DNA of 64,000 bases from an uncultured Fidelibacterota bacterium (GTDB lineage Bacteria > Fidelibacterota > UBA8477 > JABMPR01). The notes below the pieces were generated by a model. The model did no database searches. It worked only from the letters and a program-made list of their open reading frames with translations, and had not been told where the DNA came from. The stretch covers positions 1 to 64,000 of the forward strand of contig CALBFA010000073.1 in NCBI GenBank assembly GCA_937888365.1, given 5' to 3'. The translations under genes were made by a program, and so were the position numbers. How positions within the stretch are numbered: position 1 is the first letter of the stretch; the number at the start of each line of letters is the position of its first letter. This document shows positions 1-64,000 of this stretch, piece by piece.

Positions 1-90
1 CGTAGGATGATTAACACCCGTTCTTTTACACCTAACTTTCACGAAACGCCGTCCAGTCCATGGGGTCCACTTCTGTATAGAGTGGGGTAG
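1..90 (+). CDS. 3' end of an unidentified gene (partial)
   Basis: Frame 1 is open from the first base to a TAG at 88-90, giving 29 residues that end in PWGPLLYRVG. The segment is too short for a family assignment and I do not recognise it. It would be the C-terminus of a gene lying upstream of the window and converging on the minus-strand tRNA-Thr. Chance openness over 90 bases is possible, so this is a weak call. Confidence 0.3.
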   Translation, partial: RRMINTRSFTPNFHETPSSPWGPLLYRVG

Positions 91-107
91 ATATCTCTAG
101 AAATGAA

Positions 108-138
108 AATGGGTTAGCAGTAATTCTGCTAACCCATT
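108..138 (-). terminator. Rho-independent terminator of the tRNA-Thr gene
   Basis: A perfect 13-bp stem (AATGGGTTAGCAG and its complement) closes a 5-base loop and is followed on the minus strand by a T-rich run. It lies 8 bases beyond the CCA end of the tRNA. It may also stop the plus-strand gene ending at 90, since the stem is symmetrical. Confidence 0.75.
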
Positions 139-146
139 GTTATTTA

Positions 147-223
147 TGGAGCCACCCAGGAGAGTCGAACTCCTGACCTACGCATTACGAATGAGTTGCT
201 CTACCAAGCTGAGCTAGGGTGGC
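147..223 (-). tRNA. tRNA-Thr (anticodon CGU)
   Basis: The minus strand folds as a standard 77-nt tRNA. The acceptor arm is GCCACCC/GGGTGGC, the D arm GCTC/GAGC, and the T arm AGGAG/CTCCT around TTCGACT. Discriminator U is followed by an encoded CCA (147-149). The anticodon loop TTCGTAA gives CGU, reading the Thr codon ACG. The anticodon stem (ACTCA against TGCGT) contains one U-C mismatch at its central pair, which is unusual for a functional tRNA. The 280 bases between this gene and cmk-rpsA show no gene and must hold both divergent promoters. Confidence 0.93.
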
Positions 224-504
224 AAACGCTCCCAAATATCTTTGATTCAAGAAAAATTGGGATTGCTTCATTTTAAAAAAGCTCGCCAATATATAATAGG
301 TCTTTCTCTTTGCAAGAATTCTGATTTGCGAGAAAAAAAACCACGGATAAATATTGAAATTTCGAATCAACTGAAAAAGCCGCTTAGCTATTAAAAATTA
401 TTCACTTAAAAATGATGATTTTGAGTATTGCCATACCTTACTCCTCGTCTATATTGCGCCGCTTTGAATAAAGATAAGACCATATTGATAAAAGGATTTA
501 GCTG

Positions 505-3087
505 TTGATTATTGCGATTGACGGACCTGCTGCGTCTGGGAAATCGACAACAGCGCAATGCGTTGCGCAAGCCCTTGGATTCCGTCATATCGATACGGGA
601 GCCATGTACAGAGCCATCACTTATTATTTCTTAAAGCATGATATCGCATATGCTTCCCAAGAGGCTGTTCGCAAAGCGTTTGATGATTTAGAGATGCGCG
701 TCGAATACAAAGACACGATTCAAGAAACTTATATCAATGATCAATTATTGAATGAGGAGTTGAGAACCGTCGCTGTTACTGAAAAAGTCAGCGCTGTCAG
801 TGCCCTTGCGTATGTGCGTCATAAAATGGTGGATTTGCAGCGAAAAATAGCGCAAAATTATGATGTAGTTTTAGAAGGTCGGGATATTGGGACCATCGTT
901 TTCCCCGAGGCTGATTTAAAAATATATATGATTGCCGACACAGAAACCCGTGCAAAAAGACGTATGCTAGATTTAGAAAAACAAGGTGAAATTGTATCGT
1001 TAGATATTTTAATAAAAGATATTGAAGCCCGTGATAAATATGACTCTGAAAGAAGTTTTTCACCCCTTAAACCCGCAAAAGATGCCATACAATTAGATAC
1101 GACAAAACTCTCAATCCAAGAGCAAGTCGATGATATACTTAAAAGAATTCAGACAAACATAAATGGAGGAAACTGGATGATTGAAGAACAAAAAGCGGAA
1201 ACACCTGTAGCAGAGAATGACGTTACAGAAGTCTCCGAAGAAACCTCTAACGCCGTCGAGATGATGCCCGTTGAGGAAGCCCCTGTGGAAGAGGCTAGAA
1301 CAAAAATTACGGATAAAAGAGCTGCCATGGATGAAATGTGGACGGCTGTCCGTACGGTTAAACGTGAAGATATCGGTGATGATTTAGAGGGTGATGCACA
1401 AAATCACTCAGATCTTCAAACGCTTTACGATCAGGCCATGAAATCCTTTGAACAAAAATCATTGGTTCAAGGAAAAGTCGTTTCAATCAATGATCGAGAT
1501 GTCATCGTTGATATTGGTTTTAAGTCAGAGGGCATTGTCTCTAAAGAAGAGTTTAACACAGAGAATATGCCAGAAGTGGGTGCAGAGATCGAATTATTTT
1601 TAGATCGCATGGATGACCGTAAAGGCACCATCATGTTATCGAAGAAAAAAGCTGACTTTTTACGTATTTGGAAAACTGTTAAAGACAAATTTGAAGCCGA
1701 AGAACTTATTACCGGAACAATTTCACGTCGTATAAAAGGCGGTATGGTTGTTTCTTTAAATGGTATTGATGCCTTTTTACCTGGCTCTCAGCTTGATGTT
1801 CGTCCAATTAGTGATTTTGATTCCTATGTTGGAAAGACGATGGAATTTAAAATTGTTAAAGTGAATGAATTTCGCAAAAATATCGTGTTGTCACGTAAAG
1901 AAATTTTACAAGAAGCCTTACATGAAAAACGCCGCGAACTCTTACTCACAATTGAACCGGGTAGCATTTTGGAAGGTCGTGTAAAGAATATCACCGACTT
2001 TGGTGTATTTGTTGACTTAGATGGTATCGACGGATTGTTGCACATTACGGACCTAAGTTGGGGTCGTGTAAATCATCCTAGAGAAGTTGTTGAAATGGGC
2101 GAAACGTTAACGGTGAAAGTTATTGAGTTTGATAAAGAGAAACAACGTGTCTCTCTTGGACTTAAACAACTTCAACCCCATCCATGGGAAAATGTTGAAG
2201 AAAAATTTCCAATCGGATCGTCAGTTAAAGGTAAAATCGTTAGTATTACGAGCTATGGCGCTTTTGTTGAAATTGAAGAAGGTGTTGAAGGACTTATACA
2301 TATTTCTGAAATTTCATGGACGCAGCATATTAAACATCCAACAGAAGTTTTTACGGCTGGCGAAGAAATCGACGCTATCATTCTTGCAATCGATACCAAT
2401 GAGCGCAAAATTAGCCTGGGTGTAAAACAGCTTCAACCCGATCCATGGACCATCATTGAAAGCAAATTTGTTGTCGGTTCTACACATACCGGAATCGTCA
2501 GAAACTTGACTCAATTCGGCGCCTTTGTTGAACTTGAAGAAGGTATTGACGGATTAGTACATATTTCTGATTTATCCTGGACTCGTAAAATTCGTCATCC
2601 AAAAGAACTTTTACGTAAGGGTCAAGAAATTGATGTAAAAATTCTTGATATTTCTCAAGAAAATCGCAAAATTTCTCTTGGTTTTAAACAAGTCGAAGCC
2701 GATCCATGGGATAACATAAAAGAACAATATTTTATTAACTCTGAACACAAAGCGACCGTTTTCAAAATTCTTGAAAAAGGTATCATTTTAACGTTCCCCG
2801 AAACGGATGTAGAAGGGATTATTCTTCTTAATCATTTCCGTAAGAAAGAACGTACAGAAGTGATTGCTGAATTTACCATCGATCAGGTTTTGGATGTTAA
2901 AGTCGTACTTGTTGACAGTAACGAAAAGAAAATTGTTGTGAGTCACGAATCAGCAATCAAAGATAAAGAACGTGAAAATATTGAAGAATATATTCGCGGT
3001 CAAGAATCAGATGATGCTGATAAACTGATTATGCCTGAAGAACTCCTCAAACGTTTTAGCAAAGAGGAAGATGAAGCAGCCCAATAA
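505..3087 (+). CDS. cmk-rpsA: Cytidylate kinase fused to 30S ribosomal protein S1
   Basis: One 860-residue frame joins two normally separate proteins. Residues 1-224 are a full-length (d)CMP kinase, which phosphorylates CMP/dCMP with ATP. It has the P-loop GPAASGKST at 7-15, the DTGAMYR nucleotide-binding motif at 30-36 and EGRDIGT at 124-130. After an acidic linker (about 225-315) come six S1 OB-fold repeats, the middle ones with the usual VKNITDFGVFVDLDGIDG type pattern. S1 unfolds and anchors mRNA on the 30S subunit. The start is TTG, with AAAGG nine bases upstream. An internal ATG with its own strong Shine-Dalgarno sits exactly at the domain junction, so free S1 may also be made. cmk and rpsA are neighbours in many bacteria, which makes loss of the stop codon a simple origin for the fusion. 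A terminator follows the gene. Confidence 0.95.
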   Translation: MIIAIDGPAASGKSTTAQCVAQALGFRHIDTGAMYRAITYYFLKHDIAYASQEAVRKAFDDLEMRVEYKDTIQETYINDQLLNEELRTVAVTEKVSAVSALAYVRHKMVDLQRKIAQNYDVVLEGRDIGTIVFPEADLKIYMIADTETRAKRRMLDLEKQGEIVSLDILIKDIEARDKYDSERSFSPLKPAKDAIQLDTTKLSIQEQVDDILKRIQTNINGGNWMIEEQKAETPVAENDVTEVSEETSNAVEMMPVEEAPVEEARTKITDKRAAMDEMWTAVRTVKREDIGDDLEGDAQNHSDLQTLYDQAMKSFEQKSLVQGKVVSINDRDVIVDIGFKSEGIVSKEEFNTENMPEVGAEIELFLDRMDDRKGTIMLSKKKADFLRIWKTVKDKFEAEELITGTISRRIKGGMVVSLNGIDAFLPGSQLDVRPISDFDSYVGKTMEFKIVKVNEFRKNIVLSRKEILQEALHEKRRELLLTIEPGSILEGRVKNITDFGVFVDLDGIDGLLHITDLSWGRVNHPREVVEMGETLTVKVIEFDKEKQRVSLGLKQLQPHPWENVEEKFPIGSSVKGKIVSITSYGAFVEIEEGVEGLIHISEISWTQHIKHPTEVFTAGEEIDAIILAIDTNERKISLGVKQLQPDPWTIIESKFVVGSTHTGIVRNLTQFGAFVELEEGIDGLVHISDLSWTRKIRHPKELLRKGQEIDVKILDISQENRKISLGFKQVEADPWDNIKEQYFINSEHKATVFKILEKGIILTFPETDVEGIILLNHFRKKERTEVIAEFTIDQVLDVKVVLVDSNEKKIVVSHESAIKDKERENIEEYIRGQESDDADKLIMPEELLKRFSKEEDEAAQ
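1165..1179 (+). promoter_or_regulatory. Internal ribosome binding site and ATG for stand-alone S1
   Basis: GGAGGA at 1165-1170 lies seven bases before an in-frame ATG at 1177, codon 225 of the fusion, at the boundary between kinase and S1. Read through, these bases encode Gly-Gly-Asn-Trp. This looks like the original rpsA start retained after fusion and may give a separate S1 product. The function is inferred; the sequence is directly visible. Confidence 0.65.
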
Positions 3088-3117
3088 GCTTATTCTTTTA
3101 GAGTTCAATAGTGATAT

Positions 3118-3149
3118 AAAAAGCGAGTCAAATAGGCTCGCTTTTTTTT
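3118..3149 (+). terminator. Rho-independent terminator after cmk-rpsA
   Basis: A 10-bp stem (AAAAAGCGAG pairing with CTCGCTTTTT) around a 9-base loop is followed by further T residues, 30 bases after the stop codon. The next 140 bases up to the YbbR gene contain no gene and probably its promoter. Confidence 0.9.
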
Positions 3150-3292
3150 ACTTTAAAATGAGGAGAGACATCATAGAAAAAGAGTTGAAGAAGCAATATT
3201 GCATATAAACGATTCCCATTATTATGCGTGGATCAACATTTAAATTTGAAACGAATGCTTTTATACAATTACTTCTGTCTTTAATTTAGACC

Positions 3293-4261
3293 GTGTTAAA
3301 AAAATTAAAAAATATAGATTGGCAAATTCGCGGAATATCCTTTTTAATGGCCGTTTTATTATGGGCATTTGTCGTAACGGATAATACGTTTTTTCTCGAA
3401 CTTGAAATCCCTATACAAATAGCGGGGCTCCCAAAAGGTCAAACGATTTCCAAAAGTCTCCCGAAAACAGTCGTGGGAAAATTTAGAGGTCAAGGTGCTG
3501 ATTTATTAATGGTTTACCTGACGCCTTTGCTTTCAGAAACAGGGTTTCTTATCGATGCATCAAAATTTCATAAAGTTTCCGCAATTAATCTCAATGATTA
3601 TTTCGCCGAACACCCTGATGGTTTGGTTCTCCCCCGTGACTATAATCTTGAGCTTATTAATATCGTCAGGCCCGATACAATATGGATTAGCTTGGAAGAA
3701 GAGTCAACAAAACTTCTGCAACTCATTCCATCATTAAAAGTCAAACTCAAACCGGGATACATAATGGTGGGAAAAGTAATGGCTGTACCCGAGTATCTCA
3801 GTGTGACAGGACCTAAAAGTATTTTAGATAGCTTACGTCATATTACGCTCAAATCGTTTGAATTGAATAATGTTATTGCGGATATTGCTATTGAAGTTCC
3901 GGTTTCTTTACAGCCATCTGAATTAATTCTACTCCAACAAAAGACCGTGACCGTAAAAGCAAATATTCAAAGTATTGGCTCTCAACGATTTGATGCCGTA
4001 CCTATTATTTTAACAAATGTACCCAAGGGGCTTAATGTTGTTACAATCCCAGAAACAATTTCATTGATAGCTGAAGGCGGACAGGATCGTCTATTAACAT
4101 TGAATTCTTCTGATTTTGTCGGGACTTTCGATTTTGAAAAATCCTGGAAGCCGAATCAAATTATTTATGATATTAATATCTTACTCCCCGCAGATGTCCA
4201 ACACATTTCCAAATTAATACCTGAAAAAATTGAAATTCTAATTCGAGATAATGAAAAATAA
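3293..4261 (+). CDS. YbbR-domain membrane-anchored protein
   Basis: This 322-residue protein has a single N-terminal membrane helix (about residues 14-31, ISFLMAVLLWAFVVTD) followed by repeats of the YbbR type, small beta-rich extracytoplasmic domains. In Gram-positive bacteria YbbR/CdaR partners the diadenylate cyclase CdaA. No cyclase gene is in this window, so that role is only a family analogy. Translation starts at GTG 3293. The 3' end overlaps tsaD by 11 bases, indicating one transcript with tsaD and the VWA gene. Confidence 0.75.
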   Translation: MLKKLKNIDWQIRGISFLMAVLLWAFVVTDNTFFLELEIPIQIAGLPKGQTISKSLPKTVVGKFRGQGADLLMVYLTPLLSETGFLIDASKFHKVSAINLNDYFAEHPDGLVLPRDYNLELINIVRPDTIWISLEEESTKLLQLIPSLKVKLKPGYIMVGKVMAVPEYLSVTGPKSILDSLRHITLKSFELNNVIADIAIEVPVSLQPSELILLQQKTVTVKANIQSIGSQRFDAVPIILTNVPKGLNVVTIPETISLIAEGGQDRLLTLNSSDFVGTFDFEKSWKPNQIIYDINILLPADVQHISKLIPEKIEILIRDNEK

Positions 4262-5270
4262 CAAATCCCTTATTTTAGGTATTGAAACGTCTTGCGATGA
4301 AACAGCTTTAGCCATCATGCATGGGTTCGAACTGATTCATCAAATTACGGCGACTCAATGGATTCATGAGGAATACGGTGGTGTCGTTCCAGAATATGCA
4401 TCAAGAGAACACGAAAAACTTCTACCGGCAATTCTCGATGAAATTCTCAATAAAACCGCCATTGAATTATCTGAATTTGACGGAATTGCCGTGACACGGG
4501 GCCCTGGTTTAGCAGGTTCCTTGCTGGTGGGTTTGAGTTTTGCAAAAGGTTTAGCCGTTGCTCTAGACATCCCACTCTACGGCATCAATCACATCGAAGG
4601 CCATATCTTTGCAAATTTTATTGGTCAAGAATTACTCCCGACACCTTTTTTATGCCTCTTGGTCTCCGGAGGACATACTCAAATTGTCCATGTCAAAAGC
4701 ATGGAAGATTTTAGCCTTATTGGTACAAGTCGTGATGATGCCGCAGGGGAAGCTTTTGACAAAGTCGCTCGATTATTGGGTATAGGATATCCTGGCGGGC
4801 CACTCATTGATAAACTCAGCCAATCCGGTAACGCGAAATTTCATCACTTCCCACGCACGAATTTTAAAGAGGGATATGATTTTTCATTTTCGGGACTTAA
4901 AACCTCTGTCATGTATTACGTCAAAGATAAATCACCTGAATTTATCAACGAAAATTTAGCGGATATTGCAGCAAGTTTTCAGGAAGCAGTTGTGGATGCC
5001 CTCGTGGGACACGCAATAAAGGCCGCGACGGATTTGAAATTAAATCGAATTGTCCTGGCTGGAGGCGTCGCAGCCAACACACGACTGCGAGAAAAAATTT
5101 CCACGAAATCCAAAACTTTACATATCAAAGTTTACCAACCCGAATTACACTATTGTACCGATAATGCAGCAATGATTGCCTATTTAGGCTATTGGAAACA
5201 TCTCAAAAAAGACGCATCATCTCTTGCAATGAAAGCGATTCCGAATTTAAAATTATCTTTTAGAAATTGA
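4251..5270 (+). CDS. tsaD: tRNA N6-adenosine threonylcarbamoyltransferase TsaD
   Basis: This is the Kae1/TsaD enzyme of 339 residues, the usual length. It transfers the threonylcarbamoyl group from TC-AMP to A37 of ANN-reading tRNAs, working with TsaB and TsaE, which are not in this window. The N-terminus shows the ASKHA fold start GIETSCDETA (10-19). The metal-binding HIEGH is at 114-118, followed by VSGGHTQ and the C-terminal LAGGVAANTRLR motif. It overlaps the upstream ybbR-type gene, and its TGA stop overlaps the ATG of the VWA gene, so the three are probably cotranscribed and coupled. Confidence 0.96.
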   Translation: MKNNKSLILGIETSCDETALAIMHGFELIHQITATQWIHEEYGGVVPEYASREHEKLLPAILDEILNKTAIELSEFDGIAVTRGPGLAGSLLVGLSFAKGLAVALDIPLYGINHIEGHIFANFIGQELLPTPFLCLLVSGGHTQIVHVKSMEDFSLIGTSRDDAAGEAFDKVARLLGIGYPGGPLIDKLSQSGNAKFHHFPRTNFKEGYDFSFSGLKTSVMYYVKDKSPEFINENLADIAASFQEAVVDALVGHAIKAATDLKLNRIVLAGGVAANTRLREKISTKSKTLHIKVYQPELHYCTDNAAMIAYLGYWKHLKKDASSLAMKAIPNLKLSFRN

Positions 5271-7333
5271 TGTCTTTGTTCCCTAATTTTTCAATACTAT
5301 GGGATGGACACGGTCAAAATACATTTTTTGTACTGTGTTTAATACTTGGTATCGTTGTCATTGTATTATTTCATATAAACCCATTTTGGCGCAATACAAG
5401 CATTCGAAAATTAAGCAAGTTATCGCTTTTTGGGATAGGCATTTTACGAATATGGACACTACTATTCCTTCTCCTCCTCATTTTTCAACCTGATATCCAA
5501 ATCGAGCATTTTTCAGAGAAACCCAAAGAAAACGTTATAATCATTGATGTCTCTCAGTCGATGGAATCGGCATGGGAACTTTCGTCCGAAGAAGTCACGA
5601 ATCGCATCCTTGAGAAATTGAATCAAATACCTGAGCCATTAACCTTGTTGGATATGGAAGGGAAGGTTCTTTCTCTAGATTCAATCCAACATTTTTTGAA
5701 ACAATATTCAGAATTTAATGTTGATTCATTGCTGAAAAATCAGTCGAGAATCAATCAGATAATGCTGGTTTCAGATGGTCAATTTAATCATGGCGAAAGA
5801 CCCTTTACAAAACTAAGCCAGCTTCAAGTTCCAATATTCCCCATTTATCTGGAAAATGTTGTTACGAAGGCATTTGTCAAAATTCAAAACGTTTCCATTC
5901 CCCAAAAAATTCCACCATCAGAGAATATTAAAGGGCATATAACCCTTCGAACTCAGATGTATAAAGGAAAATTCATTCGACTTGACATGAAAGATTTACA
6001 TGACAACAAAGCTGTTTTAAATCAAAGAGTCGCGATTGAAAATCCCGAGGAAGAAATAGACCTTGAATGGCCAGGACCGAAACAGGAAGGAGCCTATCGT
6101 TATCGTTGTCAAATATTGGATGATGATGCGAATTTATTAGATGAAAAAACCATCGTGATAAGAGTCGAAGATTCTCGTTCAGAGATATGGTTTTTTGCAG
6201 AAGGGGCTCATCCATTTTTTAGGGTGAGTCAGAATATCTTTCCGGATTCACTCTATAAAAATCATTTTCTAATAGGTCAAAATCCAATTCTCCAAGAGGG
6301 AATGTCTCCGCCAGATTTAGTTATTGTTTTTGGTGATATGCGCCACATAAATAGCAAAGAAATTTTCGCTCAAATACCAATAGATTGCCCAACACTACTC
6401 ATTGATGACCCCAAACGCGCGCTTCCTTGGATCAAAACTCTCCCTACATTCAACATAATTGAAAATAAAAAATCGTCACTCCTTTTCACGTCTTTGGACG
6501 CTGCACGACATCCCATTTTTATGGAAGCACAACTAAAATCGGGGAAGGATATTGCGAAAATAACGCAAACGCTTCCGCCCATTGAGACCACTCAATCCAT
6601 CACGTTGGATAACACGTGGACGACACTTTTAGAGTGGCAAAAAGGGGCGGAAACAATACCCTTTGTAGCTGTAAATAATGACAGCCCTTTGGGAATTATG
6701 ACATCAAAATCAATTTGGAGATGGCTTTTCCAAGCGCCGACAAAGGATAATATTACGACACTTTTCCAATCTTTTTGCACATATTTAATCCATCAAAAAA
6801 GTTTTGAACCTGTCATATTAAAAGCGTCTCAGGAAATTTTAAAAACCGGGGATATGCTCCATCTTACACTAACAGTATCGGCTCAAGATGGAACGCCCCT
6901 TGAAAATGCATCCGTACTATTTCAACAGAAAAATGATGAAGTTTGGGAAGCGATAAAATCAATGCCTGATGGCAAAGGGCGCTGGATTGCTTCCGTTGCA
7001 TCATTAAAAATCGGGGAGACAGAATTTAGAGGAATTGCTGAAATTGAAGGAAAATCATGGGGGAGAGACAGTCTCTCCATTTTTGTTGAAAGCCTAAATT
7101 TGGAAGCATTATCAACAGGAATCAGCGATGCGAATCTACATCAAATCGCAATGCTCACCAATGGCAAAGTGTTAATGCCTACGGACACAATTTCAAGCTT
7201 TTGCATAAATGAAACATTTGAAGAAAAATGGAGTTGGACTTATCCAGGTATCAGATGGGTGCTTGGAATGTGGTTATTGGTTTTTGCACTATTGGCAGAA
7301 TGGACAATTCGCCGTCGAAAAGGCTTGCTCTAA
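5270..7333 (+). CDS. VWA-domain integral membrane protein
   Basis: This is a large protein (687 residues from the ATG at 5270; a TTG one codon earlier is also in frame). Two N-terminal membrane helices (about residues 20-37 and 55-73) precede a von Willebrand A domain with the MIDAS start DVSQS near residue 94. A long beta-rich extracytoplasmic region follows, ending in one more helix (about 660-680) and a basic tail. The layout resembles the BatA/BatB-like and large VWA membrane proteins of Bacteroidota, whose function is poorly defined. It is coupled to tsaD by a TGATG overlap. Its last nine codons lie inside a 103-bp repeat whose second copy is found 2.5 kb downstream. Confidence 0.7.
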   Translation: MSLFPNFSILWDGHGQNTFFVLCLILGIVVIVLFHINPFWRNTSIRKLSKLSLFGIGILRIWTLLFLLLLIFQPDIQIEHFSEKPKENVIIIDVSQSMESAWELSSEEVTNRILEKLNQIPEPLTLLDMEGKVLSLDSIQHFLKQYSEFNVDSLLKNQSRINQIMLVSDGQFNHGERPFTKLSQLQVPIFPIYLENVVTKAFVKIQNVSIPQKIPPSENIKGHITLRTQMYKGKFIRLDMKDLHDNKAVLNQRVAIENPEEEIDLEWPGPKQEGAYRYRCQILDDDANLLDEKTIVIRVEDSRSEIWFFAEGAHPFFRVSQNIFPDSLYKNHFLIGQNPILQEGMSPPDLVIVFGDMRHINSKEIFAQIPIDCPTLLIDDPKRALPWIKTLPTFNIIENKKSSLLFTSLDAARHPIFMEAQLKSGKDIAKITQTLPPIETTQSITLDNTWTTLLEWQKGAETIPFVAVNNDSPLGIMTSKSIWRWLFQAPTKDNITTLFQSFCTYLIHQKSFEPVILKASQEILKTGDMLHLTLTVSAQDGTPLENASVLFQQKNDEVWEAIKSMPDGKGRWIASVASLKIGETEFRGIAEIEGKSWGRDSLSIFVESLNLEALSTGISDANLHQIAMLTNGKVLMPTDTISSFCINETFEEKWSWTYPGIRWVLGMWLLVFALLAEWTIRRRKGLL

Positions 7334-7410
7334 AAAGGCTTTAGCCTTTGGTAACAAACAGCCCTCGATTACATTGCGGCGCTTTTTAAGTAAAATGATG
7401 AGGAGAATGA
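7308..7410 (+). repeat. 103-bp direct repeat, copy 1
   Basis: This copy matches 9790-9892 with only two differences that I can see (A/T near 7335 and C/T near 7372). It includes the last 26 bases of the VWA coding region, including its stop. It also contains a small internal hairpin (AAAGGCT/AGCCTTT) and ends in ATGATGAGGAGAATGA. Copy 1 is the one attached to the intact VWA gene, so it is probably the original. Confidence 0.93.
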
Positions 7411-7512
7411 ATTACGTTTCAGTGATATTTAAAGCATGAAAAACATGGCTACAAAAATATAATATCATGTACTTGAAAAACTTAGTCTTTATGTCAAAGA
7501 GGCAAAATTCAA

Positions 7513-9716
7513 GTGTCTAAAATCAAAATACAGATTAAGAGAGTAATTATTTCAGTGTTAACAATAATATCTTGCGTTCCAATATCGGCTTTGACGGTTA
7601 GTACTTACGGCAATGCGTTTCTAATAGACAACGATATCTATTCAGCTGTCGTAAGTACTAAAAGTGGAATGATTGAATCTCTAAAAATACATGGCAACGA
7701 TTATGAAATAGTTTCAGATATACCTGGATATTCAATGTTTTTTGTTGAATATATGTATGAATATGAGAATGGAATAGACTTTAGGTTCGACCATCCTGAT
7801 GATTGGCGTCAAACGGAAGCAAATGTAAATATAGTTTATAGTGATACCAATTTATGTGTTATTGAAGTTCAATATATAACGGGTTTTATAGATAGTGAAT
7901 GGGTGTTTTATTTTGAAGAGAACGTCCCGTACATTAGAACAACTATTAAACGAAAAGTATTACTGCTGGCGTATACAGTAATTTTCAACAATGCACCATG
8001 TACAATTCCGACATGGATAATTCGTTCATTGTCAACTACCAAGGTCAAATTGAATTAACCATGGGAGCATATAACGGAAATTATCCTTTTGTGTCACCAT
8101 TTTTAGACGGAGTCCCCTATAGTGTAAAGACCTCACAACACTCTATGTGGACATTATTTGATTATGGAATTCCCGAATATTTTCCTGTTATCGCATGGAG
8201 TGATAATGAAAGTGGAGTATACGCTGGTGCAATGGTTAGCTGGGCGAGTTCAAATCAACGAAATACTTTAAGTTATCACGGTGGAGGTAGTACCAAAACT
8301 CATCCAGGTTATGCTGAAGCACAATGGAATTGGTTTGGGAAATCAGATGCTGAATCATTATATCTAAATGAAGGTATTGAATTTAGTATGGAAATGTATT
8401 TTTATCAGAATGAAGGTAGCATTGATTCATTATTTAATTTTTGTAAAAGGACATTGAGTCAAACTTCAATACCTAGAAAAACTGAGCTATATACAATGGC
8501 AAGTTGGGGAGGTCGAAGTAGTCCTCTCCCTAATTACTATTGGCGCTTTCCACAAGCAAGTAACGATTATATTTGTTCTCAAGAATTATGGCGTTACAAA
8601 AGTTTTGCTATACCGCGTTCACAAAATGGAATTTGGGATATTCACTTTTTTAGTATCGATCTCCGATCAAAAGAGGGTGAATTATTCAGATGCATGAGCC
8701 CTGTTCATGGAACGGAGCCACTTTTTGCAGATTTAATGAATGGTTTACAAGGTAATTCTAGTTGGGGTGAAGTCCATTGGGATATCAATGGATTAGATTC
8801 TAGATTGAGATATACAGTTTTTAATAATCAAAAAAAAATTCAAGTTGAGGGGACATTTGGATCGTTAGACACAGAAAATGAAGTCATTTTTTTACTCTCT
8901 TCAAGAGCAGATGGCATCGTTCAGAGCAATGGAGTCTTTTCAATATACGATGTTGATCCACTTTTGGACACGTTAGCAATCAACATATCGGATGTAGAAG
9001 GTGTTGACACGATGTATTTTTATAATGATTCTTTAAAGTGTTCCTTGATAGATACAAGTTTTTCATTTAATGTAACACCTTCCTTTTTTACGTTGCCAAA
9101 GAATATTGTTGAAGTTGAGGCACTGAACATTCCAGATGATTTGACCTATCGGGAGAATTTTAAAGCCATCAACAGCTCCTCAGAAATTTTTATTAAACCC
9201 GATTTAAATTATTACGCATATCATGATTTGAGCGTCAATAATATCGACTTTAAGATATATTTTCAAGAGGATTCAGATACTATTTTCTTCTCACATCAAA
9301 ATATTCCTAGTTTAATTTATGTGCAAAATGACATCAATACTTGGACAATCGAAACTCATTCCTCTCATAATGTATCTTTTATTGAATTCCCATTTAAGCG
9401 AGGAACAAATTATCATATTTCAAGTGAAAAAAACAGAATGATAATGGTGCCTAAAAATTTTCAGGTACTTTGCTGGCCCAATCCAGCAAATGAGCATATA
9501 AAAATCTCAATTCTTTCAGATAATAAGGGTGCAATAGAAATGACCTTATATGATGTTCTAGGTCGCAAGATTGAAATAAATAATGAACGAGACTTGAAAG
9601 GCATAAATGAAAATACGTTTGAATTAAATATTAAAAAATTAGCGAGTGGCATTCTTTTTTTGATTGTAGAACAAGGCGATAAAAATAAGATGGTTAAAAT
9701 GACAGTCATTCATTAA
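7513..9716 (+). pseudogene. Secreted T9SS-sorted protein, interrupted by a frameshift
   Basis: Two overlapping frames make up one protein of about 730 residues. The first (GTG 7513 to 8058) has a signal peptide (VIISVLTIISCVPISALT) and a beta-rich segment. The second continues in the -1 frame to 9716. The frames must switch between the stop at 7947 and about 7998, most simply near the AAAA run at 7953-7956, after which the -1 frame reads SITAGVYSNFQQCTMYN. The last 80 residues are a type IX secretion sorting domain (LCWPNPANEHI, LYDVLGRK, LASGILFLIVEQGDK). The central region resembles the galactose-mutarotase-like folds of carbohydrate-active enzymes, but I cannot name a family. The gene lies wholly between two 103-bp repeats, so it is probably acquired. 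A sequencing error or programmed frameshift is not excluded. Confidence 0.7.
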
Positions 9717-9751
9717 TGAAAAAAGATATTTCATTTCTTGGAGTTTTTGGA

Positions 9752-9826
9752 ATGAAGAAACGGTTTTTACTTTGTTTAGGGGTCAACATTTCGCCGTCGA
9801 AAAGGCTTGCTCTAAATAGGCTTTAG
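9752..9826 (+). pseudogene. Truncated start of a second secreted-protein gene
   Basis: A Shine-Dalgarno (GGAG at 9740-9743) stands eight bases before an ATG. The encoded MKKRFLLCLGVN looks like the first half of a signal peptide. Around 9788 the frame runs into repeat copy 2 and stops at TAG 9824-9826 after 24 residues. It reads as a gene whose body was removed when the repeat junction formed. A chance short frame is the alternative. Confidence 0.35.
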
Positions 9827-9892
9827 CCTTTGGTAACAAACAGCCCTCGATTATATTGCGGCGCTTTTTAAGTAAAATGATGAGGAGAATGA
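9790..9892 (+). repeat. 103-bp direct repeat, copy 2
   Basis: This is the second copy of 7308-7410, offset by 2482 bases. Because it still carries the final 26 bases of the VWA gene without the rest of it, this copy must be a duplicate. It now forms the region upstream of rmlB. The 100 bases between it and rmlB hold no gene, only a small CAGTTT/AAACTG dyad at 9907-9920. Confidence 0.93.
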
Positions 9893-9992
9893 TCCCATGG
9901 GCAAAACAGTTTAAAAACTGGAACAGATCGCTCCGATTCCGATAAAGTAAAAAATGAATAAAAATATCAAAAACTAAAAGAAAGAATTTGAG

Positions 9993-11012
9993 TTGAAGAA
10001 AATATTGGTAACAGGTGGTGCGGGTTTTATTGGCAGTAATTTTATTTATCATGTTTTGAAGAATAGAAATGATATTAATATCTGCAATTTAGATAAACTA
10101 ACCTATGCAGGGAATCTTGAAAATTTATCGGGAATCGAAGGACAATATCCTGGACGATATCATTTTGTAAAAGGTGATATTGCTGATGAGTCATTCGTTC
10201 ATACACTATTTGAAACAGAGCAATTTGACGAAGTCGTCCATTTCGCCGCAGAATCACATGTGGATCGTTCCATCCATTCTGCAACGCCTTTCATCATGGC
10301 CAACGTCTTAGGGACTCAAATATTATTGGATGCTTCCCGGAAATTCGCGATAAAAAAATATCTACAGGTCAGTACAGACGAGGTCTATGGTTCTTTAGGT
10401 GAGACAGGATATTTTACGGAAGAGACACCGCTTCAACCTAACTCACCTTATTCTGCCAGTAAAACGGCGGCTGATTTACTCGTCCGTGCGGCCTTTCATA
10501 CGCATCATATGCCCGTTTTAACGACGCGATGTTCTAATAATTACGGCCCTTTCCAATTCCCCGAAAAATTAATCCCTTTAATTATTTCCAACGCTTTAGC
10601 CGATAAAGCGTTACCTGTTTATGGTGATGGCATGAATATTCGAGATTGGTTACATGTTACCGATCATTGTGAGGCTATTCTCACGGTTTTGGAAAAAGGA
10701 AAGTTTGGCGAAGTCTATAATATTGGTGGAAACAACGAGTGGGCAAATATTAATATCGTAAAAAAAATATTAGAAATCTTAGGCAAACCGGAGTCCCTTA
10801 TTCGCTTTGTTAAAGACAGACCCGGACACGATCAACGTTACGCCATCGATGCATTAAAAATGAAAAATGAGCTAGGTTGGGAGCCATCCTATACATTTGA
10901 AAAAGGAATCACCGAAACCGTTGAGTGGTATATAGGGCATAAAGATTGGTGGGAACGCATCAAAAGCGGTGCCTATACAGACTATTATAAAAATCAATAT
11001 GAGAAAAATTAA
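9993..11012 (+). CDS. rmlB: dTDP-glucose 4,6-dehydratase
   Basis: This 339-residue extended short-chain dehydrogenase converts dTDP-glucose to dTDP-4-keto-6-deoxyglucose. It shows the NAD-binding GGAGFIGS at 8-15, HFAAESHVDRSI, the STDEVYG motif and the catalytic YSASK, with CSNNYGPFQFPEKLIP further on, all typical of RmlB. Translation starts at TTG 9993. It is the first gene of the polysaccharide locus and directly abuts wbpA. rmlA, rmlC and rmlD are not in the window, so the keto-sugar must feed a pathway encoded elsewhere. Confidence 0.93.
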   Translation: MKKILVTGGAGFIGSNFIYHVLKNRNDINICNLDKLTYAGNLENLSGIEGQYPGRYHFVKGDIADESFVHTLFETEQFDEVVHFAAESHVDRSIHSATPFIMANVLGTQILLDASRKFAIKKYLQVSTDEVYGSLGETGYFTEETPLQPNSPYSASKTAADLLVRAAFHTHHMPVLTTRCSNNYGPFQFPEKLIPLIISNALADKALPVYGDGMNIRDWLHVTDHCEAILTVLEKGKFGEVYNIGGNNEWANINIVKKILEILGKPESLIRFVKDRPGHDQRYAIDALKMKNELGWEPSYTFEKGITETVEWYIGHKDWWERIKSGAYTDYYKNQYEKN

Positions 11013-12323
11013 ATGCAAAATATTTTGAATAAAATTGAATCAAAAGAGATGCTTGTCGGCATTATTGGGCTGGGATATGTTGGACTTCCTTTGGCGGTAG
11101 AATTTGGTAAAGCCGGCTTTAAAGTTATGGGAATTGATGTGAATCAAGACCGTGTTGACCAATTAAATCGAGGTGAGAACTACATTCAAGATGTCAATAG
11201 CGACGAGTTTTCTCGATTAGTTGAATCGGGTCATTTTTGGGCGACGACGGATTATTCTGTTATTAAAGACATTGATGCGGTTTGCATTGCGGTTCCGACG
11301 CCTCTTAATAAAACCAAAGATCCCGATATTTCTTACATCATGCAAGTCACCGATGAACTACAAAAATATGTACATAAGGGCTTGATCATTGTTCTTGAAA
11401 GTACAACTTATCCCGGAACAACGACGGAATTATTGATGCCTGCTATCGAATCGACGGGTTTAAAAGTTGGGGAAGATGTATTTTTACTCTTTTCACCTGA
11501 ACGCGTTGATCCGGGCAATCCAATTTATCAGACAAAAAACACGCCTAAAGTTATTGGTGGCGTGACACCAAATTGTCTCAAATTAGGCGAAGCTCTCTAC
11601 CTTAAAGTTATCGACACGATGGTGCCTGTTTCTTCTCCTGCCGCCGCTGAAATGGTGAAATTGCTCGAGAATACGTTTCGCAGCATCAATATTGGTCTCG
11701 CTAACGAGATGGCCATTATGTGCGACAAACTCGGTGTGGATGTATGGGAAGTCATCAATGCCGCCGCCACAAAACCATTTGGGTTTATGAAATTCACACC
11801 AGGCCCAGGTCTTGGTGGGCATTGTATTCCCATTGATCCACTCTATTTAAGTTGGAAGTTGCGCACCGTCAATTACCGAGCTCGTTTTATCGAACTTGCG
11901 TCAGAAATCAATTCTGAGATGCCGAATTACGTTATCGATTTGGTGATGCGTGGGCTGAACAAACATTCCAAGAGTTTACGTGGGTCAAAAATTTTATTAA
12001 TGGGGATGGCTTATAAACCAAATATTGACGATGTTCGCGAAAGTCCTGCTCTTGATATCCATGAAATGCTGCGTCTCGAAGGTGCAATAGTGAATTTTCA
12101 TGACCCTTACGTATCGTCTATTAAATTTGACGACGGGATGCATCAAAGCGTTGATATAAGTGCTGAATCCATCAAAAAATATGACTGCCTTGTGATTACA
12201 ACGGATCACAAGGTTTTTGATTATAAAATGCTGAGTGATAATGCAAAATTGATTGTTGATACACGAAATGCTATTAAAGACAAAAATTTAAATAATATCG
12301 TAAGTTTAGGGAAACCAGTTTGA
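11013..12323 (+). CDS. wbpA: UDP-N-acetyl-D-glucosamine 6-dehydrogenase (WbpA type)
   Basis: This 436-residue UDP-sugar dehydrogenase oxidises UDP-GlcNAc at C6 to UDP-GlcNAcA with NAD. It has the Rossmann motif GLGYVGLP at 19-26, and the catalytic Cys271 sits in GPGLGGHCIPIDP. The family also contains WecC-type UDP-ManNAc dehydrogenases. The WbpA assignment rests on the presence of WbpB, D, E and I homologues in the same locus, which together make UDP-ManNAc(3NAc)A. The gene starts directly after the rmlB stop and its TGA overlaps the ATG of the export gene. Confidence 0.88.
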   Translation: MQNILNKIESKEMLVGIIGLGYVGLPLAVEFGKAGFKVMGIDVNQDRVDQLNRGENYIQDVNSDEFSRLVESGHFWATTDYSVIKDIDAVCIAVPTPLNKTKDPDISYIMQVTDELQKYVHKGLIIVLESTTYPGTTTELLMPAIESTGLKVGEDVFLLFSPERVDPGNPIYQTKNTPKVIGGVTPNCLKLGEALYLKVIDTMVPVSSPAAAEMVKLLENTFRSINIGLANEMAIMCDKLGVDVWEVINAAATKPFGFMKFTPGPGLGGHCIPIDPLYLSWKLRTVNYRARFIELASEINSEMPNYVIDLVMRGLNKHSKSLRGSKILLMGMAYKPNIDDVRESPALDIHEMLRLEGAIVNFHDPYVSSIKFDDGMHQSVDISAESIKKYDCLVITTDHKVFDYKMLSDNAKLIVDTRNAIKDKNLNNIVSLGKPV

Positions 12324-13483
12324 TGAATCAAATACGCGTAATTATTTTACTCTTGATGTTCACTTTTGTCGTGGCGCAAGATAAAATTGAGTTAGAGAAA
12401 AAATCATCGCTTGAGAATAAAGAAAGCAACATTTTACCCACTAAGTCTACAATTTTAGATGATAAAATTGATATCGAAACATATTTGGTGGGTCCAGGAG
12501 ATGTTTTCCAGATTTTAATTGAAAGCGTTGAATCTTTACCGCTAATAGCTACTGTAACACCCGCTGGGAACCTAACGGTCCCTAATATTGGGCGTTTTGA
12601 AGTATATCATAAAACCTTAGCAAAGGTCATTGACGACATCCACGAAAAGGGAAAAGTTGAGATACGGAATGCTAATATTTATGTGGATTTAGTGCAGCCA
12701 CGAGAATTTAAGATTTGGGTTCATGGTGCTGTTGATTTACCGGGCTATTATATTGCGTCTCATGTTACGAGGGCTTATGAAATTGCCCAGAGGGCGACGC
12801 CAAAAACAATCGCGGATTTGGCTCATATTGAAATCAAACGAAACGGACAAACGATTTCGCTTAATTGGATCAACCTTATTAAAAATGGTGATCGCAATGA
12901 AAACCCATATCTTCTCGAAGGAGACGTCCTATTTTTACCTCACGGTTCGTTTGCGGGTTCAACGGTTTCATTAGATGGTTCAATATTAAATCCAGGATAT
13001 TATGTCATAGAAGAGAATGAAACACTCCTATCCTTTATTTCCCGAACAGCCATCACGGATGAAAAAATTGATTTTAGTTTTATTCGCATAAATCGCAATG
13101 GTGAGTCTGTCGAAGTTAAAAAAAGTGAATTTGCATCTTTTGGTTTAGAGAACAATGATGAAATCAATCTTATTCATAAAGAATATGTCCGCGTGACTGG
13201 TTATGTACAAACGCCCGGTCTTTTTGAATATGTTCCTGGCTATAGAGCCATTGATTACATCAACCTCGCCGGTGGGATTACGTCGGAAGGGAAGGGGGAT
13301 AAAACCAACATCATCAAAAAAAGTGGTGAGAGCGCAGAAGGATTACGGACAATTATTGAAAAAGGGGATATTATTGACGTGCCTCGGAGTATGACAGATA
13401 TTATTTTTGGACGGTTTAACGTCGTCTCAATTGTGACGACTGCGACGTCACTTATTGTATATTATTTGTCAATCGGTAAATAA
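12323..13483 (+). CDS. Polysaccharide export outer-membrane protein (Wza/SLBB family)
   Basis: The 386-residue protein begins with a signal peptide (MNQIRVIILLLMFTFVVAQ). A Poly_export domain (LVGPGDVFQILI, about residues 52-62) and SLBB-type beta-grasp repeats follow (PREFKIWVHGAVDLPGYY, YVRVTGYVQTPGLFEYVPG). A short hydrophobic segment lies near the C-terminus. Wza-family proteins form the outer-membrane channel for capsule or exopolysaccharide. There is no lipobox cysteine, unlike E. coli Wza. The ATG at 12323 overlaps the wbpA stop. The following 186 bases have no gene. Confidence 0.85.
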   Translation: MNQIRVIILLLMFTFVVAQDKIELEKKSSLENKESNILPTKSTILDDKIDIETYLVGPGDVFQILIESVESLPLIATVTPAGNLTVPNIGRFEVYHKTLAKVIDDIHEKGKVEIRNANIYVDLVQPREFKIWVHGAVDLPGYYIASHVTRAYEIAQRATPKTIADLAHIEIKRNGQTISLNWINLIKNGDRNENPYLLEGDVLFLPHGSFAGSTVSLDGSILNPGYYVIEENETLLSFISRTAITDEKIDFSFIRINRNGESVEVKKSEFASFGLENNDEINLIHKEYVRVTGYVQTPGLFEYVPGYRAIDYINLAGGITSEGKGDKTNIIKKSGESAEGLRTIIEKGDIIDVPRSMTDIIFGRFNVVSIVTTATSLIVYYLSIGK

Positions 13484-13669
13484 AAAGACCTTCGCCTCAA
13501 TTTAAAGTAATCCATAAAAAAATGAAATTGATCATCTGTAAACAGTGCATTTTAAACGAGTAGATAATCATTTTCTAACGCAAAATGATATAAAAATAAG
13601 ACATAATTATTTTAGAAGGCATCACGGATCTAATCTAGAAATAATTGTTTATAAAAAAGGTATGGAATC

Positions 13670-14863
13670 ATGGATAAAGAAACAAAAGTGAAACAAGAAA
13701 ATTCAAATCTGAGATATGATGATTTTGATTTATCAAAAGTTGGAAAAATTATGTGGAGCGGGAAATATGAAATCATACGGAATGTCTTTATTGCCTGTGT
13801 ATTCGCCATCATCATAGCATTCCTTTTGCCTAAGACCTATCGTGCTTCTGCTGTATTAATGCCTCCAAATGAAGGATCAAATGCAGGTCTTTTAGGCTCT
13901 CTTTCCAGTCTTCCCTTTGGTAATTTAGTTTCACAATCGTCAGACGAAACAATGACAAGCATGGCCATTTTAAAAAGTCGAACGGTAATGGAACATGTAG
14001 TCGAAAAATTTAATTTAATCGAAGTTTATAGTTGTAAAAGCTCAGAGGAAGCGGTCATTTATCTTAGAGACAATGTTTCTTTTAATATAGAAGATGAGGG
14101 CACTATTAAAATTTCAACTGTAGCGACAACCAGTTGGTTTCACCCAGAGGATGAAGAAATATTTGCTAAAACTTTATCGGCTGATATAACGAATTTTTTT
14201 ATAGAAGAACTAAATTCTGTGAGCAAGACATTGAAAACTCAGAAGGCTTCATTTCATCGCCAGTTCATTGAGAAACGCTATAATCAAAATATTACGGATC
14301 TCAAAGCATCCGAAGAGAGATTAAAAGATTTTCAAGAAAAAAATAATACAATTGCTTTACCTGAGCAGACAGAGTCTGCAATACAGGTAGCATCAGCGAT
14401 GATGGGTGAGGTACTGTCAAATGATGTTAAAATCCAAGTATTGACCGCGACTTTTAATGCTGATCATCCCGAAATTGAAAGATTAAAAAAAGAAACTGAG
14501 GAATTAAAATCACAGCTAATTGATTTGAATTACGGCACAAAATCAAATACAGAAAACGGCAATTATTTATTCCCAGCGTTTTCAAAAGTCCCAAAATTAG
14601 GAATGGATTTGATGCGACTTAAAAGAGACGTAGAAGTACAAAATGCACTATTTATTTATCTAACACAGCAATATGAAGAGGCTAAGATAAAAGAGGCGAA
14701 GAATACGCCAACTATACAAATTTTGGATTTTGCAGTTCCCAATGATTTAAAATACAAACCTTCTAGAGTTCGTATTTTGCTATTAGCCGCTATTTTATCT
14801 CTCATTGGGTCCTTATATTATCTCTATTTCCGTGAGAAATGGCGGGTTTTAAAAGGGCTATAA
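13670..14863 (+). CDS. Wzz/GNVR chain-length determinant-type protein
   Basis: The 397-residue protein has two membrane helices (about residues 43-60 and 371-390) that enclose a long periplasmic, partly coiled-coil region (NITDLKASEERLKDFQEKNN). The N-terminus carries the Wzz pattern LPKTYRASAVLMPP after the first helix. There is no fused tyrosine kinase domain. Polysaccharide co-polymerases of this class set O-antigen or capsule chain length with Wzy. The next gene, a predicted Wzy, starts 20 bases downstream. Confidence 0.85.
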   Translation: MDKETKVKQENSNLRYDDFDLSKVGKIMWSGKYEIIRNVFIACVFAIIIAFLLPKTYRASAVLMPPNEGSNAGLLGSLSSLPFGNLVSQSSDETMTSMAILKSRTVMEHVVEKFNLIEVYSCKSSEEAVIYLRDNVSFNIEDEGTIKISTVATTSWFHPEDEEIFAKTLSADITNFFIEELNSVSKTLKTQKASFHRQFIEKRYNQNITDLKASEERLKDFQEKNNTIALPEQTESAIQVASAMMGEVLSNDVKIQVLTATFNADHPEIERLKKETEELKSQLIDLNYGTKSNTENGNYLFPAFSKVPKLGMDLMRLKRDVEVQNALFIYLTQQYEEAKIKEAKNTPTIQILDFAVPNDLKYKPSRVRILLLAAILSLIGSLYYLYFREKWRVLKGL

Positions 14864-14883
14864 TCTTCTCTTGTGATTGAATA

Positions 14884-16323
14884 ATGGAAACGAATCAATT
14901 TAATCAGTTTTACAAAAACGATTGGAATATTGATAAAGCCCTCATCGCTCTCACGCCTTTTGTTTTATTATTAATCTTAGTTTGGATGCCTGAAGAATGG
15001 GTGGTGGAATCATCACTGTTATGTATTTCAATAGTTAGTTATATTATTTTTACCTATAAAAATCGACTCATTTATGGATTTTCTGGTATTAGAATATTTT
15101 CCATCCCATCCATAATAATAGCGACTTATACGGCATTTATTTCAATTCCATCTATCTATGTATTAATGATCCGTGATTCTAGTAGTGAAAGCGCATATTT
15201 CTACTCGATAATTCTGTTTTATTATTTATTCCCAGCTGGTTTATTTGTAGGGCAATTATTGAGTGGTATTGATTATAAGCGTGTACATGGGCTTCTTCTT
15301 GGTGGATTCTATAAAGAAAAAAATGACAAAATATTCTATGAAATAGCGTTAGTAACATTTTCGTTTTGTTTGTTGATACTGTTCGGATATTTGCTTCGAG
15401 TAAATGAAATACCCCTTTTAGAACTTATCAAAAACCCTGGTGATAATTTAAAATTTGCATTATTAAGAGAGGACGCTTTAAAAGTTTTGCAAATGACGAA
15501 AATTGAAAAATATTTGTTCCACTGGTTACGATCATTATTTATCCCCTTTGGTATTGTTTCTTCTTTATTTCTGTATTCAGCCTACGATAGAAATAAGTAT
15601 AAATATTTATTTTTTATTTTTTTGTTTTTTGGACTTGTTGTAAATTCACTTACTTTAGAAAAATCTCCGATAGCAGCAATATTCTTATCCGTTGCGACAT
15701 TCGTGTTACTAAAAAAAGAAAAAATTAATCTGAAACTGGTTTTCTCTTTAATGATAGTGATCCTTTCAGGACCAATCTTAGTTTCTTATATGCTATTTAT
15801 TGATAGAGCCGATGTGTTTGAAGTGCTACTATGGTCATATATTAATAGAATATTTGTAACTCCAGCTGAAGTATTGTACTACTATTTCCAGTATTTTCCA
15901 GAGACACATGATTTTTTAATGGGTCGATCGACTCAAATATTTTCATGGCTCTCAATAGAAGGGACATTTAATGTTTCTAATTATGTTGCAAAATTATGGT
16001 GGAATGTATCTGATACGACGGGTTCAGCGAATGCAAACTATCTGGGTAATTATTGGAGTGATTTTGGGTGGTATGGTACGACAATTTCGACTTTTGTTCT
16101 AGGCGTTATTATTCATTTATACCAACGGATAATTCTTGAGGCTACAAATTACACAAAGAATATTCTTTATATCACAACGATTTCAGTTAGTGCTCCCTTA
16201 TTTACATTTGGTTTTTTTAGTTCCAATTTTACGATCCTTTTTTTTACTAAAGGACTATTTTTACTGATCCTATTCCTTTTTGGCTATAACTATTGGCAAA
16301 AAAATGCCGCTAAACAGATGTAA
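14884..16323 (+). CDS. O-antigen polymerase-like (Wzy) membrane protein
   Basis: The 479-residue protein is almost entirely hydrophobic, with roughly ten to twelve membrane helices and a larger loop in the second half (about residues 340-400), the usual layout of Wzy polymerases. Wzy sequences diverge greatly, so the call rests on topology, length and position between a Wzz-like protein and a Wzx flippase. Base composition appears more AT-rich than the surrounding housekeeping genes, common for O-antigen genes. An O-antigen ligase is the main alternative. Confidence 0.7.
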   Translation: METNQFNQFYKNDWNIDKALIALTPFVLLLILVWMPEEWVVESSLLCISIVSYIIFTYKNRLIYGFSGIRIFSIPSIIIATYTAFISIPSIYVLMIRDSSSESAYFYSIILFYYLFPAGLFVGQLLSGIDYKRVHGLLLGGFYKEKNDKIFYEIALVTFSFCLLILFGYLLRVNEIPLLELIKNPGDNLKFALLREDALKVLQMTKIEKYLFHWLRSLFIPFGIVSSLFLYSAYDRNKYKYLFFIFLFFGLVVNSLTLEKSPIAAIFLSVATFVLLKKEKINLKLVFSLMIVILSGPILVSYMLFIDRADVFEVLLWSYINRIFVTPAEVLYYYFQYFPETHDFLMGRSTQIFSWLSIEGTFNVSNYVAKLWWNVSDTTGSANANYLGNYWSDFGWYGTTISTFVLGVIIHLYQRIILEATNYTKNILYITTISVSAPLFTFGFFSSNFTILFFTKGLFLLILFLFGYNYWQKNAAKQM

Positions 16324-16325
16324 AT

Positions 16326-17759
16326 ATGACATCCAATAAAAAAAAATATTCATTAAGAACAGATTATCTAATGACTGCAATCAATGGAATAGCAGTACTT
16401 TTAGGTGTGTTTTTCCTTAATGGCTTAATTGCACGGGTTTATGGGCTTGAAGTATTAGGTGAGTTCTTATTAATAAGACGTACTGGTTTTGCTATTGTGG
16501 GTGTTATTTTATTGGGTATGAACATTGGTATCCCTAGTTTAATCGGGAGAGAAAGTAATATGGGGGTTGAACGGAGTGCAATTGCCCTATTTATAATTTA
16601 TACATTACCTTTTATTGCCATCATTTCATTCATTATTAGTCAAGGCAATTTATTTGGGTTTAATCACGAAAATGCTTTGTCTTATGGGCTCTTTATCCTT
16701 GCCGTTTCTTTCCAGTATATTGTATATGGTATGTATCGAGGTCATTTAAAAATGATTGGTGCAAACAGTCTCCAATTTATTGGAACAGCCCTAATTCCAA
16801 TATTAGTCTTTACCTTTGTTGGGGATTTGCCCCGAAGTTTATCAATAATTAGTGGCATAATAATAGTCGTTAATATTATATATTTCTTAGTCCTTTCTTC
16901 TAGAATGACTCTTTTTGCTGTGAATGTGTCGAGTATTACAAAACTTGCACGTTTTGGGTTTGAACGTTTAATAAGTTTTTTTTCTCAATTTGTATTGCTA
17001 GCGGGAGCTCCCTTACTCATATCATTTTATAGCCCCTATACGGATATCGCATATTTCAATTCTCTTATAAGTCTAGTGAGACTTTTTCTTTTTGTTATTG
17101 GGCCCTTGGGAATTGTATTATTACCAAGAATTGCAAAAGCAGTAAAAGAGAATAATGAAGTTCAAATAGCGCGTGGATTAAATATTTTACTCAAACTAAT
17201 TATCCTTTATAGTGGTTTGGCAACAATCTATATTTACTCCTTTGCTGGCAAAATACTCGAACTATGGCTAGGCACTATTTCAGAATCAGGACTTTGGATG
17301 GCTCCAATCATGGTTCTTGTTATCCCTTTTTACTTAATTATTGAAATATTAAGAAGTCCTATTGATGGACTATCTTTAAGGGGTTATAATTCAATAGTTT
17401 ACTCTATTGCAGCATCCATATTATTAATATCATTTTACTTTTTAACGTTCCTTGGTGTCAATGAAATGCAAGCGGGTGTTTATAGTTTTCTTTTAGGATA
17501 TGTCTCTGCAGCTATTGCGAGTATTGTTGTTGTTAAAATATTGACAAATATAGCACTCCCCGACTTTAGGTATATTGTAATGACTCTACTTTCGTTTATA
17601 ATATTACACGGTGTTATGGTCATTATTAATAACTCTCACTTTTCTTTTAGCTATCAGATTACTTTAAAAACGGTTTCATTTATCGCCCTATTAGGAGCAT
17701 TATTTTATCAATCAAAAAATCTAATCTTAGAACTAAACAGCATAGCAAAAGAAATATGA
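16326..17759 (+). CDS. Wzx-type lipid-linked oligosaccharide flippase
   Basis: The 477-residue polytopic protein has about 12-14 membrane helices and the pattern of the MOP/PST superfamily (RTDYLMTAINGIAVLLGVFF at the N-terminus; VRLFLFVIGPLGIVLLPRIAKA mid-protein). It should move undecaprenyl-linked repeat units across the inner membrane. It begins two bases after the wzy-like gene and overlaps the next glycosyltransferase by four bases. Confidence 0.82.
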   Translation: MTSNKKKYSLRTDYLMTAINGIAVLLGVFFLNGLIARVYGLEVLGEFLLIRRTGFAIVGVILLGMNIGIPSLIGRESNMGVERSAIALFIIYTLPFIAIISFIISQGNLFGFNHENALSYGLFILAVSFQYIVYGMYRGHLKMIGANSLQFIGTALIPILVFTFVGDLPRSLSIISGIIIVVNIIYFLVLSSRMTLFAVNVSSITKLARFGFERLISFFSQFVLLAGAPLLISFYSPYTDIAYFNSLISLVRLFLFVIGPLGIVLLPRIAKAVKENNEVQIARGLNILLKLIILYSGLATIYIYSFAGKILELWLGTISESGLWMAPIMVLVIPFYLIIEILRSPIDGLSLRGYNSIVYSIAASILLISFYFLTFLGVNEMQAGVYSFLLGYVSAAIASIVVVKILTNIALPDFRYIVMTLLSFIILHGVMVIINNSHFSFSYQITLKTVSFIALLGALFYQSKNLILELNSIAKEI

Positions 17760-18880
17760 TCTTCAGTACTAAGAATGTGAATGTTTTTATTTTCACCTCT
17801 GTCCATCCTTGGAATGATGTCAGAATATTCCATAAACAAGCAGTAAGTTTAAGTCAAAAATATATTATTGAACTCCATGCACCTGCTGAATTTAAGAAAA
17901 AACACATTGGAAATATATCAATAATAGGTCTCCAAAAATGGCATAAAAAATCCGATAGAATCAAAACATTTTTTATTCTGTTCAAGCGGGTATGGGGGTC
18001 TAAAGCTGAAATCTTTCATTTCCATGACCCCGAATTAGTATTATTAGGTTTGTATATTAAATGCATTAAAAGGAAGAAAGTTATTTTTGATGTTCATGAG
18101 AATACATCTCAACTTATACTTGAAAGGACATGGATTCCGACAGTTTTTAGAAAACCTTTATATTATTCCTTTCGAATTCTTGAAAAATTATCAATGAGAT
18201 ATTTTGATTCAATCGTCCTTGCTGAAGATTCATACACTAAAAATTTCCCCCAAAAAAATATTGTGATTCATAACTATCCCTTTTTAACACAAAAGACGCT
18301 AGAATTTAAAAAAACGATTGATGTAATATATGTCGGTGGTATTATGCGAGAAAGAGGCATATTTGAAATATTAAAGATTGTAAAGATGGTAAAACAAACG
18401 TTGCCTCTAGTATTTTTTAAAATTATAGGCCCAATAGCCAAAAATATTGAATCTGATATTGTGAGAATAATTGAAACTGAAAAGCTAGGTGAGAATATAA
18501 TATTTACGGGCAGAATGAATTATGATGAAGCTATGATGGAAATTCAGAGAGCAAAAATTGGTCTTGCTTTGCTCCATCCAATAAAAAACTACATCGAATC
18601 TTTACCAACTAAAATATTTGAATACATGAATTATGAGGTTCCATTTCTAGCCTCAAATTTTAATTATTGGGGCACAATATTTGACAATGAAAAAATTGGA
18701 TATTTAATACCTTATAATGGAACAGAACAATGGTCCGAAAAAATCATAGACTTGTTGCAAGATGATAAAAAGAGGATATCCATGGGAAAACAAGGAAGAG
18801 CTTTAATAGAAAAACAGTATTCTTGGACGTCTGAAGAAAAGCATTTGTTAACTCTCTATCATTCATTACTAAGCCCATGA
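17756..18880 (+). CDS. Glycosyltransferase family 4 protein
   Basis: The 374-residue GT-B enzyme has an N-terminal acceptor half and a C-terminal nucleotide-sugar half containing VIYVGGIMRERGIFEILK and the acidic motif ESLPTKIFEYM near residues 279-290. It presumably adds one sugar of the repeat unit on the cytoplasmic face; donor and linkage cannot be read from sequence. It overlaps both neighbours by four bases (ATGA), so it is cotranslated with them. Confidence 0.85.
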   Translation: MIFSTKNVNVFIFTSVHPWNDVRIFHKQAVSLSQKYIIELHAPAEFKKKHIGNISIIGLQKWHKKSDRIKTFFILFKRVWGSKAEIFHFHDPELVLLGLYIKCIKRKKVIFDVHENTSQLILERTWIPTVFRKPLYYSFRILEKLSMRYFDSIVLAEDSYTKNFPQKNIVIHNYPFLTQKTLEFKKTIDVIYVGGIMRERGIFEILKIVKMVKQTLPLVFFKIIGPIAKNIESDIVRIIETEKLGENIIFTGRMNYDEAMMEIQRAKIGLALLHPIKNYIESLPTKIFEYMNYEVPFLASNFNYWGTIFDNEKIGYLIPYNGTEQWSEKIIDLLQDDKKRISMGKQGRALIEKQYSWTSEEKHLLTLYHSLLSP

Positions 18881-20094
18881 AAATCCTCATCATATCTCAA
18901 TATTTTCCACCTGAAATTGGTGCGGCTGCGACGCGCTGGAGTGAATATTCCAACATATTGCAGGAGATGGGACATGAGGTAACAGTACTATGCGAAATTC
19001 CAAATTACCCAACAGGGATTATTACTGAAGGCTATTCAAAATATCGTACCGCTTATGAAAAACTCGATTCAGGTGTGCACCTTGTTAGAGTCCCTGTCTG
19101 GGCCAGCTCTCGAGAATCAACAGCACAGCGACTCGGATTCTTTATTACGTTTATGTTTTCTGCTATGCGAAAAGCGCTTTTCATGTCTAGATACGATGTC
19201 ACAATCGTTTCCAGCCCACCGCTCTTTGTTGGGATGATTGCCGTTGCATTGAAATTATTTAGAAAAAGTTCTCGCATCATTTTAGATATTCGAGATTTAT
19301 GGCCAGAATCAGCCATAGTGCTGGGAGAAATCAGCTCTCCTCTCGTTTTAAACATCGGTCGATGGATGGAACGAATCGTATATAAATCGGCGGACGCCTA
19401 CTTCTTTGCCGTTCCTGGCTTTAAAGAATATTTCAAACGAGAATTCCCAGAGCATTATGTAAAACCTCATTTCCCCCTTATGAACGGCATCAGCCATCAG
19501 TTTATTGAATTAATGAATTCTCATCAGGATGCAGAATTATCGGAGAAATTTACTGTATTGTATAGCGGAAATATTGGACTCGCTCAGGATTTGGAAATGG
19601 TCTTAAATGCAGCGAAGCAACTCGAAAATGAAGCAATTCATTTTCAGATTATTGGCGATGGCGCGAGCAAAACAGAGCTTGTTGAGTATGCTAGAAAATT
19701 AGAAATAAACAATGTAGAATTCATCGGATCCATTCCAAGGATTCAGCTCATCAACTACATACAAAAAGCCCATATTTGCTTGGTCCCATTAATAAAGAAT
19801 GATCTCTTTTTGAATGCGATTCCTTCGAAAATGTTAGAATACATGGCAGGAAATAAGCCTGTCGTTGTGAGCATTAAGGGCGAAGCTGAAGTATTTATGA
19901 AAGATTCTTCAGGGGGGATTTGTGTAGAACCAGGTGATGCCAATGCCTTGGTGGAGGCGATTCTTTTTTATTTTGAGAATCCTCAAAAAGTAAAATTGGA
20001 TGGAGAATCGGGCGCAAATTATGTCAAACAAAATTTTATTAAAGAAACATTGATGCAAAATGCATTTCAATATGCTATTGAGGAAAATTCATGA
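18877..20094 (+). CDS. WbuB-like glycosyltransferase family 4 protein
   Basis: The 405-residue GT-B protein starts MKILIISQYFPPEIGAAATR, followed by HEVTVLCEIPNYPTG. This signature is shared with the WbuB group, which includes FucNAc transferases of O-antigen loci. The donor half shows VLYSGNIGLAQDLEMVL and the IPSKMLEYMAGNKPVV motif. A hydrophobic segment in the first half may tether it to the membrane. It overlaps both neighbours by four bases. The exact sugar is unknown. Confidence 0.85.
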   Translation: MKILIISQYFPPEIGAAATRWSEYSNILQEMGHEVTVLCEIPNYPTGIITEGYSKYRTAYEKLDSGVHLVRVPVWASSRESTAQRLGFFITFMFSAMRKALFMSRYDVTIVSSPPLFVGMIAVALKLFRKSSRIILDIRDLWPESAIVLGEISSPLVLNIGRWMERIVYKSADAYFFAVPGFKEYFKREFPEHYVKPHFPLMNGISHQFIELMNSHQDAELSEKFTVLYSGNIGLAQDLEMVLNAAKQLENEAIHFQIIGDGASKTELVEYARKLEINNVEFIGSIPRIQLINYIQKAHICLVPLIKNDLFLNAIPSKMLEYMAGNKPVVVSIKGEAEVFMKDSSGGICVEPGDANALVEAILFYFENPQKVKLDGESGANYVKQNFIKETLMQNAFQYAIEENS

Positions 20095-21122
20095 AAATTG
20101 CTACGATTATAGGGGCACGTCCTCAATTTATTAAAACCGCCGTTCTTTCACGAGAGATTCGGAAAAATCATACAGAAATTCTAATCCATACAGGACAACA
20201 TTATGACACCAATATGTCCGACGATTTTTTTACGGAGCTTAATATCCCAAAACCTGAATATAATTTAGCGGTCGGTTCGGGCTCGCAAGGCGAACAAACG
20301 GGGCGAATGCTTGCGGAGATTGAAAAAATTCTTATTGCCGAAAAAGTCGATTGGGTACTCATATTCGGTGATACAAATTCGACGATTGCAGGCGCTTTGG
20401 CGGCAGCTAAATTACATATTCCGGTTGCCCATGTGGAAGCAGGACTTAGGAGTTTTAATCGGAGAATGCCGGAAGAAATCAATCGCGTATTGAGTGATCA
20501 AATTTCCGAGCTTCTATTTTGCCCGAATGACGAATCCATTGAAAATCTGCGAAAAGAAGGCGTCACAAAAGGCGTCTTTAAAAGCCCTGATGTGATGGAG
20601 GAAGTATTCTTTAATACCTATGAGACTTTGCCTGATAACCACTCCGACGCATCATACGCCTATGTAACATTGCATCGAGCCGAAAACACCAATGAAAAAT
20701 CCGTAATGGAAAAAAGAATTGCGCAGCTGGCATCTACAGGCATGAAGATTATTTGGTCTATCCATCCAAGAAGTGTGAAGCAACTCGACGTTTTTGGCAT
20801 CCAATTACCGCCTTCAATTGAGACAATCCCACCCCAATCCTACGGCAAAAATATGTCCTATATTAAAAATGCGACTTACATTTTTACGGACAGCGGCGGA
20901 TTACAAAAGGAAGCCTATTGGGCTTGTGTACCATGCTTTACGCTCCGCAATGAAACAGAATGGACGGATACGGTTCAAGCAGGTTGGAACACCCTCGTTT
21001 TAGAAGAAGATAATCTCAGTGAAATGATAAAAAATTATTCGAAGCCTACAGAATATTATAGAAGAGACCCCCAATTAGCTTCAAAATTTATCGTTGGAGT
21101 GATTGAAAGACACCGCGTATAA
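20091..21122 (+). CDS. wbpI: UDP-GlcNAc(3NAc)A / UDP-GlcNAc 2-epimerase (WbpI/WecB family)
   Basis: The 343-residue non-hydrolysing 2-epimerase has the family motifs GARPQFIK (8-15), HTGQHYD, FGDTNSTIAGALAA, HVEAGLRSF and TDSGGLQKEA. In P. aeruginosa WbpI converts UDP-GlcNAc(3NAc)A to UDP-ManNAc(3NAc)A. The short length and the company of WbpA, B, D and E favour that substrate over plain UDP-GlcNAc, though WecB-type activity is not excluded. It ends the plus-strand block before a Wzi-like gene on the other strand. Confidence 0.85.
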   Translation: MKIATIIGARPQFIKTAVLSREIRKNHTEILIHTGQHYDTNMSDDFFTELNIPKPEYNLAVGSGSQGEQTGRMLAEIEKILIAEKVDWVLIFGDTNSTIAGALAAAKLHIPVAHVEAGLRSFNRRMPEEINRVLSDQISELLFCPNDESIENLRKEGVTKGVFKSPDVMEEVFFNTYETLPDNHSDASYAYVTLHRAENTNEKSVMEKRIAQLASTGMKIIWSIHPRSVKQLDVFGIQLPPSIETIPPQSYGKNMSYIKNATYIFTDSGGLQKEAYWACVPCFTLRNETEWTDTVQAGWNTLVLEEDNLSEMIKNYSKPTEYYRRDPQLASKFIVGVIERHRV

Positions 21123-21131
21123 TCGGCAAGA

Positions 21132-22700
21132 TTACCAACGAAACTCGACACCATTTTCGAACATAAAAGTATCATCTGTATAAGATGTATTGGAAATTAT
21201 TCGTATGGATTCCATTAGGCGATAGTGAATGTTTAATCGCATTTCTGAGCTTCTCTGAATATCGCCTGACAAGAACGTATTAATCTCTTCGCCGTGATCA
21301 ACATAGCTCGCTAAGGGATCGCTACCCTCGCCTGAACCTTGTTTAATCGATAGATATTCGAAAGCGAGATGAAGTGCAACATTCGATTGCCATTGGCTGC
21401 GAATGGCCAATACTTGGCTATTTGGGCCGAGCGGAAATCCCAAAATATGGCCTGCTGAAGTGAACGATGCTGACGGATATTGATGTGAGTATGTCCAAGG
21501 ACGAGCCGCTGTATATTCGATATTGATATTGGGTACGTTTTGTTTCGGTGTAAAGGTCAATCCTGATTGAAAAACAAATTTATTTCCCCACCAACCCGAA
21601 AATAATTTAAAAAAATTGAGTTCGTCTAAAAACCATGTTCCATAAATATTGAGTCCATTAAAAGGTCTGTATTTAAAGTCTAGAGCCATTAATAAATTGT
21701 CTCGGTTTCCTTCGATATGCTCTTCGGCGAATAGAAAATTGACAGGGTTCAAATATCCCCATTCGAGTTCACGGTTCGCGTAAACGATGAATTCATTAAA
21801 TGAAAACTCGAAAGAAGGATTGACATCAAATTCAACGCGATGTGCAGCAAGATTTCGAAACGTATTGATCGTATCGGGGAGAATTTGTTCGTTTGGTGAA
21901 AGTCGTCCATGAATATGTTTATACCGGATGTAAGGAAATTCGGCGGACCATTCCATATAGGGTAGCGGCGTGACATTATTGGACAATAATGGGCTTAAAC
22001 TGGGTGAATATCCCCAATAAATGGGCTGGCGATACAGTCCAATATTGAAATCATTGTGGGCGTAAGTAATGGATGAAATGGGATAATCCCACGTGAGCCA
22101 CATTAAGTCAGGGAAATCGAGTAGAAATCCCTCTTTAAAACTCTCCGGTGGCGTCAACCAACTCTCATTTTTTTCCAGGCGAAAATATTGGTATTGGGTC
22201 GAAAAAGAAAGTTGGCCTTTCTCACCATAGATGCCGACATTATCTTCGAAGTATTGGCGGGTATTTCCATCTTTCATTTGAATTAGAAATCGCTCTTTCC
22301 AAGACATCCAACCCTTTGTATCTTCTTTTTCGTATTGGGCAAAAAATACAGGATGTTTCTCCGTTTTAGGAGAGAATAGTTTGGCGTATATTTCTTTATC
22401 CCAAGGCATCAAAATTGTATCATCATCAAAGTCGCGATTGAATTCCATCAGATAACGATTGAGGATTATTTTTTCGGTTTCGGAGAGCAAGGAATCAACA
22501 CCTTCAATCTCATGAAGCATGCTTTGGACTTGGTTAAAAGTATATGGTTTTGTACTCCAATATCCTTCTTTGATATGGCCTAGACTCTCATGTCGTTCTA
22601 AAAAATTATAGACCGAATGATTGATGCGTATGGGAATATTTTGACCGAAGTTTGCACTAAACAAAACAATAAATAGGAGAGAAAAGATTGAATTTTTCAT
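21132..22700 (-). CDS. Wzi-like capsule assembly outer-membrane barrel
   Basis: From the ATG at 22700 the protein has 522 residues with a signal peptide (MKNSIFSLLFIVLFSANFG). Alternating aromatic and polar beta-strands follow, and the C-terminus ends MFENGVEFRW, an outer-membrane barrel ending. Sequence features and setting suit the capsule assembly Wzi family, barrels that help retain surface polysaccharide. A TTG six codons earlier would lengthen the signal peptide implausibly. It is the only gene of the polysaccharide locus on the minus strand. The 190-base gap to wbpB must carry divergent promoters. Confidence 0.65.
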   Translation of the reverse strand: MKNSIFSLLFIVLFSANFGQNIPIRINHSVYNFLERHESLGHIKEGYWSTKPYTFNQVQSMLHEIEGVDSLLSETEKIILNRYLMEFNRDFDDDTILMPWDKEIYAKLFSPKTEKHPVFFAQYEKEDTKGWMSWKERFLIQMKDGNTRQYFEDNVGIYGEKGQLSFSTQYQYFRLEKNESWLTPPESFKEGFLLDFPDLMWLTWDYPISSITYAHNDFNIGLYRQPIYWGYSPSLSPLLSNNVTPLPYMEWSAEFPYIRYKHIHGRLSPNEQILPDTINTFRNLAAHRVEFDVNPSFEFSFNEFIVYANRELEWGYLNPVNFLFAEEHIEGNRDNLLMALDFKYRPFNGLNIYGTWFLDELNFFKLFSGWWGNKFVFQSGLTFTPKQNVPNINIEYTAARPWTYSHQYPSASFTSAGHILGFPLGPNSQVLAIRSQWQSNVALHLAFEYLSIKQGSGEGSDPLASYVDHGEEINTFLSGDIQRSSEMRLNIHYRLMESIRIISNTSYTDDTFMFENGVEFRW

Positions 22701-22892
22701 GGAAAAAGCTAAACACAAGTATTATGTATCCAATCATTATTTATGTCAACAAAATGCTAATGCATAACGAAACCTTACGTGTAGGCATCCATATTATTTA
22801 AGAAAAATTATGATGATTAGCGAGTATTGACAATTTGTTTTGAAAGGACATCGCGTATATTCTCCGCGCTTTTAAAAATACAAAGGAATCTC

Positions 22893-23924
22893 ATGAAAAT
22901 AGCACTCATCGGTTGCGGCCGAATTTCAAAAAATCACTTCGAAAGTATTAAACATTTTCCAACTCAATTGGAGTTAGTGGGTGTTTGCGACATTCTTGAG
23001 GAAAGGGCAATGGCAGCCGCCTCAGAATATATTACAAAACCTTATACCAATTATGAGAAAATGCTGACAGAGACAAAACCGGATATCGTTTCTATTTGCA
23101 CACCCAGCGGTTTGCATCCCGAACACGCCATTACAGCTCTCAATAAAGGAATGCATGTCATTAGTGAAAAACCGATGGGCGTTAATTTAGAGATGGCCGA
23201 TGCGATGATTCAAGCGGCAGACGACAATCATGTCAACTTATTTGTGGTGAAACAAAACCGACTCAATACCACGATGCAACTTCTCAAAGCAGCCATTGAT
23301 AAAGGTCGATTTGGCAAAATTTATATGGTGCAATCAAATGTCTATTGGACGCGACCTCAAAGCTATTATGACATGTCACCTTGGCGCGGAACATGGGCGC
23401 TCGACGGTGGTGCATTTTTAAATCAAGCCTCTCATTATGTCGATGCATTAACCTGGCTCATGGGTGATGTGGAATCTGTGATGGCTGAGATGCGAACACT
23501 TGAGCGAAAAATCGAAGCCGAAGACACAGGAACAGCCCTTATCAATTTTAAAAATGGTGGCGTTGGTACCATGTCTGTTACGATGCTGACTTATCCGAAA
23601 AATTTCGAAGGCTCCATTACCGTTTTAGGTGCAAAAGGAACCGTAAAGATTGGTGGAGTCGCCATCAATAAAATTGAAAAATGGGATTTCGAAGATTACG
23701 ACGATAGTGACCGCATGATAAATAGTGTTAATTACGAACCCGTTAATGTCTATGGTTATGGACATATTCCCTACTATGAAAATGTGTTAAAGCGGATGTC
23801 GGGTGACTCCGATGCGCCTTTTACAGATGGTCGATCCGGGCGGAAATCGTTGGAGCTTGTTTTAGCAATGTATGAGTCATCACGAACGGGACAACGCGTC
23901 ACATTACCGCTGAAAAAGGATTAA
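22893..23924 (+). CDS. wbpB: UDP-GlcNAcA 3-dehydrogenase-type Gfo/Idh/MocA oxidoreductase
   Basis: The 343-residue protein begins MKIALIGCGRISKNHFES, the NAD-binding motif, at the ATG preceded by AAAGGAA; an in-frame upstream extension lacks homology. It has the family EKP motif (HVISEKPMGVN) and DGGAFLNQASHYVDALTWL. In the WbpB step UDP-GlcNAcA is oxidised at C3 before transamination by WbpE. The Gfo/Idh family is broad, and the specific call depends on its cluster partners WbpA, D, E and I. The acetyltransferase gene follows three bases after its stop. Confidence 0.82.
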   Translation: MKIALIGCGRISKNHFESIKHFPTQLELVGVCDILEERAMAAASEYITKPYTNYEKMLTETKPDIVSICTPSGLHPEHAITALNKGMHVISEKPMGVNLEMADAMIQAADDNHVNLFVVKQNRLNTTMQLLKAAIDKGRFGKIYMVQSNVYWTRPQSYYDMSPWRGTWALDGGAFLNQASHYVDALTWLMGDVESVMAEMRTLERKIEAEDTGTALINFKNGGVGTMSVTMLTYPKNFEGSITVLGAKGTVKIGGVAINKIEKWDFEDYDDSDRMINSVNYEPVNVYGYGHIPYYENVLKRMSGDSDAPFTDGRSGRKSLELVLAMYESSRTGQRVTLPLKKD

Positions 23925-23927
23925 AGC

Positions 23928-24515
23928 ATGGCTGATTTTTTTGTGCATGAATCAAGTTACGTTGATAAAGACGTCACCATTGGTGAGAATACGAAAATAT
24001 GGCATTTTTCCCATATTCAATCAGGTGCGGTTTTAGGTAAAAATATTAGCATCGGACAAAACGTAAATGTCGGTAATAATGTCCATATTGGTGATGGGTG
24101 CAAAATCCAAAATAATGTTTCTATTTATGAAGGTGTCGAGCTGGAAGATTACGTGTTTTGTGGGCCTTCGATGGTTTTTACCAATGTTTTAAATCCACGA
24201 AGTGAGTTCCCACAACGAGGGACTGATTTTTATCATAAAACATTGGTCAAGAAATCGGCATCCATTGGTGCGAATGCGACGATTGTATGTGGACATACGG
24301 TGGGGCAATATTCCTTCGTAGCCGCTGGAGCCGTTGTCGCTTCGGATGTTCCTGATTTTGCACTTGTCGCCGGTGTTCCGGCAAAAGTTCTTGGATGGGT
24401 GTGTCGTCATGGACATCGTTTGAAATTCGATGAAAACAATTTAGGACGATGCGAGTATGAGGCATGTGAAACCTATGAAAAACTATCGGAAATGAAGGTC
24501 GTAATACGTAAATAA
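23928..24515 (+). CDS. wbpD: UDP-GlcNAc3N-type N-acetyltransferase, left-handed beta-helix
   Basis: The 195-residue acyltransferase has hexapeptide repeats across residues 15-90 (VTIGENTKIWHFSHIQSGAV, IGDGCKIQNNVSIYEGV). The WbpD/WlbB features VFCGPSMVFTNVLNPRS and GANATIVCGHTVG follow. It should acetylate the C3 amine from acetyl-CoA. The tail carries Cys and His residues (CRHGHRL, CEYEAC) that could bind a metal. Its TAA overlaps the ATG of the initiating transferase by one base. Confidence 0.87.
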   Translation: MADFFVHESSYVDKDVTIGENTKIWHFSHIQSGAVLGKNISIGQNVNVGNNVHIGDGCKIQNNVSIYEGVELEDYVFCGPSMVFTNVLNPRSEFPQRGTDFYHKTLVKKSASIGANATIVCGHTVGQYSFVAAGAVVASDVPDFALVAGVPAKVLGWVCRHGHRLKFDENNLGRCEYEACETYEKLSEMKVVIRK

Positions 24516-25918
24516 TGGCAAACTGGCTCACTCGAATAGCGCTTATAATCAGTGACTTTATTGCCATCAATATTGGTTTTTTACTCATATTTGTTCTTCG
24601 TTTTAATAGCGGAATTTACAGTAATGATATTCAGCTTTTATGGATCGATTTTAGTTTCCCTGCCATCGCCATGGCCATCTATTGGATGGGTTTATTTCTG
24701 TTCAATGGTTTTTATAAAACAAGTCGAATAGTAAGTCGCTCCGATGAGATATTCAATATTATCAAATATATATCAATTGGCATATTTTTATTGTATCTCA
24801 TAACGGTGGACCTGGATAATCCTGTGACATTTGGGAAAAGTATTTTAATCTTTTATGCCATTTCGATGATGATTTTTATCGGCATGGGGCGTATTGCCAT
24901 TCGCAGTTATCATCGAAAACGACTCGGACAGGGAAAAGGTTTATCCTGCACGATTATTGTAGGCGTGAATCGTCGCGGAATTGAACTTGCCCATGATATG
25001 CTTAACCACCCGCTTTCAGGCTATAAACCCGTTGGTTTTATCGACGTCAAAGAAGAAGGAAGCGATTTAATCCCCAGCGAATTACCGATACTTGGGACCT
25101 TAGAAGACATAGAAATGATTATTTCCGAATATAAAGTCGATGAGATTATCCTGGCTTTGGAAAAACGTCAACATGAAAAAGCGCTTGAGATTATCAATTT
25201 GCTCACGGGGACGAAAGTGGGCTTAAAATCAAGTCCGGACATGTATGATGCTATTTCAGGACTCGCTCGAACCCAACAATTGTATGGGATGCCCCTCATT
25301 GATTTGATGCCAGAATTTATGCCCCTTTGGGAGCAAGCCGTCAAACGTATCATCGATATTGTTGTGAGTTTGTTGGCCTTGTCTGTTCTATCTCCATTTT
25401 TACTCATTGTGACAATACTTATCAAACTTGATAGCAAAGGCCCCATTTTCTTTATTCAAGAACGCGTTGGGAAGAATAACAAACCTTATAATGTCATTAA
25501 ATTTCGTTCGATGGTAATGGATGCAGAGGCGGAAACAGGAGCCGTGTTTGCCCAGAAAAATGATACGCGCGTGACAAAACTGGGTCGCTTATTGCGTTTT
25601 ACACGCATCGATGAAATCCCTCAATTTATTAATGTATTAAAGAATGAGATGAGCGTTGTCGGCCCTCGCCCAGAACGGCCTGTTTTTGTGAAACAGATAA
25701 CGGAACTTTACCCCCTTTATCCGCGTCGTCATCGCGTAAAACCAGGCATCACAGGTTGGGCGCAAGTTAAACATTCCTATGATACGAGTATTGAAGAAGT
25801 GAGACATAAATTGAAGTACGACTTATTTTACCTCGAAAATATTTCCCTGCGTTTGGATTTTAAAATCATGGTTTATACGGTCTATGTCATGTTTACGGGA
25901 AAAGGAAGTCACTATTAA
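24515..25918 (+). CDS. Polyprenyl glycosylphosphotransferase (initiating sugar-phosphate transferase)
   Basis: The 467-residue WbaP/ExoY-type protein has several N-terminal membrane helices (residues about 5-125), a CoA-binding-like Rossmann middle (TIIVGVNRRGIELA) and a C-terminal bacterial sugar transferase domain with IDIVVSLLALSVLSPFL, RVGKNNKPYNVIKFRSM and VGPRPERPVF. It moves a sugar-1-phosphate onto undecaprenyl phosphate and so begins each repeat unit. The sugar cannot be determined from sequence. It is followed 13 bases later by the aminotransferase gene. Confidence 0.9.
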   Translation: MANWLTRIALIISDFIAINIGFLLIFVLRFNSGIYSNDIQLLWIDFSFPAIAMAIYWMGLFLFNGFYKTSRIVSRSDEIFNIIKYISIGIFLLYLITVDLDNPVTFGKSILIFYAISMMIFIGMGRIAIRSYHRKRLGQGKGLSCTIIVGVNRRGIELAHDMLNHPLSGYKPVGFIDVKEEGSDLIPSELPILGTLEDIEMIISEYKVDEIILALEKRQHEKALEIINLLTGTKVGLKSSPDMYDAISGLARTQQLYGMPLIDLMPEFMPLWEQAVKRIIDIVVSLLALSVLSPFLLIVTILIKLDSKGPIFFIQERVGKNNKPYNVIKFRSMVMDAEAETGAVFAQKNDTRVTKLGRLLRFTRIDEIPQFINVLKNEMSVVGPRPERPVFVKQITELYPLYPRRHRVKPGITGWAQVKHSYDTSIEEVRHKLKYDLFYLENISLRLDFKIMVYTVYVMFTGKGSHY

Positions 25919-25931
25919 TGGAGAATAATCA

Positions 25932-27026
25932 ATGAAATTACCAATGATCGATTTAAAAGCGCAATATATTGAGCTTAAAAGCGAAATCGACGCAGCTATC
26001 GAACATATATTAGATGAGCAATCCTTTATTATGGGAGAGCCAGTTTCGAAGTTCGAGGAGAGCCTACGACAGTATCTTGGTGTTAAGCACGCGTATGGTT
26101 GTGCATCAGGTACCGATGCTTTGCAGCTTGCATTGATGGCTCTTGACCTCGGCGCTGGCGATGAAGTCATCACAACACCTTTTACCTTTGCAGCGACGGT
26201 GGAAGTAGTGGCATTGCTTAAAGCGATACCCGTCTATGCAGACATCGATCCAATGACATTCAATATGGACGTGAACAAAGTCGAAGCCCTCATCACATCA
26301 AAGACAAAAGCCATTGTCCCAGTACATTTATATGGTCAAGCAGCTGACATGGATGAACTCATGGAAATCGGTCGAAAATACGATATCCCTGTTATCGAAG
26401 ATGCTGCCCAAGCCATGGGTGCCATGTATAAAGGGCGCCCTGTTACGAGCATTGGCGACCTTGCTTGTACAAGTTTTTTCCCTGCAAAAAATCTCGGCGC
26501 TTTTGGGGATGCAGGAGGCGTTTTTACCAATGATGACACCTACGGCAATAAAATGAAATTCTTACGCGTCCATGGTTCCGACAAGCGTTATGTACATGAT
26601 ATGATCGGTGTCAATAGCCGTTTAGATAGTTTACAAGCGGCGATTTTAGATGTGAAATTGACCAAGTTGGATGTCTGGAATAAACGCCGTGACGTCATTG
26701 CCGATTTATATAGGGAAGGTCTGGAAAATGTTGATGTGGTAACGCCTACATGTAAATCCGACCGAACTCATATTTACCAACAATTTACTATTAGGTCAAA
26801 AAGCCGGGATGCACTTCAGGCCCATTTGCATAAAGAAGGTATTCCATGTGCCGTTCATTACCCCATTCCACTTTTTAAACAACCCGCTTTTCATGACGCA
26901 AAATATGATGCGACCTGCCCTGAAACAATTAAAGCAGCAGAAGAAGTACTCTCACTTCCTATGTATCCGCACATGACGGAAGCACACGTCGAAATGGTTG
27001 TCAAAGCGATTAAAAACTTTTTTTAA
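25932..27026 (+). CDS. wbpE: DegT/DnrJ/EryC1/StrS aminotransferase (WbpE type)
   Basis: The 364-residue PLP enzyme has CASGTDALQLALMAL (57-71), the VIEDAAQAMGA segment and the Schiff-base lysine at Lys186 in FFPAKNLGAFGDAGG. WbpE aminates C3 of the 3-keto sugar made by WbpB using glutamate. It shares the start MIDLKAQYIELKSEID with characterised WbpE/WlbC proteins. It has a clear Shine-Dalgarno (GGAGAAT). With it, the locus holds homologues for all five steps from UDP-GlcNAc to UDP-ManNAc(3NAc)A. serS follows 12 bases later and may share the transcript. Confidence 0.88.
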   Translation: MKLPMIDLKAQYIELKSEIDAAIEHILDEQSFIMGEPVSKFEESLRQYLGVKHAYGCASGTDALQLALMALDLGAGDEVITTPFTFAATVEVVALLKAIPVYADIDPMTFNMDVNKVEALITSKTKAIVPVHLYGQAADMDELMEIGRKYDIPVIEDAAQAMGAMYKGRPVTSIGDLACTSFFPAKNLGAFGDAGGVFTNDDTYGNKMKFLRVHGSDKRYVHDMIGVNSRLDSLQAAILDVKLTKLDVWNKRRDVIADLYREGLENVDVVTPTCKSDRTHIYQQFTIRSKSRDALQAHLHKEGIPCAVHYPIPLFKQPAFHDAKYDATCPETIKAAEEVLSLPMYPHMTEAHVEMVVKAIKNFF

Positions 27027-27038
27027 GGAAATATTTTC

Positions 27039-28304
27039 ATGATAGATATGCGATTAATTCGTGAAAACACACGTGACGTACAAACCTCATTGAAGCAAAA
27101 AGGCGTCGATTTTGATTTGAATATCATTCTTAATTTAGATGAAGAGCGACGGGATATTATTCAAAAAGTCGAAGCATTAAAGCGTCAACGTAATACGATT
27201 TCGAAAGACGTTGGAATTCGCAAAAAAGCAGGACAAAATGCGGATAATCTCATTGCAGAGACCACAAGTATCAATGAGGATATCAAATCCTTGGATGCGA
27301 AGCTTGGTGAATTGGATGATCAAATCAAGACATTTATGTTACAATTGGCGAATCCTGCACATTTCTCTGTTCCTGTGGGTCATGATGCATCTGAAAATGT
27401 CGTTATAAAAGAATGGGGCAAACGTAAAATATTTTCGCACAAAGCACTGGATCATCTCGAGCTTGGTGAAAAATTAGGACTGTTTGATTTCCAAAGAGGT
27501 ACGAAAATAGCAGGGCCTGGTTTTCCGCTTTACACAGGTCTGGGTGCAAAATTGGAGCGTTCGATTATTAATTTTATGCTGGATTTCCATACAGAAAAAC
27601 ACGGATATAAAGAAATATTTCCACCTTTTGTGGCGAATAGCAAATCCATGACGACAACAGGACAATTGCCCAAATTTGGAGAGGATATGTATCTTGCGGG
27701 AAAAGATGAACTTTACCTCATCCCAACGGCGGAAGTACCTGTAACCAATATTCACCAAGAGGAAATAATTCCTGTTGATGAATTCCCTGTAAAATATGCC
27801 GCTTATTCAGCCTGTTTTCGTCGAGAAGCAGGTTCCTACGGACGGGATACGAAAGGCTTTTTGAGACTGCATCAATTTAATAAAGTTGAATTAGTAAAAT
27901 TTACCCACCCCGATGAATCCTATAACGAACTCGAATTATTACGGCGAGATGCAGAGGACATTCTAGAAGCGTTGGGTCTTGAATATCGCGTCATTGATCT
28001 GGTAACAGGCGATTTAAGTTTTTCCGCCGCAAAATGTTATGACATTGAACTCTGGGCACCTGTAGAAGAAAAATGGTTGGAAGTTTCGAGTTGTTCCAAT
28101 TTCGAAGATTTCCAAGCCCGTCGCGGTAATATTCGCTTCCGTCCCAATGGCGGCGGAAAATTGCAATTCGCTCACACACTCAATGGTAGTGGCGTGGCAA
28201 CCCCGCGCCTTCTTGTTGCCTTATTGGAAACATACCAAACAGAAGACGGTCATTTTAAAGTGCCGGAAGTTTTAGTCCCTTATATGGGAAGGGATTTGAT
28301 ATAG
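27039..28304 (+). CDS. serS: Seryl-tRNA synthetase
   Basis: The 421-residue class II synthetase has an N-terminal coiled-coil arm (about residues 30-100) that contacts the long variable arm of tRNA-Ser. Motif 2 is ACFRREAGSYGRDTKGFLRLHQF and motif 3 is GSGVATPRLLVALLETYQ. Length is normal. It has an AAGGAA ribosome binding site, lies 12 bases after wbpE and one base before plsC, so it is embedded in the tail of the polysaccharide transcription unit. Confidence 0.97.
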   Translation: MIDMRLIRENTRDVQTSLKQKGVDFDLNIILNLDEERRDIIQKVEALKRQRNTISKDVGIRKKAGQNADNLIAETTSINEDIKSLDAKLGELDDQIKTFMLQLANPAHFSVPVGHDASENVVIKEWGKRKIFSHKALDHLELGEKLGLFDFQRGTKIAGPGFPLYTGLGAKLERSIINFMLDFHTEKHGYKEIFPPFVANSKSMTTTGQLPKFGEDMYLAGKDELYLIPTAEVPVTNIHQEEIIPVDEFPVKYAAYSACFRREAGSYGRDTKGFLRLHQFNKVELVKFTHPDESYNELELLRRDAEDILEALGLEYRVIDLVTGDLSFSAAKCYDIELWAPVEEKWLEVSSCSNFEDFQARRGNIRFRPNGGGKLQFAHTLNGSGVATPRLLVALLETYQTEDGHFKVPEVLVPYMGRDLI

Positions 28305-28305
28305 T

Positions 28306-29010
28306 ATGATTCGTTATGTATTGCTTTTAATATTTGTAGGGCCATGGACAATATTTTTAGCAAGCCTCGTTATTTTAAGCCGCCTCATCACTTTTTCTCC
28401 TCGACCCGGGCAGATATTAGCGCGATTTTGGAATAAGGGAATTTTATGGGTAACGGGTGTTAAAGTTGATATTCATGGTCTTGAGCACGTCGATAAAAAT
28501 GGACAATATATTATTGTGAGTAATCATACTTCTGCTTTTGATATTCCCGTCATTATGTGGGGTTATCCCTATTCAATGGTCATGTTGAGTAAAAAAGCTT
28601 TAAAATACATACCATTATTTGGATGGGCAATGTGGACTTCCGGGAGCATTTTTGTAGATCGAAAGAATCATAGTTCGGCACTCTCAACCATGAATCAAAC
28701 AGTTGAGAAATTAAAAAAATCCAAAAGCTCTATCTGTATTTTCCCTGAGGGGACACGCAGTCTTGACGGCAAGGTGAGGTCTTTTAAAAAAGGGGCATTT
28801 ATGCTTTCTTTGAACAGCGGTATCCCCATTCTTCCGGCTATTATTGAAGGCGCTTTTGAAGCCAAAAGTAAGCATGCGAACAAAATAAAATCAGGACGGA
28901 TTTCGTTGACATTTTATCCACCCATTGATCCTCAAAATTATACGATTGAAACACGCAATAATTTTTTGCACGATACGCGGAAGCTATTTTTACAAAAACA
29001 AGAGCTCTAG
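28306..29010 (+). CDS. plsC: 1-acyl-sn-glycerol-3-phosphate acyltransferase family protein
   Basis: The 234-residue membrane-associated acyltransferase has an N-terminal helix, the catalytic HX4D motif in NHTSAFD, the substrate motif FPEGTRS and a later PILPAIIEGAF. PlsC converts lysophosphatidate to phosphatidate in phospholipid synthesis. It starts one base after serS. About 190 bases without a gene follow before the DUF2851 gene. Confidence 0.93.
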   Translation: MIRYVLLLIFVGPWTIFLASLVILSRLITFSPRPGQILARFWNKGILWVTGVKVDIHGLEHVDKNGQYIIVSNHTSAFDIPVIMWGYPYSMVMLSKKALKYIPLFGWAMWTSGSIFVDRKNHSSALSTMNQTVEKLKKSKSSICIFPEGTRSLDGKVRSFKKGAFMLSLNSGIPILPAIIEGAFEAKSKHANKIKSGRISLTFYPPIDPQNYTIETRNNFLHDTRKLFLQKQEL

Positions 29011-29201
29011 ACAAGCGTAAATCAACGATTCAAGATATAGAGTTCAATTGGCTCGTTTATTTCTGTTTATGAAATAGTCCCCATTCCATTTTTGATTTAA
29101 TGCACGATTAGAATGGTTCCAAAGTAACTTTATAAAAAAGTAAAAATGTGTTTTTGATCGTATAAATTTTATGTACCTTCCTCGAATTTTGGTTGGGGTT
29201 G

Positions 29202-30230
29202 ATGTATCCTTTAAGTGTATATGAAAATAGTTCTGAGTATTCAAGCGGAGTGATTCCTGCGTTCCAAGAAGTCGCTTTACAACAATCTTGGAAGCATCTA
29301 CCTTTATTCCGTCCACTTGAATTAAAGGACGAAACAACACTTTTAATCATTGATACGGGGCAACTTAATGATGGCGCAGGCCCAGACTTTCTGAATGCAC
29401 AACTATTAATTGACGGAGAATTGCTATTGGGTGATGTTGAGTGTCATCTAAAGAGTAGAGACTGGTATTATCATGGCCATGATAATGATAAAAAATATCA
29501 TCGCGTTATTTTGCATGTTGTAGTTGAAGACAATGATGGACCTGATTTCCCAACATTGATACTTTCGCCTGTTCATACCCCTTGTTTTGCTCAACGCAAA
29601 ATCACATCCTCAATACTTTATAACTTTGCACTGGTTCGGTTAAGGCAAAAATCAAAGCGATTTGAGCGTATAAAAAAGAATCACTTAGGATTGACAGCGT
29701 ATGATTTTGGACTGATTGAAGTCCTCGTCAATGGTCCGTATAAAAAGTCATTGCTAACAAAATTAGCCATGGAATTTGGATTTGAAAGCTGGCCATTATC
29801 GCTAAATAATTGGAACGGCAGTCAAAAAAGTTTTCAAGCTGTTGACAGGCTCTATTTAAAAATTCAGCATCTTTTCTTGGAACTCATTACCCAGCCTATG
29901 GAGACAGATACCTGGGGCAACGTTCAGAAACGTCTAACGTGCTTAACGATTTCGATGCCTCTGATAAATGAGTATTATTTAAATATTTGGGTACCGCGGC
30001 TTCCAATCCCTATAGAATCTAAGATTGAAATTTGGCAAAATCTAAAGGTCGCTCGTCATTATGGCATAGAGGGAAAATTGATTCATTTGGGGATACTTGA
30101 TAAAATTCAAAATGCAGCTGAGCAACAAGGAAGTCTCTATTTTTATCAGAGATATTGTCGTAACAATCATTGCCAGGATTGTCCATTAGTTGGATATAAG
30201 GAATCAATAACTCGTAAAATCATAGAATGA
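29202..30230 (+). CDS. DUF2851 family protein
   Basis: A 342-residue protein of the DUF2851 family, found mainly in Bacteroidota and relatives and of unknown function. The N-terminal half shows NDGAGPDFLNAQLLIDGELL and GDVECHLKSRDWYYHGHD, the conserved core with likely metal- or nucleic-acid-type acidic and His residues. The C-terminus has clustered cysteines (YCRNNHCQDCPLV) that may bind zinc. Starts at TTG 29193 and ATG 29202 are both possible; I prefer the ATG. Confidence 0.75.
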   Translation: MYPLSVYENSSEYSSGVIPAFQEVALQQSWKHLPLFRPLELKDETTLLIIDTGQLNDGAGPDFLNAQLLIDGELLLGDVECHLKSRDWYYHGHDNDKKYHRVILHVVVEDNDGPDFPTLILSPVHTPCFAQRKITSSILYNFALVRLRQKSKRFERIKKNHLGLTAYDFGLIEVLVNGPYKKSLLTKLAMEFGFESWPLSLNNWNGSQKSFQAVDRLYLKIQHLFLELITQPMETDTWGNVQKRLTCLTISMPLINEYYLNIWVPRLPIPIESKIEIWQNLKVARHYGIEGKLIHLGILDKIQNAAEQQGSLYFYQRYCRNNHCQDCPLVGYKESITRKIIE

Positions 30231-30331
30231 GGTATAGATAGCAAGATAATCTCACGTTTCTTATGAGATAAATCGCTGTATAGAGTTGAATCTTAGCTTG
30301 TTATCTCTAGTGCGTTTATTATTTTCGCCGA

Positions 30332-31981
30332 ATGCAAAACTTAAAAAAATACATTTTAATATTTATTCTGGCTTTCGTTGTTCAGATTGATGCGACTTAC
30401 GCCATTGAGAAAAACAAGACAAATCAAAACAATCAAAGTCTTGAGATTAATCAGGACATAAACAATAATAGCGAAAATGATAAATTTTTATTCGATTATT
30501 TAACGGATGAGTTAAAAAAACAATATGCTGATGCTCGATTGAGCGCACGTGAATTAGATACAATGGCGGTGCAATTTGAGTTCAATCAGATGCTGTTCAT
30601 CTTAAATGATTTAGATGAATTGAGCGACAGTCTTGGTATGGATCAAGAAGAATATCTCGAAGCCCTCAATCGAATGGTTCATGAAGATTTTATTGGATTC
30701 CTGCCAGAAGAGCAACAAGCCTTCGCTAAAAACCAGCTTTTAAAAGATCAGATTCTATTTTTGGAAACTCAAAATCGTGGTCTTGATAAAGAAGGGTTCA
30801 CGGTTATCGATGACCGTGAAGGACATCTTCCTGTTATCCTTAATAGCCGTGTTCAAAAAATGATCGATTTTCTTAAGGATAATCGCCATGATGAATTTCA
30901 AACATGGCTCAATCGTTATGGACAGTATTACTCGACGATTGTCCCCATTTTAAAAAGCTATGAATTACCCGAAGAGCTTATTTTTCTGGCATTGATGGAA
31001 TCAGGATTGAATCCAAATGCATACTCTTATGCTCACGCATCGGGACCTTGGCAATTTATATCATCAACGGGTAAACAGTACGGCCTAAAACGAACGTGGT
31101 GGATTGACGAACGTCGCGACTTAATCAAATCTACGCATTCGGCATCACGTTATTTGAAAACATTGCATGATGAGTTTGAAAACTGGTATTTAGCCATGTC
31201 GGCCTATAACGCAGGAGAAGCTCGTATCCGTCGCGCCATACAACGCGAAGATCATCGTGATTATTGGCGCCTCATTAGCCTCCCAAGAGAAACACGAAAT
31301 TATATACCTTCTATTTTGGCGGCTTCCATCATCGCAAAAAATCCTCAAAAATATGGGTTCGAAATTCCATCTATTGAAAAATGGGAATATGATGAAATCA
31401 TTGTTGAAAAACCGATAGATTTGGATTTTATAGCTTCAGGATTAGGTGTTAAATTCAGTGAAATAAAAGATTTAAATACGGAATTGAGGCAAGGCGTTAC
31501 ACCGCCTGACTATAAGCAATATACATTAAGAATTCCAAAAGGAAGTTACGCCCAAGCTTATAAAGTTATTACTAGTGCCCCTAAATCGACGAAGACATCA
31601 AGTATTGTTCATAAAGTAAAAAGAGGTGAAACACTCTCTACTATCGCTCGAAAGCATGGCGTAAGTATGCGCTCCATAGCACGGAGTAATAATTTAAAAA
31701 ATTATAATCAATTACGTGTGGGACAAAAATTGACCATTACGAACGCTACTAAATCGAAAAATATGAGTTCGTATTCAAGTGGTTTAAAAAAAGTAACTCT
31801 TCCAGAAAATCGTTACAAAAAAATAACCTATGTCGTAAAAAAAGGAGACACATTGGGGCAAATAGCTGAAAACTATGACACACGAGCTTCTCGAATTCGT
31901 CAATGGAATGCCATGCAGTATCGTGATTATATATATCCCGGTCAACGTTTAACGATTTATGTAGCGAAAAAAAATGGTTGA
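30332..31981 (+). CDS. mltD: MltD-like membrane-bound lytic transglycosylase with two LysM domains
   Basis: The 549-residue exported protein has a signal peptide (YILIFILAFVVQIDATYA). The SLT domain has catalytic Glu223 in FLALMESGLNPNAYS, followed by ASGPWQFISSTGKQYGL and MSAYNAGEARIRRAI. Two LysM peptidoglycan-binding modules follow near residues 428-472 and 500-545 (VKRGETLSTIARKHGV; VKKGDTLGQIAENYD). It cleaves glycan strands between MurNAc and GlcNAc with anhydro-end formation. No lipobox is visible, unlike E. coli MltD. It overlaps sppA by eight bases. Confidence 0.92.
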   Translation: MQNLKKYILIFILAFVVQIDATYAIEKNKTNQNNQSLEINQDINNNSENDKFLFDYLTDELKKQYADARLSARELDTMAVQFEFNQMLFILNDLDELSDSLGMDQEEYLEALNRMVHEDFIGFLPEEQQAFAKNQLLKDQILFLETQNRGLDKEGFTVIDDREGHLPVILNSRVQKMIDFLKDNRHDEFQTWLNRYGQYYSTIVPILKSYELPEELIFLALMESGLNPNAYSYAHASGPWQFISSTGKQYGLKRTWWIDERRDLIKSTHSASRYLKTLHDEFENWYLAMSAYNAGEARIRRAIQREDHRDYWRLISLPRETRNYIPSILAASIIAKNPQKYGFEIPSIEKWEYDEIIVEKPIDLDFIASGLGVKFSEIKDLNTELRQGVTPPDYKQYTLRIPKGSYAQAYKVITSAPKSTKTSSIVHKVKRGETLSTIARKHGVSMRSIARSNNLKNYNQLRVGQKLTITNATKSKNMSSYSSGLKKVTLPENRYKKITYVVKKGDTLGQIAENYDTRASRIRQWNAMQYRDYIYPGQRLTIYVAKKNG

Positions 31982-32861
31982 AATAGAATACAAAAAGAAA
32001 AATAATTATTATCGTTGGGTGTTTATAGCGATTTTAATTTTTTTAGGCGTCATGATTTATTCGAATTGGGGCGTTGCTCAATCTATTTCAGGTACGAATA
32101 ATATTGGCGTGCTTGATCTCTCCGGCACTATATTGGAATCAAGAGAATGGATTGAAGATTTCGATGATTTCTATAATAATGACCGTATTGCTGCAATTTT
32201 AATTGCGGTGAATTCGCCTGGAGGATCTGTGGCACCGTCTCAAGAGATTTACCAACGCTTGAAGCATGCACGGCTAGAAAAACGTAAACCTATTATTGTC
32301 ACATTTGGTTCAATCGCGGCGAGTGGCGGCTATTATGCCGCTTTAGGTGCCGATTTTATCTTTTCAAATCCTGGTAGTTTAACCGGAAGCATTGGTGTAA
32401 TCTTTTCAACACCAGATGCAAGTGAACTCATGGAAAAACTCGGCGTGGGTATGAACGTTATCAAATCGGGTGAGCTTAAAGACGGAGGGTCTCCCTATAA
32501 AAAAATGACGAATAATGAACGTCAAGTATTGCAGTCAGTTATAGATGATGTCTATGATCAGTTTGTGATAGCGGTGTCCGAAGAACGAAAAATAGACAAA
32601 GATTCCGTTATGAAATTGGCAGATGGCCGTGTGTTCTCAGGGCGTCAAGCATACGCATGGAACTTAGTCGATTCGATTGGGACATTTTTGGACGCCAAAG
32701 ACTATGCATGTGATAAAGCGTCTATCAGCAAAGATGCAACGCTAGTATATCCGAAGGAAGAAACCGTACCCTTGTGGAAAACCTTGCTGAAAAATACCAG
32801 TTACTTACGTCAAAAACTGGGAACTGAATCGTTAGCACCATTACAATATAAAATGCCTTAA
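31974..32861 (+). CDS. sppA: Signal peptide peptidase SppA (short form)
   Basis: The 295-residue S49 peptidase has one N-terminal membrane helix (residues 14-30). It carries the nucleophile Ser117 in GSIAASGGYYAA and the general-base Lys169 in SGELKDGGSPYK, the Ser-Lys dyad of short SppA enzymes that degrade cleaved signal peptides as octamers. It overlaps mltD by eight bases and is followed 16 bases later by an HU-type gene. Confidence 0.94.
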   Translation: MVEIEYKKKNNYYRWVFIAILIFLGVMIYSNWGVAQSISGTNNIGVLDLSGTILESREWIEDFDDFYNNDRIAAILIAVNSPGGSVAPSQEIYQRLKHARLEKRKPIIVTFGSIAASGGYYAALGADFIFSNPGSLTGSIGVIFSTPDASELMEKLGVGMNVIKSGELKDGGSPYKKMTNNERQVLQSVIDDVYDQFVIAVSEERKIDKDSVMKLADGRVFSGRQAYAWNLVDSIGTFLDAKDYACDKASISKDATLVYPKEETVPLWKTLLKNTSYLRQKLGTESLAPLQYKMP

Positions 32862-32877
32862 AAGAAGGGATGTTTTC

Positions 32878-33171
32878 ATGACAAAAGCCGACATTGTTGA
32901 TGTAATAGCTGCAGGAACAGGACTGACAAAAGTTGAAACAGAAGCGACGATTGACGCTTTTTTAAAAACGATGAGTGAAGCACTGATTCGTGGCGATAGA
33001 GTCGAGTTTAGAAAATTCGGTAGCTTTGATATAAAACAACGAGCGCCCAAAAAAGCGAGAAATCCTGGGACGGGGCAAGTTGTTGAGCTTCCATCCAGAA
33101 TGGTTCCTGTTTTCAAGCCGAGTAAGCTTTTAAGAGAAAAAGTGAACAAGGCATTGGGCCAACATCTATAA
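32878..33171 (+). CDS. HU/IHF-family DNA-binding protein
   Basis: The 97-residue protein has the full HU/IHF fold: MTKADIVDVIAAGTGLTKVE at the N-terminus, VEFRKFGSFDIKQRAPKKAR and the beta-arm sequence RNPGTGQ. It bends DNA and compacts the nucleoid. Subtype (HU or IHF-like) cannot be decided. A weak GGGGC/GCCCC hairpin lies 35 bases downstream, before the small basic protein gene. Confidence 0.95.
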   Translation: MTKADIVDVIAAGTGLTKVETEATIDAFLKTMSEALIRGDRVEFRKFGSFDIKQRAPKKARNPGTGQVVELPSRMVPVFKPSKLLREKVNKALGQHL

Positions 33172-33249
33172 TAAGATTTAGAGCAAAAAACCTTTGCATC
33201 TACTCAGGGGCCAATTACTTTCGCCCCGCATTGAAAAGGGAGATATTAA

Positions 33250-33345
33250 ATGCCTTGTGGAAAAAAACGGAAACGTCGTAAAATAGCAACTCATAAAAGG
33301 AAAAAACGTTTACGCGCAGACCGTCAAAAGAAAAAAATTCGTTAG
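33250..33345 (+). CDS. 31-residue basic protein, AURKAIP1/COX24-like (putative ribosomal protein)
   Basis: ATG 33250 to TAG 33345 encodes 31 residues, most of them Lys or Arg: MPCGKKRKRRKIATHKRKKR, then LRADRQKKKIR. It has a strong GGGAG ribosome binding site and its own terminator 19 bases downstream, so it is a real gene. The pattern GKKRKRxKxATHKRKKR is the one seen in short Bacteroidota proteins annotated with the AURKAIP1/COX24 (mitochondrial mS38-like) domain, thought to be small-subunit ribosomal components. The assignment is from pattern memory. Confidence 0.75.
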   Translation: MPCGKKRKRRKIATHKRKKRLRADRQKKKIR

Positions 33346-33363
33346 ACGTTTTTTAAAGATTTG

Positions 33364-33398
33364 AAAGGGTGGTAAAATCTCTTTACCACCCTTTTTAT
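33364..33398 (+). terminator. Rho-independent terminator after the small basic protein
   Basis: A stem AAAGGGTGGTAAA pairing with TTTACCACCCTTT around a short loop, followed by TTATTTTT. It closes the sppA-HU-small-protein unit ahead of xseA. Confidence 0.9.
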
Positions 33399-33428
33399 TT
33401 TTAAACTTATTTTATAGGGGAGTTCCCC

Positions 33429-34628
33429 TTGTTCAACAATACTAAAAAATCAATAAAATCAGTTACGCAAGTAACGTTTGATATTCAGCAGTTGCTTGAA
33501 AGCCAATTTGCTTATGTATGGGTGAAGGGCGAAATATCAAATTTTAAACATCACACGTCTGGGCATATGTATTTCAGTCTTAAAGACAGTAGAGCTCAAA
33601 TCTCAGCTGTGATGTTTCATGGCAGTAATTCAAAGCTCGTTTTTAAGCCATCTGATGGCCAAGAGGTTGTTGTCTTAGCAAAAGTGACAGTCTATGCGCC
33701 TCGCGGTAATTATCAACTTGTCGTAAATGAGATGACACCCGCAGGGCTTGGGGATTTACATCAAGCTTTTGAATTATTAAAACAGAAATTATTGTCCGAA
33801 GGCCTTTTTGATGCCAAACATAAAAAGCAAATTCCTGCCTACCCGCGAGCGGTCGGTGTTGTGACGAGTAAGACCGGCGCTGCAATTCGAGACATTATTA
33901 ATGTTGCAAAACGTCGACATCCAGGAATTCCGTTAACTGTTTACAATGCTCGTGTTCAAGGCATCGGTGCCGCTGAAGAAATCATACGAGGTATAGACAT
34001 ATTTGAAAAGATGCGTCAAGTTGATGTCATCATTATTGGACGTGGAGGCGGTTCTCTTGAAGATATGTGGCCTTTTAATAATGAAGAATTAGCGCGAACC
34101 ATTTACAACGCTGGCATCCCGATTGTTTCGGCTGTTGGTCATGAAGTTGACTATTCAATAAGTGATTGGGTGGCAGATCTTAGAGCTCCAACCCCATCCG
34201 CAGCCGCCGAAATCGTATTCCCCGAAAAATCGAAAATGGCAGAGCATCTAACTCAAAAATCAATTGAAATTGTTCGTTTGTTACAATCAACAATTAATAT
34301 TAGACGGAAACACTTGATGGCCTTATCATCGAGTTACGGGATCAATAGCCTACCAAATCGCATTCGTTATTCTCGGCAAACACTTGACAGTCAATCTGAT
34401 AAAATATCAAATCTTTTTAATGCATTAATGCTTTCAAGGCAAAATCAATTACGATCAATTGAAAAGAATTTATTGCACTTAAACCCCGATTCGGTTGTGA
34501 AACGAGGCTATGCGATTGTTCGAAATGAAACAGGTAAAATTATTCAGAATAAACGTGATGCAAAAGAGTTGGAATTGCTTAATATACAATTGGCAAAAGG
34601 TTCAATAAACGCAAGAGTGGAGAAATAA
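33429..34628 (+). CDS. xseA: Exodeoxyribonuclease VII large subunit
   Basis: The 399-residue protein has an N-terminal OB-fold (VTFDIQQLLESQFAYVWVKG; about residues 8-100). The catalytic core follows with GVVTSKTGAAIRDI, IIGRGGGSLEDMWPFN and SAVGHEVDYSISDWVADLRA, then a coiled-coil C-terminal region. ExoVII degrades single-stranded DNA from both ends with XseB. Translation starts at TTG 33429 behind GGGGAG. Its TAA overlaps the xseB ATG by one base. Confidence 0.97.
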   Translation: MFNNTKKSIKSVTQVTFDIQQLLESQFAYVWVKGEISNFKHHTSGHMYFSLKDSRAQISAVMFHGSNSKLVFKPSDGQEVVVLAKVTVYAPRGNYQLVVNEMTPAGLGDLHQAFELLKQKLLSEGLFDAKHKKQIPAYPRAVGVVTSKTGAAIRDIINVAKRRHPGIPLTVYNARVQGIGAAEEIIRGIDIFEKMRQVDVIIIGRGGGSLEDMWPFNNEELARTIYNAGIPIVSAVGHEVDYSISDWVADLRAPTPSAAAEIVFPEKSKMAEHLTQKSIEIVRLLQSTINIRRKHLMALSSSYGINSLPNRIRYSRQTLDSQSDKISNLFNALMLSRQNQLRSIEKNLLHLNPDSVVKRGYAIVRNETGKIIQNKRDAKELELLNIQLAKGSINARVEK

Positions 34629-34861
34629 TGGCACATAGAAAAAACAAAGATTTTAAATTTGATGAATTAATGACTCAACTCGAAACACTCGTGCAAAATT
34701 TAGAAAGTGATGATATTAATCTTGATGATGCCGTTCAAACTTACAAAGAAGCCATTAAATTGATTGGACTGAGTCAAAAAAAATTAAATGAGGCTGAAGC
34801 AGATGTTCAGGAAGTTATCCAAAACTCTGAAAATATATTGATGACTCAAAAGCTAGATTAG
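34628..34861 (+). CDS. xseB: Exodeoxyribonuclease VII small subunit
   Basis: The 77-residue helical protein has the XseB pattern FDELMTQLETLVQNLESDD followed by LDDAVQTYKEAIKLI. It pairs with XseA along the coiled coil to form active ExoVII. TAATG overlap with xseA keeps the two coupled. nadK begins ten bases downstream with its own GGAG site. Confidence 0.95.
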   Translation: MAHRKNKDFKFDELMTQLETLVQNLESDDINLDDAVQTYKEAIKLIGLSQKKLNEAEADVQEVIQNSENILMTQKLD

Positions 34862-34871
34862 GAGACAGATC

Positions 34872-35735
34872 ATGAAGTTGCTCATCTGGGGCTATCAAAT
34901 GAATAATGAAATTCATGAAAGTGTGTTGGACATGATTCAAACACTTGAGTTGGATGGGCACGATGTCAGCGTCATGGATAAATTTGCCGAAAATTTAAAT
35001 ATTTCTGACTCCGTTGTGACCGTTCAATCCGATAAGATCCCAAGTGATATTGAATTTCTCATCGCAATAGGTGGTGATGGTACGCTCCTATCAGCTGCCC
35101 ATGCCGTAATGGTAAGACCCATTCCAATATTAGGTGTAAATTTAGGAAGTCTTGGTTTTTTAACAGGCTTAGAACGTCAATGGAAACAGGGGCTTAAAGA
35201 TATATTGAGTGGCCACTATCATGTTGAAAATCGTATGGTCCTCAACTGTGTTATTCGACATCAAGACGGAAGCGAAGATCAATTTTGGGCGCTCAACGAC
35301 ATTGTTATTGAACGACGAGATAATTTTTCAATGCTCCCCATTCGTGTTGATGTTAACGATGATTATTTAAACACTTATTTAGCGGATGGCTTAATAATCT
35401 CAACACCCACAGGCTCAACGGCTTATTCGTTATCAGCTGGCGGACCCATCATGGATCCTATTCTAGAGGCAATCATTATTACGCCAATTAGCCCCCACAC
35501 CTTGTCCGTTCGACCCATCGTGATTCCCGAATCAAAGAGAATTTATCTTCAATTACCCAATCCAGAAAATGAAGGTCGAATCCATATTGACGGTAGAGAA
35601 AGTCGAGAAATTACATCCTCTGATAGGATTCGTGTACGAACAAGCTCCTACAAAATTCAGTTAGTGAGTTGGTCTGGCGCTACTTTTTATAAAAAATTAC
35701 GGACTAAACTTCATTGGGGAAGTCGAAATAGCTAA
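34872..35735 (+). CDS. nadK: NAD kinase
   Basis: The 287-residue ATP-NAD kinase makes NADP from NAD. It has the GGDGT motif at 67-71, LGVNLGSLGFLTG, the NDIVIERRD segment and LIISTPTGSTAYSLSAGGPI, all diagnostic. Length is usual. The stop overlaps, tail to tail by four bases (CTAA), the stop of the CoA-binding gene on the opposite strand, with no terminator visible between the two. Confidence 0.96.
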   Translation: MKLLIWGYQMNNEIHESVLDMIQTLELDGHDVSVMDKFAENLNISDSVVTVQSDKIPSDIEFLIAIGGDGTLLSAAHAVMVRPIPILGVNLGSLGFLTGLERQWKQGLKDILSGHYHVENRMVLNCVIRHQDGSEDQFWALNDIVIERRDNFSMLPIRVDVNDDYLNTYLADGLIISTPTGSTAYSLSAGGPIMDPILEAIIITPISPHTLSVRPIVIPESKRIYLQLPNPENEGRIHIDGRESREITSSDRIRVRTSSYKIQLVSWSGATFYKKLRTKLHWGSRNS

Positions 35736-36127
35736 ATTATCGTTCGGTGTACTCGATAAATACAATCGTTCATAACTACAGGAATATGGTGTTGGATGGC
35801 AAGCTCGCGTGCTTCTTCATTGATAACATGATCCTGCATCCAAATGAGTTTTATATCATTTCGTTGGATGGCTTCTTTGACGATAGGCAAAACAGCATTT
35901 GAATTTCGGAAAATATTGACGATATCGACTAAACCAGGTATTTCTGAAATGCTTGGGTAGCAGACTTCACCGAATAATATATCATGGCCAGGATTGACTG
36001 GAACAACAGCGTAATAATCCATCAAATATTCAGAAATATAATTGCTAGGTCGGCTCGTATTGGGTGATGCACCTACGACAGCAATTGTTTTCGCCTCTTC
36101 CAATATCTTAATAATATATGCATCCAT
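35732..36127 (-). CDS. CoA-binding domain protein
   Basis: The 131-residue single-domain Rossmann protein of the CoA-binding (succinyl-CoA ligase alpha-like) family has AVVGASPNTSRPSNYISEYL near residues 17-36, PVNPG and IWMQDHVINEEA. Related proteins bind CoA, but their cellular role is unknown. It begins immediately after the proline dehydrogenase stop, so the two form a minus-strand pair, and converges with nadK. Confidence 0.85.
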   Translation of the reverse strand: MDAYIIKILEEAKTIAVVGASPNTSRPSNYISEYLMDYYAVVPVNPGHDILFGEVCYPSISEIPGLVDIVNIFRNSNAVLPIVKEAIQRNDIKLIWMQDHVINEEARELAIQHHIPVVMNDCIYRVHRTII

Positions 36128-37027
36128 TTAATGGCTCCTTTTAAAAATATTTCCTAAAACTTGCCCGGCGATATTGGGATTTTCTTTGAGACGTCGTGTT
36201 GAATAGGCAAACCATTCTTTCCCGTAGGGAACATATATCCTCACCTTAAAACCTTTGTCTTTTAAAGCATGCAGTTGATTGAGGACAGGAACACCCAGTA
36301 AAGCCTGAAATTCAAAATTCTCCTTAAAAATATCAGCGTCTTCTATAAGCTTTATCGACCTTTCAAACAGCACATCATCATGCGTTGCGATGCCGACATA
36401 AGTTTTATGCCTCAGCATTTCCTCAATGAGTTTCATAAAATAATCTTGAACTTCCTCACGTTTTTGAAAAGCAATGGCAGGCGATTCTTTATAAATGCCT
36501 TTACAAATTCGTAAATTTCCATCATTCTCAATAATATTTTGGACATCCTTGAAACTTCGTTTCATGTAAGCCTGGATGACAGTTCCAATATTTGAATACG
36601 TCTTTTTAAGGTCTAAATATAGTTTTAGCGTGATGTCTGTAAACGGTGAATTTTCCATATCGATGCGAATAAAAATACCTAATTCATGAGCTCGCATCAC
36701 AATTTCGGTGATGTTTTGGATACCGATATTTTCATCAATTGCCAGCCCTAATGCGGTGGGTTTTAAGGAAACATTTTTTTCTATTCCCGAAGCAATAATC
36801 GTATCAAGGAGCGCTAGATATTCATTTTTGGCTGTTGCGGCTTGTTCAAGAGTCGTTACGGATTCTCCCAATATATCGAGGGTCGTGAGAAACCCCTGAT
36901 CTTGAAGACCTTTGCAAATCTGTATGGCGTCTTCAACTTTTTCTCCTGCGATGTAACGACCTGAAAAAAATTTAACAATAAACTTGGGTGTGAAAGGTAA
37001 TAAAAGTGCAATGAATTGATTAAACAT
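36128..37027 (-). CDS. Proline dehydrogenase family protein
   Basis: The 299-residue FAD-binding TIM-barrel protein of the PRODH family oxidises proline to pyrroline-5-carboxylate, passing electrons to quinone. Visible motifs are TTLDILGESV, SLKPTALGLAID, IFIRIDMENSPFTD, AYMKRSFKDV, RICKGIYKE and GIATHDD. It is monofunctional, with no P5C dehydrogenase domain fused or adjacent. A downstream CoA-binding gene shares the transcript. Upstream are 70 bases and then a GNAT-like gene on the same strand. Confidence 0.88.
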   Translation of the reverse strand: MFNQFIALLLPFTPKFIVKFFSGRYIAGEKVEDAIQICKGLQDQGFLTTLDILGESVTTLEQAATAKNEYLALLDTIIASGIEKNVSLKPTALGLAIDENIGIQNITEIVMRAHELGIFIRIDMENSPFTDITLKLYLDLKKTYSNIGTVIQAYMKRSFKDVQNIIENDGNLRICKGIYKESPAIAFQKREEVQDYFMKLIEEMLRHKTYVGIATHDDVLFERSIKLIEDADIFKENFEFQALLGVPVLNQLHALKDKGFKVRIYVPYGKEWFAYSTRRLKENPNIAGQVLGNIFKRSH

Positions 37028-37096
37028 ACGAATCCTACAAAAACTGTGAAAGAGTTGGGTAAAGAAGTTTATACATACAACTTATGCGTGTATGTA

Positions 37097-37675
37097 TCAT
37101 GCCAAAGGTCTAATATAATATTCGAATACGTGTTGCGTCTCACGCCAATTTGGGAATTTCTGTAATATGTAAGTCGCCGGTGAAAATTGCTTTGAAATAT
37201 TTTCTTTTACATGTCCTGAAACAAATTGATAGCCTCTCTTTTTTAGCCAACTGAGATAGACTCTTTTGAGGGTTTTTGCATATCCAGATTTTCGATATTT
37301 TTCGGTAAAAACGAAAGCATAGGTATAAATCGTATTGTATTGGCCAAAATGTGGATCAGCAGTTGCCCATGGTTTGTCATCAAAATTTTCGATTGGAATA
37401 CCAATTAAAATACCAATGACTTCACCTCGCATTTTTCCAACAAAGGGGAGGGTTTTGGGATAATTGAAATAGCGCCTGACGGTTTTTTTGGTGAAGGCGG
37501 TATTTTTTCCAAATAATTCCACTAATTCTTCAGAGATAGCGATAACCCTTTCGGCGTCATCGCTAGAAAGGGACTCCACTAATTCTATTGTAAAGTGCAT
37601 GGATTGGGCAATAAGTTGAGTCCGACTCTTTGCAGGAGGGTCGCTTTTTGATTTAAAAAATTCAAGTTGAGTCAT
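37097..37675 (-). CDS. GNAT-like acetyltransferase domain protein
   Basis: From the ATG at 37675 this encodes 192 residues; an upstream ATG at 37711 would add twelve. The C-terminal half has the N-acetyltransferase pattern: a strand with GKMRGEVIGILIGIPIENF, then YTYAFVFTEKYRKSGYAKTL, the acetyl-CoA loop and helix, then LKKRGYQFVSGHV. The substrate is not recognisable. It lies upstream of the proline dehydrogenase gene on the same strand. The following 160 bases to the SDR gene hold no clear gene and must contain divergent promoters. Confidence 0.6.
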   Translation of the reverse strand: MTQLEFFKSKSDPPAKSRTQLIAQSMHFTIELVESLSSDDAERVIAISEELVELFGKNTAFTKKTVRRYFNYPKTLPFVGKMRGEVIGILIGIPIENFDDKPWATADPHFGQYNTIYTYAFVFTEKYRKSGYAKTLKRVYLSWLKKRGYQFVSGHVKENISKQFSPATYILQKFPNWRETQHVFEYYIRPLA

Positions 37676-37873
37676 GGCACTCAATTTTAGAAAATTGTAT
37701 GCCTTCACCAAGGGTTATCATAAAAAATTATCGACCTTTTTTTATGCTCGTGAAAAGGGAAAAATACATCTTAAATCCGAACGAATACGCAAAATATTCA
37801 ATTTTTAATAAAACTCTTCTTGAATATGACATCAACTTGCATAGACTCAATGGAGAAAAGATGAGGTTTAATA

Positions 37874-38728
37874 ATGTTTAAAGAAAATTTATTGAGGGAA
37901 AAAATTGTCCTAATTACTGGCGGTGGTACAGGTTTAGGAAAAGCAATGGCACAGCGATTCTTGGAACTGGGTGCAATCGTCGTGATTGCAAGCCGAAAAG
38001 AAGACGTCATTAAAAAATCAGTTGAAGAGTTATCCGCTAATGCAAAAGATCGCGTTTTTGGATACCCATTGGATGTTCGGAATTATCTCGACGTGCAAGC
38101 CCTTATTGAAAAAGTGAAAATTGACGTGGGCATGATTAATATTTTGGTGAATAATGCAGCGGGTAATTTTATTTCTCCGACGGAACGTCTTTCACCAAAA
38201 GCTTTTGATGTGATTACAGACATCGTTTTAAAAGGCAGCATTAATTGTACACTTGCACTGGGCAAAGCTTGGATTGAAAATAAAATATCGGGTCGTGTCT
38301 TAAATATCGCAACGACCTACGCGAACTCTGGCTCTGGCTACGTTGTGCCATCGGCCGTTTCCAAAGCGGGTGTTGTGGCGATGACTAAATCGTTGGCTGT
38401 TGAGTGGGCAAAATACGGCATCACAATGAACGCAATTGCACCTGGCCCCTTCCCTACAAAAGGTGCATGGGAAAGATTGATGCCGCCAGGTTTGGAAAAA
38501 GTAATGATTAATCGTATTCCGCTAAAACGAGTTGGGAAACATGAAGAATTGACAAATCTCGCGGCCTATCTTTTAGCCGATGAAACAAATTATATCAATG
38601 GTGAAGTGATTACGATTGATGGCGGAGAATGGTTGCAAGGAGCAGGTGAATTCAACTTTTTAGAACAACTACCGAGTGAAGCTTGGGATGCTATGGAACA
38701 GCAGGTTCGCAAAGCGAATACGAAATAA
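37874..38728 (+). CDS. 2,4-dienoyl-CoA reductase-type SDR oxidoreductase
   Basis: The 284-residue short-chain dehydrogenase has the cofactor motif TGGGTGLGKAMA and NNAAGNFISP. The usual YxxxK is replaced by Ser160-Ala-Val-Ser-Lys164, with Tyr149 eleven residues earlier in TTYANSGSGYVVPSAVSKAG. That arrangement matches mitochondrial and bacterial SDR-type 2,4-dienoyl-CoA reductases, which use the displaced Tyr. These reduce dienoyl-CoA with NADPH during breakdown of unsaturated fatty acids. The gene stands alone between divergent and convergent neighbours, with a terminator behind it. Confidence 0.87.
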   Translation: MFKENLLREKIVLITGGGTGLGKAMAQRFLELGAIVVIASRKEDVIKKSVEELSANAKDRVFGYPLDVRNYLDVQALIEKVKIDVGMINILVNNAAGNFISPTERLSPKAFDVITDIVLKGSINCTLALGKAWIENKISGRVLNIATTYANSGSGYVVPSAVSKAGVVAMTKSLAVEWAKYGITMNAIAPGPFPTKGAWERLMPPGLEKVMINRIPLKRVGKHEELTNLAAYLLADETNYINGEVITIDGGEWLQGAGEFNFLEQLPSEAWDAMEQQVRKANTK

Positions 38729-38746
38729 GAATCCAAAATCATAAAT

Positions 38747-38776
38747 AAAAAAAGGCTCCGGGAAGAGCCTTTTTTT
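38747..38776. terminator. Bidirectional terminator between the SDR gene and proS
   Basis: The stem AAAAAAAGGCTC pairs with GAGCCTTTTTTT around CGGGAA. Its A and T flanks serve both strands, and it sits between the two convergent stop codons. Confidence 0.9.
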
Positions 38777-38797
38777 GTAATTAGAATGTGTATATTA

Positions 38798-40231
38798 TCA
38801 ATATGCTTTTGCAAAAATGACTTCGTATTGAGCTGGTTGCCCGGAGTAAACACATGTCCTTTCAGTCGCTTTTGAATTGAATGGAATAATCCGAATCGTT
38901 GCTTTTGTCTCTTCTTTGATTTTATTTTCAGTTTCCCTCGAACCATCCCAATAGGCTTTAATAAAACCGCCTTTATCGTTCAAAACCTGTTTGAACTCTT
39001 CCCATGTTTCAACGGTGCTTGTATTTTCTTCCCGATACAAAACGGCGCGTTCAAACAGTTCGTTTTGAATCGTCGTGAGTTTATCAAACAGCATCGAAGC
39101 CAAATTATCTAGTGAGATGAATTCTTTTACACCATTATGGCGCGTAACAACTTTTGCATGATTTTCACTAATATCACGATGACCAATTTCAACACGCATG
39201 GGAACGCCTCGCATTTCCCATTCATTAAATTTGAATCCAGGAGATTTCGTTTCATCGTCGTCAATTTTCACGCGTACATTCTTTTTTAAAAGAGCCGTCG
39301 AAATGTCATCCACCTTCGACATAACGAGAATTTTCTCGTCTTCTGTTTTAAAAATGGGGACAAAGACAATTTGGAAAGGGGCAATATTAGGCGGTAAAAT
39401 GAGTCCTTTATCGTCGCCATGCGTCATAATGACAGCACCGATTAAGCGGGTACTGACGCCCCAAGAAGTGGCATAAACAAACTCAGGATTATTGTCTGTG
39501 TTTTGAAACGTAACGTCGAAAGCTTTGGCGAAATTTTGTCCCAAATAATGACTGGTGCCAGCTTGTAGCGCTTTGCCGTCGCGCATCATTGCTTCGATAG
39601 AATAGGTATTAACTGCACCGGCAAATTTTTCGTTTTCAGATTTTTGACCGACGATAACAGGCATTCCCAATACATTTTCAGAAAATTCCCGGTATACTTC
39701 CAACATTTTGAGTGTTTCTTCTTGCGCCTCTTCGGCTGTTGCATGCGCCGTATGTCCTTCTTGCCATAAAAATTCTGTTGTTCGAATAAACAGTCGGGGA
39801 CGCATTTCCCAACGGAACACGTTGGCCCACTGGTTAATTAATAAAGGCAGGTCGCGATAACTTGAGATCCATTTTTTATACATGTGCCAAATAATAGTTT
39901 CGGAAGTAGGTCGGACAATGAGAGGTTCCTCAAGCTTTTTACCTCCACCATGCGTAACAACCGCAACTTCGGGGGCAAATCCCTCTACGTGCTCAGCTTC
40001 TTTTTCTAAAAAACTTTGAGGAATAAATGTCGGGAAATAGGCATTCACATGTCCTGTAGCTTTGAATCGTTGATCAAGTTCTTTTTGAATGAGTTCCCAA
40101 ATTGCGTAACCGTATGGGCGCATAACCATCGTCCCTTTTACAGGGCCGTGATCCGCCAATTGTGCTAGTTTTACGACATCGTTATACCACTTTGAGAAAT
40201 CTACGCTTTGTTTTGTGACGCCTTTTGCCAA
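38798..40231 (-). CDS. proS: Prolyl-tRNA synthetase, archaeal/eukaryal-type (ProS type 3)
   Basis: The 477-residue class II synthetase belongs to the short form without the bacterial editing insertion. It has DFSKWYNDVVKLAQLADHGP at the start, RPTSETIIWHMYKKWI, FRWEMRPRLFIRTTEFLWQEGHTAHA and a C-terminus ending in Tyr, typical of type 3 ProS. Translation begins at TTG 40231 behind AAAGGA. A perfect 6-bp hairpin (CGCTTC/GAAGCG, 40260-40277) lies in its leader. It is scattered among bacteria, so its occurrence is informative about lineage. Confidence 0.95.
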   Translation of the reverse strand: MAKGVTKQSVDFSKWYNDVVKLAQLADHGPVKGTMVMRPYGYAIWELIQKELDQRFKATGHVNAYFPTFIPQSFLEKEAEHVEGFAPEVAVVTHGGGKKLEEPLIVRPTSETIIWHMYKKWISSYRDLPLLINQWANVFRWEMRPRLFIRTTEFLWQEGHTAHATAEEAQEETLKMLEVYREFSENVLGMPVIVGQKSENEKFAGAVNTYSIEAMMRDGKALQAGTSHYLGQNFAKAFDVTFQNTDNNPEFVYATSWGVSTRLIGAVIMTHGDDKGLILPPNIAPFQIVFVPIFKTEDEKILVMSKVDDISTALLKKNVRVKIDDDETKSPGFKFNEWEMRGVPMRVEIGHRDISENHAKVVTRHNGVKEFISLDNLASMLFDKLTTIQNELFERAVLYREENTSTVETWEEFKQVLNDKGGFIKAYWDGSRETENKIKEETKATIRIIPFNSKATERTCVYSGQPAQYEVIFAKAY

Positions 40232-40460
40232 GGTGAAATCCTTTCATTTTTTAGTTCATCGCTTCATTTTCGAAGCGTTGGAACAATAACATTTTCAATC
40301 TACTTTGCCAAGTGGAAGAAATAGATAATATTCATATTAAAAATTTGATATCGCTATGATAAAAATTACATTGGTCGCTCAATGATAAGTCTAAAACAAA
40401 ATATTAATAATCGAAGTCGAAACCACATAGAGGAAGACTCTAATAAATATTCTGGAAATA

Positions 40461-40488
40461 AAATTGCGCTAGAGAGCGCAATTTTTTT
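40461..40488 (+). terminator. Terminator-like hairpin 25 bases upstream of the zinc-ribbon gene
   Basis: A 10-bp stem AAATTGCGCT/AGCGCAATTT with an AGAG loop runs into seven Ts on the plus strand. No recognised gene lies between it and the divergent proS start, so it cannot end a known mRNA. It may end a small RNA or act as an attenuator in the leader of the next gene. The 282-base divergent gap (40232-40513) holds nothing else I recognise. Confidence 0.65.
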
Positions 40489-40513
40489 AATAAATAAAAA
40501 ACGGAGTGAATAA

Positions 40514-41230
40514 ATGGAAAAAGTACTAGAGCTATTGATTGAATTACAAAATATTGATACTGAATTAATCAGTATCGAGGATAGCAAAGGTAATCTTCCA
40601 GAAAAAGTTAATACTCTAAACAATAATCTTGAAGAAAAGAAAATAGCTCTCGATAAAGTGGCACAGAGTTTAGATGTCGAGAAAAAAGATTTGGCGCAAT
40701 TGGGAAATGAAATCAAAGAGAATGAAGTCAAACTTAACAAATTTCAAGACCAACTTTACCTTGTTACGACCAATCGCGAATACGATGCATTAACGAATGA
40801 AATCGAAACAATCAAAGCTCGTAATGAAGAAATTGAATCGATTCAAGAATCAAAAGAAGAACGCGCTGAACTTTTAGAAAAGCAATTAGCCGTACTTCAA
40901 GAAGAGACATCAGAGCTTAAAAAAATGCTGGATGTTAAAATCGTTGAATTGTCGGAGAAAACGGATAAAAATGAAAGTCGTCAAGAAATATTAGAGAAAA
41001 GTAAAGCCAAAATTGAAGCTCAAATTAGACCTCGGTTTTTAAGAAAATATCAACGTATCCTTCATGCAAAACGCAATGCTCTCGTCAAATTAAATCGTGA
41101 TTCGTGTGATGGCTGTCATAAAAAGATTAATGACCAAAAAATTTATGAAGTGCGTCAAATGAACCAAATCATCGAATGTGAAGGCTGCGGTCGCATTATT
41201 ATTTCTGATGAAATTGAAGATTTGACATAA
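40514..41230 (+). CDS. Coiled-coil protein with C4 zinc ribbon (CT398-like)
   Basis: The 238-residue protein is almost wholly coiled coil from about residue 20 to 180 and ends in a zinc ribbon with two CxxC pairs (SCDGCHKKI and CEGCGRIII). This architecture is that of the widely conserved C4-type zinc-ribbon family that includes Chlamydia CT398, linked there to sigma-54 and type III secretion factors; general function is unknown. It has a GGAG binding site and lies just upstream of rnpB. Confidence 0.85.
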   Translation: MEKVLELLIELQNIDTELISIEDSKGNLPEKVNTLNNNLEEKKIALDKVAQSLDVEKKDLAQLGNEIKENEVKLNKFQDQLYLVTTNREYDALTNEIETIKARNEEIESIQESKEERAELLEKQLAVLQEETSELKKMLDVKIVELSEKTDKNESRQEILEKSKAKIEAQIRPRFLRKYQRILHAKRNALVKLNRDSCDGCHKKINDQKIYEVRQMNQIIECEGCGRIIISDEIEDLT

Positions 41231-41250
41231 AACGTAATATAGATTATTGA

Positions 41251-41620
41251 CAAGCGGGTGATTGGGCAATCGCTTTTCCTTTTGGGGAGAAGAGGAAAGT
41301 CCGGACTCCACAGGACAAGATGCCCACTTTCAGAAAGTGGGACCTCGCAAGAGGATGGAAAGTGCCACAGAAAAAATACCGCCTTGGTTCGCCAGGGTAA
41401 GGGTGAAATCGCGAGGTAAGAGCTCACGTCTTTACATGGCAACATGTAAGGTAGGAAAACCCCATCTGGAGCAACTCCAAGCAGAAGATTGTGCGGTCCG
41501 CATGTGTGTCTTCGGGTAGGAGGCGAGAATAATGAAGAGATTCATTATCTAGATCAATGGTTGCCTACGCTAGACGTAAAATCTAGGGAGACAGAATCCG
41601 GCTTATAGATCACCACCTTG
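41251..41620 (+). ncRNA. rnpB: RNase P RNA, bacterial type A
   Basis: The RNA subunit of RNase P is about 370 nt. Conserved region I is GAGGAAAGTCCGGACTCC starting at 41292, and conserved region V is AGACAGAATCCGGCTTATAG at 41589-41608. Helix P1 can be drawn by pairing CAAGCGGGTGAT (41251-41262) with ATCACCACCTTG (41609-41620), leaving two central mismatches. The AGGGTAAGGGTGAAA and GGTAAGAGCTCAC segments of the P10-P12 specificity domain are also present. A terminator follows directly. Confidence 0.97.
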
Positions 41621-41634
41621 TTAAATTGTTCGCT

Positions 41635-41669
41635 AAAAAAAAGTTCAGACTCGTCTGGACTTTTTTTTT
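41635..41669 (+). terminator. Rho-independent terminator of rnpB
   Basis: A long stem of AAAAAAAAGTTCAGAC against GTCTGGACTTTTTTTTT with a TC loop and one G-U pair. It ends the RNase P RNA transcript 15 bases after P1 closes. Confidence 0.93.
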
Positions 41670-41786
41670 AAATATCCTTTAACTGAAAAATAACTATGGA
41701 CAAATTGTCACGAAATTACGTAACTTCTCTCTAAGATGAATGATCAACAAAACTTCCACAAAAGACAGAAGAATATAGGCTAACAT

Positions 41787-43142
41787 ATGGACAAAAATTA
41801 TGTAATCATTGGGGGAGATGCTGCAGGGATGAGTGCCGCTTCGAAAATCCGCCGCAGTAAACCTGAATCCAATATTATTGTTTTTGAAAAAGGTGAATAT
41901 ATCTCATTTGCAGCATGTGGCATCCCTTATTGGTTGGGTGGTGTAATCGACTCAGATTCAAAATTGCGTATTTTGACACCTGAAACCGCAAGAAGTAAAC
42001 GGAATATTGATGTTCGGAATTTCCACGAAGCTCTATCGATTGATACGGATAATCGCACGATAGTTGTTAAAAATATTAAAACCGGCGACATCATTAAGCA
42101 ACGTTATGATCAATTAATCATAGCAACAGGCGCACGCGCCATCATCCCGCCAATTCCCGGTGTTGAAACAACCGGAATTTTTCCATTACGATCATTGAGC
42201 CATGGACAACGCATCAATACCTATATCAATGAAAATCATGTCCGTCATGCCGTAATTGTAGGCGCTGGATATATTGGGTTAGAGATGGCAGAAGCCTTCG
42301 TTTCCAGAGGGATACAAGTTGAAATCATTGAAATGGCCCATCAAATTATGCCAAATTATGATGGCGATATGGTTGAAAAAGTTACATCGCATCTAAAAGA
42401 AAAAGGTGTGATTCTTCATCTTGAAAACCGAGTTACAGGTTTTGAGAAAAATGCTTCTACTATTTCAGTGTCTCTAAGTCAAGCCCCACACATACTTCAA
42501 GCGGAATTAGTGATTATGGCAACAGGAGTTGCACCAAATTCTGAAATTGCAGAATCTGCAGGCATAAAATGTGGTCCAAGCAAGGGAATCAAAATAAACG
42601 CAAAAATGCAGACAAGTGTTGATAGAGTTTGGGCGGCAGGTGATTGTGTTGAATATCATCATCTTGTACTTGGTGAGGCAGTCTATATTCCACTTGCTCC
42701 ATCTGCCAACAAGGGAGGTCGAATTGCGGGTGATAATGCGACAGGACAATCTTTTGAATTTCCTGGCATTTTGGGAACTTCCGTCGTAAAAGTATTTGAT
42801 TATACCATGGCATCAACGGGTCTAACGGAAAAGCTTGCACTCTCAAGTGGAAAATTCCCAAAAGCACGTTCCGTTGTTATCACAGAATCCAACAAAGCAA
42901 AATATTATCCAGGTGCGACGCCTGTGACGGTCAAACTTGTTATTGATGGGAAAAATAATCGCATCATAGGCGCTCAAATGTTTGGGAAAGCAGATGTCGC
43001 CAAACGCATTGACATCATTGCAGTCGCTATCACCGCTAAGATGACAGCCCACGATGTGGCCATGTTGGATTTGAGTTATGCACCACCTTTTGCGCCGGTT
43101 TATGACCCGATTCATATTGCTGCTGGTGTTGCAGACAAATGA
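41787..43142 (+). CDS. CoA-disulfide reductase-like FAD oxidoreductase
   Basis: The 451-residue flavoprotein of the single-cysteine group includes CoA-disulfide reductases, NADH oxidases and NADH-dependent persulfide reductases. The FAD motif is IIGGDAAGMSAASKIRR. The redox-active Cys44 lies in YISFAACGIPYWLGG. The NADH motif is VIVGAGYIGLEMAE, and the second FAD motif is VWAAGDCVEYHH. There is no C-terminal rhodanese domain, which persulfide reductases such as Npsr carry. It opens the plus-strand thiol gene series opposite the psr operon, so a CoA-persulfide or polysulfide role is plausible but unproved. Confidence 0.87.
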   Translation: MDKNYVIIGGDAAGMSAASKIRRSKPESNIIVFEKGEYISFAACGIPYWLGGVIDSDSKLRILTPETARSKRNIDVRNFHEALSIDTDNRTIVVKNIKTGDIIKQRYDQLIIATGARAIIPPIPGVETTGIFPLRSLSHGQRINTYINENHVRHAVIVGAGYIGLEMAEAFVSRGIQVEIIEMAHQIMPNYDGDMVEKVTSHLKEKGVILHLENRVTGFEKNASTISVSLSQAPHILQAELVIMATGVAPNSEIAESAGIKCGPSKGIKINAKMQTSVDRVWAAGDCVEYHHLVLGEAVYIPLAPSANKGGRIAGDNATGQSFEFPGILGTSVVKVFDYTMASTGLTEKLALSSGKFPKARSVVITESNKAKYYPGATPVTVKLVIDGKNNRIIGAQMFGKADVAKRIDIIAVAITAKMTAHDVAMLDLSYAPPFAPVYDPIHIAAGVADK

Positions 43143-43182
43143 TTTTACCCTGAGTCCAACCCTCTCATATTTTCTATAAAAT

Positions 43183-43226
43183 AGTTCTCAGTGCATTGAC
43201 TATTATAACGAGAACTTCGATATAAA
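43183..43226 (+). promoter_or_regulatory. Candidate promoter with flanking inverted repeat
   Basis: TTGACT (43196-43201) and GATATA (43219-43224) are spaced by 17 bases, as in a sigma-70-type promoter. Perfect 7-bp inverted arms AGTTCTC (43183-43189) and GAGAACT (43210-43216) bracket the -35 element and spacer, a position suited to a repressor or redox regulator. Initiation would fall near 43231, which favours ATG 43252 as the start of the following gene. Confidence 0.4.
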
Positions 43227-43251
43227 ACTAAAATTAGTGAGAGAAAAAAAG

Positions 43252-43506
43252 ATGATTACTAAAGGAATGTTTATTGAAGATTTGGTAGTTGATTATCCAC
43301 ATCTCATTGGGCCTTTAAAAGACGAGGGCATCGTATGCTTAGCGTGTGGGGAACCCATGTGGGGAACTTTGGAAGAGCAGGCAAAAGAAAAGGGTATTAA
43401 AAATATTGATAAAATTGTTGAGAAAATGAATCATTTGCTGGCAGAAGAAAATATTGATTTGTCTTTTAAAAATGACGTTCTAAGCGAAGATGATTTTTCG
43501 GATTAA
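43252..43506 (+). CDS. DUF1858 domain protein
   Basis: From ATG 43252 the protein has 84 residues; an in-frame GTG at 43237 lies too close to the predicted transcription start. The DUF1858 fold covers residues 1-65: KGMFIEDLVVDYPHLIGPLK followed by the paired cysteines Cys29 and Cys32 in GIVCLACGEPMWGTL. In other bacteria DUF1858 is found alone or fused to hybrid-cluster or sulfur-related proteins; its role is unknown. It is followed by an OsmC gene on the same strand. Confidence 0.8.
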   Translation: MITKGMFIEDLVVDYPHLIGPLKDEGIVCLACGEPMWGTLEEQAKEKGIKNIDKIVEKMNHLLAEENIDLSFKNDVLSEDDFSD

Positions 43507-43601
43507 AGCAATTTTGTAAACAATATTTTATAACATATTTAGGGCTTGAGCTTGTATTCCAGCCTATTATTTCGTAAGAACACGGACAGAATGGAGAAGT
43601 G

Positions 43602-44027
43602 ATGGCTGACATTATTATCAAACAATTAAAAGGCGCGACCTTTATAGCTAAAGGAGCTTCAAACCATTGGGTCGCAATGGATGGAACCGATAAAGTCGGT
43701 GGTTTTGATGCTGCGGCTCGACCACTAGAAATGGTTCTTTTTGGTTTAGGTGGTTGTACAGCTGTCGATGTAAAAACCATTCTTGAAAAAATGAAACTTA
43801 ATATAGAAAATATCGAGATTGAAATTGATTCAGAACGGGCTGATGAACATCCGAAAGTATTTACTAAAATAAAAATGGTTTATCATTTTTATGGCAAAAA
43901 TCTCGCTCTAAAAAAATTAGAAAAAGCTGTGAATTTATCCAAAGAAACATATTGCTCCGTAACAGCAATGTTAAAACATTCAGCTGAATTTGAAGTTTCT
44001 ATTGAAAATCACAATACAGCGGAATAA
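43602..44027 (+). CDS. OsmC family thiol peroxidase-like protein
   Basis: The 141-residue OsmC/Ohr-fold protein has both active-site cysteines, Cys52 in FGLGGCTAVDVKTIL and Cys118 in KETYCSVTAML. It corresponds to the short YhfA-like OsmC subgroup, which reduces organic peroxides or may handle persulfides, rather than Ohr itself. GGAG lies five bases before the ATG at 43602; an adjacent GTG one codon earlier is less likely. It stands in a run of cysteine-containing genes. Confidence 0.87.
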   Translation: MADIIIKQLKGATFIAKGASNHWVAMDGTDKVGGFDAAARPLEMVLFGLGGCTAVDVKTILEKMKLNIENIEIEIDSERADEHPKVFTKIKMVYHFYGKNLALKKLEKAVNLSKETYCSVTAMLKHSAEFEVSIENHNTAE

Positions 44028-44057
44028 ACAGGAAACAGTCTGGAGCTTGCATAAATA

Positions 44058-44282
44058 ATGATGAACTTTTATAAAGATAAAAAATTCTTAGGAGCCTTAT
44101 TCGTCGGTGCTATTGGTGGATATTTGTATTACTATTTTATAGGGTGTAAAAGTGGGTCATGTCCCATAACATCGAGTGCGACAATCTCAACACTCTATGG
44201 CGCTATGATAGGGGGGATCGCTTTTTTCCCTTCTAAAAAAAAGAAAAATAATCCTGAAATAGCTAAAACTTCGGAGCTCTAA
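44058..44282 (+). CDS. DUF6132-like small membrane protein
   Basis: The 74-residue protein has two membrane helices (about 9-27 and 42-58) joined by a loop with GCKSGSCPITSS, holding Cys30 and Cys35, and ends in a basic tail. The GCxxGSCPITS pattern matches the small family I know as DUF6132, of unknown function and often next to rhodanese, YedE or thioredoxin genes. Two adjacent ATGs (44058, 44061) are possible starts. The secreted-protein gene begins one base after the stop. Confidence 0.65.
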   Translation: MMNFYKDKKFLGALFVGAIGGYLYYYFIGCKSGSCPITSSATISTLYGAMIGGIAFFPSKKKKNNPEIAKTSEL

Positions 44283-44283
44283 A

Positions 44284-44991
44284 ATGAAATTAAGAATGAT
44301 TATAATTGGATTATTAACGATGATGTCATTGAGTTTTGCTCATATAAATTTTGAATTTACAGCTATTGACTCCATGGTAGAAACCGATACAACAGGACAA
44401 TGGGGGGTTATTATTTTACGCGGTGATGTACTTAATTTGACATCGTCTTCTATTCGCATTACCGCCATTAGGGAAACTCAACAAATCCCTGCAACCTGGA
44501 GTTGTAATTTTTGTTTTGGTTCAGCGTGTTTAGCACCATTTATTGATGAGTATTCTGATGATGTTGCTGGCGACAGCCTCGTTGATTTTACACTCGATAT
44601 TTATCCAAACGGCGAAATTGGAACAGGTATTTGGTTAATGACGATGATTGACTCTGTCTCAATGGAAACTGATTCGGCACTTTTTACATTAACTTATAAT
44701 CCAACTACCAGCATTGATGGCTCAAAACGCCCCATACAGATGTCATTTTCAGCCTACCCAAATCCTACAAACGACTTTATTTCACTCCAAATTCCCACCG
44801 AATACGCAGACGGTATTTCCACGATGAAGATTTACGATATTACTGGACGAAACGTCTTAGAAAAACAACATTCCATAAAAACAGGACAAAATGCGTATAT
44901 AGATGTTAGTTCACTATCGTCAGGTATGTACTTTGTCTCTGTTCAACAAGGTAATCTAATAACTCAAACAAAAATACAGGTGGTAAAATAA
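44284..44991 (+). CDS. Secreted T9SS-sorted protein with three clustered cysteines
   Basis: The 235-residue exported protein has a signal peptide (MIIIGLLTMMSLSFAH). An immunoglobulin-like beta domain holds Cys74, Cys77 and Cys82 in TWSCNFCFGSACLAPF. A C-terminal type IX sorting domain follows (FSAYPNPTNDFISLQIP, IYDITGRNV, SSGMYFVSVQQG). The domain with W-x-C-x2-C-x4-C recurs in FCB secreted proteins beside TlpA and Omp28 genes, to my recollection without assigned function. Its TAA overlaps the ATG of the TlpA gene by one base, implying a functional link. Confidence 0.75.
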   Translation: MKLRMIIIGLLTMMSLSFAHINFEFTAIDSMVETDTTGQWGVIILRGDVLNLTSSSIRITAIRETQQIPATWSCNFCFGSACLAPFIDEYSDDVAGDSLVDFTLDIYPNGEIGTGIWLMTMIDSVSMETDSALFTLTYNPTTSIDGSKRPIQMSFSAYPNPTNDFISLQIPTEYADGISTMKIYDITGRNVLEKQHSIKTGQNAYIDVSSLSSGMYFVSVQQGNLITQTKIQVVK

Positions 44992-45566
44992 TGAAAACAT
45001 TAAGACGCATCAGTATCATTTTATTAGCATTATTTATTCTAAATTTCGCAGGAGATAAAGTTTTTCCACATTCTAAGATAAAGACAATGAAGGGTGAGAC
45101 TATTTCTTCGGGGAAAATACTCAATCATAAATTGACATTGATTAATTTTTGGTCCACTTGGTGTGTACCCTGTAAAAAGGAAATGAAATACCTTCAGGAA
45201 CTTCATCAAAAATATGCTAAAGATGATTTCCAAGTCGTTGGTATTTCAATAGATGATTCAAAAACTGTTTCGCGCGTTCCATCTATTATAAAAAGCAAAA
45301 AATTAAGCTATCCAATTTTTTTAGATACGGATAAATCGCTTTATAGAAAATTTCATACTTCGTCCGTTCCATTTTCCGTACTCGTTGATCAAAATGGAAA
45401 TATTATTTGGGAGCATCAAGGCTATACGCCTGGAGATGAAAAATTGATGGAAAAACAAATTTTTGCGTTTTTAAATCAAAAGAACCACATAAAAGATTTG
45501 CCCAAAACAAAAACATTAAGAGAAAAACCACAAGACAAAGGTCGAATTCAAAAAGCAAACGGCTAA
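44991..45566 (+). CDS. TlpA-like thiol-disulfide oxidoreductase
   Basis: The 191-residue thioredoxin-fold protein has an N-terminal signal or anchor helix (residues 6-20). The active site is Cys58-Val-Pro-Cys61 in NFWSTWCVPCKKEM, with the cis-Pro segment TSSVPFSVLVD. It ends in a Lys-rich tail. TlpA/ResA proteins reduce or exchange disulfides outside the cytoplasm. Tight coupling to the secreted three-cysteine protein upstream suggests that protein, or the Omp28 lipoprotein downstream, as a partner. Confidence 0.9.
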   Translation: MKTLRRISIILLALFILNFAGDKVFPHSKIKTMKGETISSGKILNHKLTLINFWSTWCVPCKKEMKYLQELHQKYAKDDFQVVGISIDDSKTVSRVPSIIKSKKLSYPIFLDTDKSLYRKFHTSSVPFSVLVDQNGNIIWEHQGYTPGDEKLMEKQIFAFLNQKNHIKDLPKTKTLREKPQDKGRIQKANG

Positions 45567-45644
45567 CTTCATAGGTTTTGAAAGCGCAACCCCGTTTTTT
45601 TATTCAGAATATAGACGTTGAAATATTTGAAATATTGAGAATGA

Positions 45645-47372
45645 ATGAATTTTAAAATATCAAGACGTTTATTGTTCGTCTGGATACTATTCTTATCAGC
45701 GACACTAATCGCGCAATCCATTGAATATAGTTTAGGATTTCAATCAAGATTAGGTCGAGGTGACCAAATTGGAATTCCTTATGACTATTCTGAAAGCTAC
45801 TTAGATTTACAAGCATCTGCGAAGAATTGGACATTGATGACTCAGCTCGAGTGGAGTCAACCCCCTGAATATGGGCGTGAATTAATTGGCATTCATCGCT
45901 TTTCTGTCGAGCGGTTTAAGGGCTCAGCATTATTTCAGTTGGGGCATTTAGCGCATATTTTTGGGTCTGGAATGAGCTTGAATTTATATGAAGATCAAAA
46001 CATCAATCTTGACAATATGCCATTGGGTTTAAAACTATCTTTTAGAACAAAAAATGACGCATTGATTACAGCTTTGGTGGGACGTAAAGACAATTTTCAA
46101 TACTATGCGCCTGGGAGCAATAGTCGTGTTCCTGATGGAGATGTCTCATACGACATTGCAGGTATTGAACTTGAAAAGTCACTTTTTGATGGAGCGATTG
46201 GATTTCAACCTCGCTTGGTCTGGAGCAATTTTAAATCTGATATTCAGCACTTATCTCTCAATACGCCTGGGCAACTCATCCAAAATCAAATACGCCAGCA
46301 AATGATGACGTGGGATATGGGCGTTTCAAGCGGATTCTATGGATTGAACTGGGACATAAAAATGGATGCATCATACCAAATGAAACTGGCCGATGTTCCC
46401 TTTCTTAATCAAGAAATTCATTTTGATGCTCATGTCGCTTCAATCGTCAATACCTCATTGGATCAAAATTTTTCTGGAAAATCTGTATATTCTCGGTTCT
46501 CCTGGTACCCTGATTGGATGACAGCGAGTTTAGAATATAAATATTACGGATTGAATCAAACGTCTCCTAATGACCGTATTGATGTGTATCGCTTAGGTCT
46601 CCAACCCTTGCCTTTTCAAGTGGGTCCAACGGTCATTCGGCAACATGAATTAGCGCTCCTCGCATCCGTAACACATCCCGTTGATTATGCGGACGAAATG
46701 GGTTTTTATGGCGAAATTATTATCCCTATGCAAAATTTTATATTAAGTATGGATGCCACTATTGCATCATGGACAACAAATTGGTCCAACGAATTTTATC
46801 AAGACAGTCGTTATTTCCCTTCCTTACATTCAACGTATCAACCCTTTTGGGAACTCCATTCTGAATTTGATTACAGTGGCGATTCCTTCACATCAAAATC
46901 AGGCATTGCGCTGACGGAATCAGCATTAAACGGAATTGATGTCGCCGAGATTACGCGTCATTTTACACTTGTCCCAACTTATTTTTCCTGGCACTTCAAT
47001 GACACATACTCAATCGGTGGATTAATGGAGTATCAAAACTCTTCGGTTTTTTCATTGCCATTTGAAACTGATATTAGATCACATGGGCATGATTATGAGA
47101 GTTATCATTTTATTGCTTCTGTTGATATAATGTCCAAATATTCATTGGCTTATATTTCCGATTTTAGTTCGGATCCAGCGCTCTATCAAGGTGATCGAAC
47201 AGAAGGATTTCAATCGTGGAATAGTGTCGAAGTTTCTTCTCGCACCCTTGAAAATTTATCAATTAGGATGAGTTATGGCTCGGAAAAAGGAGGCGTTCGC
47301 TGCACAGGAGGTGTTTGCCGACTGATCAATCCTTTCGAAGGTTTTCGCATGATTATGGAGTATAGACTATGA
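45645..47372 (+). CDS. DUF6029-like outer-membrane barrel protein
   Basis: The 575-residue protein has a signal peptide (LLFVWILFLSATLIAQ) and an amphipathic beta-strand pattern throughout. Near residues 105-130 GSGMSLNLYEDQNINLDNMP matches what I recall of DUF6029 proteins. The C-terminus carries paired cysteines Cys553 and Cys558 in GGVRCTGGVCRLINPF and ends in a barrel-like aromatic-Leu strand. Function is unknown. It overlaps the Omp28 gene by ATGA and follows tlpA by about 80 bases. Confidence 0.6.
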   Translation: MNFKISRRLLFVWILFLSATLIAQSIEYSLGFQSRLGRGDQIGIPYDYSESYLDLQASAKNWTLMTQLEWSQPPEYGRELIGIHRFSVERFKGSALFQLGHLAHIFGSGMSLNLYEDQNINLDNMPLGLKLSFRTKNDALITALVGRKDNFQYYAPGSNSRVPDGDVSYDIAGIELEKSLFDGAIGFQPRLVWSNFKSDIQHLSLNTPGQLIQNQIRQQMMTWDMGVSSGFYGLNWDIKMDASYQMKLADVPFLNQEIHFDAHVASIVNTSLDQNFSGKSVYSRFSWYPDWMTASLEYKYYGLNQTSPNDRIDVYRLGLQPLPFQVGPTVIRQHELALLASVTHPVDYADEMGFYGEIIIPMQNFILSMDATIASWTTNWSNEFYQDSRYFPSLHSTYQPFWELHSEFDYSGDSFTSKSGIALTESALNGIDVAEITRHFTLVPTYFSWHFNDTYSIGGLMEYQNSSVFSLPFETDIRSHGHDYESYHFIASVDIMSKYSLAYISDFSSDPALYQGDRTEGFQSWNSVEVSSRTLENLSIRMSYGSEKGGVRCTGGVCRLINPFEGFRMIMEYRL

Positions 47373-48583
47373 AATATTTTCTAATGATTTTTAGTCTTAT
47401 TTTATTGATGAGCTGTGACGTTTGGGAAAATTGGTCATTACCAAATTCAACAATTAGCTCCCATATCATCATTCAAAAGAATAAAGAGACCATAATTACA
47501 CTTCAAGAGGTTTTCAAATTAGAGAATCAAGTTCTACAAATAAATAATATTGATGCCTCTGACACTTCGCTCTTAGCTATTACTGAAGGGCAGAATGATA
47601 CCCTTATTTTATGGGGTAAAGATATTGGTAGTGCCACTATTTCAGCGACATTTGAATCAGAGTATTATTATGATGCACTTCTCAATATTGAGATAACAGA
47701 TGGCTATCCCGTCGATACGAAAATGGGTGAAACGTCTATCATCAACTTGAGCAATATTTTTAATATTGATAGCACTGGATTTGATTCAATTGCTGTTTTG
47801 AGTCCTTCAAGTGACGTTGCAACTATAAATCTATTATCAAATGGACGCATTGAAATATATGGCGTATGGCCCGGAGAACTTCAAAGTCAAATTGAATTAT
47901 ATTTTGCGGGAAATTTGGTTGAAATTGGCTTACTCGCCATCAACGTTACCAACCCATTACGTGCACTGGTTGAGTTATTTACGAATTCAGGGTGCATTAA
48001 TTGTCCTGTCGCAAATGAATTCCTTGATGATAAATTAGTAATGCATGATGAATACATGTCTATTATACGTTACCATGCTTATTGGCCTGAATTTGGTGAT
48101 ATTATGTATCATTATAATACACCCGTCAATCAAGCTCGCTTAGACTTCTATATGGTTCCTCTAACACCGTATCTTGTAGTGAATGGAAATATTATTGGTG
48201 AATGGAACGAAGCGGATTGGGAACAGTCATTGCAAGAATCTTATGAAATAGAATCTCCTTTGTATCTCAATCTAGGAGCAAATATAATAAGTGATTCCTT
48301 AATTGCAGTTCTTGATGTTATTGAAGTTGAAAATATTACGGAAGTCCTTACGCTAAGCTTCGTTTTGATTGAAGATTCTATTGAGTATGCCGGAACAAAT
48401 GGTGAAATATTGCATCAACAAGTGATGCGAAAAAAAATTGATTATGCGTTAGCAGACATCGAAAACGGATCTTGGCGTGCCAGTTTCTTTTTAGATGATG
48501 TCTTAGTTCGTGAGCATTTATCGGTAGTGGCCTATGTACAGAACAACACAAAGGTCGTTTATCAATCCACGGTTATTAGATAA
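47369..48583 (+). CDS. Omp28-related lipoprotein with CxxC
   Basis: The 404-residue protein has a lipoprotein signal (MKYFLMIFSLILLMSC, lipid Cys16). Two beta-rich segments precede a thioredoxin-like Omp28 region with Cys209-Ile-Asn-Cys212 in VELFTNSGCINCPVANEFLD, followed by YHAYWPEFGD. Omp28 proteins are surface or outer-membrane lipoproteins of Bacteroidota; the CxxC suggests thiol exchange. It is translationally coupled to the DUF6029 gene and ends the plus-strand series at a terminator. Confidence 0.8.
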   Translation: MKYFLMIFSLILLMSCDVWENWSLPNSTISSHIIIQKNKETIITLQEVFKLENQVLQINNIDASDTSLLAITEGQNDTLILWGKDIGSATISATFESEYYYDALLNIEITDGYPVDTKMGETSIINLSNIFNIDSTGFDSIAVLSPSSDVATINLLSNGRIEIYGVWPGELQSQIELYFAGNLVEIGLLAINVTNPLRALVELFTNSGCINCPVANEFLDDKLVMHDEYMSIIRYHAYWPEFGDIMYHYNTPVNQARLDFYMVPLTPYLVVNGNIIGEWNEADWEQSLQESYEIESPLYLNLGANIISDSLIAVLDVIEVENITEVLTLSFVLIEDSIEYAGTNGEILHQQVMRKKIDYALADIENGSWRASFFLDDVLVREHLSVVAYVQNNTKVVYQSTVIR

Positions 48584-48617
48584 TAATTACGACATAAATA
48601 GTTAAAAATTTAGATTC

Positions 48618-48645
48618 AAAAAGGCTCCTCAAAGGAGCCTTTTTG
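48618..48645. terminator. Bidirectional terminator between the Omp28 and psr transcripts
   Basis: The stem AAAAAGGCTCCT pairs with AGGAGCCTTTTT around CAA. It separates the convergent Omp28 lipoprotein gene and the rhodanese gene and has A/T tracts suited to both strands. Confidence 0.9.
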
Positions 48646-48667
48646 AAAGAGGACGAAACAGCATTTT

Positions 48668-49291
48668 TTAACACCCACCAGCGGGTGCTTTCTTTGCCTT
48701 TTTACGTTTGATTACGGGTTTGTTTGTGTTCGTTGCAGGGGCCGTTGCTTGGATTTCTGCACCACCGCCACCGAAATATTCACTGGCTCCTTTTTTGAAA
48801 TCGTATTTCGCGATTTCTTCATCAGAACTATAAATGGACGGTGCCTTTGGGCTAAGAATCGATTCAAACCAATAATTTAAGCCACCTTGAAGAACATAAT
48901 TATTTTCATAGCCTAATTGACGTAAAACCATCCAAGCTTGATGAGAATACATGGTTCCATTAGAATAAAATACATTCATTTTGACACCCTGATCTAAAAT
49001 GTCAACGTAGTCGTCATTTAGAATATCAGCGATAGGAATATTAAATGCGTTGGTCAAATGGTACGTAGCGAATTCATCGGGAGAGCGAACATCAATAATT
49101 TGAATGGATGGATCTTTCGTGATAATCCAATGGGCCAAATCTTCAGGCGAAATAATTTCGGATCCGTCTCTAACCTCAGTTATCATATCAGAAGCCGTGA
49201 GTTTATACCGTTTGGTCGTATTTTCGGGTACCATAGCAATGACGACACCCAACAATAAAGTAACAGCTAATGTCAATATACGTGCATTCAT
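48668..49291 (-). CDS. Rhodanese-fold protein lacking the catalytic Cys, with C-terminal Gly-Gly-Cys
   Basis: The ATG at 49291 has GAGGAG ahead of it, giving 207 residues; a longer upstream frame runs through the YedE gene. An N-terminal membrane helix (5-21) leads to one rhodanese domain (PSIQIIDVRSPDEFATYHLTNAFNIPIADI). The active loop reads VFYSNGTMYSHQAW: Ser110 stands where the sulfur-accepting Cys should be, and the usual Arg is Tyr. The tail is flexible, basic and Ala/Pro-rich and ends APAGGC. It cannot act as a classical sulfurtransferase; the terminal Cys could carry persulfide instead. It is the last gene of the psr operon. Confidence 0.82.
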   Translation of the reverse strand: MNARILTLAVTLLLGVVIAMVPENTTKRYKLTASDMITEVRDGSEIISPEDLAHWIITKDPSIQIIDVRSPDEFATYHLTNAFNIPIADILNDDYVDILDQGVKMNVFYSNGTMYSHQAWMVLRQLGYENNYVLQGGLNYWFESILSPKAPSIYSSDEEIAKYDFKKGASEYFGGGGAEIQATAPATNTNKPVIKRKKAKKAPAGGC

Positions 49292-49292
49292 T

Positions 49293-49883
49293 TTAATACT
49301 CCTCTCTAGTGAATTTCTTCTCGGCCCATTCGCCAATCCAAAACATGATTCCAGCAGCAATAATGACGAGTAAAGCCATCACACCACCCGAAACACCCAG
49401 TATTTCGCTGATTTTGGGATTCCCTAAATTACCAGAATTATAAAATTCTTTCCAAAGAGGATAACCTTCTCCGAAAACAAAGATGCCAATAACGACGCCT
49501 GCGAGAAATATCATTGCATCAATTTTACCGATGGCAGCAGCGCAAACACTGGTGCCAGGACAGAAACCGCCAATAATAAAGCCAGCCCCCATAATGACGC
49601 CGCCACCTATTGCAGACCAAATAAAAGTTGGGTTAACATAGACGAGGTTTAAATCAATCCATCCGAAAAGACTAAAATATAGAAGCCCAAGCATGGCGGT
49701 GACAGCTGCGGTGAAGAAAACTTTTAAAACGACCGTATCATATCCATAAAATAATCCGGCCAATTTTCGGCTTGACGAAAATCCAGCTTGTTCTAATGCA
49801 AAACCAAATCCGATACCAATAATAAACGCAATGAGCATATTCCAATCTTGCCCAATGATTTCTTGTGGAACTAAAGGACCCAT
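49293..49883 (-). CDS. YeeE/YedE family sulfur transporter half
   Basis: The 196-residue polytopic protein has about five membrane helices and the signature GFALEQAGFSSSRKLAGLFYG plus GGFCPGTSVCAAAIGKID. Those cysteines correspond to ones that relay thiosulfate in TsuA. It is the larger half of what is a single protein in TsuA; the other half is the adjacent gene. Together they probably import thiosulfate or another sulfur species for the polysulfide reductase or CoA-persulfide pool. It abuts the rhodanese gene start. Confidence 0.87.
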   Translation of the reverse strand: MGPLVPQEIIGQDWNMLIAFIIGIGFGFALEQAGFSSSRKLAGLFYGYDTVVLKVFFTAAVTAMLGLLYFSLFGWIDLNLVYVNPTFIWSAIGGGVIMGAGFIIGGFCPGTSVCAAAIGKIDAMIFLAGVVIGIFVFGEGYPLWKEFYNSGNLGNPKISEILGVSGGVMALLVIIAAGIMFWIGEWAEKKFTREEY

Positions 49884-49892
49884 GATTGCCTC

Positions 49893-50402
49893 CTAAATCC
49901 AATTTTTTCTAAAAGTGTAAGCTAAGCCAAAAGCTGTTCCAAAAATGGCAGCCATGGTTATAAAGCCGCCAAGAGATAGTACCGCCATTCCTGTAAGTGC
50001 GGAACCACTCGTACAGCCTCGACCCAACTGTGAACCAAAACCAAAAAGAACACCGCCAATTAAAGCCATGGTAAGTCTCTTATTCGCTGTTATTTTTGGA
50101 AAATGTTCAACTTTGATTTTAAGACGACCTGAAAGTGCACCCGAGATAAAACCGCCAACTAAAACGCCCAAAATTTCAAAAGAAAGCCAAGAGTTTAGAG
50201 GGTTTTTACCATCGGCGACGTACTTGCCAAAATAGCCGTTTGTTTCAACATGTTCTGCAGCTACAATATGCTCAGAAGCTACTAAAAGATTTTTAAACGC
50301 TCCACTTGCTCCTAGACCGCGTCCGGAAAAGAAAAAAGCCATGAGCAAAACCAAGCCAAGCATCAAGCCAGCTAGGTAGGGATTCATATACTTTGTTTTC
50401 AT
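49893..50402 (-). CDS. YeeE/YedE family sulfur transporter half
   Basis: The 169-residue membrane protein has about four to five helices and the YedE signature FGSQLGRGCTSGSALTGMAVLS, whose Cys matches a substrate-relay cysteine of TsuA. A large extracytoplasmic loop lies around residues 35-75. It lies nine bases upstream of the second half and 35 bases after psrC. Split YedE pairs are common in anaerobes next to rhodanese and TusA genes; no tusA is visible here. Confidence 0.87.
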   Translation of the reverse strand: MKTKYMNPYLAGLMLGLVLLMAFFFSGRGLGASGAFKNLLVASEHIVAAEHVETNGYFGKYVADGKNPLNSWLSFEILGVLVGGFISGALSGRLKIKVEHFPKITANKRLTMALIGGVLFGFGSQLGRGCTSGSALTGMAVLSLGGFITMAAIFGTAFGLAYTFRKNWI

Positions 50403-50437
50403 CAGTTATTCCTTTATTTAATTAATATTGGCATTTA

Positions 50438-51379
50438 TCAATACAACCAACGACTTGCTTGGCCCGCTGAAACAACGATGAAGCGCAACATGAGATTTCC
50501 CATAACGATTAAAACGACAGGGACAATGGCTGGTATAAATTTTTTCCGCAATTCCATTAATTCGAGTCCACCAGGTAGAATGAGTCCCATTGCAACGACA
50601 AGAACCCAAAAGGGGACCGTATAACTTCCGCCGAGGAACATATGAGCGGCTTCAATATGAACAGCAGTACTTGCCAATAATCCCATAAATAAGTGGACGA
50701 TTAAAAAAAATTCGGTGACGATTAAAAATAAGTCAATCTTGATAAAATGTTTTTTCTCTTCATGAGATTTGGCGAAATAAGCCGTTAAAGCGGCGGCAGC
50801 AGACAATCCTGAAATTAAAAATAAAGGGCCGAGGATTGATGTGTTCCAAAAGGGTCGTGCATTAAACGCCGAGAGCAAAATCCCCGTGTACATTCCCAAT
50901 GTAGTGGCTAAAGCTATCAAACCGTAAGCCATGCTTTTTTCGTATTTTTTTAAGACATCAATTAAATCATAAATGAGTTGATATTTTAAGTCGAGTTTTG
51001 GGAACATATCCGGTAGCCATCGCAATATCCAAGCTATGGAAAGCGGTGTTATAAATAAAAGTGTCCAAGCGCCCCAAGACATCGGAGACTCCCATCGGAT
51101 ATTGGTGTAGAGTTGCCAGAAATAGAGTTTATGAGACAAATCAAACAACAATGCCAGTAAGCCAATACCAATAAGTACTGGAACCGCTAAAGGCATCCAC
51201 ATGACGGAAACAGGATATTTTTTAGCTTTCCCTTGTATCGAAAGCAAGGCTGCAAAAAAAAGTAAACCTGCAGAAATTCCGCCTAAAAAAAGGTAAAGTG
51301 GAATTTCCCAACCCCACGCGTGTAAGACGGGATCAATCCCTGGATTCATCCGCCCGCTGGTAATAATTTCTTCAATCAT
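50438..51379 (-). CDS. psrC: Polysulfide/thiosulfate reductase membrane subunit (NrfD/PsrC family)
   Basis: The 313-residue protein has eight or nine membrane helices and the NrfD/PsrC start WGWEIPLYLFLGGISAGLLFFAALL. It anchors the PsrAB dimer and exchanges electrons with menaquinone. Helix segments SPMSWGAWTLLFITPLSIAW and LHAWGWEIPLY are typical of the family. It follows psrB by 12 bases. An alternative within the family is tetrathionate or DMSO reductase anchor, but the PsrA-like partner favours polysulfide or thiosulfate. Confidence 0.88.
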   Translation of the reverse strand: MIEEIITSGRMNPGIDPVLHAWGWEIPLYLFLGGISAGLLFFAALLSIQGKAKKYPVSVMWMPLAVPVLIGIGLLALLFDLSHKLYFWQLYTNIRWESPMSWGAWTLLFITPLSIAWILRWLPDMFPKLDLKYQLIYDLIDVLKKYEKSMAYGLIALATTLGMYTGILLSAFNARPFWNTSILGPLFLISGLSAAAALTAYFAKSHEEKKHFIKIDLFLIVTEFFLIVHLFMGLLASTAVHIEAAHMFLGGSYTVPFWVLVVAMGLILPGGLELMELRKKFIPAIVPVVLIVMGNLMLRFIVVSAGQASRWLY

Positions 51380-51391
51380 AGCAGATTCCCT

Positions 51392-51925
51392 TTATGTTAA
51401 GTAATAAACTTTGGGTTTTGTGCCGGCTTCTGGAATGAGGGTTTTCCATTTCCGTCGTGCGATTGTTTTACTAATTTCGCTATTGGGGTCGTCAATATCA
51501 CCAAAAATCATGGCATGCGTTGGGCAAACGGACACGCAGGATGGCTTTTGCCCTAGCTCCACCCGATGGAAACAGAATGTGCATTTATCAACGTATCCTT
51601 CGGGATGTACATATCGTGCGTCATAGGGACATGACGTAATACAAGCTTTGCACCCGATACATTCATCTTCATCGACAAGAACAATTCCGCCTTCGACTTT
51701 ATGGCTCGCTTCCGTTGGGCAGGTTCGAACGCAAGGCGCATCTTCGCAATGATTGCACCGTTCGGATCGAATTTCCATGGCGAGTTGAGGATAGGTTCCC
51801 GTCGTAACTTCCACGATCCAATCACGGCAATATCCAATTGGGACATTGTTTTCAGTTTGGCAGGCGACAACACAGTCATTACATCCGACACATCTTATGG
51901 TATCAATGGCCATTGCGTATCTCAT
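51392..51925 (-). CDS. psrB: Polysulfide reductase iron-sulfur subunit
   Basis: The 177-residue electron-transfer protein has four cysteine clusters for four [4Fe-4S] centres: CVGCNDCVVAC, CNHCEDAPCVRTCP, CIGCKACITSCPYDAR and CTFCFHRVELGQKPSCVSVCP. It passes electrons between PsrC and the catalytic PsrA. It overlaps psrA by ATGA and has no export signal of its own, so it should be carried across the membrane with PsrA. Confidence 0.92.
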   Translation of the reverse strand: MRYAMAIDTIRCVGCNDCVVACQTENNVPIGYCRDWIVEVTTGTYPQLAMEIRSERCNHCEDAPCVRTCPTEASHKVEGGIVLVDEDECIGCKACITSCPYDARYVHPEGYVDKCTFCFHRVELGQKPSCVSVCPTHAMIFGDIDDPNSEISKTIARRKWKTLIPEAGTKPKVYYLT

Positions 51926-54168
51926 GATGCCACCTCCTCTTTGCCTTCAAATCGAAAGGTTACGAAATTGCCTCGCATTCCTGTGCCGCCCATTATTGGG
52001 TCAATATGTACGCGTGTAATGAGGTCTGAATCGCTGGCTCCTTTTCCGAACGCTCGTTTCAGCCGTTTATCCGTATGTCCAAATCCATGCACCATATAAA
52101 CGGAATCAAAACGAATCCTTTCCGTAACGCGCACTTTGATTGGTGTGTCAGAGACAACGCCATCTTGATTCTCAAGCCATATTTTTTGGTCGTTTTTCAA
52201 TCCCCATTCTTTCGCAACTTTTGGATTTACCCAGACAGAGTTTTCGTCCATTAAATCATTCAAGTTCGGATTGTTGGATGTGCGACTAAAGGTATGCATG
52301 GGAGCGCGACCGTAAATGAGTCGATAAAATCCAGATTGAGGTTCTTCATGTGCTGTGTATTGCGGCATTGGATCAAAGCCTTCTTCTTCAAGAGAAGTCG
52401 AATATAGCTCAATTTTACCAGTATTTGTATTGAACTCAAAATCCTCCAAGCCCGTCATGGGATACATGTCGTCTTCTTCGCGTACAAATTTTTTGACGCC
52501 GATTTGCTTCATTTCTTCGAGGGACGAACCGACTTGTTTTAGTTGCCAATCCAATAGTTCGGACACATCCTCATAAGGGAAGTAATCTTTAAGTCCTAAT
52601 CGATTGGCCAATTGTTTCGCCATCCACCATGCTGGTTTTGTATCAAATTTGGGTTCAGCAGCAGGCATTCTCAATGCGATATTGGGTTCTCGATTTTGAG
52701 AAACGCGAATCATGTCGTAGCGCTCTAAATACGTACATTCAGGTAAAACAACATCAGCGTAGCCCGTAATTTCCATCGGCATGGTATCAACAACAACCAT
52801 TAGCTCTAAAGCATTGATAGCAGCCAAAGTCTTTTCACGCTCTGGAAGCGTATGAATAAGATTCGTCCCATTGACAATCCATCCTTTTAGAGATGCGGGT
52901 TTTTCTAGTGTTGGAGTTGACGCATCAACGAATCCATTGGCAAGAGACAAGCCAGCCAAGTTATACTTTCCGTTTAAGTCATCACGCCAGGTGCGCTTTA
53001 ATTTGGGATATTTAGGGTGTGGATATTTGGGTAATTTTGCTTTTACAGGATAATAAAACCCCCCTCGTTGTCCCCATGAACCGAGGAGCGCATTTAAAAT
53101 AGCAACAGCTCTAAGTCGTTGAGTGTCATCACCATACCATGTAACATGACGTCCTGGATGAACAATGACAGCCGGTGCTGCATTGGCCATTTCTTTTGCT
53201 GTTTTACGAATAACATCAGGCTTTATAGTTGTGATGCCATAAGCCCATTCGGGTGTCATAGTTTTAACATGCTCTTTAAGTTGATCAAAACCGTAAGCAT
53301 ATTTTTCGACATATTTCTTGTTATAAAGTTCATCATAAATAAGTACGTGAATCCACGATAGGAGCAACGCAATATCGGTGGCAGGTTTAATAGGCAACCA
53401 ATGTTTTGATTTACCAGCCACAATTGAAAAACGAGGATCAACCGTAATGATTGTTGCACCTTTTCCATTGGCTTCGGACAATTCTTGTACTTGACCATTA
53501 TGCATATTTTCGCCTAAATGCGAGCCTATAAGAACAAGACATTTTGTATCGCGAATGTCAGTGCGCTCCGGTGAACTGATGCCTTCACCGTAAGTTGCAA
53601 AAAATGCGACTTCGCGAGGTCCGCGACATTGTGCATACGAAGGTGCGGTAATGCTATCTGATCCATAGGATTTCATGAGGTGACCTAAAAAATCGCCACC
53701 ACTGCCATGTGAAAAAAGCGCCATTGACTCTGAACCGTATTCGGTGCGAATATGATTCATTTTATTGCCAATGAAATCAAAGGCCTCATCCCAGGTTGCT
53801 TGTTTGTATTTCTGAATGCCATTTTCAGTGACACGAAGGAGTGGCGTTTTGAGACGATCGTCGTCATAATACATACCGACACCTCCAGTGCCTCGCGGAC
53901 AAAAACGACCATTTGAATGGGGATCATCATCATTGCCTGTAATTTTCCAAATATCACCGTCGGCATTTGTATGGACCCAACCAGCGCATTTCCAAAAACA
54001 GATTTCGCAATAGGTTGGCGTTCGTTTTGAGTAAAGTCCGGGTAATTTATCAGGTGCTAAAATTGCACCTTTTAATGAATCAAAAATAGGGTTCGCGATG
54101 GCTAAACCGCCCATTCCCATTCCCGCGATTCGAATAAATTCCCGCCTTGTTAATTGTTTTTCGCTCAT
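51922..54168 (-). CDS. psrA: Molybdopterin polysulfide/thiosulfate reductase catalytic subunit
   Basis: From the ATG at 54168 (748 residues) the protein starts with a Tat signal, MSEKQLTRREFIRIAGMGMG. It has the [4Fe-4S] binding CEICFWKCAGW and RFCPRGTGG, then the bis-MGD domains. The likely Mo-ligand Cys lies in SYAQCRGPREVAF. PsrA/PhsA enzymes reduce polysulfide or thiosulfate to sulfide in the periplasm. An upstream in-frame extension would run through merR, whereas ATGA coupling to merR and the GGAAAGG site fix this start. Arsenate or tetrathionate reductase of the same family cannot be fully excluded. Confidence 0.9.
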   Translation of the reverse strand: MSEKQLTRREFIRIAGMGMGGLAIANPIFDSLKGAILAPDKLPGLYSKRTPTYCEICFWKCAGWVHTNADGDIWKITGNDDDPHSNGRFCPRGTGGVGMYYDDDRLKTPLLRVTENGIQKYKQATWDEAFDFIGNKMNHIRTEYGSESMALFSHGSGGDFLGHLMKSYGSDSITAPSYAQCRGPREVAFFATYGEGISSPERTDIRDTKCLVLIGSHLGENMHNGQVQELSEANGKGATIITVDPRFSIVAGKSKHWLPIKPATDIALLLSWIHVLIYDELYNKKYVEKYAYGFDQLKEHVKTMTPEWAYGITTIKPDVIRKTAKEMANAAPAVIVHPGRHVTWYGDDTQRLRAVAILNALLGSWGQRGGFYYPVKAKLPKYPHPKYPKLKRTWRDDLNGKYNLAGLSLANGFVDASTPTLEKPASLKGWIVNGTNLIHTLPEREKTLAAINALELMVVVDTMPMEITGYADVVLPECTYLERYDMIRVSQNREPNIALRMPAAEPKFDTKPAWWMAKQLANRLGLKDYFPYEDVSELLDWQLKQVGSSLEEMKQIGVKKFVREEDDMYPMTGLEDFEFNTNTGKIELYSTSLEEEGFDPMPQYTAHEEPQSGFYRLIYGRAPMHTFSRTSNNPNLNDLMDENSVWVNPKVAKEWGLKNDQKIWLENQDGVVSDTPIKVRVTERIRFDSVYMVHGFGHTDKRLKRAFGKGASDSDLITRVHIDPIMGGTGMRGNFVTFRFEGKEEVAS

Positions 54169-54632
54169 TTGCCTTTCCAATTCTCTTTCAAAAAAGTTTT
54201 CATATTGTGGCATGTTGATAAGTCTTGATATACCATACAATCTCTGCAATCCGCCATCTTACAGCATTCACCTACATTTGTAAGTGACCAACAAGGTGCT
54301 AAAGTAGAGGTGTAGGCATCACAGTTTTTCCGATCTTTGTCGGAGCATTGAATCATATCCCAACACGGCGCCATACTCAACATCATTTTAATGCCGGCAA
54401 GATTAAGTCCGTTTTCTTCAATCATGATGCGGATACATTTCAAGCGTTCAATATCCGCTTGGGAATAGAGACGACGTTTTGAGTTAGTGCGCTTGGGGGA
54501 GAGTAAGCCTTCTGTTTCGTACATTCTTAACGAGTGTACTGAAACGCCAATCAGTTCCGCTACAATCCCAATTGTATATACAGGTTTGTGTTTGTCGTTT
54601 AATGTGTCGGATAGGGTTTGAAGCGGGCTCAT
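54165..54632 (-). CDS. MerR-family regulator with C-terminal two-CW cysteine domain
   Basis: The 155-residue protein has a MerR winged helix at residues 18-85 (YTIGIVAELIGVSVHSLRMY, TNSKRRLYSQADIERL). A cysteine-rich tail follows: PCW at 89-91 and again at 113-115, and Cys 90, 96, 104, 114, 123, 124, 129, 132 and 141. The repeated PCW...C...CxAY and PCW...CxxCxVY spacing is the two-CW pattern otherwise seen in signalling proteins of anaerobes. Its stop overlaps psrA (ATGA), so it heads the operon and very likely controls it in response to redox state, metal or sulfane sulfur. Confidence 0.85.
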   Translation of the reverse strand: MSPLQTLSDTLNDKHKPVYTIGIVAELIGVSVHSLRMYETEGLLSPKRTNSKRRLYSQADIERLKCIRIMIEENGLNLAGIKMMLSMAPCWDMIQCSDKDRKNCDAYTSTLAPCWSLTNVGECCKMADCRDCMVYQDLSTCHNMKTFLKENWKGK

Positions 54633-54639
54633 AGCAAAT

Positions 54640-54657
54640 CTATATTTCTCAATATAG
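54640..54657. promoter_or_regulatory. Palindrome at the merR translation start region
   Basis: Perfect 7-bp arms CTATATT and AATATAG around TCTC, ending eight bases before the merR ATG. It could be an autoregulatory operator or an mRNA hairpin covering the ribosome binding region, which lacks a clear Shine-Dalgarno. Confidence 0.35.
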
Positions 54658-54662
54658 CTTCG

Positions 54663-54677
54663 ACAATTTTGATGCCA
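54663..54677 (-). promoter_or_regulatory. Weak sigma-54-like promoter for the merR-psr operon
   Basis: The minus strand reads TGGCATCAAAATTGT, with GG and GT separated by ten bases, close to the -24/-12 consensus TGGCAC-N5-TTGC but with T in place of C at both ends. Initiation would lie about 20 bases before merR. A chance match in AT-rich DNA is possible. Confidence 0.3.
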
Positions 54678-54703
54678 TACTATTTGTTAATCGTTAATAG
54701 TAT
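54677..54703. promoter_or_regulatory. Candidate MerR operator dyad upstream of merR
   Basis: Perfect 8-bp arms ATACTATT and AATAGTAT are separated by 11 bases, 45-71 bases before the merR start. Length and spacing suit a dimeric MerR-family protein, either autoregulating or activating. The remaining bases to the response-regulator gene at 54786 show nothing else. Confidence 0.4.
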
Positions 54704-54785
54704 GTATTAGTAACTATGTTGCTTGTATATGCTTGCTTCTACCAAATAATAAAAAAGTAATGGAATAAATTAGGGATTTAGGACA

Positions 54786-56153
54786 CTAATTTCGTTTCCC
54801 CAATTTCCGCCATAGAGTTGCGATACCAATACGCAAAGCATCAGCTGTTTTCGTTCTATTGCCGTTAAAGTGATTCAATACACGTCGAATATAGGCATTT
54901 TCATAATCTTTTAATGGTACGATGCCTTTTAATGTATCGCTTTTGATATCTTCTGAGGGATGATTTTTTAAAAAATCGAAATCTTTCATTTGTAGCACAT
55001 CATTGTCCATTAATAGAATTGCACGTTCCAACGCATTTTTTAGTTCGCGAACGTTTCCATTCCAACTTTGATCCGTAAGATTGAGAAGTGCATCTTTAGA
55101 AATGGAAACATTATTTTTACCATACTGAGACTGGTAATATTGGATAAAATGGTGGGCGAGAAGGGGGATGTCTTCTTTACGTTCTCGTAATGGCGGAATG
55201 TTGATTTCCATAATATTTAAGCGATAAAAAAGGTCTTCTCTAAATTTTTTTTGTGCGACAAGTTTCTCCAAATTTTGGTTTGTCGCTGCGATAACTCTGA
55301 AATCCGAATGGATTGTCTCCGTTCCACCCAATCGTTGAATTTCTTTCGTTTCGAGGACTCGAAGTAATTTTGCCTGTAAATTGAGGGGCATCTCACCAAT
55401 TTCATCTAAGAAAATCGTTCCACCATTGGCTTGCTCAAAACTACCAATTTTTATTGATTTTGCATCAGTAAAGGCACCTGGTTCATGCCCAAAAAATTCA
55501 CTTTCCATGAGTGTCTCAGGAATTGCAGCCAAATTTCGTGCAACAAAATCGTGATCTTCTCTCGAACTTTGTCTATGGATTTCGTTGGCGACAACTTCCT
55601 TTCCCGTCCCACTTTCGCCTGTTATTAAAACAGTTGTGTCAGATAAAGAAATGCGTTGAATAAGATTTTTTATACTTAAAATGGAAGAAGATTTACCGAT
55701 TAATTTCTGCTGTTTTGTCAGTACTTTAACCTTATTTTTTAGAAAGATATTTTCTTGAGATAAACTGATTTTTTCATCAATATTCCGAATGACAAGTCGT
55801 AATTCATCGGGAGTGAATGGCTTTTCCAGATAATCAAATACGCCAAATTTAAGAGCTGTTACAGCGGATTCGTAAGAAGTGAAGGCGGTAATGACAATAA
55901 ACTCTGTTTTCTTGCCTTCCTCCTGCATGCGTTGAATCATTTCAAGACCCGTCATACTTTTCATTTTCAAATCGCTGATGACGAGTTGGAAATCGTTTTC
56001 TTTATAAAGCTGAAGCGCTTTTTGAGGGGATGACTCCGTTGTAATTGTATGACCAAGCTTCTTAATAGATTGAGTAATCGTTGCTAAAATATCGACTTCG
56101 TCATCGACGGCTAAAATATTAAGAATACTTGAGGGTGTTTTAGAAAAATTCAT
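54786..56153 (-). CDS. NtrC-family sigma-54-dependent response regulator
   Basis: The 455-residue activator has a receiver domain with phospho-acceptor Asp61 (VISDLKMKSMTG) and the conserved YLEKPF. The AAA+ domain follows with Walker A GESGTGKE at 179-186 and a sigma-54 contact loop GAFTDA at 226-231, a variant of GAFTGA. A Fis-type helix-turn-helix closes it (HFNGNRTKTADALRIGIATL). It lies four bases after the kinase gene and forms with it an NtrBC/AtoSC-type system. The likely target is the divergent porin-liv operon, which has a -24/-12 promoter. Confidence 0.94.
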   Translation of the reverse strand: MNFSKTPSSILNILAVDDEVDILATITQSIKKLGHTITTESSPQKALQLYKENDFQLVISDLKMKSMTGLEMIQRMQEEGKKTEFIVITAFTSYESAVTALKFGVFDYLEKPFTPDELRLVIRNIDEKISLSQENIFLKNKVKVLTKQQKLIGKSSSILSIKNLIQRISLSDTTVLITGESGTGKEVVANEIHRQSSREDHDFVARNLAAIPETLMESEFFGHEPGAFTDAKSIKIGSFEQANGGTIFLDEIGEMPLNLQAKLLRVLETKEIQRLGGTETIHSDFRVIAATNQNLEKLVAQKKFREDLFYRLNIMEINIPPLRERKEDIPLLAHHFIQYYQSQYGKNNVSISKDALLNLTDQSWNGNVRELKNALERAILLMDNDVLQMKDFDFLKNHPSEDIKSDTLKGIVPLKDYENAYIRRVLNHFNGNRTKTADALRIGIATLWRKLGKRN

Positions 56154-56157
56154 GCTT

Positions 56158-57663
56158 TTAGCTTTCTTGAATCGGTAAGTTTATGCTGACAATAGCCCCT
56201 TTTAATCGAAATAGGCTAGGTGTTTTTGGATTCCGTATTGTGAGTGTTCCTTTATGTTGATAAATAATCTCATAGCTTAAATAGAGTCCAATTCCTGTAC
56301 CCGTATCTTTTGTCGAAAAAAAAGGTTCAAAGAGCTTGTCAGCGTCTTCCATATTAATGCCTGGTCCAGAATCTTGAATATCGATACAAATTGTTTTCTC
56401 CGTTTGAGCGAGTTGAATTTCTATTTCGCCATCATGTTGAATGGCATCAAAGGCATTTTGTAAAATATTGATAATAACGCGAGAAATATGAGGTTTCATG
56501 ATTGGAATCTTTGAAATAATGCTGCGTTTAGTAAGACTTATTTTAATATTTTCTCGTTTCGCCTTTTTCTCAAATATGTTGATGGCTTCTGCGATGAGTT
56601 TTGATATATCCGTCAAAGATTTAATAATTTGTCCGCGACGCGATAGCTCTGAGACATCACGAATAAGGCGATGCGCTCTTTCGGTATTTCGTATGACGCG
56701 TTCAATATTTTCCAGGTTATCTTTATTTTTCAATTCTTCCTCAAGAAGCTTTGCCGACATCAATATCGAATTAAGAGGGTTGTTTAATTCGTGGGCGATA
56801 CTTGCCGTTAAACGTCCCAGTGACGCGAGGCGTTCTGTTCTCGCTAAATCTTTTTCGAGTGCCAAACTTTTGGCGACACCGACTTTTACCTGTTCATGGA
56901 GATGGAGATTAAAATCGTTTAGTACTTTACGATTCCGACGTAATTCATCAATCATGCTATTGTAAGCATGAGAAACTTGACCAAATTCATCACGCCGAAC
57001 GATATCAAGACGATAGAGAAAGTTTCCCTCAGCTAATTCGCGAAAGCCTTTTCGCAATTGTTTTAGAGGCAAAATAATGACTTTATTAAGAAGAAAAATT
57101 ACGATATTCCCAGCAAAGAAAAACGTTATCAATACAATGGTGACGGCTTGTTTAATGCGATTAAATTCATCATCGATTTGGTTAACAATATGATCAGGAA
57201 GTGTGAAAATAACAACGCTCATCGATGTATGATTGTTTTTTGTTAAAGGAAAATAGTAGCCTAATAAACCATTTGGAAGGAGTTGTTTGTCTTGATACCG
57301 AACATCAGTAAAAACACTACTTGGATTCAGTTTCAAAGAAGGTGAATATTCACCGATATTATGAATCAGTTCGTACTTATCATCCAATAAAAGGATAGCA
57401 TAAGGTTGATGTTTCGCGTAAAAACTGAGCAATATTTTATCAATGAGCGTAAAATTGGAATTTAAAAACGGTTGTTCAGAAAGGGAGAGAATATTAACGC
57501 CATCGGATTTAAAACTCTTTTCATATTGATTTTGGAAAACATTCTGAGTGGCTTGAAGAGTAATGAGGCCCAGAAACAAGAGTAGTAAAAATGCAGAATA
57601 GAAAAAAGAAATGATTTTAAAGCGAATCGAAAAAATGCCGTCAAACGAGAATCGTATTTTCAT
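56158..57663 (-). CDS. NtrB/AtoS-type sensor histidine kinase
   Basis: The 501-residue membrane kinase has helices near residues 17-38 and 173-193 that bound a periplasmic sensor domain of about 130 residues. A HAMP linker (195-245) and a coiled coil follow, then HisKA with His291 in TASIAHELNNPLNSIL. The ATPase domain has NILQNAFDAI, DSGPGINMED, FFSTKDTGTGIGLYLSYEI. It is divergent from the porin gene and directly upstream of the response regulator. The ligand is probably a solute brought in by the adjacent transporter; this is inferred from position. Confidence 0.93.
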   Translation of the reverse strand: MKIRFSFDGIFSIRFKIISFFYSAFLLLLFLGLITLQATQNVFQNQYEKSFKSDGVNILSLSEQPFLNSNFTLIDKILLSFYAKHQPYAILLLDDKYELIHNIGEYSPSLKLNPSSVFTDVRYQDKQLLPNGLLGYYFPLTKNNHTSMSVVIFTLPDHIVNQIDDEFNRIKQAVTIVLITFFFAGNIVIFLLNKVIILPLKQLRKGFRELAEGNFLYRLDIVRRDEFGQVSHAYNSMIDELRRNRKVLNDFNLHLHEQVKVGVAKSLALEKDLARTERLASLGRLTASIAHELNNPLNSILMSAKLLEEELKNKDNLENIERVIRNTERAHRLIRDVSELSRRGQIIKSLTDISKLIAEAINIFEKKAKRENIKISLTKRSIISKIPIMKPHISRVIINILQNAFDAIQHDGEIEIQLAQTEKTICIDIQDSGPGINMEDADKLFEPFFSTKDTGTGIGLYLSYEIIYQHKGTLTIRNPKTPSLFRLKGAIVSINLPIQES

Positions 57664-57698
57664 ATTGACAAAAAGTAATGTTTATGACCTAAATCACA

Positions 57699-57727
57699 AC
57701 AAATCATTTCATAATGAAATGATTTGT
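57699..57727. promoter_or_regulatory. 29-bp perfect palindrome, candidate NtrC-type activator site
   Basis: 13-bp arms ACAAATCATTTCA and TGAAATGATTTGT flank TAA with no mismatch. It lies 36 bases upstream of the kinase gene and 71 bases upstream of the -24/-12 promoter on the other strand, a usual distance for an enhancer-binding protein. It may serve both divergent transcripts. Function is inferred. Confidence 0.65.
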
Positions 57728-57797
57728 ATCAATATGAAAATGTCTAAATATTAGAAAAAACCATCTAAAATATTGTTTATTAAGTAATAATGACAAA

Positions 57798-57813
57798 TGG
57801 CACATCATTTGAG
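57798..57813 (+). promoter_or_regulatory. Sigma-54 (-24/-12) promoter of the porin-liv operon
   Basis: TGGCAC, five bases, then TTGAG: the GG and GA doublets are ten bases apart, matching consensus except A for C at -12. Transcription would start near 57824, giving a leader of about 85 bases before the porin ATG. The divergent NtrC-type activator gene makes the assignment strong. Confidence 0.65.
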
Positions 57814-57907
57814 AAAAGAAGGGTATGCAGACAGAGCATGTTTTAATGAACTTTTCAGGAATGGACCTGAACGGCTCCAGAGAAATAACGAACTAAAGGA
57901 GAAAAAA

Positions 57908-58993
57908 ATGAGAAAAAATCTCAGCTTAACCTTGGTACTCATCTTGGTGTTGACCATGGCAACAGCCTATGCAGATATCACGTTTAGTGGTGATGCACGT
58001 GTCCGCCCTAGAATGGATGTAAAAACATATGGCGAGAACGCCGAAAAAACCGTTACGGACAATTATTACTACTACCGAGCTCGTTTAAATGTTATGGCAA
58101 ATATGAGCGAAGGTTATTACTTCAAAACTCAATTAGGAACAAATGGAGTAGCAACTTGGACGGGTAAATTTGGTACAGGTTCAACTCCTAGCGGATCTTC
58201 TATTCCTTCTGCAGGTCGTGGAACACTTTCCTTTTTGCAATTGTATTTTGGACACAAAGGTGATGCTTTTGGTTGGTCTGCAGGGATTATTCCTGTTTCG
58301 GGTAATTCCATGACGGATTTTCATTATTATCCTACTATTGCACTTGATATCCCTTGGGTGATTTATAACAATAGTGCCGCATCTGGTTTTAATTTTTATT
58401 ACATGTTGGCTGGGAACAAGCTCGATTTGAAAGTTATAGTTGATGACAATCTTGGTGTCGTTACTGATGATGTTGGAGACTCACTTGATGTTACAACCAA
58501 AGATGCATATTCTATACATTTAAACTACCCTGTTAAATTTGCAGGCGTTAAGATTTCTCCCGAATTTATTAAAACATTAGGCGATGAGGGAAAAGCATCT
58601 CCAATGACGTTTGGAGCAGAAGTAGCCTTGCCCAAAATGGCAGGTTTTGGGTTTTCTATGTTTGCTGGCTTAACATCTCAAACTGTTGTAGATGCAGGAA
58701 CCTATGCTGGTTTCATTGCACGGGGAAAACTAGTTGGAAAAGTTGGACCTGGATCTATAACGGCTTGGTATGATATGGCTAAACTGACAGATACATCAGG
58801 TGATGTAGATGTCATTACCAATTTTTCGTATATTTGGCTCGCATACAAATATACGGCTCATAAATCAGACCAAGGATCTCTTACGTTTGCACCAACTATT
58901 AGAATTTACAACAAGAATACGGATACTGACGGTGTCATGAGCGGATATTATTCGCGCTCAAAATTTGAATTAACAACAGAAGTAAAGTTCTAA
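57908..58993 (+). CDS. Outer-membrane porin-like barrel
   Basis: From the ATG at 57908 behind AAGGAG the protein has 361 residues; an upstream in-frame start lies inside the predicted promoter. It has a signal peptide (LSLTLVLILVLTMATAYA) and begins ITFSGDARVRPRMDVKTYG. Alternating strands with many Tyr/Phe follow, and the chain ends FELTTEVKF with the terminal Phe of outer-membrane barrels. It probably lets the transporter substrate across the outer membrane. A strong hairpin separates it from the binding-protein gene. Confidence 0.75.
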   Translation: MRKNLSLTLVLILVLTMATAYADITFSGDARVRPRMDVKTYGENAEKTVTDNYYYYRARLNVMANMSEGYYFKTQLGTNGVATWTGKFGTGSTPSGSSIPSAGRGTLSFLQLYFGHKGDAFGWSAGIIPVSGNSMTDFHYYPTIALDIPWVIYNNSAASGFNFYYMLAGNKLDLKVIVDDNLGVVTDDVGDSLDVTTKDAYSIHLNYPVKFAGVKISPEFIKTLGDEGKASPMTFGAEVALPKMAGFGFSMFAGLTSQTVVDAGTYAGFIARGKLVGKVGPGSITAWYDMAKLTDTSGDVDVITNFSYIWLAYKYTAHKSDQGSLTFAPTIRIYNKNTDTDGVMSGYYSRSKFELTTEVKF

Positions 58994-59008
58994 CACATTA
59001 ATTTTAAT

Positions 59009-59038
59009 CCGAGGTGGTTTTAAATTAAACCACCTCGG
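59009..59038 (+). promoter_or_regulatory. Intercistronic hairpin between porin and binding-protein genes
   Basis: Perfect 12-bp arms CCGAGGTGGTTT and AAACCACCTCGG close a 6-base loop, with no T-run after them. It begins 15 bases past the porin stop and ends 19 bases before the next ATG. It would protect the porin mRNA 3' end or partly attenuate readthrough. Confidence 0.7.
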
Positions 59039-59057
59039 AAATTACACGAGGTATCGT

Positions 59058-60293
59058 ATGAAAAAAATATTAGTACTTAGCTTAATTGTGGCAATAGGAT
59101 TAACATTTTTAATAGGCTGTTCTTCAAAAGAAGAAGGATCCATTAAAATTGGTGTACTTTTGCCTCTGACGGGCTCACAAGCGAAATTTGGTGAGATGGA
59201 AAAGAATTCTTTTGATATTGCTCAAGCAGAGATTAATCAAGCAGGCGGTATTAAAGGCCGTCAATTAGAATTTGTATATGAAGATGATACAGGCAAACCG
59301 GACGTTGGACGTATGGGAATGGAAAAACTGATTGCTCAGGATAAAGTCCCCATGATTACAGGCGGTTACAGCTCATCTGTGACATTCGCAGCAGCACAAG
59401 TCGCTCAAAAATATCGCGTCCCATTTATGGTTTGTACAGGAAGTGTTGACAAAATTACGGAGCCAGAGGCGTATGATTTGAACAAAAACGATGGTGATAA
59501 ATTTTATGTATATCGCATAAATCCACCTGTGTCAGAATATGCATCTGGACTAGAAGGATTTATTAATAGCGTTGTAAAACCAAAATCCGTGATGATTTTT
59601 CACGAAGGTACAACTTTTGGAACGAAGGGCGCTGAAGCATTTGCTAAAACTTGCAGCAAATTAGGCATTGATGTTTTGGGAACAGAATCTTACACCGAAG
59701 GAACAGTCGATTTCAAACCCATGCTCCTCGGCGTGAAAGAAAAAAATCCCGATGTTGTTTATATGATTGCCTATGTTATGGATGCTGCTCTTTTAATGAA
59801 ACAGTCAAAAGATTTACAATTATCACCTCAGATATTTATTGGTGCTGGTGCTGGATTTACGATGCCTGCATTTAGAGAAAATGCTGGAGTTGCATCACGC
59901 AAAGTTGTTTCTTCAACCTTATGGCATCAATCCTTGCCTTTGGCAGGTGCACAAGAGTATTTCGATAAATATGTTGAAAAATTTGGTGCCGAAAACACGC
60001 CTGATTATCATGGAGCTGAAGCTTACGCCGCAGCTTATGTCGTGAAAGATGTACTCAACAGAGCGACTGACTACACGCCTGAATCATTGAAAAATGCCCT
60101 TGATAAATCAGATCTTATGACGGTATTTGGCCCCGTCAAATTTACGAGTTATGGCAAGAAAATTCATCAAAACAAGATGGATACCTATGTTGTACAGTGG
60201 ATTAATGATGAGTTGAAATTAATTTGGCCTCAATCGCTTGCGGATGCTGACTATGCATTCCCAATTAATTATGCAAAAGAATGGGCCGAATAA
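59058..60293 (+). CDS. livK: Branched-chain-amino-acid-type ABC transporter substrate-binding lipoprotein
   Basis: The 411-residue periplasmic binding protein has a lipobox (LTFLIGCSSKE, lipid Cys21). It begins its type I fold with IKIGVLLPLTGSQAKFGEMEKNSFD and GGIKGRQLEFVYEDDTGKPD. It belongs to the Leu/Ile/Val-binding family (Peripla_BP_6), whose members also bind amides, urea, and aromatic or short-chain acids. The absence of a recognisable pathway gene in the window leaves the ligand open. Permeases and ATPases follow in order. Confidence 0.9.
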   Translation: MKKILVLSLIVAIGLTFLIGCSSKEEGSIKIGVLLPLTGSQAKFGEMEKNSFDIAQAEINQAGGIKGRQLEFVYEDDTGKPDVGRMGMEKLIAQDKVPMITGGYSSSVTFAAAQVAQKYRVPFMVCTGSVDKITEPEAYDLNKNDGDKFYVYRINPPVSEYASGLEGFINSVVKPKSVMIFHEGTTFGTKGAEAFAKTCSKLGIDVLGTESYTEGTVDFKPMLLGVKEKNPDVVYMIAYVMDAALLMKQSKDLQLSPQIFIGAGAGFTMPAFRENAGVASRKVVSSTLWHQSLPLAGAQEYFDKYVEKFGAENTPDYHGAEAYAAAYVVKDVLNRATDYTPESLKNALDKSDLMTVFGPVKFTSYGKKIHQNKMDTYVVQWINDELKLIWPQSLADADYAFPINYAKEWAE

Positions 60294-60320
60294 TACAAGC
60301 CTTTTCTTGATCTTTGGCGT

Positions 60321-60391
60321 GTTTTTCACCTAAGGTGAGAAACAAAAAATTGCAGGGCTCATGCAGAATTAAATGGGTGAGCCCCGCAATT
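60321..60391 (+). promoter_or_regulatory. Tandem intercistronic hairpins between livK and livH
   Basis: The first hairpin (60321-60343) pairs GTTTTTCACC with GGTGAGAAAC around TAA, with one G-U pair. The second (60348-60391) pairs AATTGC and GGGCTCA with TGAGCCC and GCAATT across one mismatch. Neither is followed by a T-run of terminator strength, so processing or mRNA stabilisation that favours livK over the permeases is likely. Confidence 0.55.
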
Positions 60392-60439
60392 CTATGAAAT
60401 AAGTTATTTAATAGCAAAATAATTAAAATTGGAAATTCC

Positions 60440-61351
60440 ATGGAAACGTTTCTTCAAACATTAGCTTCGGGAATACTTATTGGCGGACTTTACGCCATAA
60501 TTGGAATTGGCATGACATTGATTATGGGCGTCTTAAATATTATCAATTTAGCCCACGGTCAAATTTTAATGATTTCAATGTATATCACATGGGTATTGTG
60601 GCATTATTTCGGAATTGATCCCTACATGTCAATCTTTATAACCATTCCAACTGTATTTTTGATTGCCGAAGGCATCAGCAAATATTTTCTACATCCTTTA
60701 ATTGATAAAGATTCAATTTTGCCTGAAAATCAAGTTCTAATGACCGTAGGAATCGGAATGGTCATCATGGAGCTTGCCCGCACAATTTTTACCAGTGATT
60801 TTAAGTCTATTTCGCCAACGACCACACTTCGTGGTGAAAAAATTGATATCCCAGGATATTTACAAAATTCAATTCATATAGCGAATATAAGTATTTCAAT
60901 CCCACTTTTAATTGCATTTTCCATTTCAATCTTTTTGACCTTAGGTTTGTTTCTCTTTTTAACAAAAACTGACAAAGGTCGTTCCGTTCGTGCTACGGCG
61001 CAAGATAAAGGTGCCGCAGCCTTAATGGGTATTTCCACCGCTAAAATTACGATACTTACGTATGGAATCGGCTCAGCTTTGGATGCTGCGGCTGGTTCAT
61101 TATTGCTTCCTATTTACTATTTGTACCCAGATGTTGGTCCCATTTTTACGGTGAAAGCCTTTGTTATTACCATATTAGGGGGACTTGGGTCAACTGTTGG
61201 AGCAATCTTTGGTGGTCTAATTCTTGGTTTGGCTGAAACCTTTGGTGCAACGTACATTTCTATGGGATATAAAGATGCTGTTGGTTTAATAATTTTCTTA
61301 CTCGTACTCGTCTTCTTTCCCGGTGGACTCAAACGGTTTACAAAGGTTTAG
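60440..61351 (+). CDS. livH: Branched-chain-amino-acid-type ABC permease LivH
   Basis: The 303-residue inner-membrane permease has about eight helices. It shows the LivH start ASGILIGGLYAIIGIGMTLIMG, the conserved LNIINLAHGQILMI, and the ATPase-coupling segment TDKGRSVRATAQDKGAAALMGI. The C-terminal ILGGLGSTVGAIFGGLILG motif is also present. It pairs with LivM and is energised by LivG and LivF. It lies about 145 bases after livK behind two hairpins. Confidence 0.94.
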   Translation: METFLQTLASGILIGGLYAIIGIGMTLIMGVLNIINLAHGQILMISMYITWVLWHYFGIDPYMSIFITIPTVFLIAEGISKYFLHPLIDKDSILPENQVLMTVGIGMVIMELARTIFTSDFKSISPTTTLRGEKIDIPGYLQNSIHIANISISIPLLIAFSISIFLTLGLFLFLTKTDKGRSVRATAQDKGAAALMGISTAKITILTYGIGSALDAAAGSLLLPIYYLYPDVGPIFTVKAFVITILGGLGSTVGAIFGGLILGLAETFGATYISMGYKDAVGLIIFLLVLVFFPGGLKRFTKV

Positions 61352-61360
61352 GAGCTGAAA

Positions 61361-62362
61361 ATGACAAATAATACACAAAATGGCTTCTTTAAATTGACTA
61401 AGTTTGAATTTACAGCAATTGCCATCATTATGATTTCACCTCTTCTATTTTCTTGGTCTATGTATTTTCAAGGATTACTCATTATCGTTATGTTATGGAT
61501 TATTTTAGGTTTAAGCTGGAATTTAATGGCTGGATATACGGGCCAAGTATCTTTTGGACATGCAGCCTTTTTTGGTATCGGCGCCTATGCGGCCGCATTA
61601 CCATATTTCCATTGGAGAATATCACCTTGGTGGGGACTCATTACGGGTCCTATAGTTGCTGTTGCTTTTGGATATTTTTTAGGAAAATTAGTATTTAAGC
61701 TAAAGGGTCCCTATTTCGCCCTTGGTACCTTGGCATCAGGTGAGATTCTACGCATCATATTTGGCGAAGAAGAACTCATCACGAATGGGCATAATGGTAT
61801 TTTTTATATGACAACTTGGACGAGTAAACTACCCTATTTTTATATCGCTGCCGCTCTCGCCATTTTTTCGATATTAATTATTCGAAAAATTATTCAGAGC
61901 AAATTGGGCTTCTACTTTCTTTCCATTCGTGAAGATCAAGATGCGGCCGAAGCTTTAGGCATTGATACGGTGAAGTACAAAAATCTAAGTCTGGCAATCT
62001 CAGCAGCAATGGCTGGAGTCGCGGGGGCATTCTATATGATTTATATGGGATTTATCGATCCCGAAGTCGTTTTTGCACTACACAATATTTCTATAATTAC
62101 CATACTCGTCGGTATCATTGGTGGCGTTGGTACAATTTGGGGACCAGCAGTTGGAGCCATCGTCATGATATTTATACAAGAATTATTTAGGTCGTCACTT
62201 TTCGGCCTTGGACCCGAGTGGTTGTCGCGACTACATTCGCTGGTTTTTGGAGCACTTGTCGTTTTAATTATTTTATATATGGCGGGTGGTATTGTGGGTG
62301 ATTGGCCAATCATTGCTAATAAAATTAAATCCTGGAAAAATAAGACTGAGGGTCAATCATGA
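61361..62362 (+). CDS. livM: Branched-chain-amino-acid-type ABC permease LivM
   Basis: The 333-residue permease has about nine to ten helices. It contains LGLSWNLMAGYTGQVSFGHAAFFGIGAYAAAL, the family signature, REDQDAAEALGIDTVKYKNL (coupling loop) and GGVGTIWGPAVGAIVMI. It has a GGAG ribosome site, nine bases after livH, and overlaps livG by ATGA. Confidence 0.94.
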   Translation: MTNNTQNGFFKLTKFEFTAIAIIMISPLLFSWSMYFQGLLIIVMLWIILGLSWNLMAGYTGQVSFGHAAFFGIGAYAAALPYFHWRISPWWGLITGPIVAVAFGYFLGKLVFKLKGPYFALGTLASGEILRIIFGEEELITNGHNGIFYMTTWTSKLPYFYIAAALAIFSILIIRKIIQSKLGFYFLSIREDQDAAEALGIDTVKYKNLSLAISAAMAGVAGAFYMIYMGFIDPEVVFALHNISIITILVGIIGGVGTIWGPAVGAIVMIFIQELFRSSLFGLGPEWLSRLHSLVFGALVVLIILYMAGGIVGDWPIIANKIKSWKNKTEGQS

Positions 62363-63102
62363 GTATTTTAGAAATTGATGGTCTCACTAAACACTTTGGT
62401 GGATTAACGGCTGTCGATCATGTTAGTTTTGAAGTTCAAGAAGGTGAAATCTTGGGTCTTATTGGTCCAAATGGAAGCGGGAAAACGACGCTGTTTAATT
62501 TAATTAATAGTTTTTATACGGTTTCCAGCGGAAAAATAATATTCAATAAGCAAGATATCACGCATCTCAAAACGAATGAGATAGCCAAAGCAGGTATCGG
62601 ACGAACGTTTCAAGTCGTTAAACCGCTTAAAAGATTGTCGGTAGAAGATAATGTTATGGCAGGTGCTTTTGCCCGTGAAAATTCGTTCTCGGGTGCTCGA
62701 GAAGTCGCACATGAGGTATTGAAATTTTGCCATTTAGATGATTATTCACAGATGAAAGCCGATAGTTTACCCATTGGTGGACGGAAACGTCTTGAAATTG
62801 CAAAAGCACTCGCCACACGCCCTTCCTTACTTTTGCTCGATGAAACAGCCGCAGGTCTTAATCCCACAGAAGTTGTGGAAGCCATCCAAATTATGAAAAA
62901 CATCCGTGACGAATTAGGCATAACTATTATTATTGTTGAACATATTATGAAAGTAATAATGACGATAAGTGATAGAATTTTAGCCATCGCACACGGCTCA
63001 ACCATTGCCGAAGGAAAGCCGGAAATAGTAGCTCAAGACCCTGCTGTCATTCAAGCTTATCTAGGTTCAGAATTTAATATAGGAGACCACTTCAATGCTT
63101 AA
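62359..63102 (+). CDS. livG: Branched-chain-amino-acid-type ABC ATPase LivG
   Basis: The 247-residue ATPase has Walker A GPNGSGKTTLFN, the Q-loop region in GIGRTFQVVKPLKRLSVEDN, Walker B LLLLDETAAGLNPTE and a switch His in IIIVEHIMKVIM. The signature loop reads LPIGGRKRLEIAKAL: Ile-Gly-Gly where most LivG proteins have Ser-Gly-Gly or Tyr-Gly, a mild variation. It pairs with LivF. It overlaps both neighbours. Confidence 0.94.
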   Translation: MSILEIDGLTKHFGGLTAVDHVSFEVQEGEILGLIGPNGSGKTTLFNLINSFYTVSSGKIIFNKQDITHLKTNEIAKAGIGRTFQVVKPLKRLSVEDNVMAGAFARENSFSGAREVAHEVLKFCHLDDYSQMKADSLPIGGRKRLEIAKALATRPSLLLLDETAAGLNPTEVVEAIQIMKNIRDELGITIIIVEHIMKVIMTISDRILAIAHGSTIAEGKPEIVAQDPAVIQAYLGSEFNIGDHFNA

Positions 63103-63799
63103 AGTCAACCATGTCGATATGAGTTACGGCGATTTGCAGGTGTTGTGGGATGTCTCTTTTGAAGTTCGACAGGGTGAAATCATTGTACTTGTTGGAGCGA
63201 ATGGCGCTGGAAAGTCATCCATTTTAAAAACAATTTCCAATATTAAAAATCCATCCCATGGCGAAATTATTTTTGAAGATTTTAATCTAGTAACGGCGCA
63301 ACCCCATGAAATAATAGAGCATGGCGTTATTCATGTACCGGAGGGGAGGCATCTCTTTAATGAAATGACGGTTGAAGAGAATTTAATTATGGGGAGTCTT
63401 TCCCAACGTGCAAAACCTAGGCGAAATGAGATGATAGATTATTGTTTCGGACTATTTCCTCGATTAAAAGAAAGACGAAAGCAGATTGCGGGAACACTTT
63501 CGGGTGGAGAACAACAGATGGTTGCAATTGCTCGAGGTTTAATGGCTTTACCAAAAATATTAATGCTTGATGAACCATCGCTAGGGCTTGCACCGATTTT
63601 AGTGCAAGAAATCTTCGAAATTGTCCGTAATGTCAGCAAGGAAGGCATCACAATACTACTGGTTGAACAAAATGTTCGGCAAACACTTGCCTTTTGTGAC
63701 AGAGCCTACGTATTAGAAAATGGACGTGTTACAAAAGAGGGAACAGGAAATGAACTGCTGAACGATGAATATGTGCGTGAAGCTTATTTGGGAATATAA
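63095..63799 (+). CDS. livF: Branched-chain-amino-acid-type ABC ATPase LivF
   Basis: The 234-residue ATPase has Walker A GANGAGKSSILKT, the signature TLSGGEQQMVAIARGLMA, Walker B ILMLDEPSLGLAP and ILLVEQNVRQTL. The VPEGRHLFNEMTVEENL segment is typical of LivF. It overlaps livG by eight bases behind GGAGA. A CBS-domain gene follows 21 bases later. Confidence 0.95.
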   Translation: MLKVNHVDMSYGDLQVLWDVSFEVRQGEIIVLVGANGAGKSSILKTISNIKNPSHGEIIFEDFNLVTAQPHEIIEHGVIHVPEGRHLFNEMTVEENLIMGSLSQRAKPRRNEMIDYCFGLFPRLKERRKQIAGTLSGGEQQMVAIARGLMALPKILMLDEPSLGLAPILVQEIFEIVRNVSKEGITILLVEQNVRQTLAFCDRAYVLENGRVTKEGTGNELLNDEYVREAYLGI

Positions 63800-63820
63800 T
63801 ATTATAGAAAGGATTCAACC

Positions 63821-64000
63821 ATGTTTGTACGTTTTTTAATGACTAGTCCTGTGATAACGATTGAAGAAAATGAATCCGTATTGGATGCCATCCACCTCAT
63901 GCGAAAGAATAAAATTCGCAGATTACCCGTTGTTGACAAAAAAGGCGCGCTTGTAGGTATTGTGGCGGATATTGATGTTGTTGAGTTTTCGCCCAGTAAG
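63821..64000 (+). CDS. CBS-domain protein (5' part; runs off the window)
   Basis: The visible 60 residues start MFVRFLMTSPVITIEENESV behind AAAGGA and form the first half of a CBS pair (LDAIHLMRKNKIRRLPVVD, GALVGIVADIDVV). Such domains bind adenosyl ligands. The start resembles AcuB-like CBS-ACT proteins, often found beside acyl-CoA ligases and Liv transporters, which would favour an organic-acid substrate. The C-terminal part is not visible. Confidence 0.8.
   Translation, partial: MFVRFLMTSPVITIEENESVLDAIHLMRKNKIRRLPVVDKKGALVGIVADIDVVEFSPSK

Follow-up and report, generated by a model that had tools for sequence, protein, structure and literature searches.

A conserved S1 start signal inside fused cmk-rpsA genes of Candidatus Neomarinimicrobiota

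What does a gene produce when it encodes both cytidylate kinase (Cmk) and ribosomal protein S1 in one uninterrupted frame, and carries a Shine-Dalgarno (SD)-like site and an in-frame ATG where the two parts meet? Such a gene lies in a 64,000-nucleotide stretch of DNA from an uncultured Fidelibacterota bacterium (here, the window). An earlier note on this DNA had proposed that the locus could make both a Cmk-S1 fusion and free S1, with the ratio of S1 to kinase set by internal initiation; if only the fusion were made, a nucleotide kinase would ride on every ribosome carrying S1.

Architecture of the locus and identity of its parts

The frame runs through 860 codons from a TTG start without an internal stop and matches both Cmk and S1 profiles (Table 1), in agreement with the earlier reading of cmk and rpsA as a single 860-residue frame. 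The description of the domain junction was also accurate: the GGAGG-ATG pair sits at the Cmk/S1 border, where the sequence reads AAT GGA GGA AAC TGG ATG ATT, with seven bases (1170-1176) separating GGAGG from the in-frame ATG.

Table 1. Features of the fused cmk-rpsA locus, in window coordinates
Feature	Position	Strand	Basis
Cmk-S1 single frame	505..3087	+	ORF, 860 aa, TTG start
Cytidylate kinase domain, residues 1-217	505..1155	+	TIGR00017, PF02224, PDB Cmk matches, confident AlphaFold model
Counterpart of the junction block in which synonymous choice is frozen, about codons -22 to +6	1111..1194	+	placed by alignment from relatives (block measured in f1 g2, f2, f6 g7 and f6 g17)
GGAGG, Shine-Dalgarno-like site within the frame	1165..1169	+	duplex energy -9.3 kcal/mol
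TGG codon; TGA (cmk stop) in unfused L021, L040, L105, L109 and L134	1174..1176	+	comparison
In-frame ATG, putative start of free S1	1177..1179	+	sequence and comparison with relatives
Acidic low-confidence linker, the S1 N-terminal extension	1180..1398	+	residues 221-275 with pLDDT < 50
Conserved intragenic motif, possible hairpin	1244..1276	+	common to 19/19 f1/f2 loci
Helix directly before the first S1 domain	1399..1440	+	DSSP helix 299-312; start of the 6h4n_y alignment
S1 domains (ribosomal protein S1) plus C-terminal tail	1441..3084	+	profiles, structure alignments, model
Terminator-like hairpin and T run, 3' of the frame	3118..3146	+	hairpin scan

Both parts are readily assigned. Residues 1-214 score 215.1 bits against TIGR00017 (cut-off, 135.55), placing them in the Cmk family; this part also matches PF02224 and solved Cmk structures such as 1q3t (E 7e-50), with which its P-loop and other conserved segments align, so that kinase activity is predicted. 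The S1 part scores 741.5 bits against NF004953, above the equivalog cut-off of 720, and aligns with 9zcd_A and 6h4n_y (ribosome-bound S1), which identifies it as bS1. The model for IspH-RPS1 fusions, NF000907, was rejected, since it reaches 510.8 bits against a cut-off of 624 and its best stretch falls only within the S1 part. A genome-wide TIGR00017 search, in which this locus scores 219.9 bits, and the corresponding search for S1 returned neither a further Cmk nor another full S1. Cmk and full S1 are thus encoded in the window genome only by this joint frame.

An AlphaFold model built with 29 related sequences predicts the Cmk domain with confidence; confidence is very low for residues 221-275, after which come a helix at residues 299-312 and the S1 domains. 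It is at this helix that E. coli S1 aligns, from its residue 7 onward (6h4n_y alignment). In E. coli, the first 106 residues of S1 suffice for binding to S2 and the ribosome (PMC3296737), and by analogy the helix may have an S2-binding role. Because it lies well apart from the Cmk domain, roughly 50-200 residues downstream of the internal start, the fusion would plausibly be able to bind ribosomes. The linker from the internal start to the first S1 domain is acidic, rich in Glu, Ala and Pro, and differs in length among fused loci, between about 47 and 201 residues.

A scan of the first 4.2 kb of the window found promoter-like sites at no more than chance level. Terminator-like sites occur in numbers near the shuffle mean, and for the one behind the frame it is the position that is suggestive. 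Divergent from the fused gene is a tRNA-Thr with a CGT anticodon (147-223, minus strand), which adjoins a 13-pair hairpin at 108-138.

Distribution of the fusion and stop-codon loss

The relatives of the window belong to Candidatus Neomarinimicrobiota (Fidelibacterota, Marinimicrobia). The search for other cmk-rpsA single frames that the earlier note had recommended was productive: the genes are fused in 34 of 115 distinct phylum loci, across seven families (f1, f2, f4, f6, f16, f21 and f29). All 42 loci of other groups fetched with the phylum set (Chlorobi, Ignavibacteria, Balneolaceae, Fibrobacteres, KSB1 and others) have separate genes, giving 34 fused loci among the 157 distinct loci in which both genes are present. 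By genome, 218 of the 245 in the phylum search had a Cmk match and 34 an intact fused junction; G007, G016 and G106, with the two parts on different or broken contigs, were left unjudged. In the window's own family and order, fusion is nearly universal (18 of the 19 distinct f1/f2 loci). On a tree of 122 rows, there were at least seven changes between the fused and separate states. Left out were L204 (without the first S1 domain), L198 (without the start) and ten loci without a usable Cmk (L002, L003, L016, L025, L042, L051, L086, L103, L122 and L138).

Outside the phylum, we searched 376 genomes, 330 of which had a Cmk match, and examined frame lengths for 300 of these 330. Eight frames reached at least 700 aa, and all were retrieved; among them are four Cmk-S1 fusions (G411, G441, G512 and G541) and one Cmk-IspH-S1 frame (G612). 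Four shorter long frames that were also retrieved (G494, G326, G342 and G251) contain no in-frame S1. The G541 gene is fused where a member of its family, G304, has an in-frame TAG. No SD site was found at the G541 junction, and these two genomes may come from a group that initiates without SD sites.

Unfused loci with both genes in one frame indicate how the fusion probably came about. These are L021 and four loci of f6/g17 (L040, L105, L109 and L134), in which a single TGA, abutting the rpsA ATG, parts cmk from rpsA. Their junctions read GGA GGA AAA TGA ATG and GGA GGA ACT AAC TGA ATG, compared with GGA GGA AAC TGG ATG in the window, whose own fusion thus hinges on one codon, a TGG one base away from TGA. 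Other fused loci have TTA, TTC, TTG, AGA or AAA before the start. Replacement of TGA by a sense codon suffices for fusion, and loss of the stop codon from a coupled pair of genes is thus the apparent origin of the fused frame. An in-frame arrangement is not the rule, given that the rpsA frames relative to cmk are close to even among 71 unfused phylum loci (27/24/20). L021, from genome G002, is the sole unfused member of the fused f1/g2 clade, and its TGA junction has three extra bases.

The junction is constrained at the nucleotide level

We expressed the strength of each initiation site as its duplex energy to the anti-SD, CACCTCCTTT. This sequence was found in the 16S rRNA gene of a fused relative, G036, and was taken from there because no 16S rRNA gene was found in the window's assembly. 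Among 400 internal in-frame ATGs in the 53 window ORFs, only three have a site as strong as the one at the junction (-9.3 kcal/mol), this one included; of the 53 putative gene starts, two do. At the junction of all 34 distinct fused loci, there is a start codon with an SD-like site (33 ATG, 1 GTG), located 21-39 nt 3' of the Cmk domain, with energies from -5.8 to -11.9 kcal/mol. The rare strength of the internal site, its position at the domain border and the recurrence of the same arrangement in 34 of 34 fused loci argue that it is not there by chance. The internal SD is also stronger than the one at the upstream cmk start in 31 of 32 fused loci (medians, -9.3 versus -3.2), two further loci having no readable cmk start. 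The weakest sites are those of family f29 (-5.8 kcal/mol in three loci), and the GTG start is that of f4.

Raw counts associate a strong SD with fusion (fused versus unfused, p 3e-8), but the association was not significant in phylogenetically independent pairs (median p 1), and the rpsA start was taken to be whichever candidate scored best in the interval from the end of Cmk to the first S1 domain, a choice that favours strong sites. Because the start was clearly misplaced in several unfused loci, this comparison was limited to starts no more than 110 nt after Cmk, which kept 71 of 81 unfused phylum loci.

Stronger evidence comes from synonymous codons. We examined degenerate columns in which the amino acid is invariant and asked how often a single codon is used. 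In f1 g2 (13 complete loci), this holds for 15 of 20 columns in codons -26 to +6; over the rest of the gene, the figure is 47 of 563 (Fisher p 5e-12). Similar excesses near the junction are seen in f2 (17/21 versus 48/144 elsewhere), in f6 g7 (14/18 versus 28/124) and in the unfused f6 g17 (12/18 versus 19/105). The junction glycines of g2 are encoded by GGA in 14/14 and 13/14 loci, while each of eight other invariant Cmk glycines uses two or more codons. Near-frozen synonymous sites in all four lineages, with or without fusion, indicate that the junction is under selection as a nucleotide sequence, as an initiation signal would be, and a functional rpsA start would be expected to impose such constraint on both kinds of lineage. 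The local fold at the junction is ordinary (z -0.46 and 0.01). Taken together, the start in all 34 fused loci and the synonymous constraint present the pattern sought in a dual-product gene of the ClpB/InfB type, namely, a conserved in-frame internal start with its initiation signals.

A second conserved element lies further downstream. A 33-base stretch (e.g., L018:1159-1191) is common to 19 of 19 f1/f2 loci, beginning 21-40 codons after the internal start, and its third codon positions hardly vary although the amino acids do. A full match occurs once per genome in four f1/f2 genomes tested; there is none in G036. This motif belongs to S1 rather than to the fusion, since the unfused L021 has it too. 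It may form a hairpin: the window (z -3.0) and L054 (z -3.1) fold better than their shuffled versions, but seven further relatives do not (z -0.2 to -0.9), and one pair has changed on both sides. Rfam searches gave only the tRNA at the window start and, around the junction, only sub-threshold snoRNA matches by e-value, so the motif corresponds to no listed RNA family. An autogenous S1 operator would call for a conserved, structured RNA at the rpsA start to which S1 binds; the frozen synonymous block and the motif downstream of it are conserved, but the support for structure is weak, and a role of the motif as a translational operator for S1 is a guess.

Probable products of the fused gene and comparable systems

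We infer that both proteins are made, and put the probability at roughly three in four that free S1 arises by internal initiation while the fusion supplies Cmk, following stop loss in a coupled cmk-rpsA pair. The ancestor would have had the two genes translationally coupled in one frame, with the cmk stop directly 5' of the rpsA ATG. A point mutation removing that stop would let ribosomes elongating from 505 continue into S1 and produce the fusion, while the rpsA initiation region (SD, ATG and flanks) would be retained inside the frame, where new 30S subunits could load at 1165-1179 and make ordinary S1 alone. Free S1 is probably the larger product, because the internal start is much stronger than the cmk start. 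With no other cmk and no stop between the parts, the fusion would be the source of all Cmk activity, and free Cmk could be obtained only by proteolysis or frameshifting. The idea of a dual product thus gains support from the start signal in every fused locus and from the nearly frozen junction, with the proteins and their ratio still predicted from sequence. The pattern named in advance as speaking against it, a conserved fusion with a degraded SD and ATG, does not appear phylum-wide, and the nearest approaches are f29 with its weak SD, f4 with its GTG and, out of the phylum, G541.

Several other explanations deserve consideration. Should the missing stop reflect a sequencing or assembly error, the genes would in fact be separate. 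The proximity of the window's codon to TGA, together with the TGA in G002 of the same family, fits this reading; yet sense codons of the kinds given above stand at this position in 18 of 19 f1/f2 loci and in 34 loci in all, which rules out read-level error as a clade-wide explanation. The fused loci also derive from assemblies made independently of one another, one of them the single-contig genome G036. An error, conceivable at the window's own codon, is on the whole very improbable. A more substantive alternative is that only the fusion is made, every S1-bearing ribosome then carrying a cytidylate kinase and the internal site being a relic or simply the code for a Gly-rich linker. The unbroken frame and the lack of second gene copies would agree with this, and so would the modelled flexible linker and intact helix ahead of the first S1 domain, which should permit ribosome binding. 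A linker code, however, does not account for nearly frozen synonymous sites or for the near-exclusive use of GGA at the junction glycines of g2, when other invariant Cmk glycines vary in codon, and the same freezing in unfused sisters makes a relic, preserved over such divergence, hard to credit. We therefore regard a fusion-only gene as unlikely. Least probable of all is an additional supply of free Cmk through programmed +1 frameshifting, prompted by the SD inside the frame: most fused loci do have a +1-frame stop around the ATG (TAATGA or ATGA, as in GGA GGA AAC TTA ATG ACC), but f2 loci have none, and ATGA or TAATG is expected wherever a codon starting with A, or TTA, adjoins ATG.

A further possibility concerns selection rather than products, and is a variant of our preferred reading whose probability does not exclude it. 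Here, stop loss would be near neutral: the fusion would have no special role, Cmk would work just as well with an S1 tail, and S1 would come from the internal start. The repeated changes of state, the presence of at least one separate member within the fused clade and the near-even frames of unfused rpsA genes all point this way. Against it, the fused state has been kept over long branches across f1 and f2, and this persistence suggests that the fusion is at least harmless and perhaps useful. With the junction under constraint as nucleic acid, a lack of stop codons there is in itself no proof of selection for a fusion protein, and we consider near-neutrality about as likely as not. Under a bolder proposal, the junction would act as a regulatory switch, with S1 controlling its own internal start through the frozen block and the hairpin-like motif, and with Cmk-S1 produced throughout from the upstream start. 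We find this doubtful. If it were true, the share of ribosomes bearing a tethered CMP kinase would vary with free S1, pyrimidine nucleotide supply would be linked to translation capacity, and the loss or regain of one stop codon would turn this coupling on or off in evolution.

Under our preferred reading, internal initiation together with the fusion, the locus resembles several known systems in part. A Cmk-S1 fusion is already annotated as one gene in Treponema pallidum (TP0279 type; PMC3373638, PMC3570794), of a different phylum; as in the window, both proteins fall in one gene, which is listed at two lengths, 829 and 863 aa. Published IspH-RPS1 fusions of anaerobes (PMC4746011; NCBIfam NF000907) likewise join a metabolic enzyme to S1, with no separate copies and with the enzyme active when fused, although the partner is IspH instead of Cmk; in the text of PMC4746011 available to us, the term "start codon" is absent and no discussion of internal initiation was found. 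ClpB and InfB yield a long and a short protein from two start sites in one frame (PMC11005335). Those are isoforms of one protein, whereas here the short product would be a whole ribosomal protein, to which the long one adds a separate enzyme. Coupling by termination-reinitiation (PMC6728339) is the likely state of the unfused relatives with in-frame TGA-ATG; the fused loci lack termination, so S1 would need de novo initiation inside a translated frame. In the literature searched, we found no report of Cmk-S1 genes that retain an internal start for S1, and PMC3711429 mentions neither rpsA nor cytidylate. What is new here is that stop loss recurs while the internal start is conserved, and that an intragenic motif further downstream is conserved as well.

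If this reading is right, a coupled pair can fuse and yet keep separate expression of its second gene, repeatedly, in one essential operon, and stop loss with a retained internal start offers a concrete path by which an operon can give rise to a fusion protein. There is also a warning for annotation, as gene callers would list a single protein of 860 aa, in which the true S1 goes unnoticed. Whether a nucleotide kinase sits on ribosomes in these bacteria, and on which fraction of them, becomes a testable question.

Two further loci show Cmk in other combinations. The triple Cmk-IspH-S1 fusion of G612 (L229:1282-4515, 1077 aa; the IspH part was named by reading the sequence) has an SD-like site before an in-frame ATG where its S1 part begins. 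In G364 (L228:830-2350), Cmk is fused to what reads as an acyltransferase-like domain, and a separate rpsA lies downstream.

Follow-up and report, generated by a model that had tools for sequence, protein, structure and literature searches.

Do the cysteine pairs of eight consecutive genes belong to one thiol relay and, if so, between which ends would it run? The genes lie at 41787-48583 of the window (the whole stretch of 64,000 nucleotides analysed here), which corresponds to contig C73 in a genome of 2.5 Mb whose closest named relatives are Candidatus Neomarinimicrobiota. The initial annotation had proposed that all eight take part in a thiol or persulfide relay from the cytoplasmic CoA pool to the cell surface, working together with a convergent psr/YedE operon.

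Conserved cysteines in eight adjacent genes

An ORF check found the eight genes in place, all on the + strand, and every cysteine number given for their products was correct. The first four encode a CoA-disulfide-reductase-like flavoprotein (CoADR, 41787..43142, with Cys44), a small DUF1858/HCP-associated redox-disulfide-like protein (43252..43506, ATG at 43252, Cys29/Cys32), an OsmC-family protein (43602..44027, ATG at 43602, Cys52/Cys118) and the small membrane protein DUF6132 (44058..44282, Cys30/Cys35 in a C-x4-C). They are followed by a T9SS-exported protein (44284..44991), in which an Ig-like, PorA-NTD-like domain precedes a type A sorting tail and which carries Cys77 (44512-44514) and Cys82 (44527-44529) as well as Cys74; a periplasmic TlpA-type thiol-disulfide oxidoreductase (44991..45566) with the motif WCVPC (Cys58, 45162-45164; Cys61, 45171-45173); DUF6029, a predicted outer-membrane beta-barrel (45645..47372) with the motif GGVRC-TGGV-CR (Cys553, 47301-47303; Cys558, 47316-47318); and an Omp28/DUF1223-like thioredoxin-fold lipoprotein (47369..48583) with a lipobox cysteine, Cys16, and a CINC motif (Cys209, 47993-47995; Cys212, 48002-48004). 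Four adjacent pairs had been described as overlapping or nearly touching. This holds for three of them (DUF6132 and the T9SS protein, 1-nt gap; the T9SS protein and TlpA, 1-nt overlap; DUF6029 and the Omp28-like gene, 4-nt overlap), and the count reaches four only if the 30 nt between OsmC and DUF6132 are admitted.

In a profile scan of the window, OsmC, DUF6132, the T9SS tail, TlpA/redoxin and DUF6029 (PF19494, 63 bits for a gathering score of 27) were all above the Pfam cut-offs. TlpA matched PF08534 with 82 bits and has a CxxC within a thioredoxin fold, which places it in the TlpA/ResA type. CoADR stayed under the NCBIfam equivalog cut-offs (TIGR03385, 479 vs 579 bits; NF007123, 442 vs 458 bits), and the name DUF1858 stands for a sub-threshold TIGR03980 match only (29 vs 45 bits). 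Regarding the last gene, the Omp28 lipoprotein profiles PF11551 and NF033782 were below cut-off (18.6 vs 34.9 and 26.9 vs 150 bits), so that the protein is called Omp28-like only; its thioredoxin-fold part groups with Omp28 selenoproteins, with E-values down to 1e-27.

Cysteine alone is common in the window, with at least one in 49 of the 60 ORFs and at least two in 36. Close pairs (CX2-5C) were found in six of the eight genes vs 15 of the 60 ORFs, an enrichment that is mildly unlikely by chance (rough hypergeometric P ~0.002, uncorrected for the choice of region). The strong evidence is conservation, and it is because their cysteines are conserved in relatives that the cluster stands above chance. 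In alignments of relatives, Cys44 of CoADR was kept in 18/18 sequences, the DUF1858 pair in 11/11, the OsmC pair in 18/18, the DUF6132 pair in 10/10, the TlpA CxxC in 35/36, the DUF6029 pair in 32/33, and both the CxxC and the lipobox of the Omp28-like protein in 21/21. In the T9SS protein, Cys77 (20/22) and Cys82 (19/22) are conserved. The initial annotation had staked its proposal on such conservation, which was borne out for all the pairs it named and failed for Cys74 of the T9SS protein, kept in just 2/22.

The eight-gene block is restricted to one order

The arrangement CoADR-DUF1858-OsmC-(TM rhodanese)-DUF6132-T9SS protein-TlpA-DUF6029-Omp28 is kept with few losses in 19 loci, the window included, from the window's family and a sister family. 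The window differs from its relatives in this taxonomic order by having no TM rhodanese and by its flanks. Because gene order is kept despite differing flanks, the block behaves as a unit. Most relatives in the order, with L037, L040, L044 and L045 among their loci, encode a one-TM rhodanese between OsmC and DUF6132 and a DUF2231-like membrane protein after Omp28; the window has neither. In the sister genus (L044, L045, L046 and L058) CoADR is preceded by a glutaredoxin-like gene, a small Cys protein, an RNA polymerase sigma-like factor and GroES.

Among the loci mapped with long flanks, none outside the order has CoADR, DUF1858, OsmC or DUF6132 beside DUF6029. The eight genes do not go back to a single ancient unit: these first four are lineage-specific neighbours found with the cluster in this order alone, and TlpA, DUF6029 and a partner persist without them in dozens of genera.

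Within the order, psr and YedE occur in almost every genome tested, and they were absent from the five genomes tested from other lineages. In five genomes with both the block and psr/YedE on one contig (G001, G002, G003, G006 and G010 for YedE, the first four of these for psrA), the two lie ~20-25 kb apart, psr/YedE being downstream and convergent; beta-oxidation genes lie between them in sister genomes, where this stretch was read. Direct adjacency was seen only in the window (49296-54168, - strand). The convergent operon of the window also contains a rhodanese (48668-49291, - strand) that, with VFYSNGTMYS at the catalytic-Cys site, looks like one without the usual catalytic cysteine; it ends in ...GGC.

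A persulfide or thiol relay made of all eight genes, fed by the CoA pool of the cytoplasm and ending at the surface, with psr/YedE working alongside, would account for the conservation of the block in the whole order and for the convergent psr/YedE genes downstream. It is hard to reconcile with a core that does without the first four genes elsewhere, with the absence of psr/YedE from the tested genomes outside the order and with the poor conservation of Cys74, and we give it hardly any credence. The neighbourhood survey upholds the block within the order and not beyond it; the tie to psr/YedE amounts to synteny at the regional level within a single order and does not characterise the core, and the proposed CoA or persulfide source comes down to the presence of CoADR in that order, the linked candidate electron source being DsbD (see below) and not CoA chemistry. 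In this order, CoADR, OsmC, the rhodanese and DUF6132 probably add an upstream role in thiol/sulfane-sulfur chemistry or peroxide stress.

TlpA and DUF6029 form an old core across the phylum

We found DUF6029 in 138 of 245 genomes, representing 61 of the 84 genera of the phylum Neomarinimicrobiota. Among the 80 distinct loci, 77 had enough flank, and in 76 of these TlpA precedes DUF6029 by at most 400 nt on the same strand; in the single exception it lies downstream. The C-x4-C of DUF6029 (motif GGxxCxxGxC) is among the 12 invariant columns of 35 sequences that go down to 18% identity to the one in the window, and 76 of 78 loci have it; the remaining two sequences are truncated or have a broken frame. 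One KSB1 and one Hatepunaea locus also have the TlpA-DUF6029 pair. The old core is this pair plus surface thioredoxin-fold proteins. In the one paper found that mentions DUF6029, it is taken for a possible polysaccharide porin, and we found none joining TlpA, thiol-disulfide chemistry and T9SS.

Surface partners and selenocysteine

Of the 73 loci whose flanks were long enough, 57 encode a secreted thioredoxin-fold protein next to TlpA-DUF6029. In one family, additional loci carry an upstream, T9SS-tailed TlpA-like gene that had escaped the profile; ~11-16 of the 73 have no thioredoxin-fold partner within reach. The adjacent partners, which bear T9SS tails or are lipoprotein-like, belong to two families, Omp28-like and TlpA-like. 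T9SS, as judged by SprA, is present in 223 of the 245 genomes, including that of the window.

In both families we found an in-frame TGA at the first cysteine of the CxxC (36 of 80 loci), and the listed loci had no second TGA within the matched domain. A SECIS-like hairpin with a 3-base loop (GGA, GUU or GGC) lies ~21-25 nt after the TGA. Hairpins of at least 5 bp were found in 34 of 40 Sec genes, vs 3 of 25 Cys Omp28 genes and 23% of shuffles, and 37 of 38 had a G in the first two loop bases. The fold energy of the 52 nt after the TGA separated Sec and Cys genes poorly (mean z -0.67 vs -0.15), whereas the hairpin at a fixed position did separate them. SelB was above cut-off in 166 of the 245 genomes, again including that of the window. 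The partner genes of relatives therefore have the marks of bacterial selenoproteins, namely a TGA at the Cys site, a SECIS hairpin and SelB.

The Sec partners beside DUF6029 match NF045500 (Omp28_seleno), one of them with 517 bits and others under the cut-off, and relatives at the same locus combine UxxC with this profile. The window protein, in turn, has CINC and no NF045500 match among the matches listed, so it is not an NF045500 selenoprotein but the Cys counterpart of the Omp28 selenoproteins. Within 6 kb of DUF6029 we found 24 of the 43 NF045500 matches above cut-off and eight of the ten just below it; the other 19 of the 43 lie elsewhere. A 2026 review lists the NF045500-type family as 'hypothetical protein GOS_C' (PMC13188914); the family's 2008 description gives a Trx-like fold and UxxC and assigns no function (PMC2398784). 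Our search for literature on selenoproteins and Omp28 found none, and the location of the Omp28 selenoprotein beside TlpA and DUF6029 appears to be unreported.

The window's own genome also encodes, on contig C36 (L144:1699-4317, - strand), an 873-aa Omp28-like protein that ends in a T9SS tail and has an in-frame TGA at the first Cys (GEYFTNAN-U-PSC), and a Cys form (TCGPC) on contig C104 (L145). In L129, three Omp28-like Sec genes surround one TlpA-DUF6029 pair, which suggests that surface selenoproteins have been duplicated more than once around the core.

The predicted DUF6029 barrel

The AlphaFold2 model of the window DUF6029 (pLDDT 90, pTM 0.84) predicts an outer-membrane barrel of about 26 strands, as counted from its strand list. 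Cys553 and Cys558 fall in a hairpin of what would be the last outer loop, the long loops being outside if the C-terminal strand ends in the periplasm. Among the Foldseek matches listed, MtrB (6r2q_B) had the highest TM score (0.49).

By E-value, the best Foldseek matches were metal/ligand transporter barrels, with the copper transporter OprC first (E 3e-10, TM 0.46, 8% identity). This would suit a channel whose cargo, be it a metal, a chalcogen or a sulfur compound, is captured outside by Cys or Sec pairs, released by reduction and passed inwards, and the CoADR, OsmC, rhodanese and DUF6132 neighbours of this order suggest sulfur or peroxide chemistry. Still, the likeness is one of barrel shape only, family scans gave no TonB plug domain in DUF6029, and no constant transporter partner was seen, since neighbours vary between families while TlpA stays. 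We consider such thiol-bound cargo uptake quite improbable.

A candidate reductive relay across the outer membrane

DsbD is the standard inner-membrane thiol reductant. A full DsbD, with N-terminal, membrane and thioredoxin domains, immediately precedes TlpA-DUF6029 in three loci, all from one family; one of these loci is cut by the contig end. The genome of the window encodes a DsbD on contig C103, and a match to the DsbD membrane domain was found in 37 of 40 relatives.

The initial proposal of a thiol relay to the surface, once stripped of its CoA/persulfide source, its eight-gene extent and its tie to psr/YedE, offers the best explanation for the core of TlpA, DUF6029 and surface proteins. 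DsbD would bring reducing equivalents out of the cytoplasm and hand them to periplasmic TlpA (CVPC), from which they would reach the barrel pair Cys553/Cys558 and, in turn, thioredoxin-fold proteins attached to the outer surface, either as lipoproteins or through T9SS tails (CxxC here, UxxC in many relatives), which might reduce external substrates or surface proteins. Such a relay fits because the core has a dedicated TlpA, an invariant barrel pair, Sec in two partner families and, in one family, DsbD. We judge the chances to be about even that TlpA, DUF6029, the Omp28-like lipoprotein and the T9SS protein form a reductive thiol relay across the outer membrane, and it is likely that DUF6029 and the marine selenoprotein GOS_C share a role.

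Against this relay, the C-x4-C of DUF6029 could be a structural disulfide; besides, some loci have no partner within reach, 19 of 43 Omp28 selenoproteins are away from DUF6029, and DsbD adjacency is limited to one family. One could also argue for folding or quality control, in which TlpA and the surface thioredoxin-fold proteins would make, break or shuffle the disulfides of DUF6029 and of exported Cys proteins, DUF6029 itself being a client or a porin. TlpA-family proteins are thiol-disulfide oxidoreductases, the barrel has just one conserved cysteine pair and the DsbD-TlpA gene order suits a reductive folding path. However, one dedicated TlpA per barrel in 76 of 77 loci seems heavy for folding, and the repeated presence of Sec in two partner families argues for catalytic turnover at the surface. 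We therefore think the folding role unlikely.

If the barrel cysteines face outside, as the topology predicts, periplasmic TlpA would need a path through the lumen to reach them, which also weighs against the relay. More tentatively, and somewhat short of an even chance, DUF6029 may be the first outer-membrane thiol conduit, taking electrons from TlpA to its extracellular C-x4-C and on to surface thioredoxins or selenothioredoxins, which would amount to selenium-dependent redox chemistry outside the cell. By analogy, TlpA would possibly be docked in the DUF6029 lumen as MtrA is in MtrB. The MtrCAB porin-cytochrome conduit, a 26-strand barrel passing electrons across the outer membrane, resembles this arrangement in how it works only; it uses cytochromes and not thiols, and no sequence relation to DUF6029 was shown.

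We know of no route that takes thiol reducing power past the outer membrane of Gram-negative cells, and of no electron source at the outer surface except cytochrome conduits. DsbD-type relays, to our knowledge, end in the periplasm. The reductive relays of DsbD, ScsB and CcdA with TlpA-, ResA- or DsbC-type partners likewise lead from the cytoplasm to extracytoplasmic thioredoxin-fold proteins, but the present case adds a barrel with a conserved Cys pair and partners anchored at the surface. The Sec partners beside DUF6029 match GOS_C/NF045500 in family, Trx-like fold and UxxC; in contrast, the window copy is a Cys form with a lipobox, and we did not find the operon with TlpA and DUF6029 described in the literature. 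A further parallel is HBP35 of Porphyromonas gingivalis, a T9SS-exported surface protein with thioredoxin activity that was suggested to maintain surface redox (PMC2907840). It is likened to the partners in the window by description, not sequence, and has no known outer-membrane electron source.

The gene set, kept together by marine bacteria of one large uncultured phylum, looks like a sulfur (and often selenium) wire that would take reducing power from the cell interior across the outer membrane to surface proteins. If true, it would be a new outer-membrane electron path, would give DUF6029 a function and would explain GOS_C, an abundant marine selenoprotein that has had none since 2008; one small gene set makes these three unknowns testable.

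The T9SS-exported protein

The N-domain of this candidate surface partner is predicted to be an Ig-like sandwich. The closest solved fold was the PorA N-terminal domain (6kjk; TM 0.72, E 1.4e-5, 13% identity), and both proteins have T9SS tails. Unlike the protein studied here, with its conserved cysteines, PorA is described in a main text containing neither 'disulfide' nor 'cysteine residue' (PMC7712824). An nDsbD identity, prompted by the motif C-x4-C-x-PP, was rejected: Foldseek gave the PorA domain and generic Ig folds, with no nDsbD among the matches listed. Finally, at L061:7584-8048 the same domain sits on a lipoprotein-like N-terminus and lacks a T9SS tail. This would be another way of anchoring it, consistent with a place at the surface.
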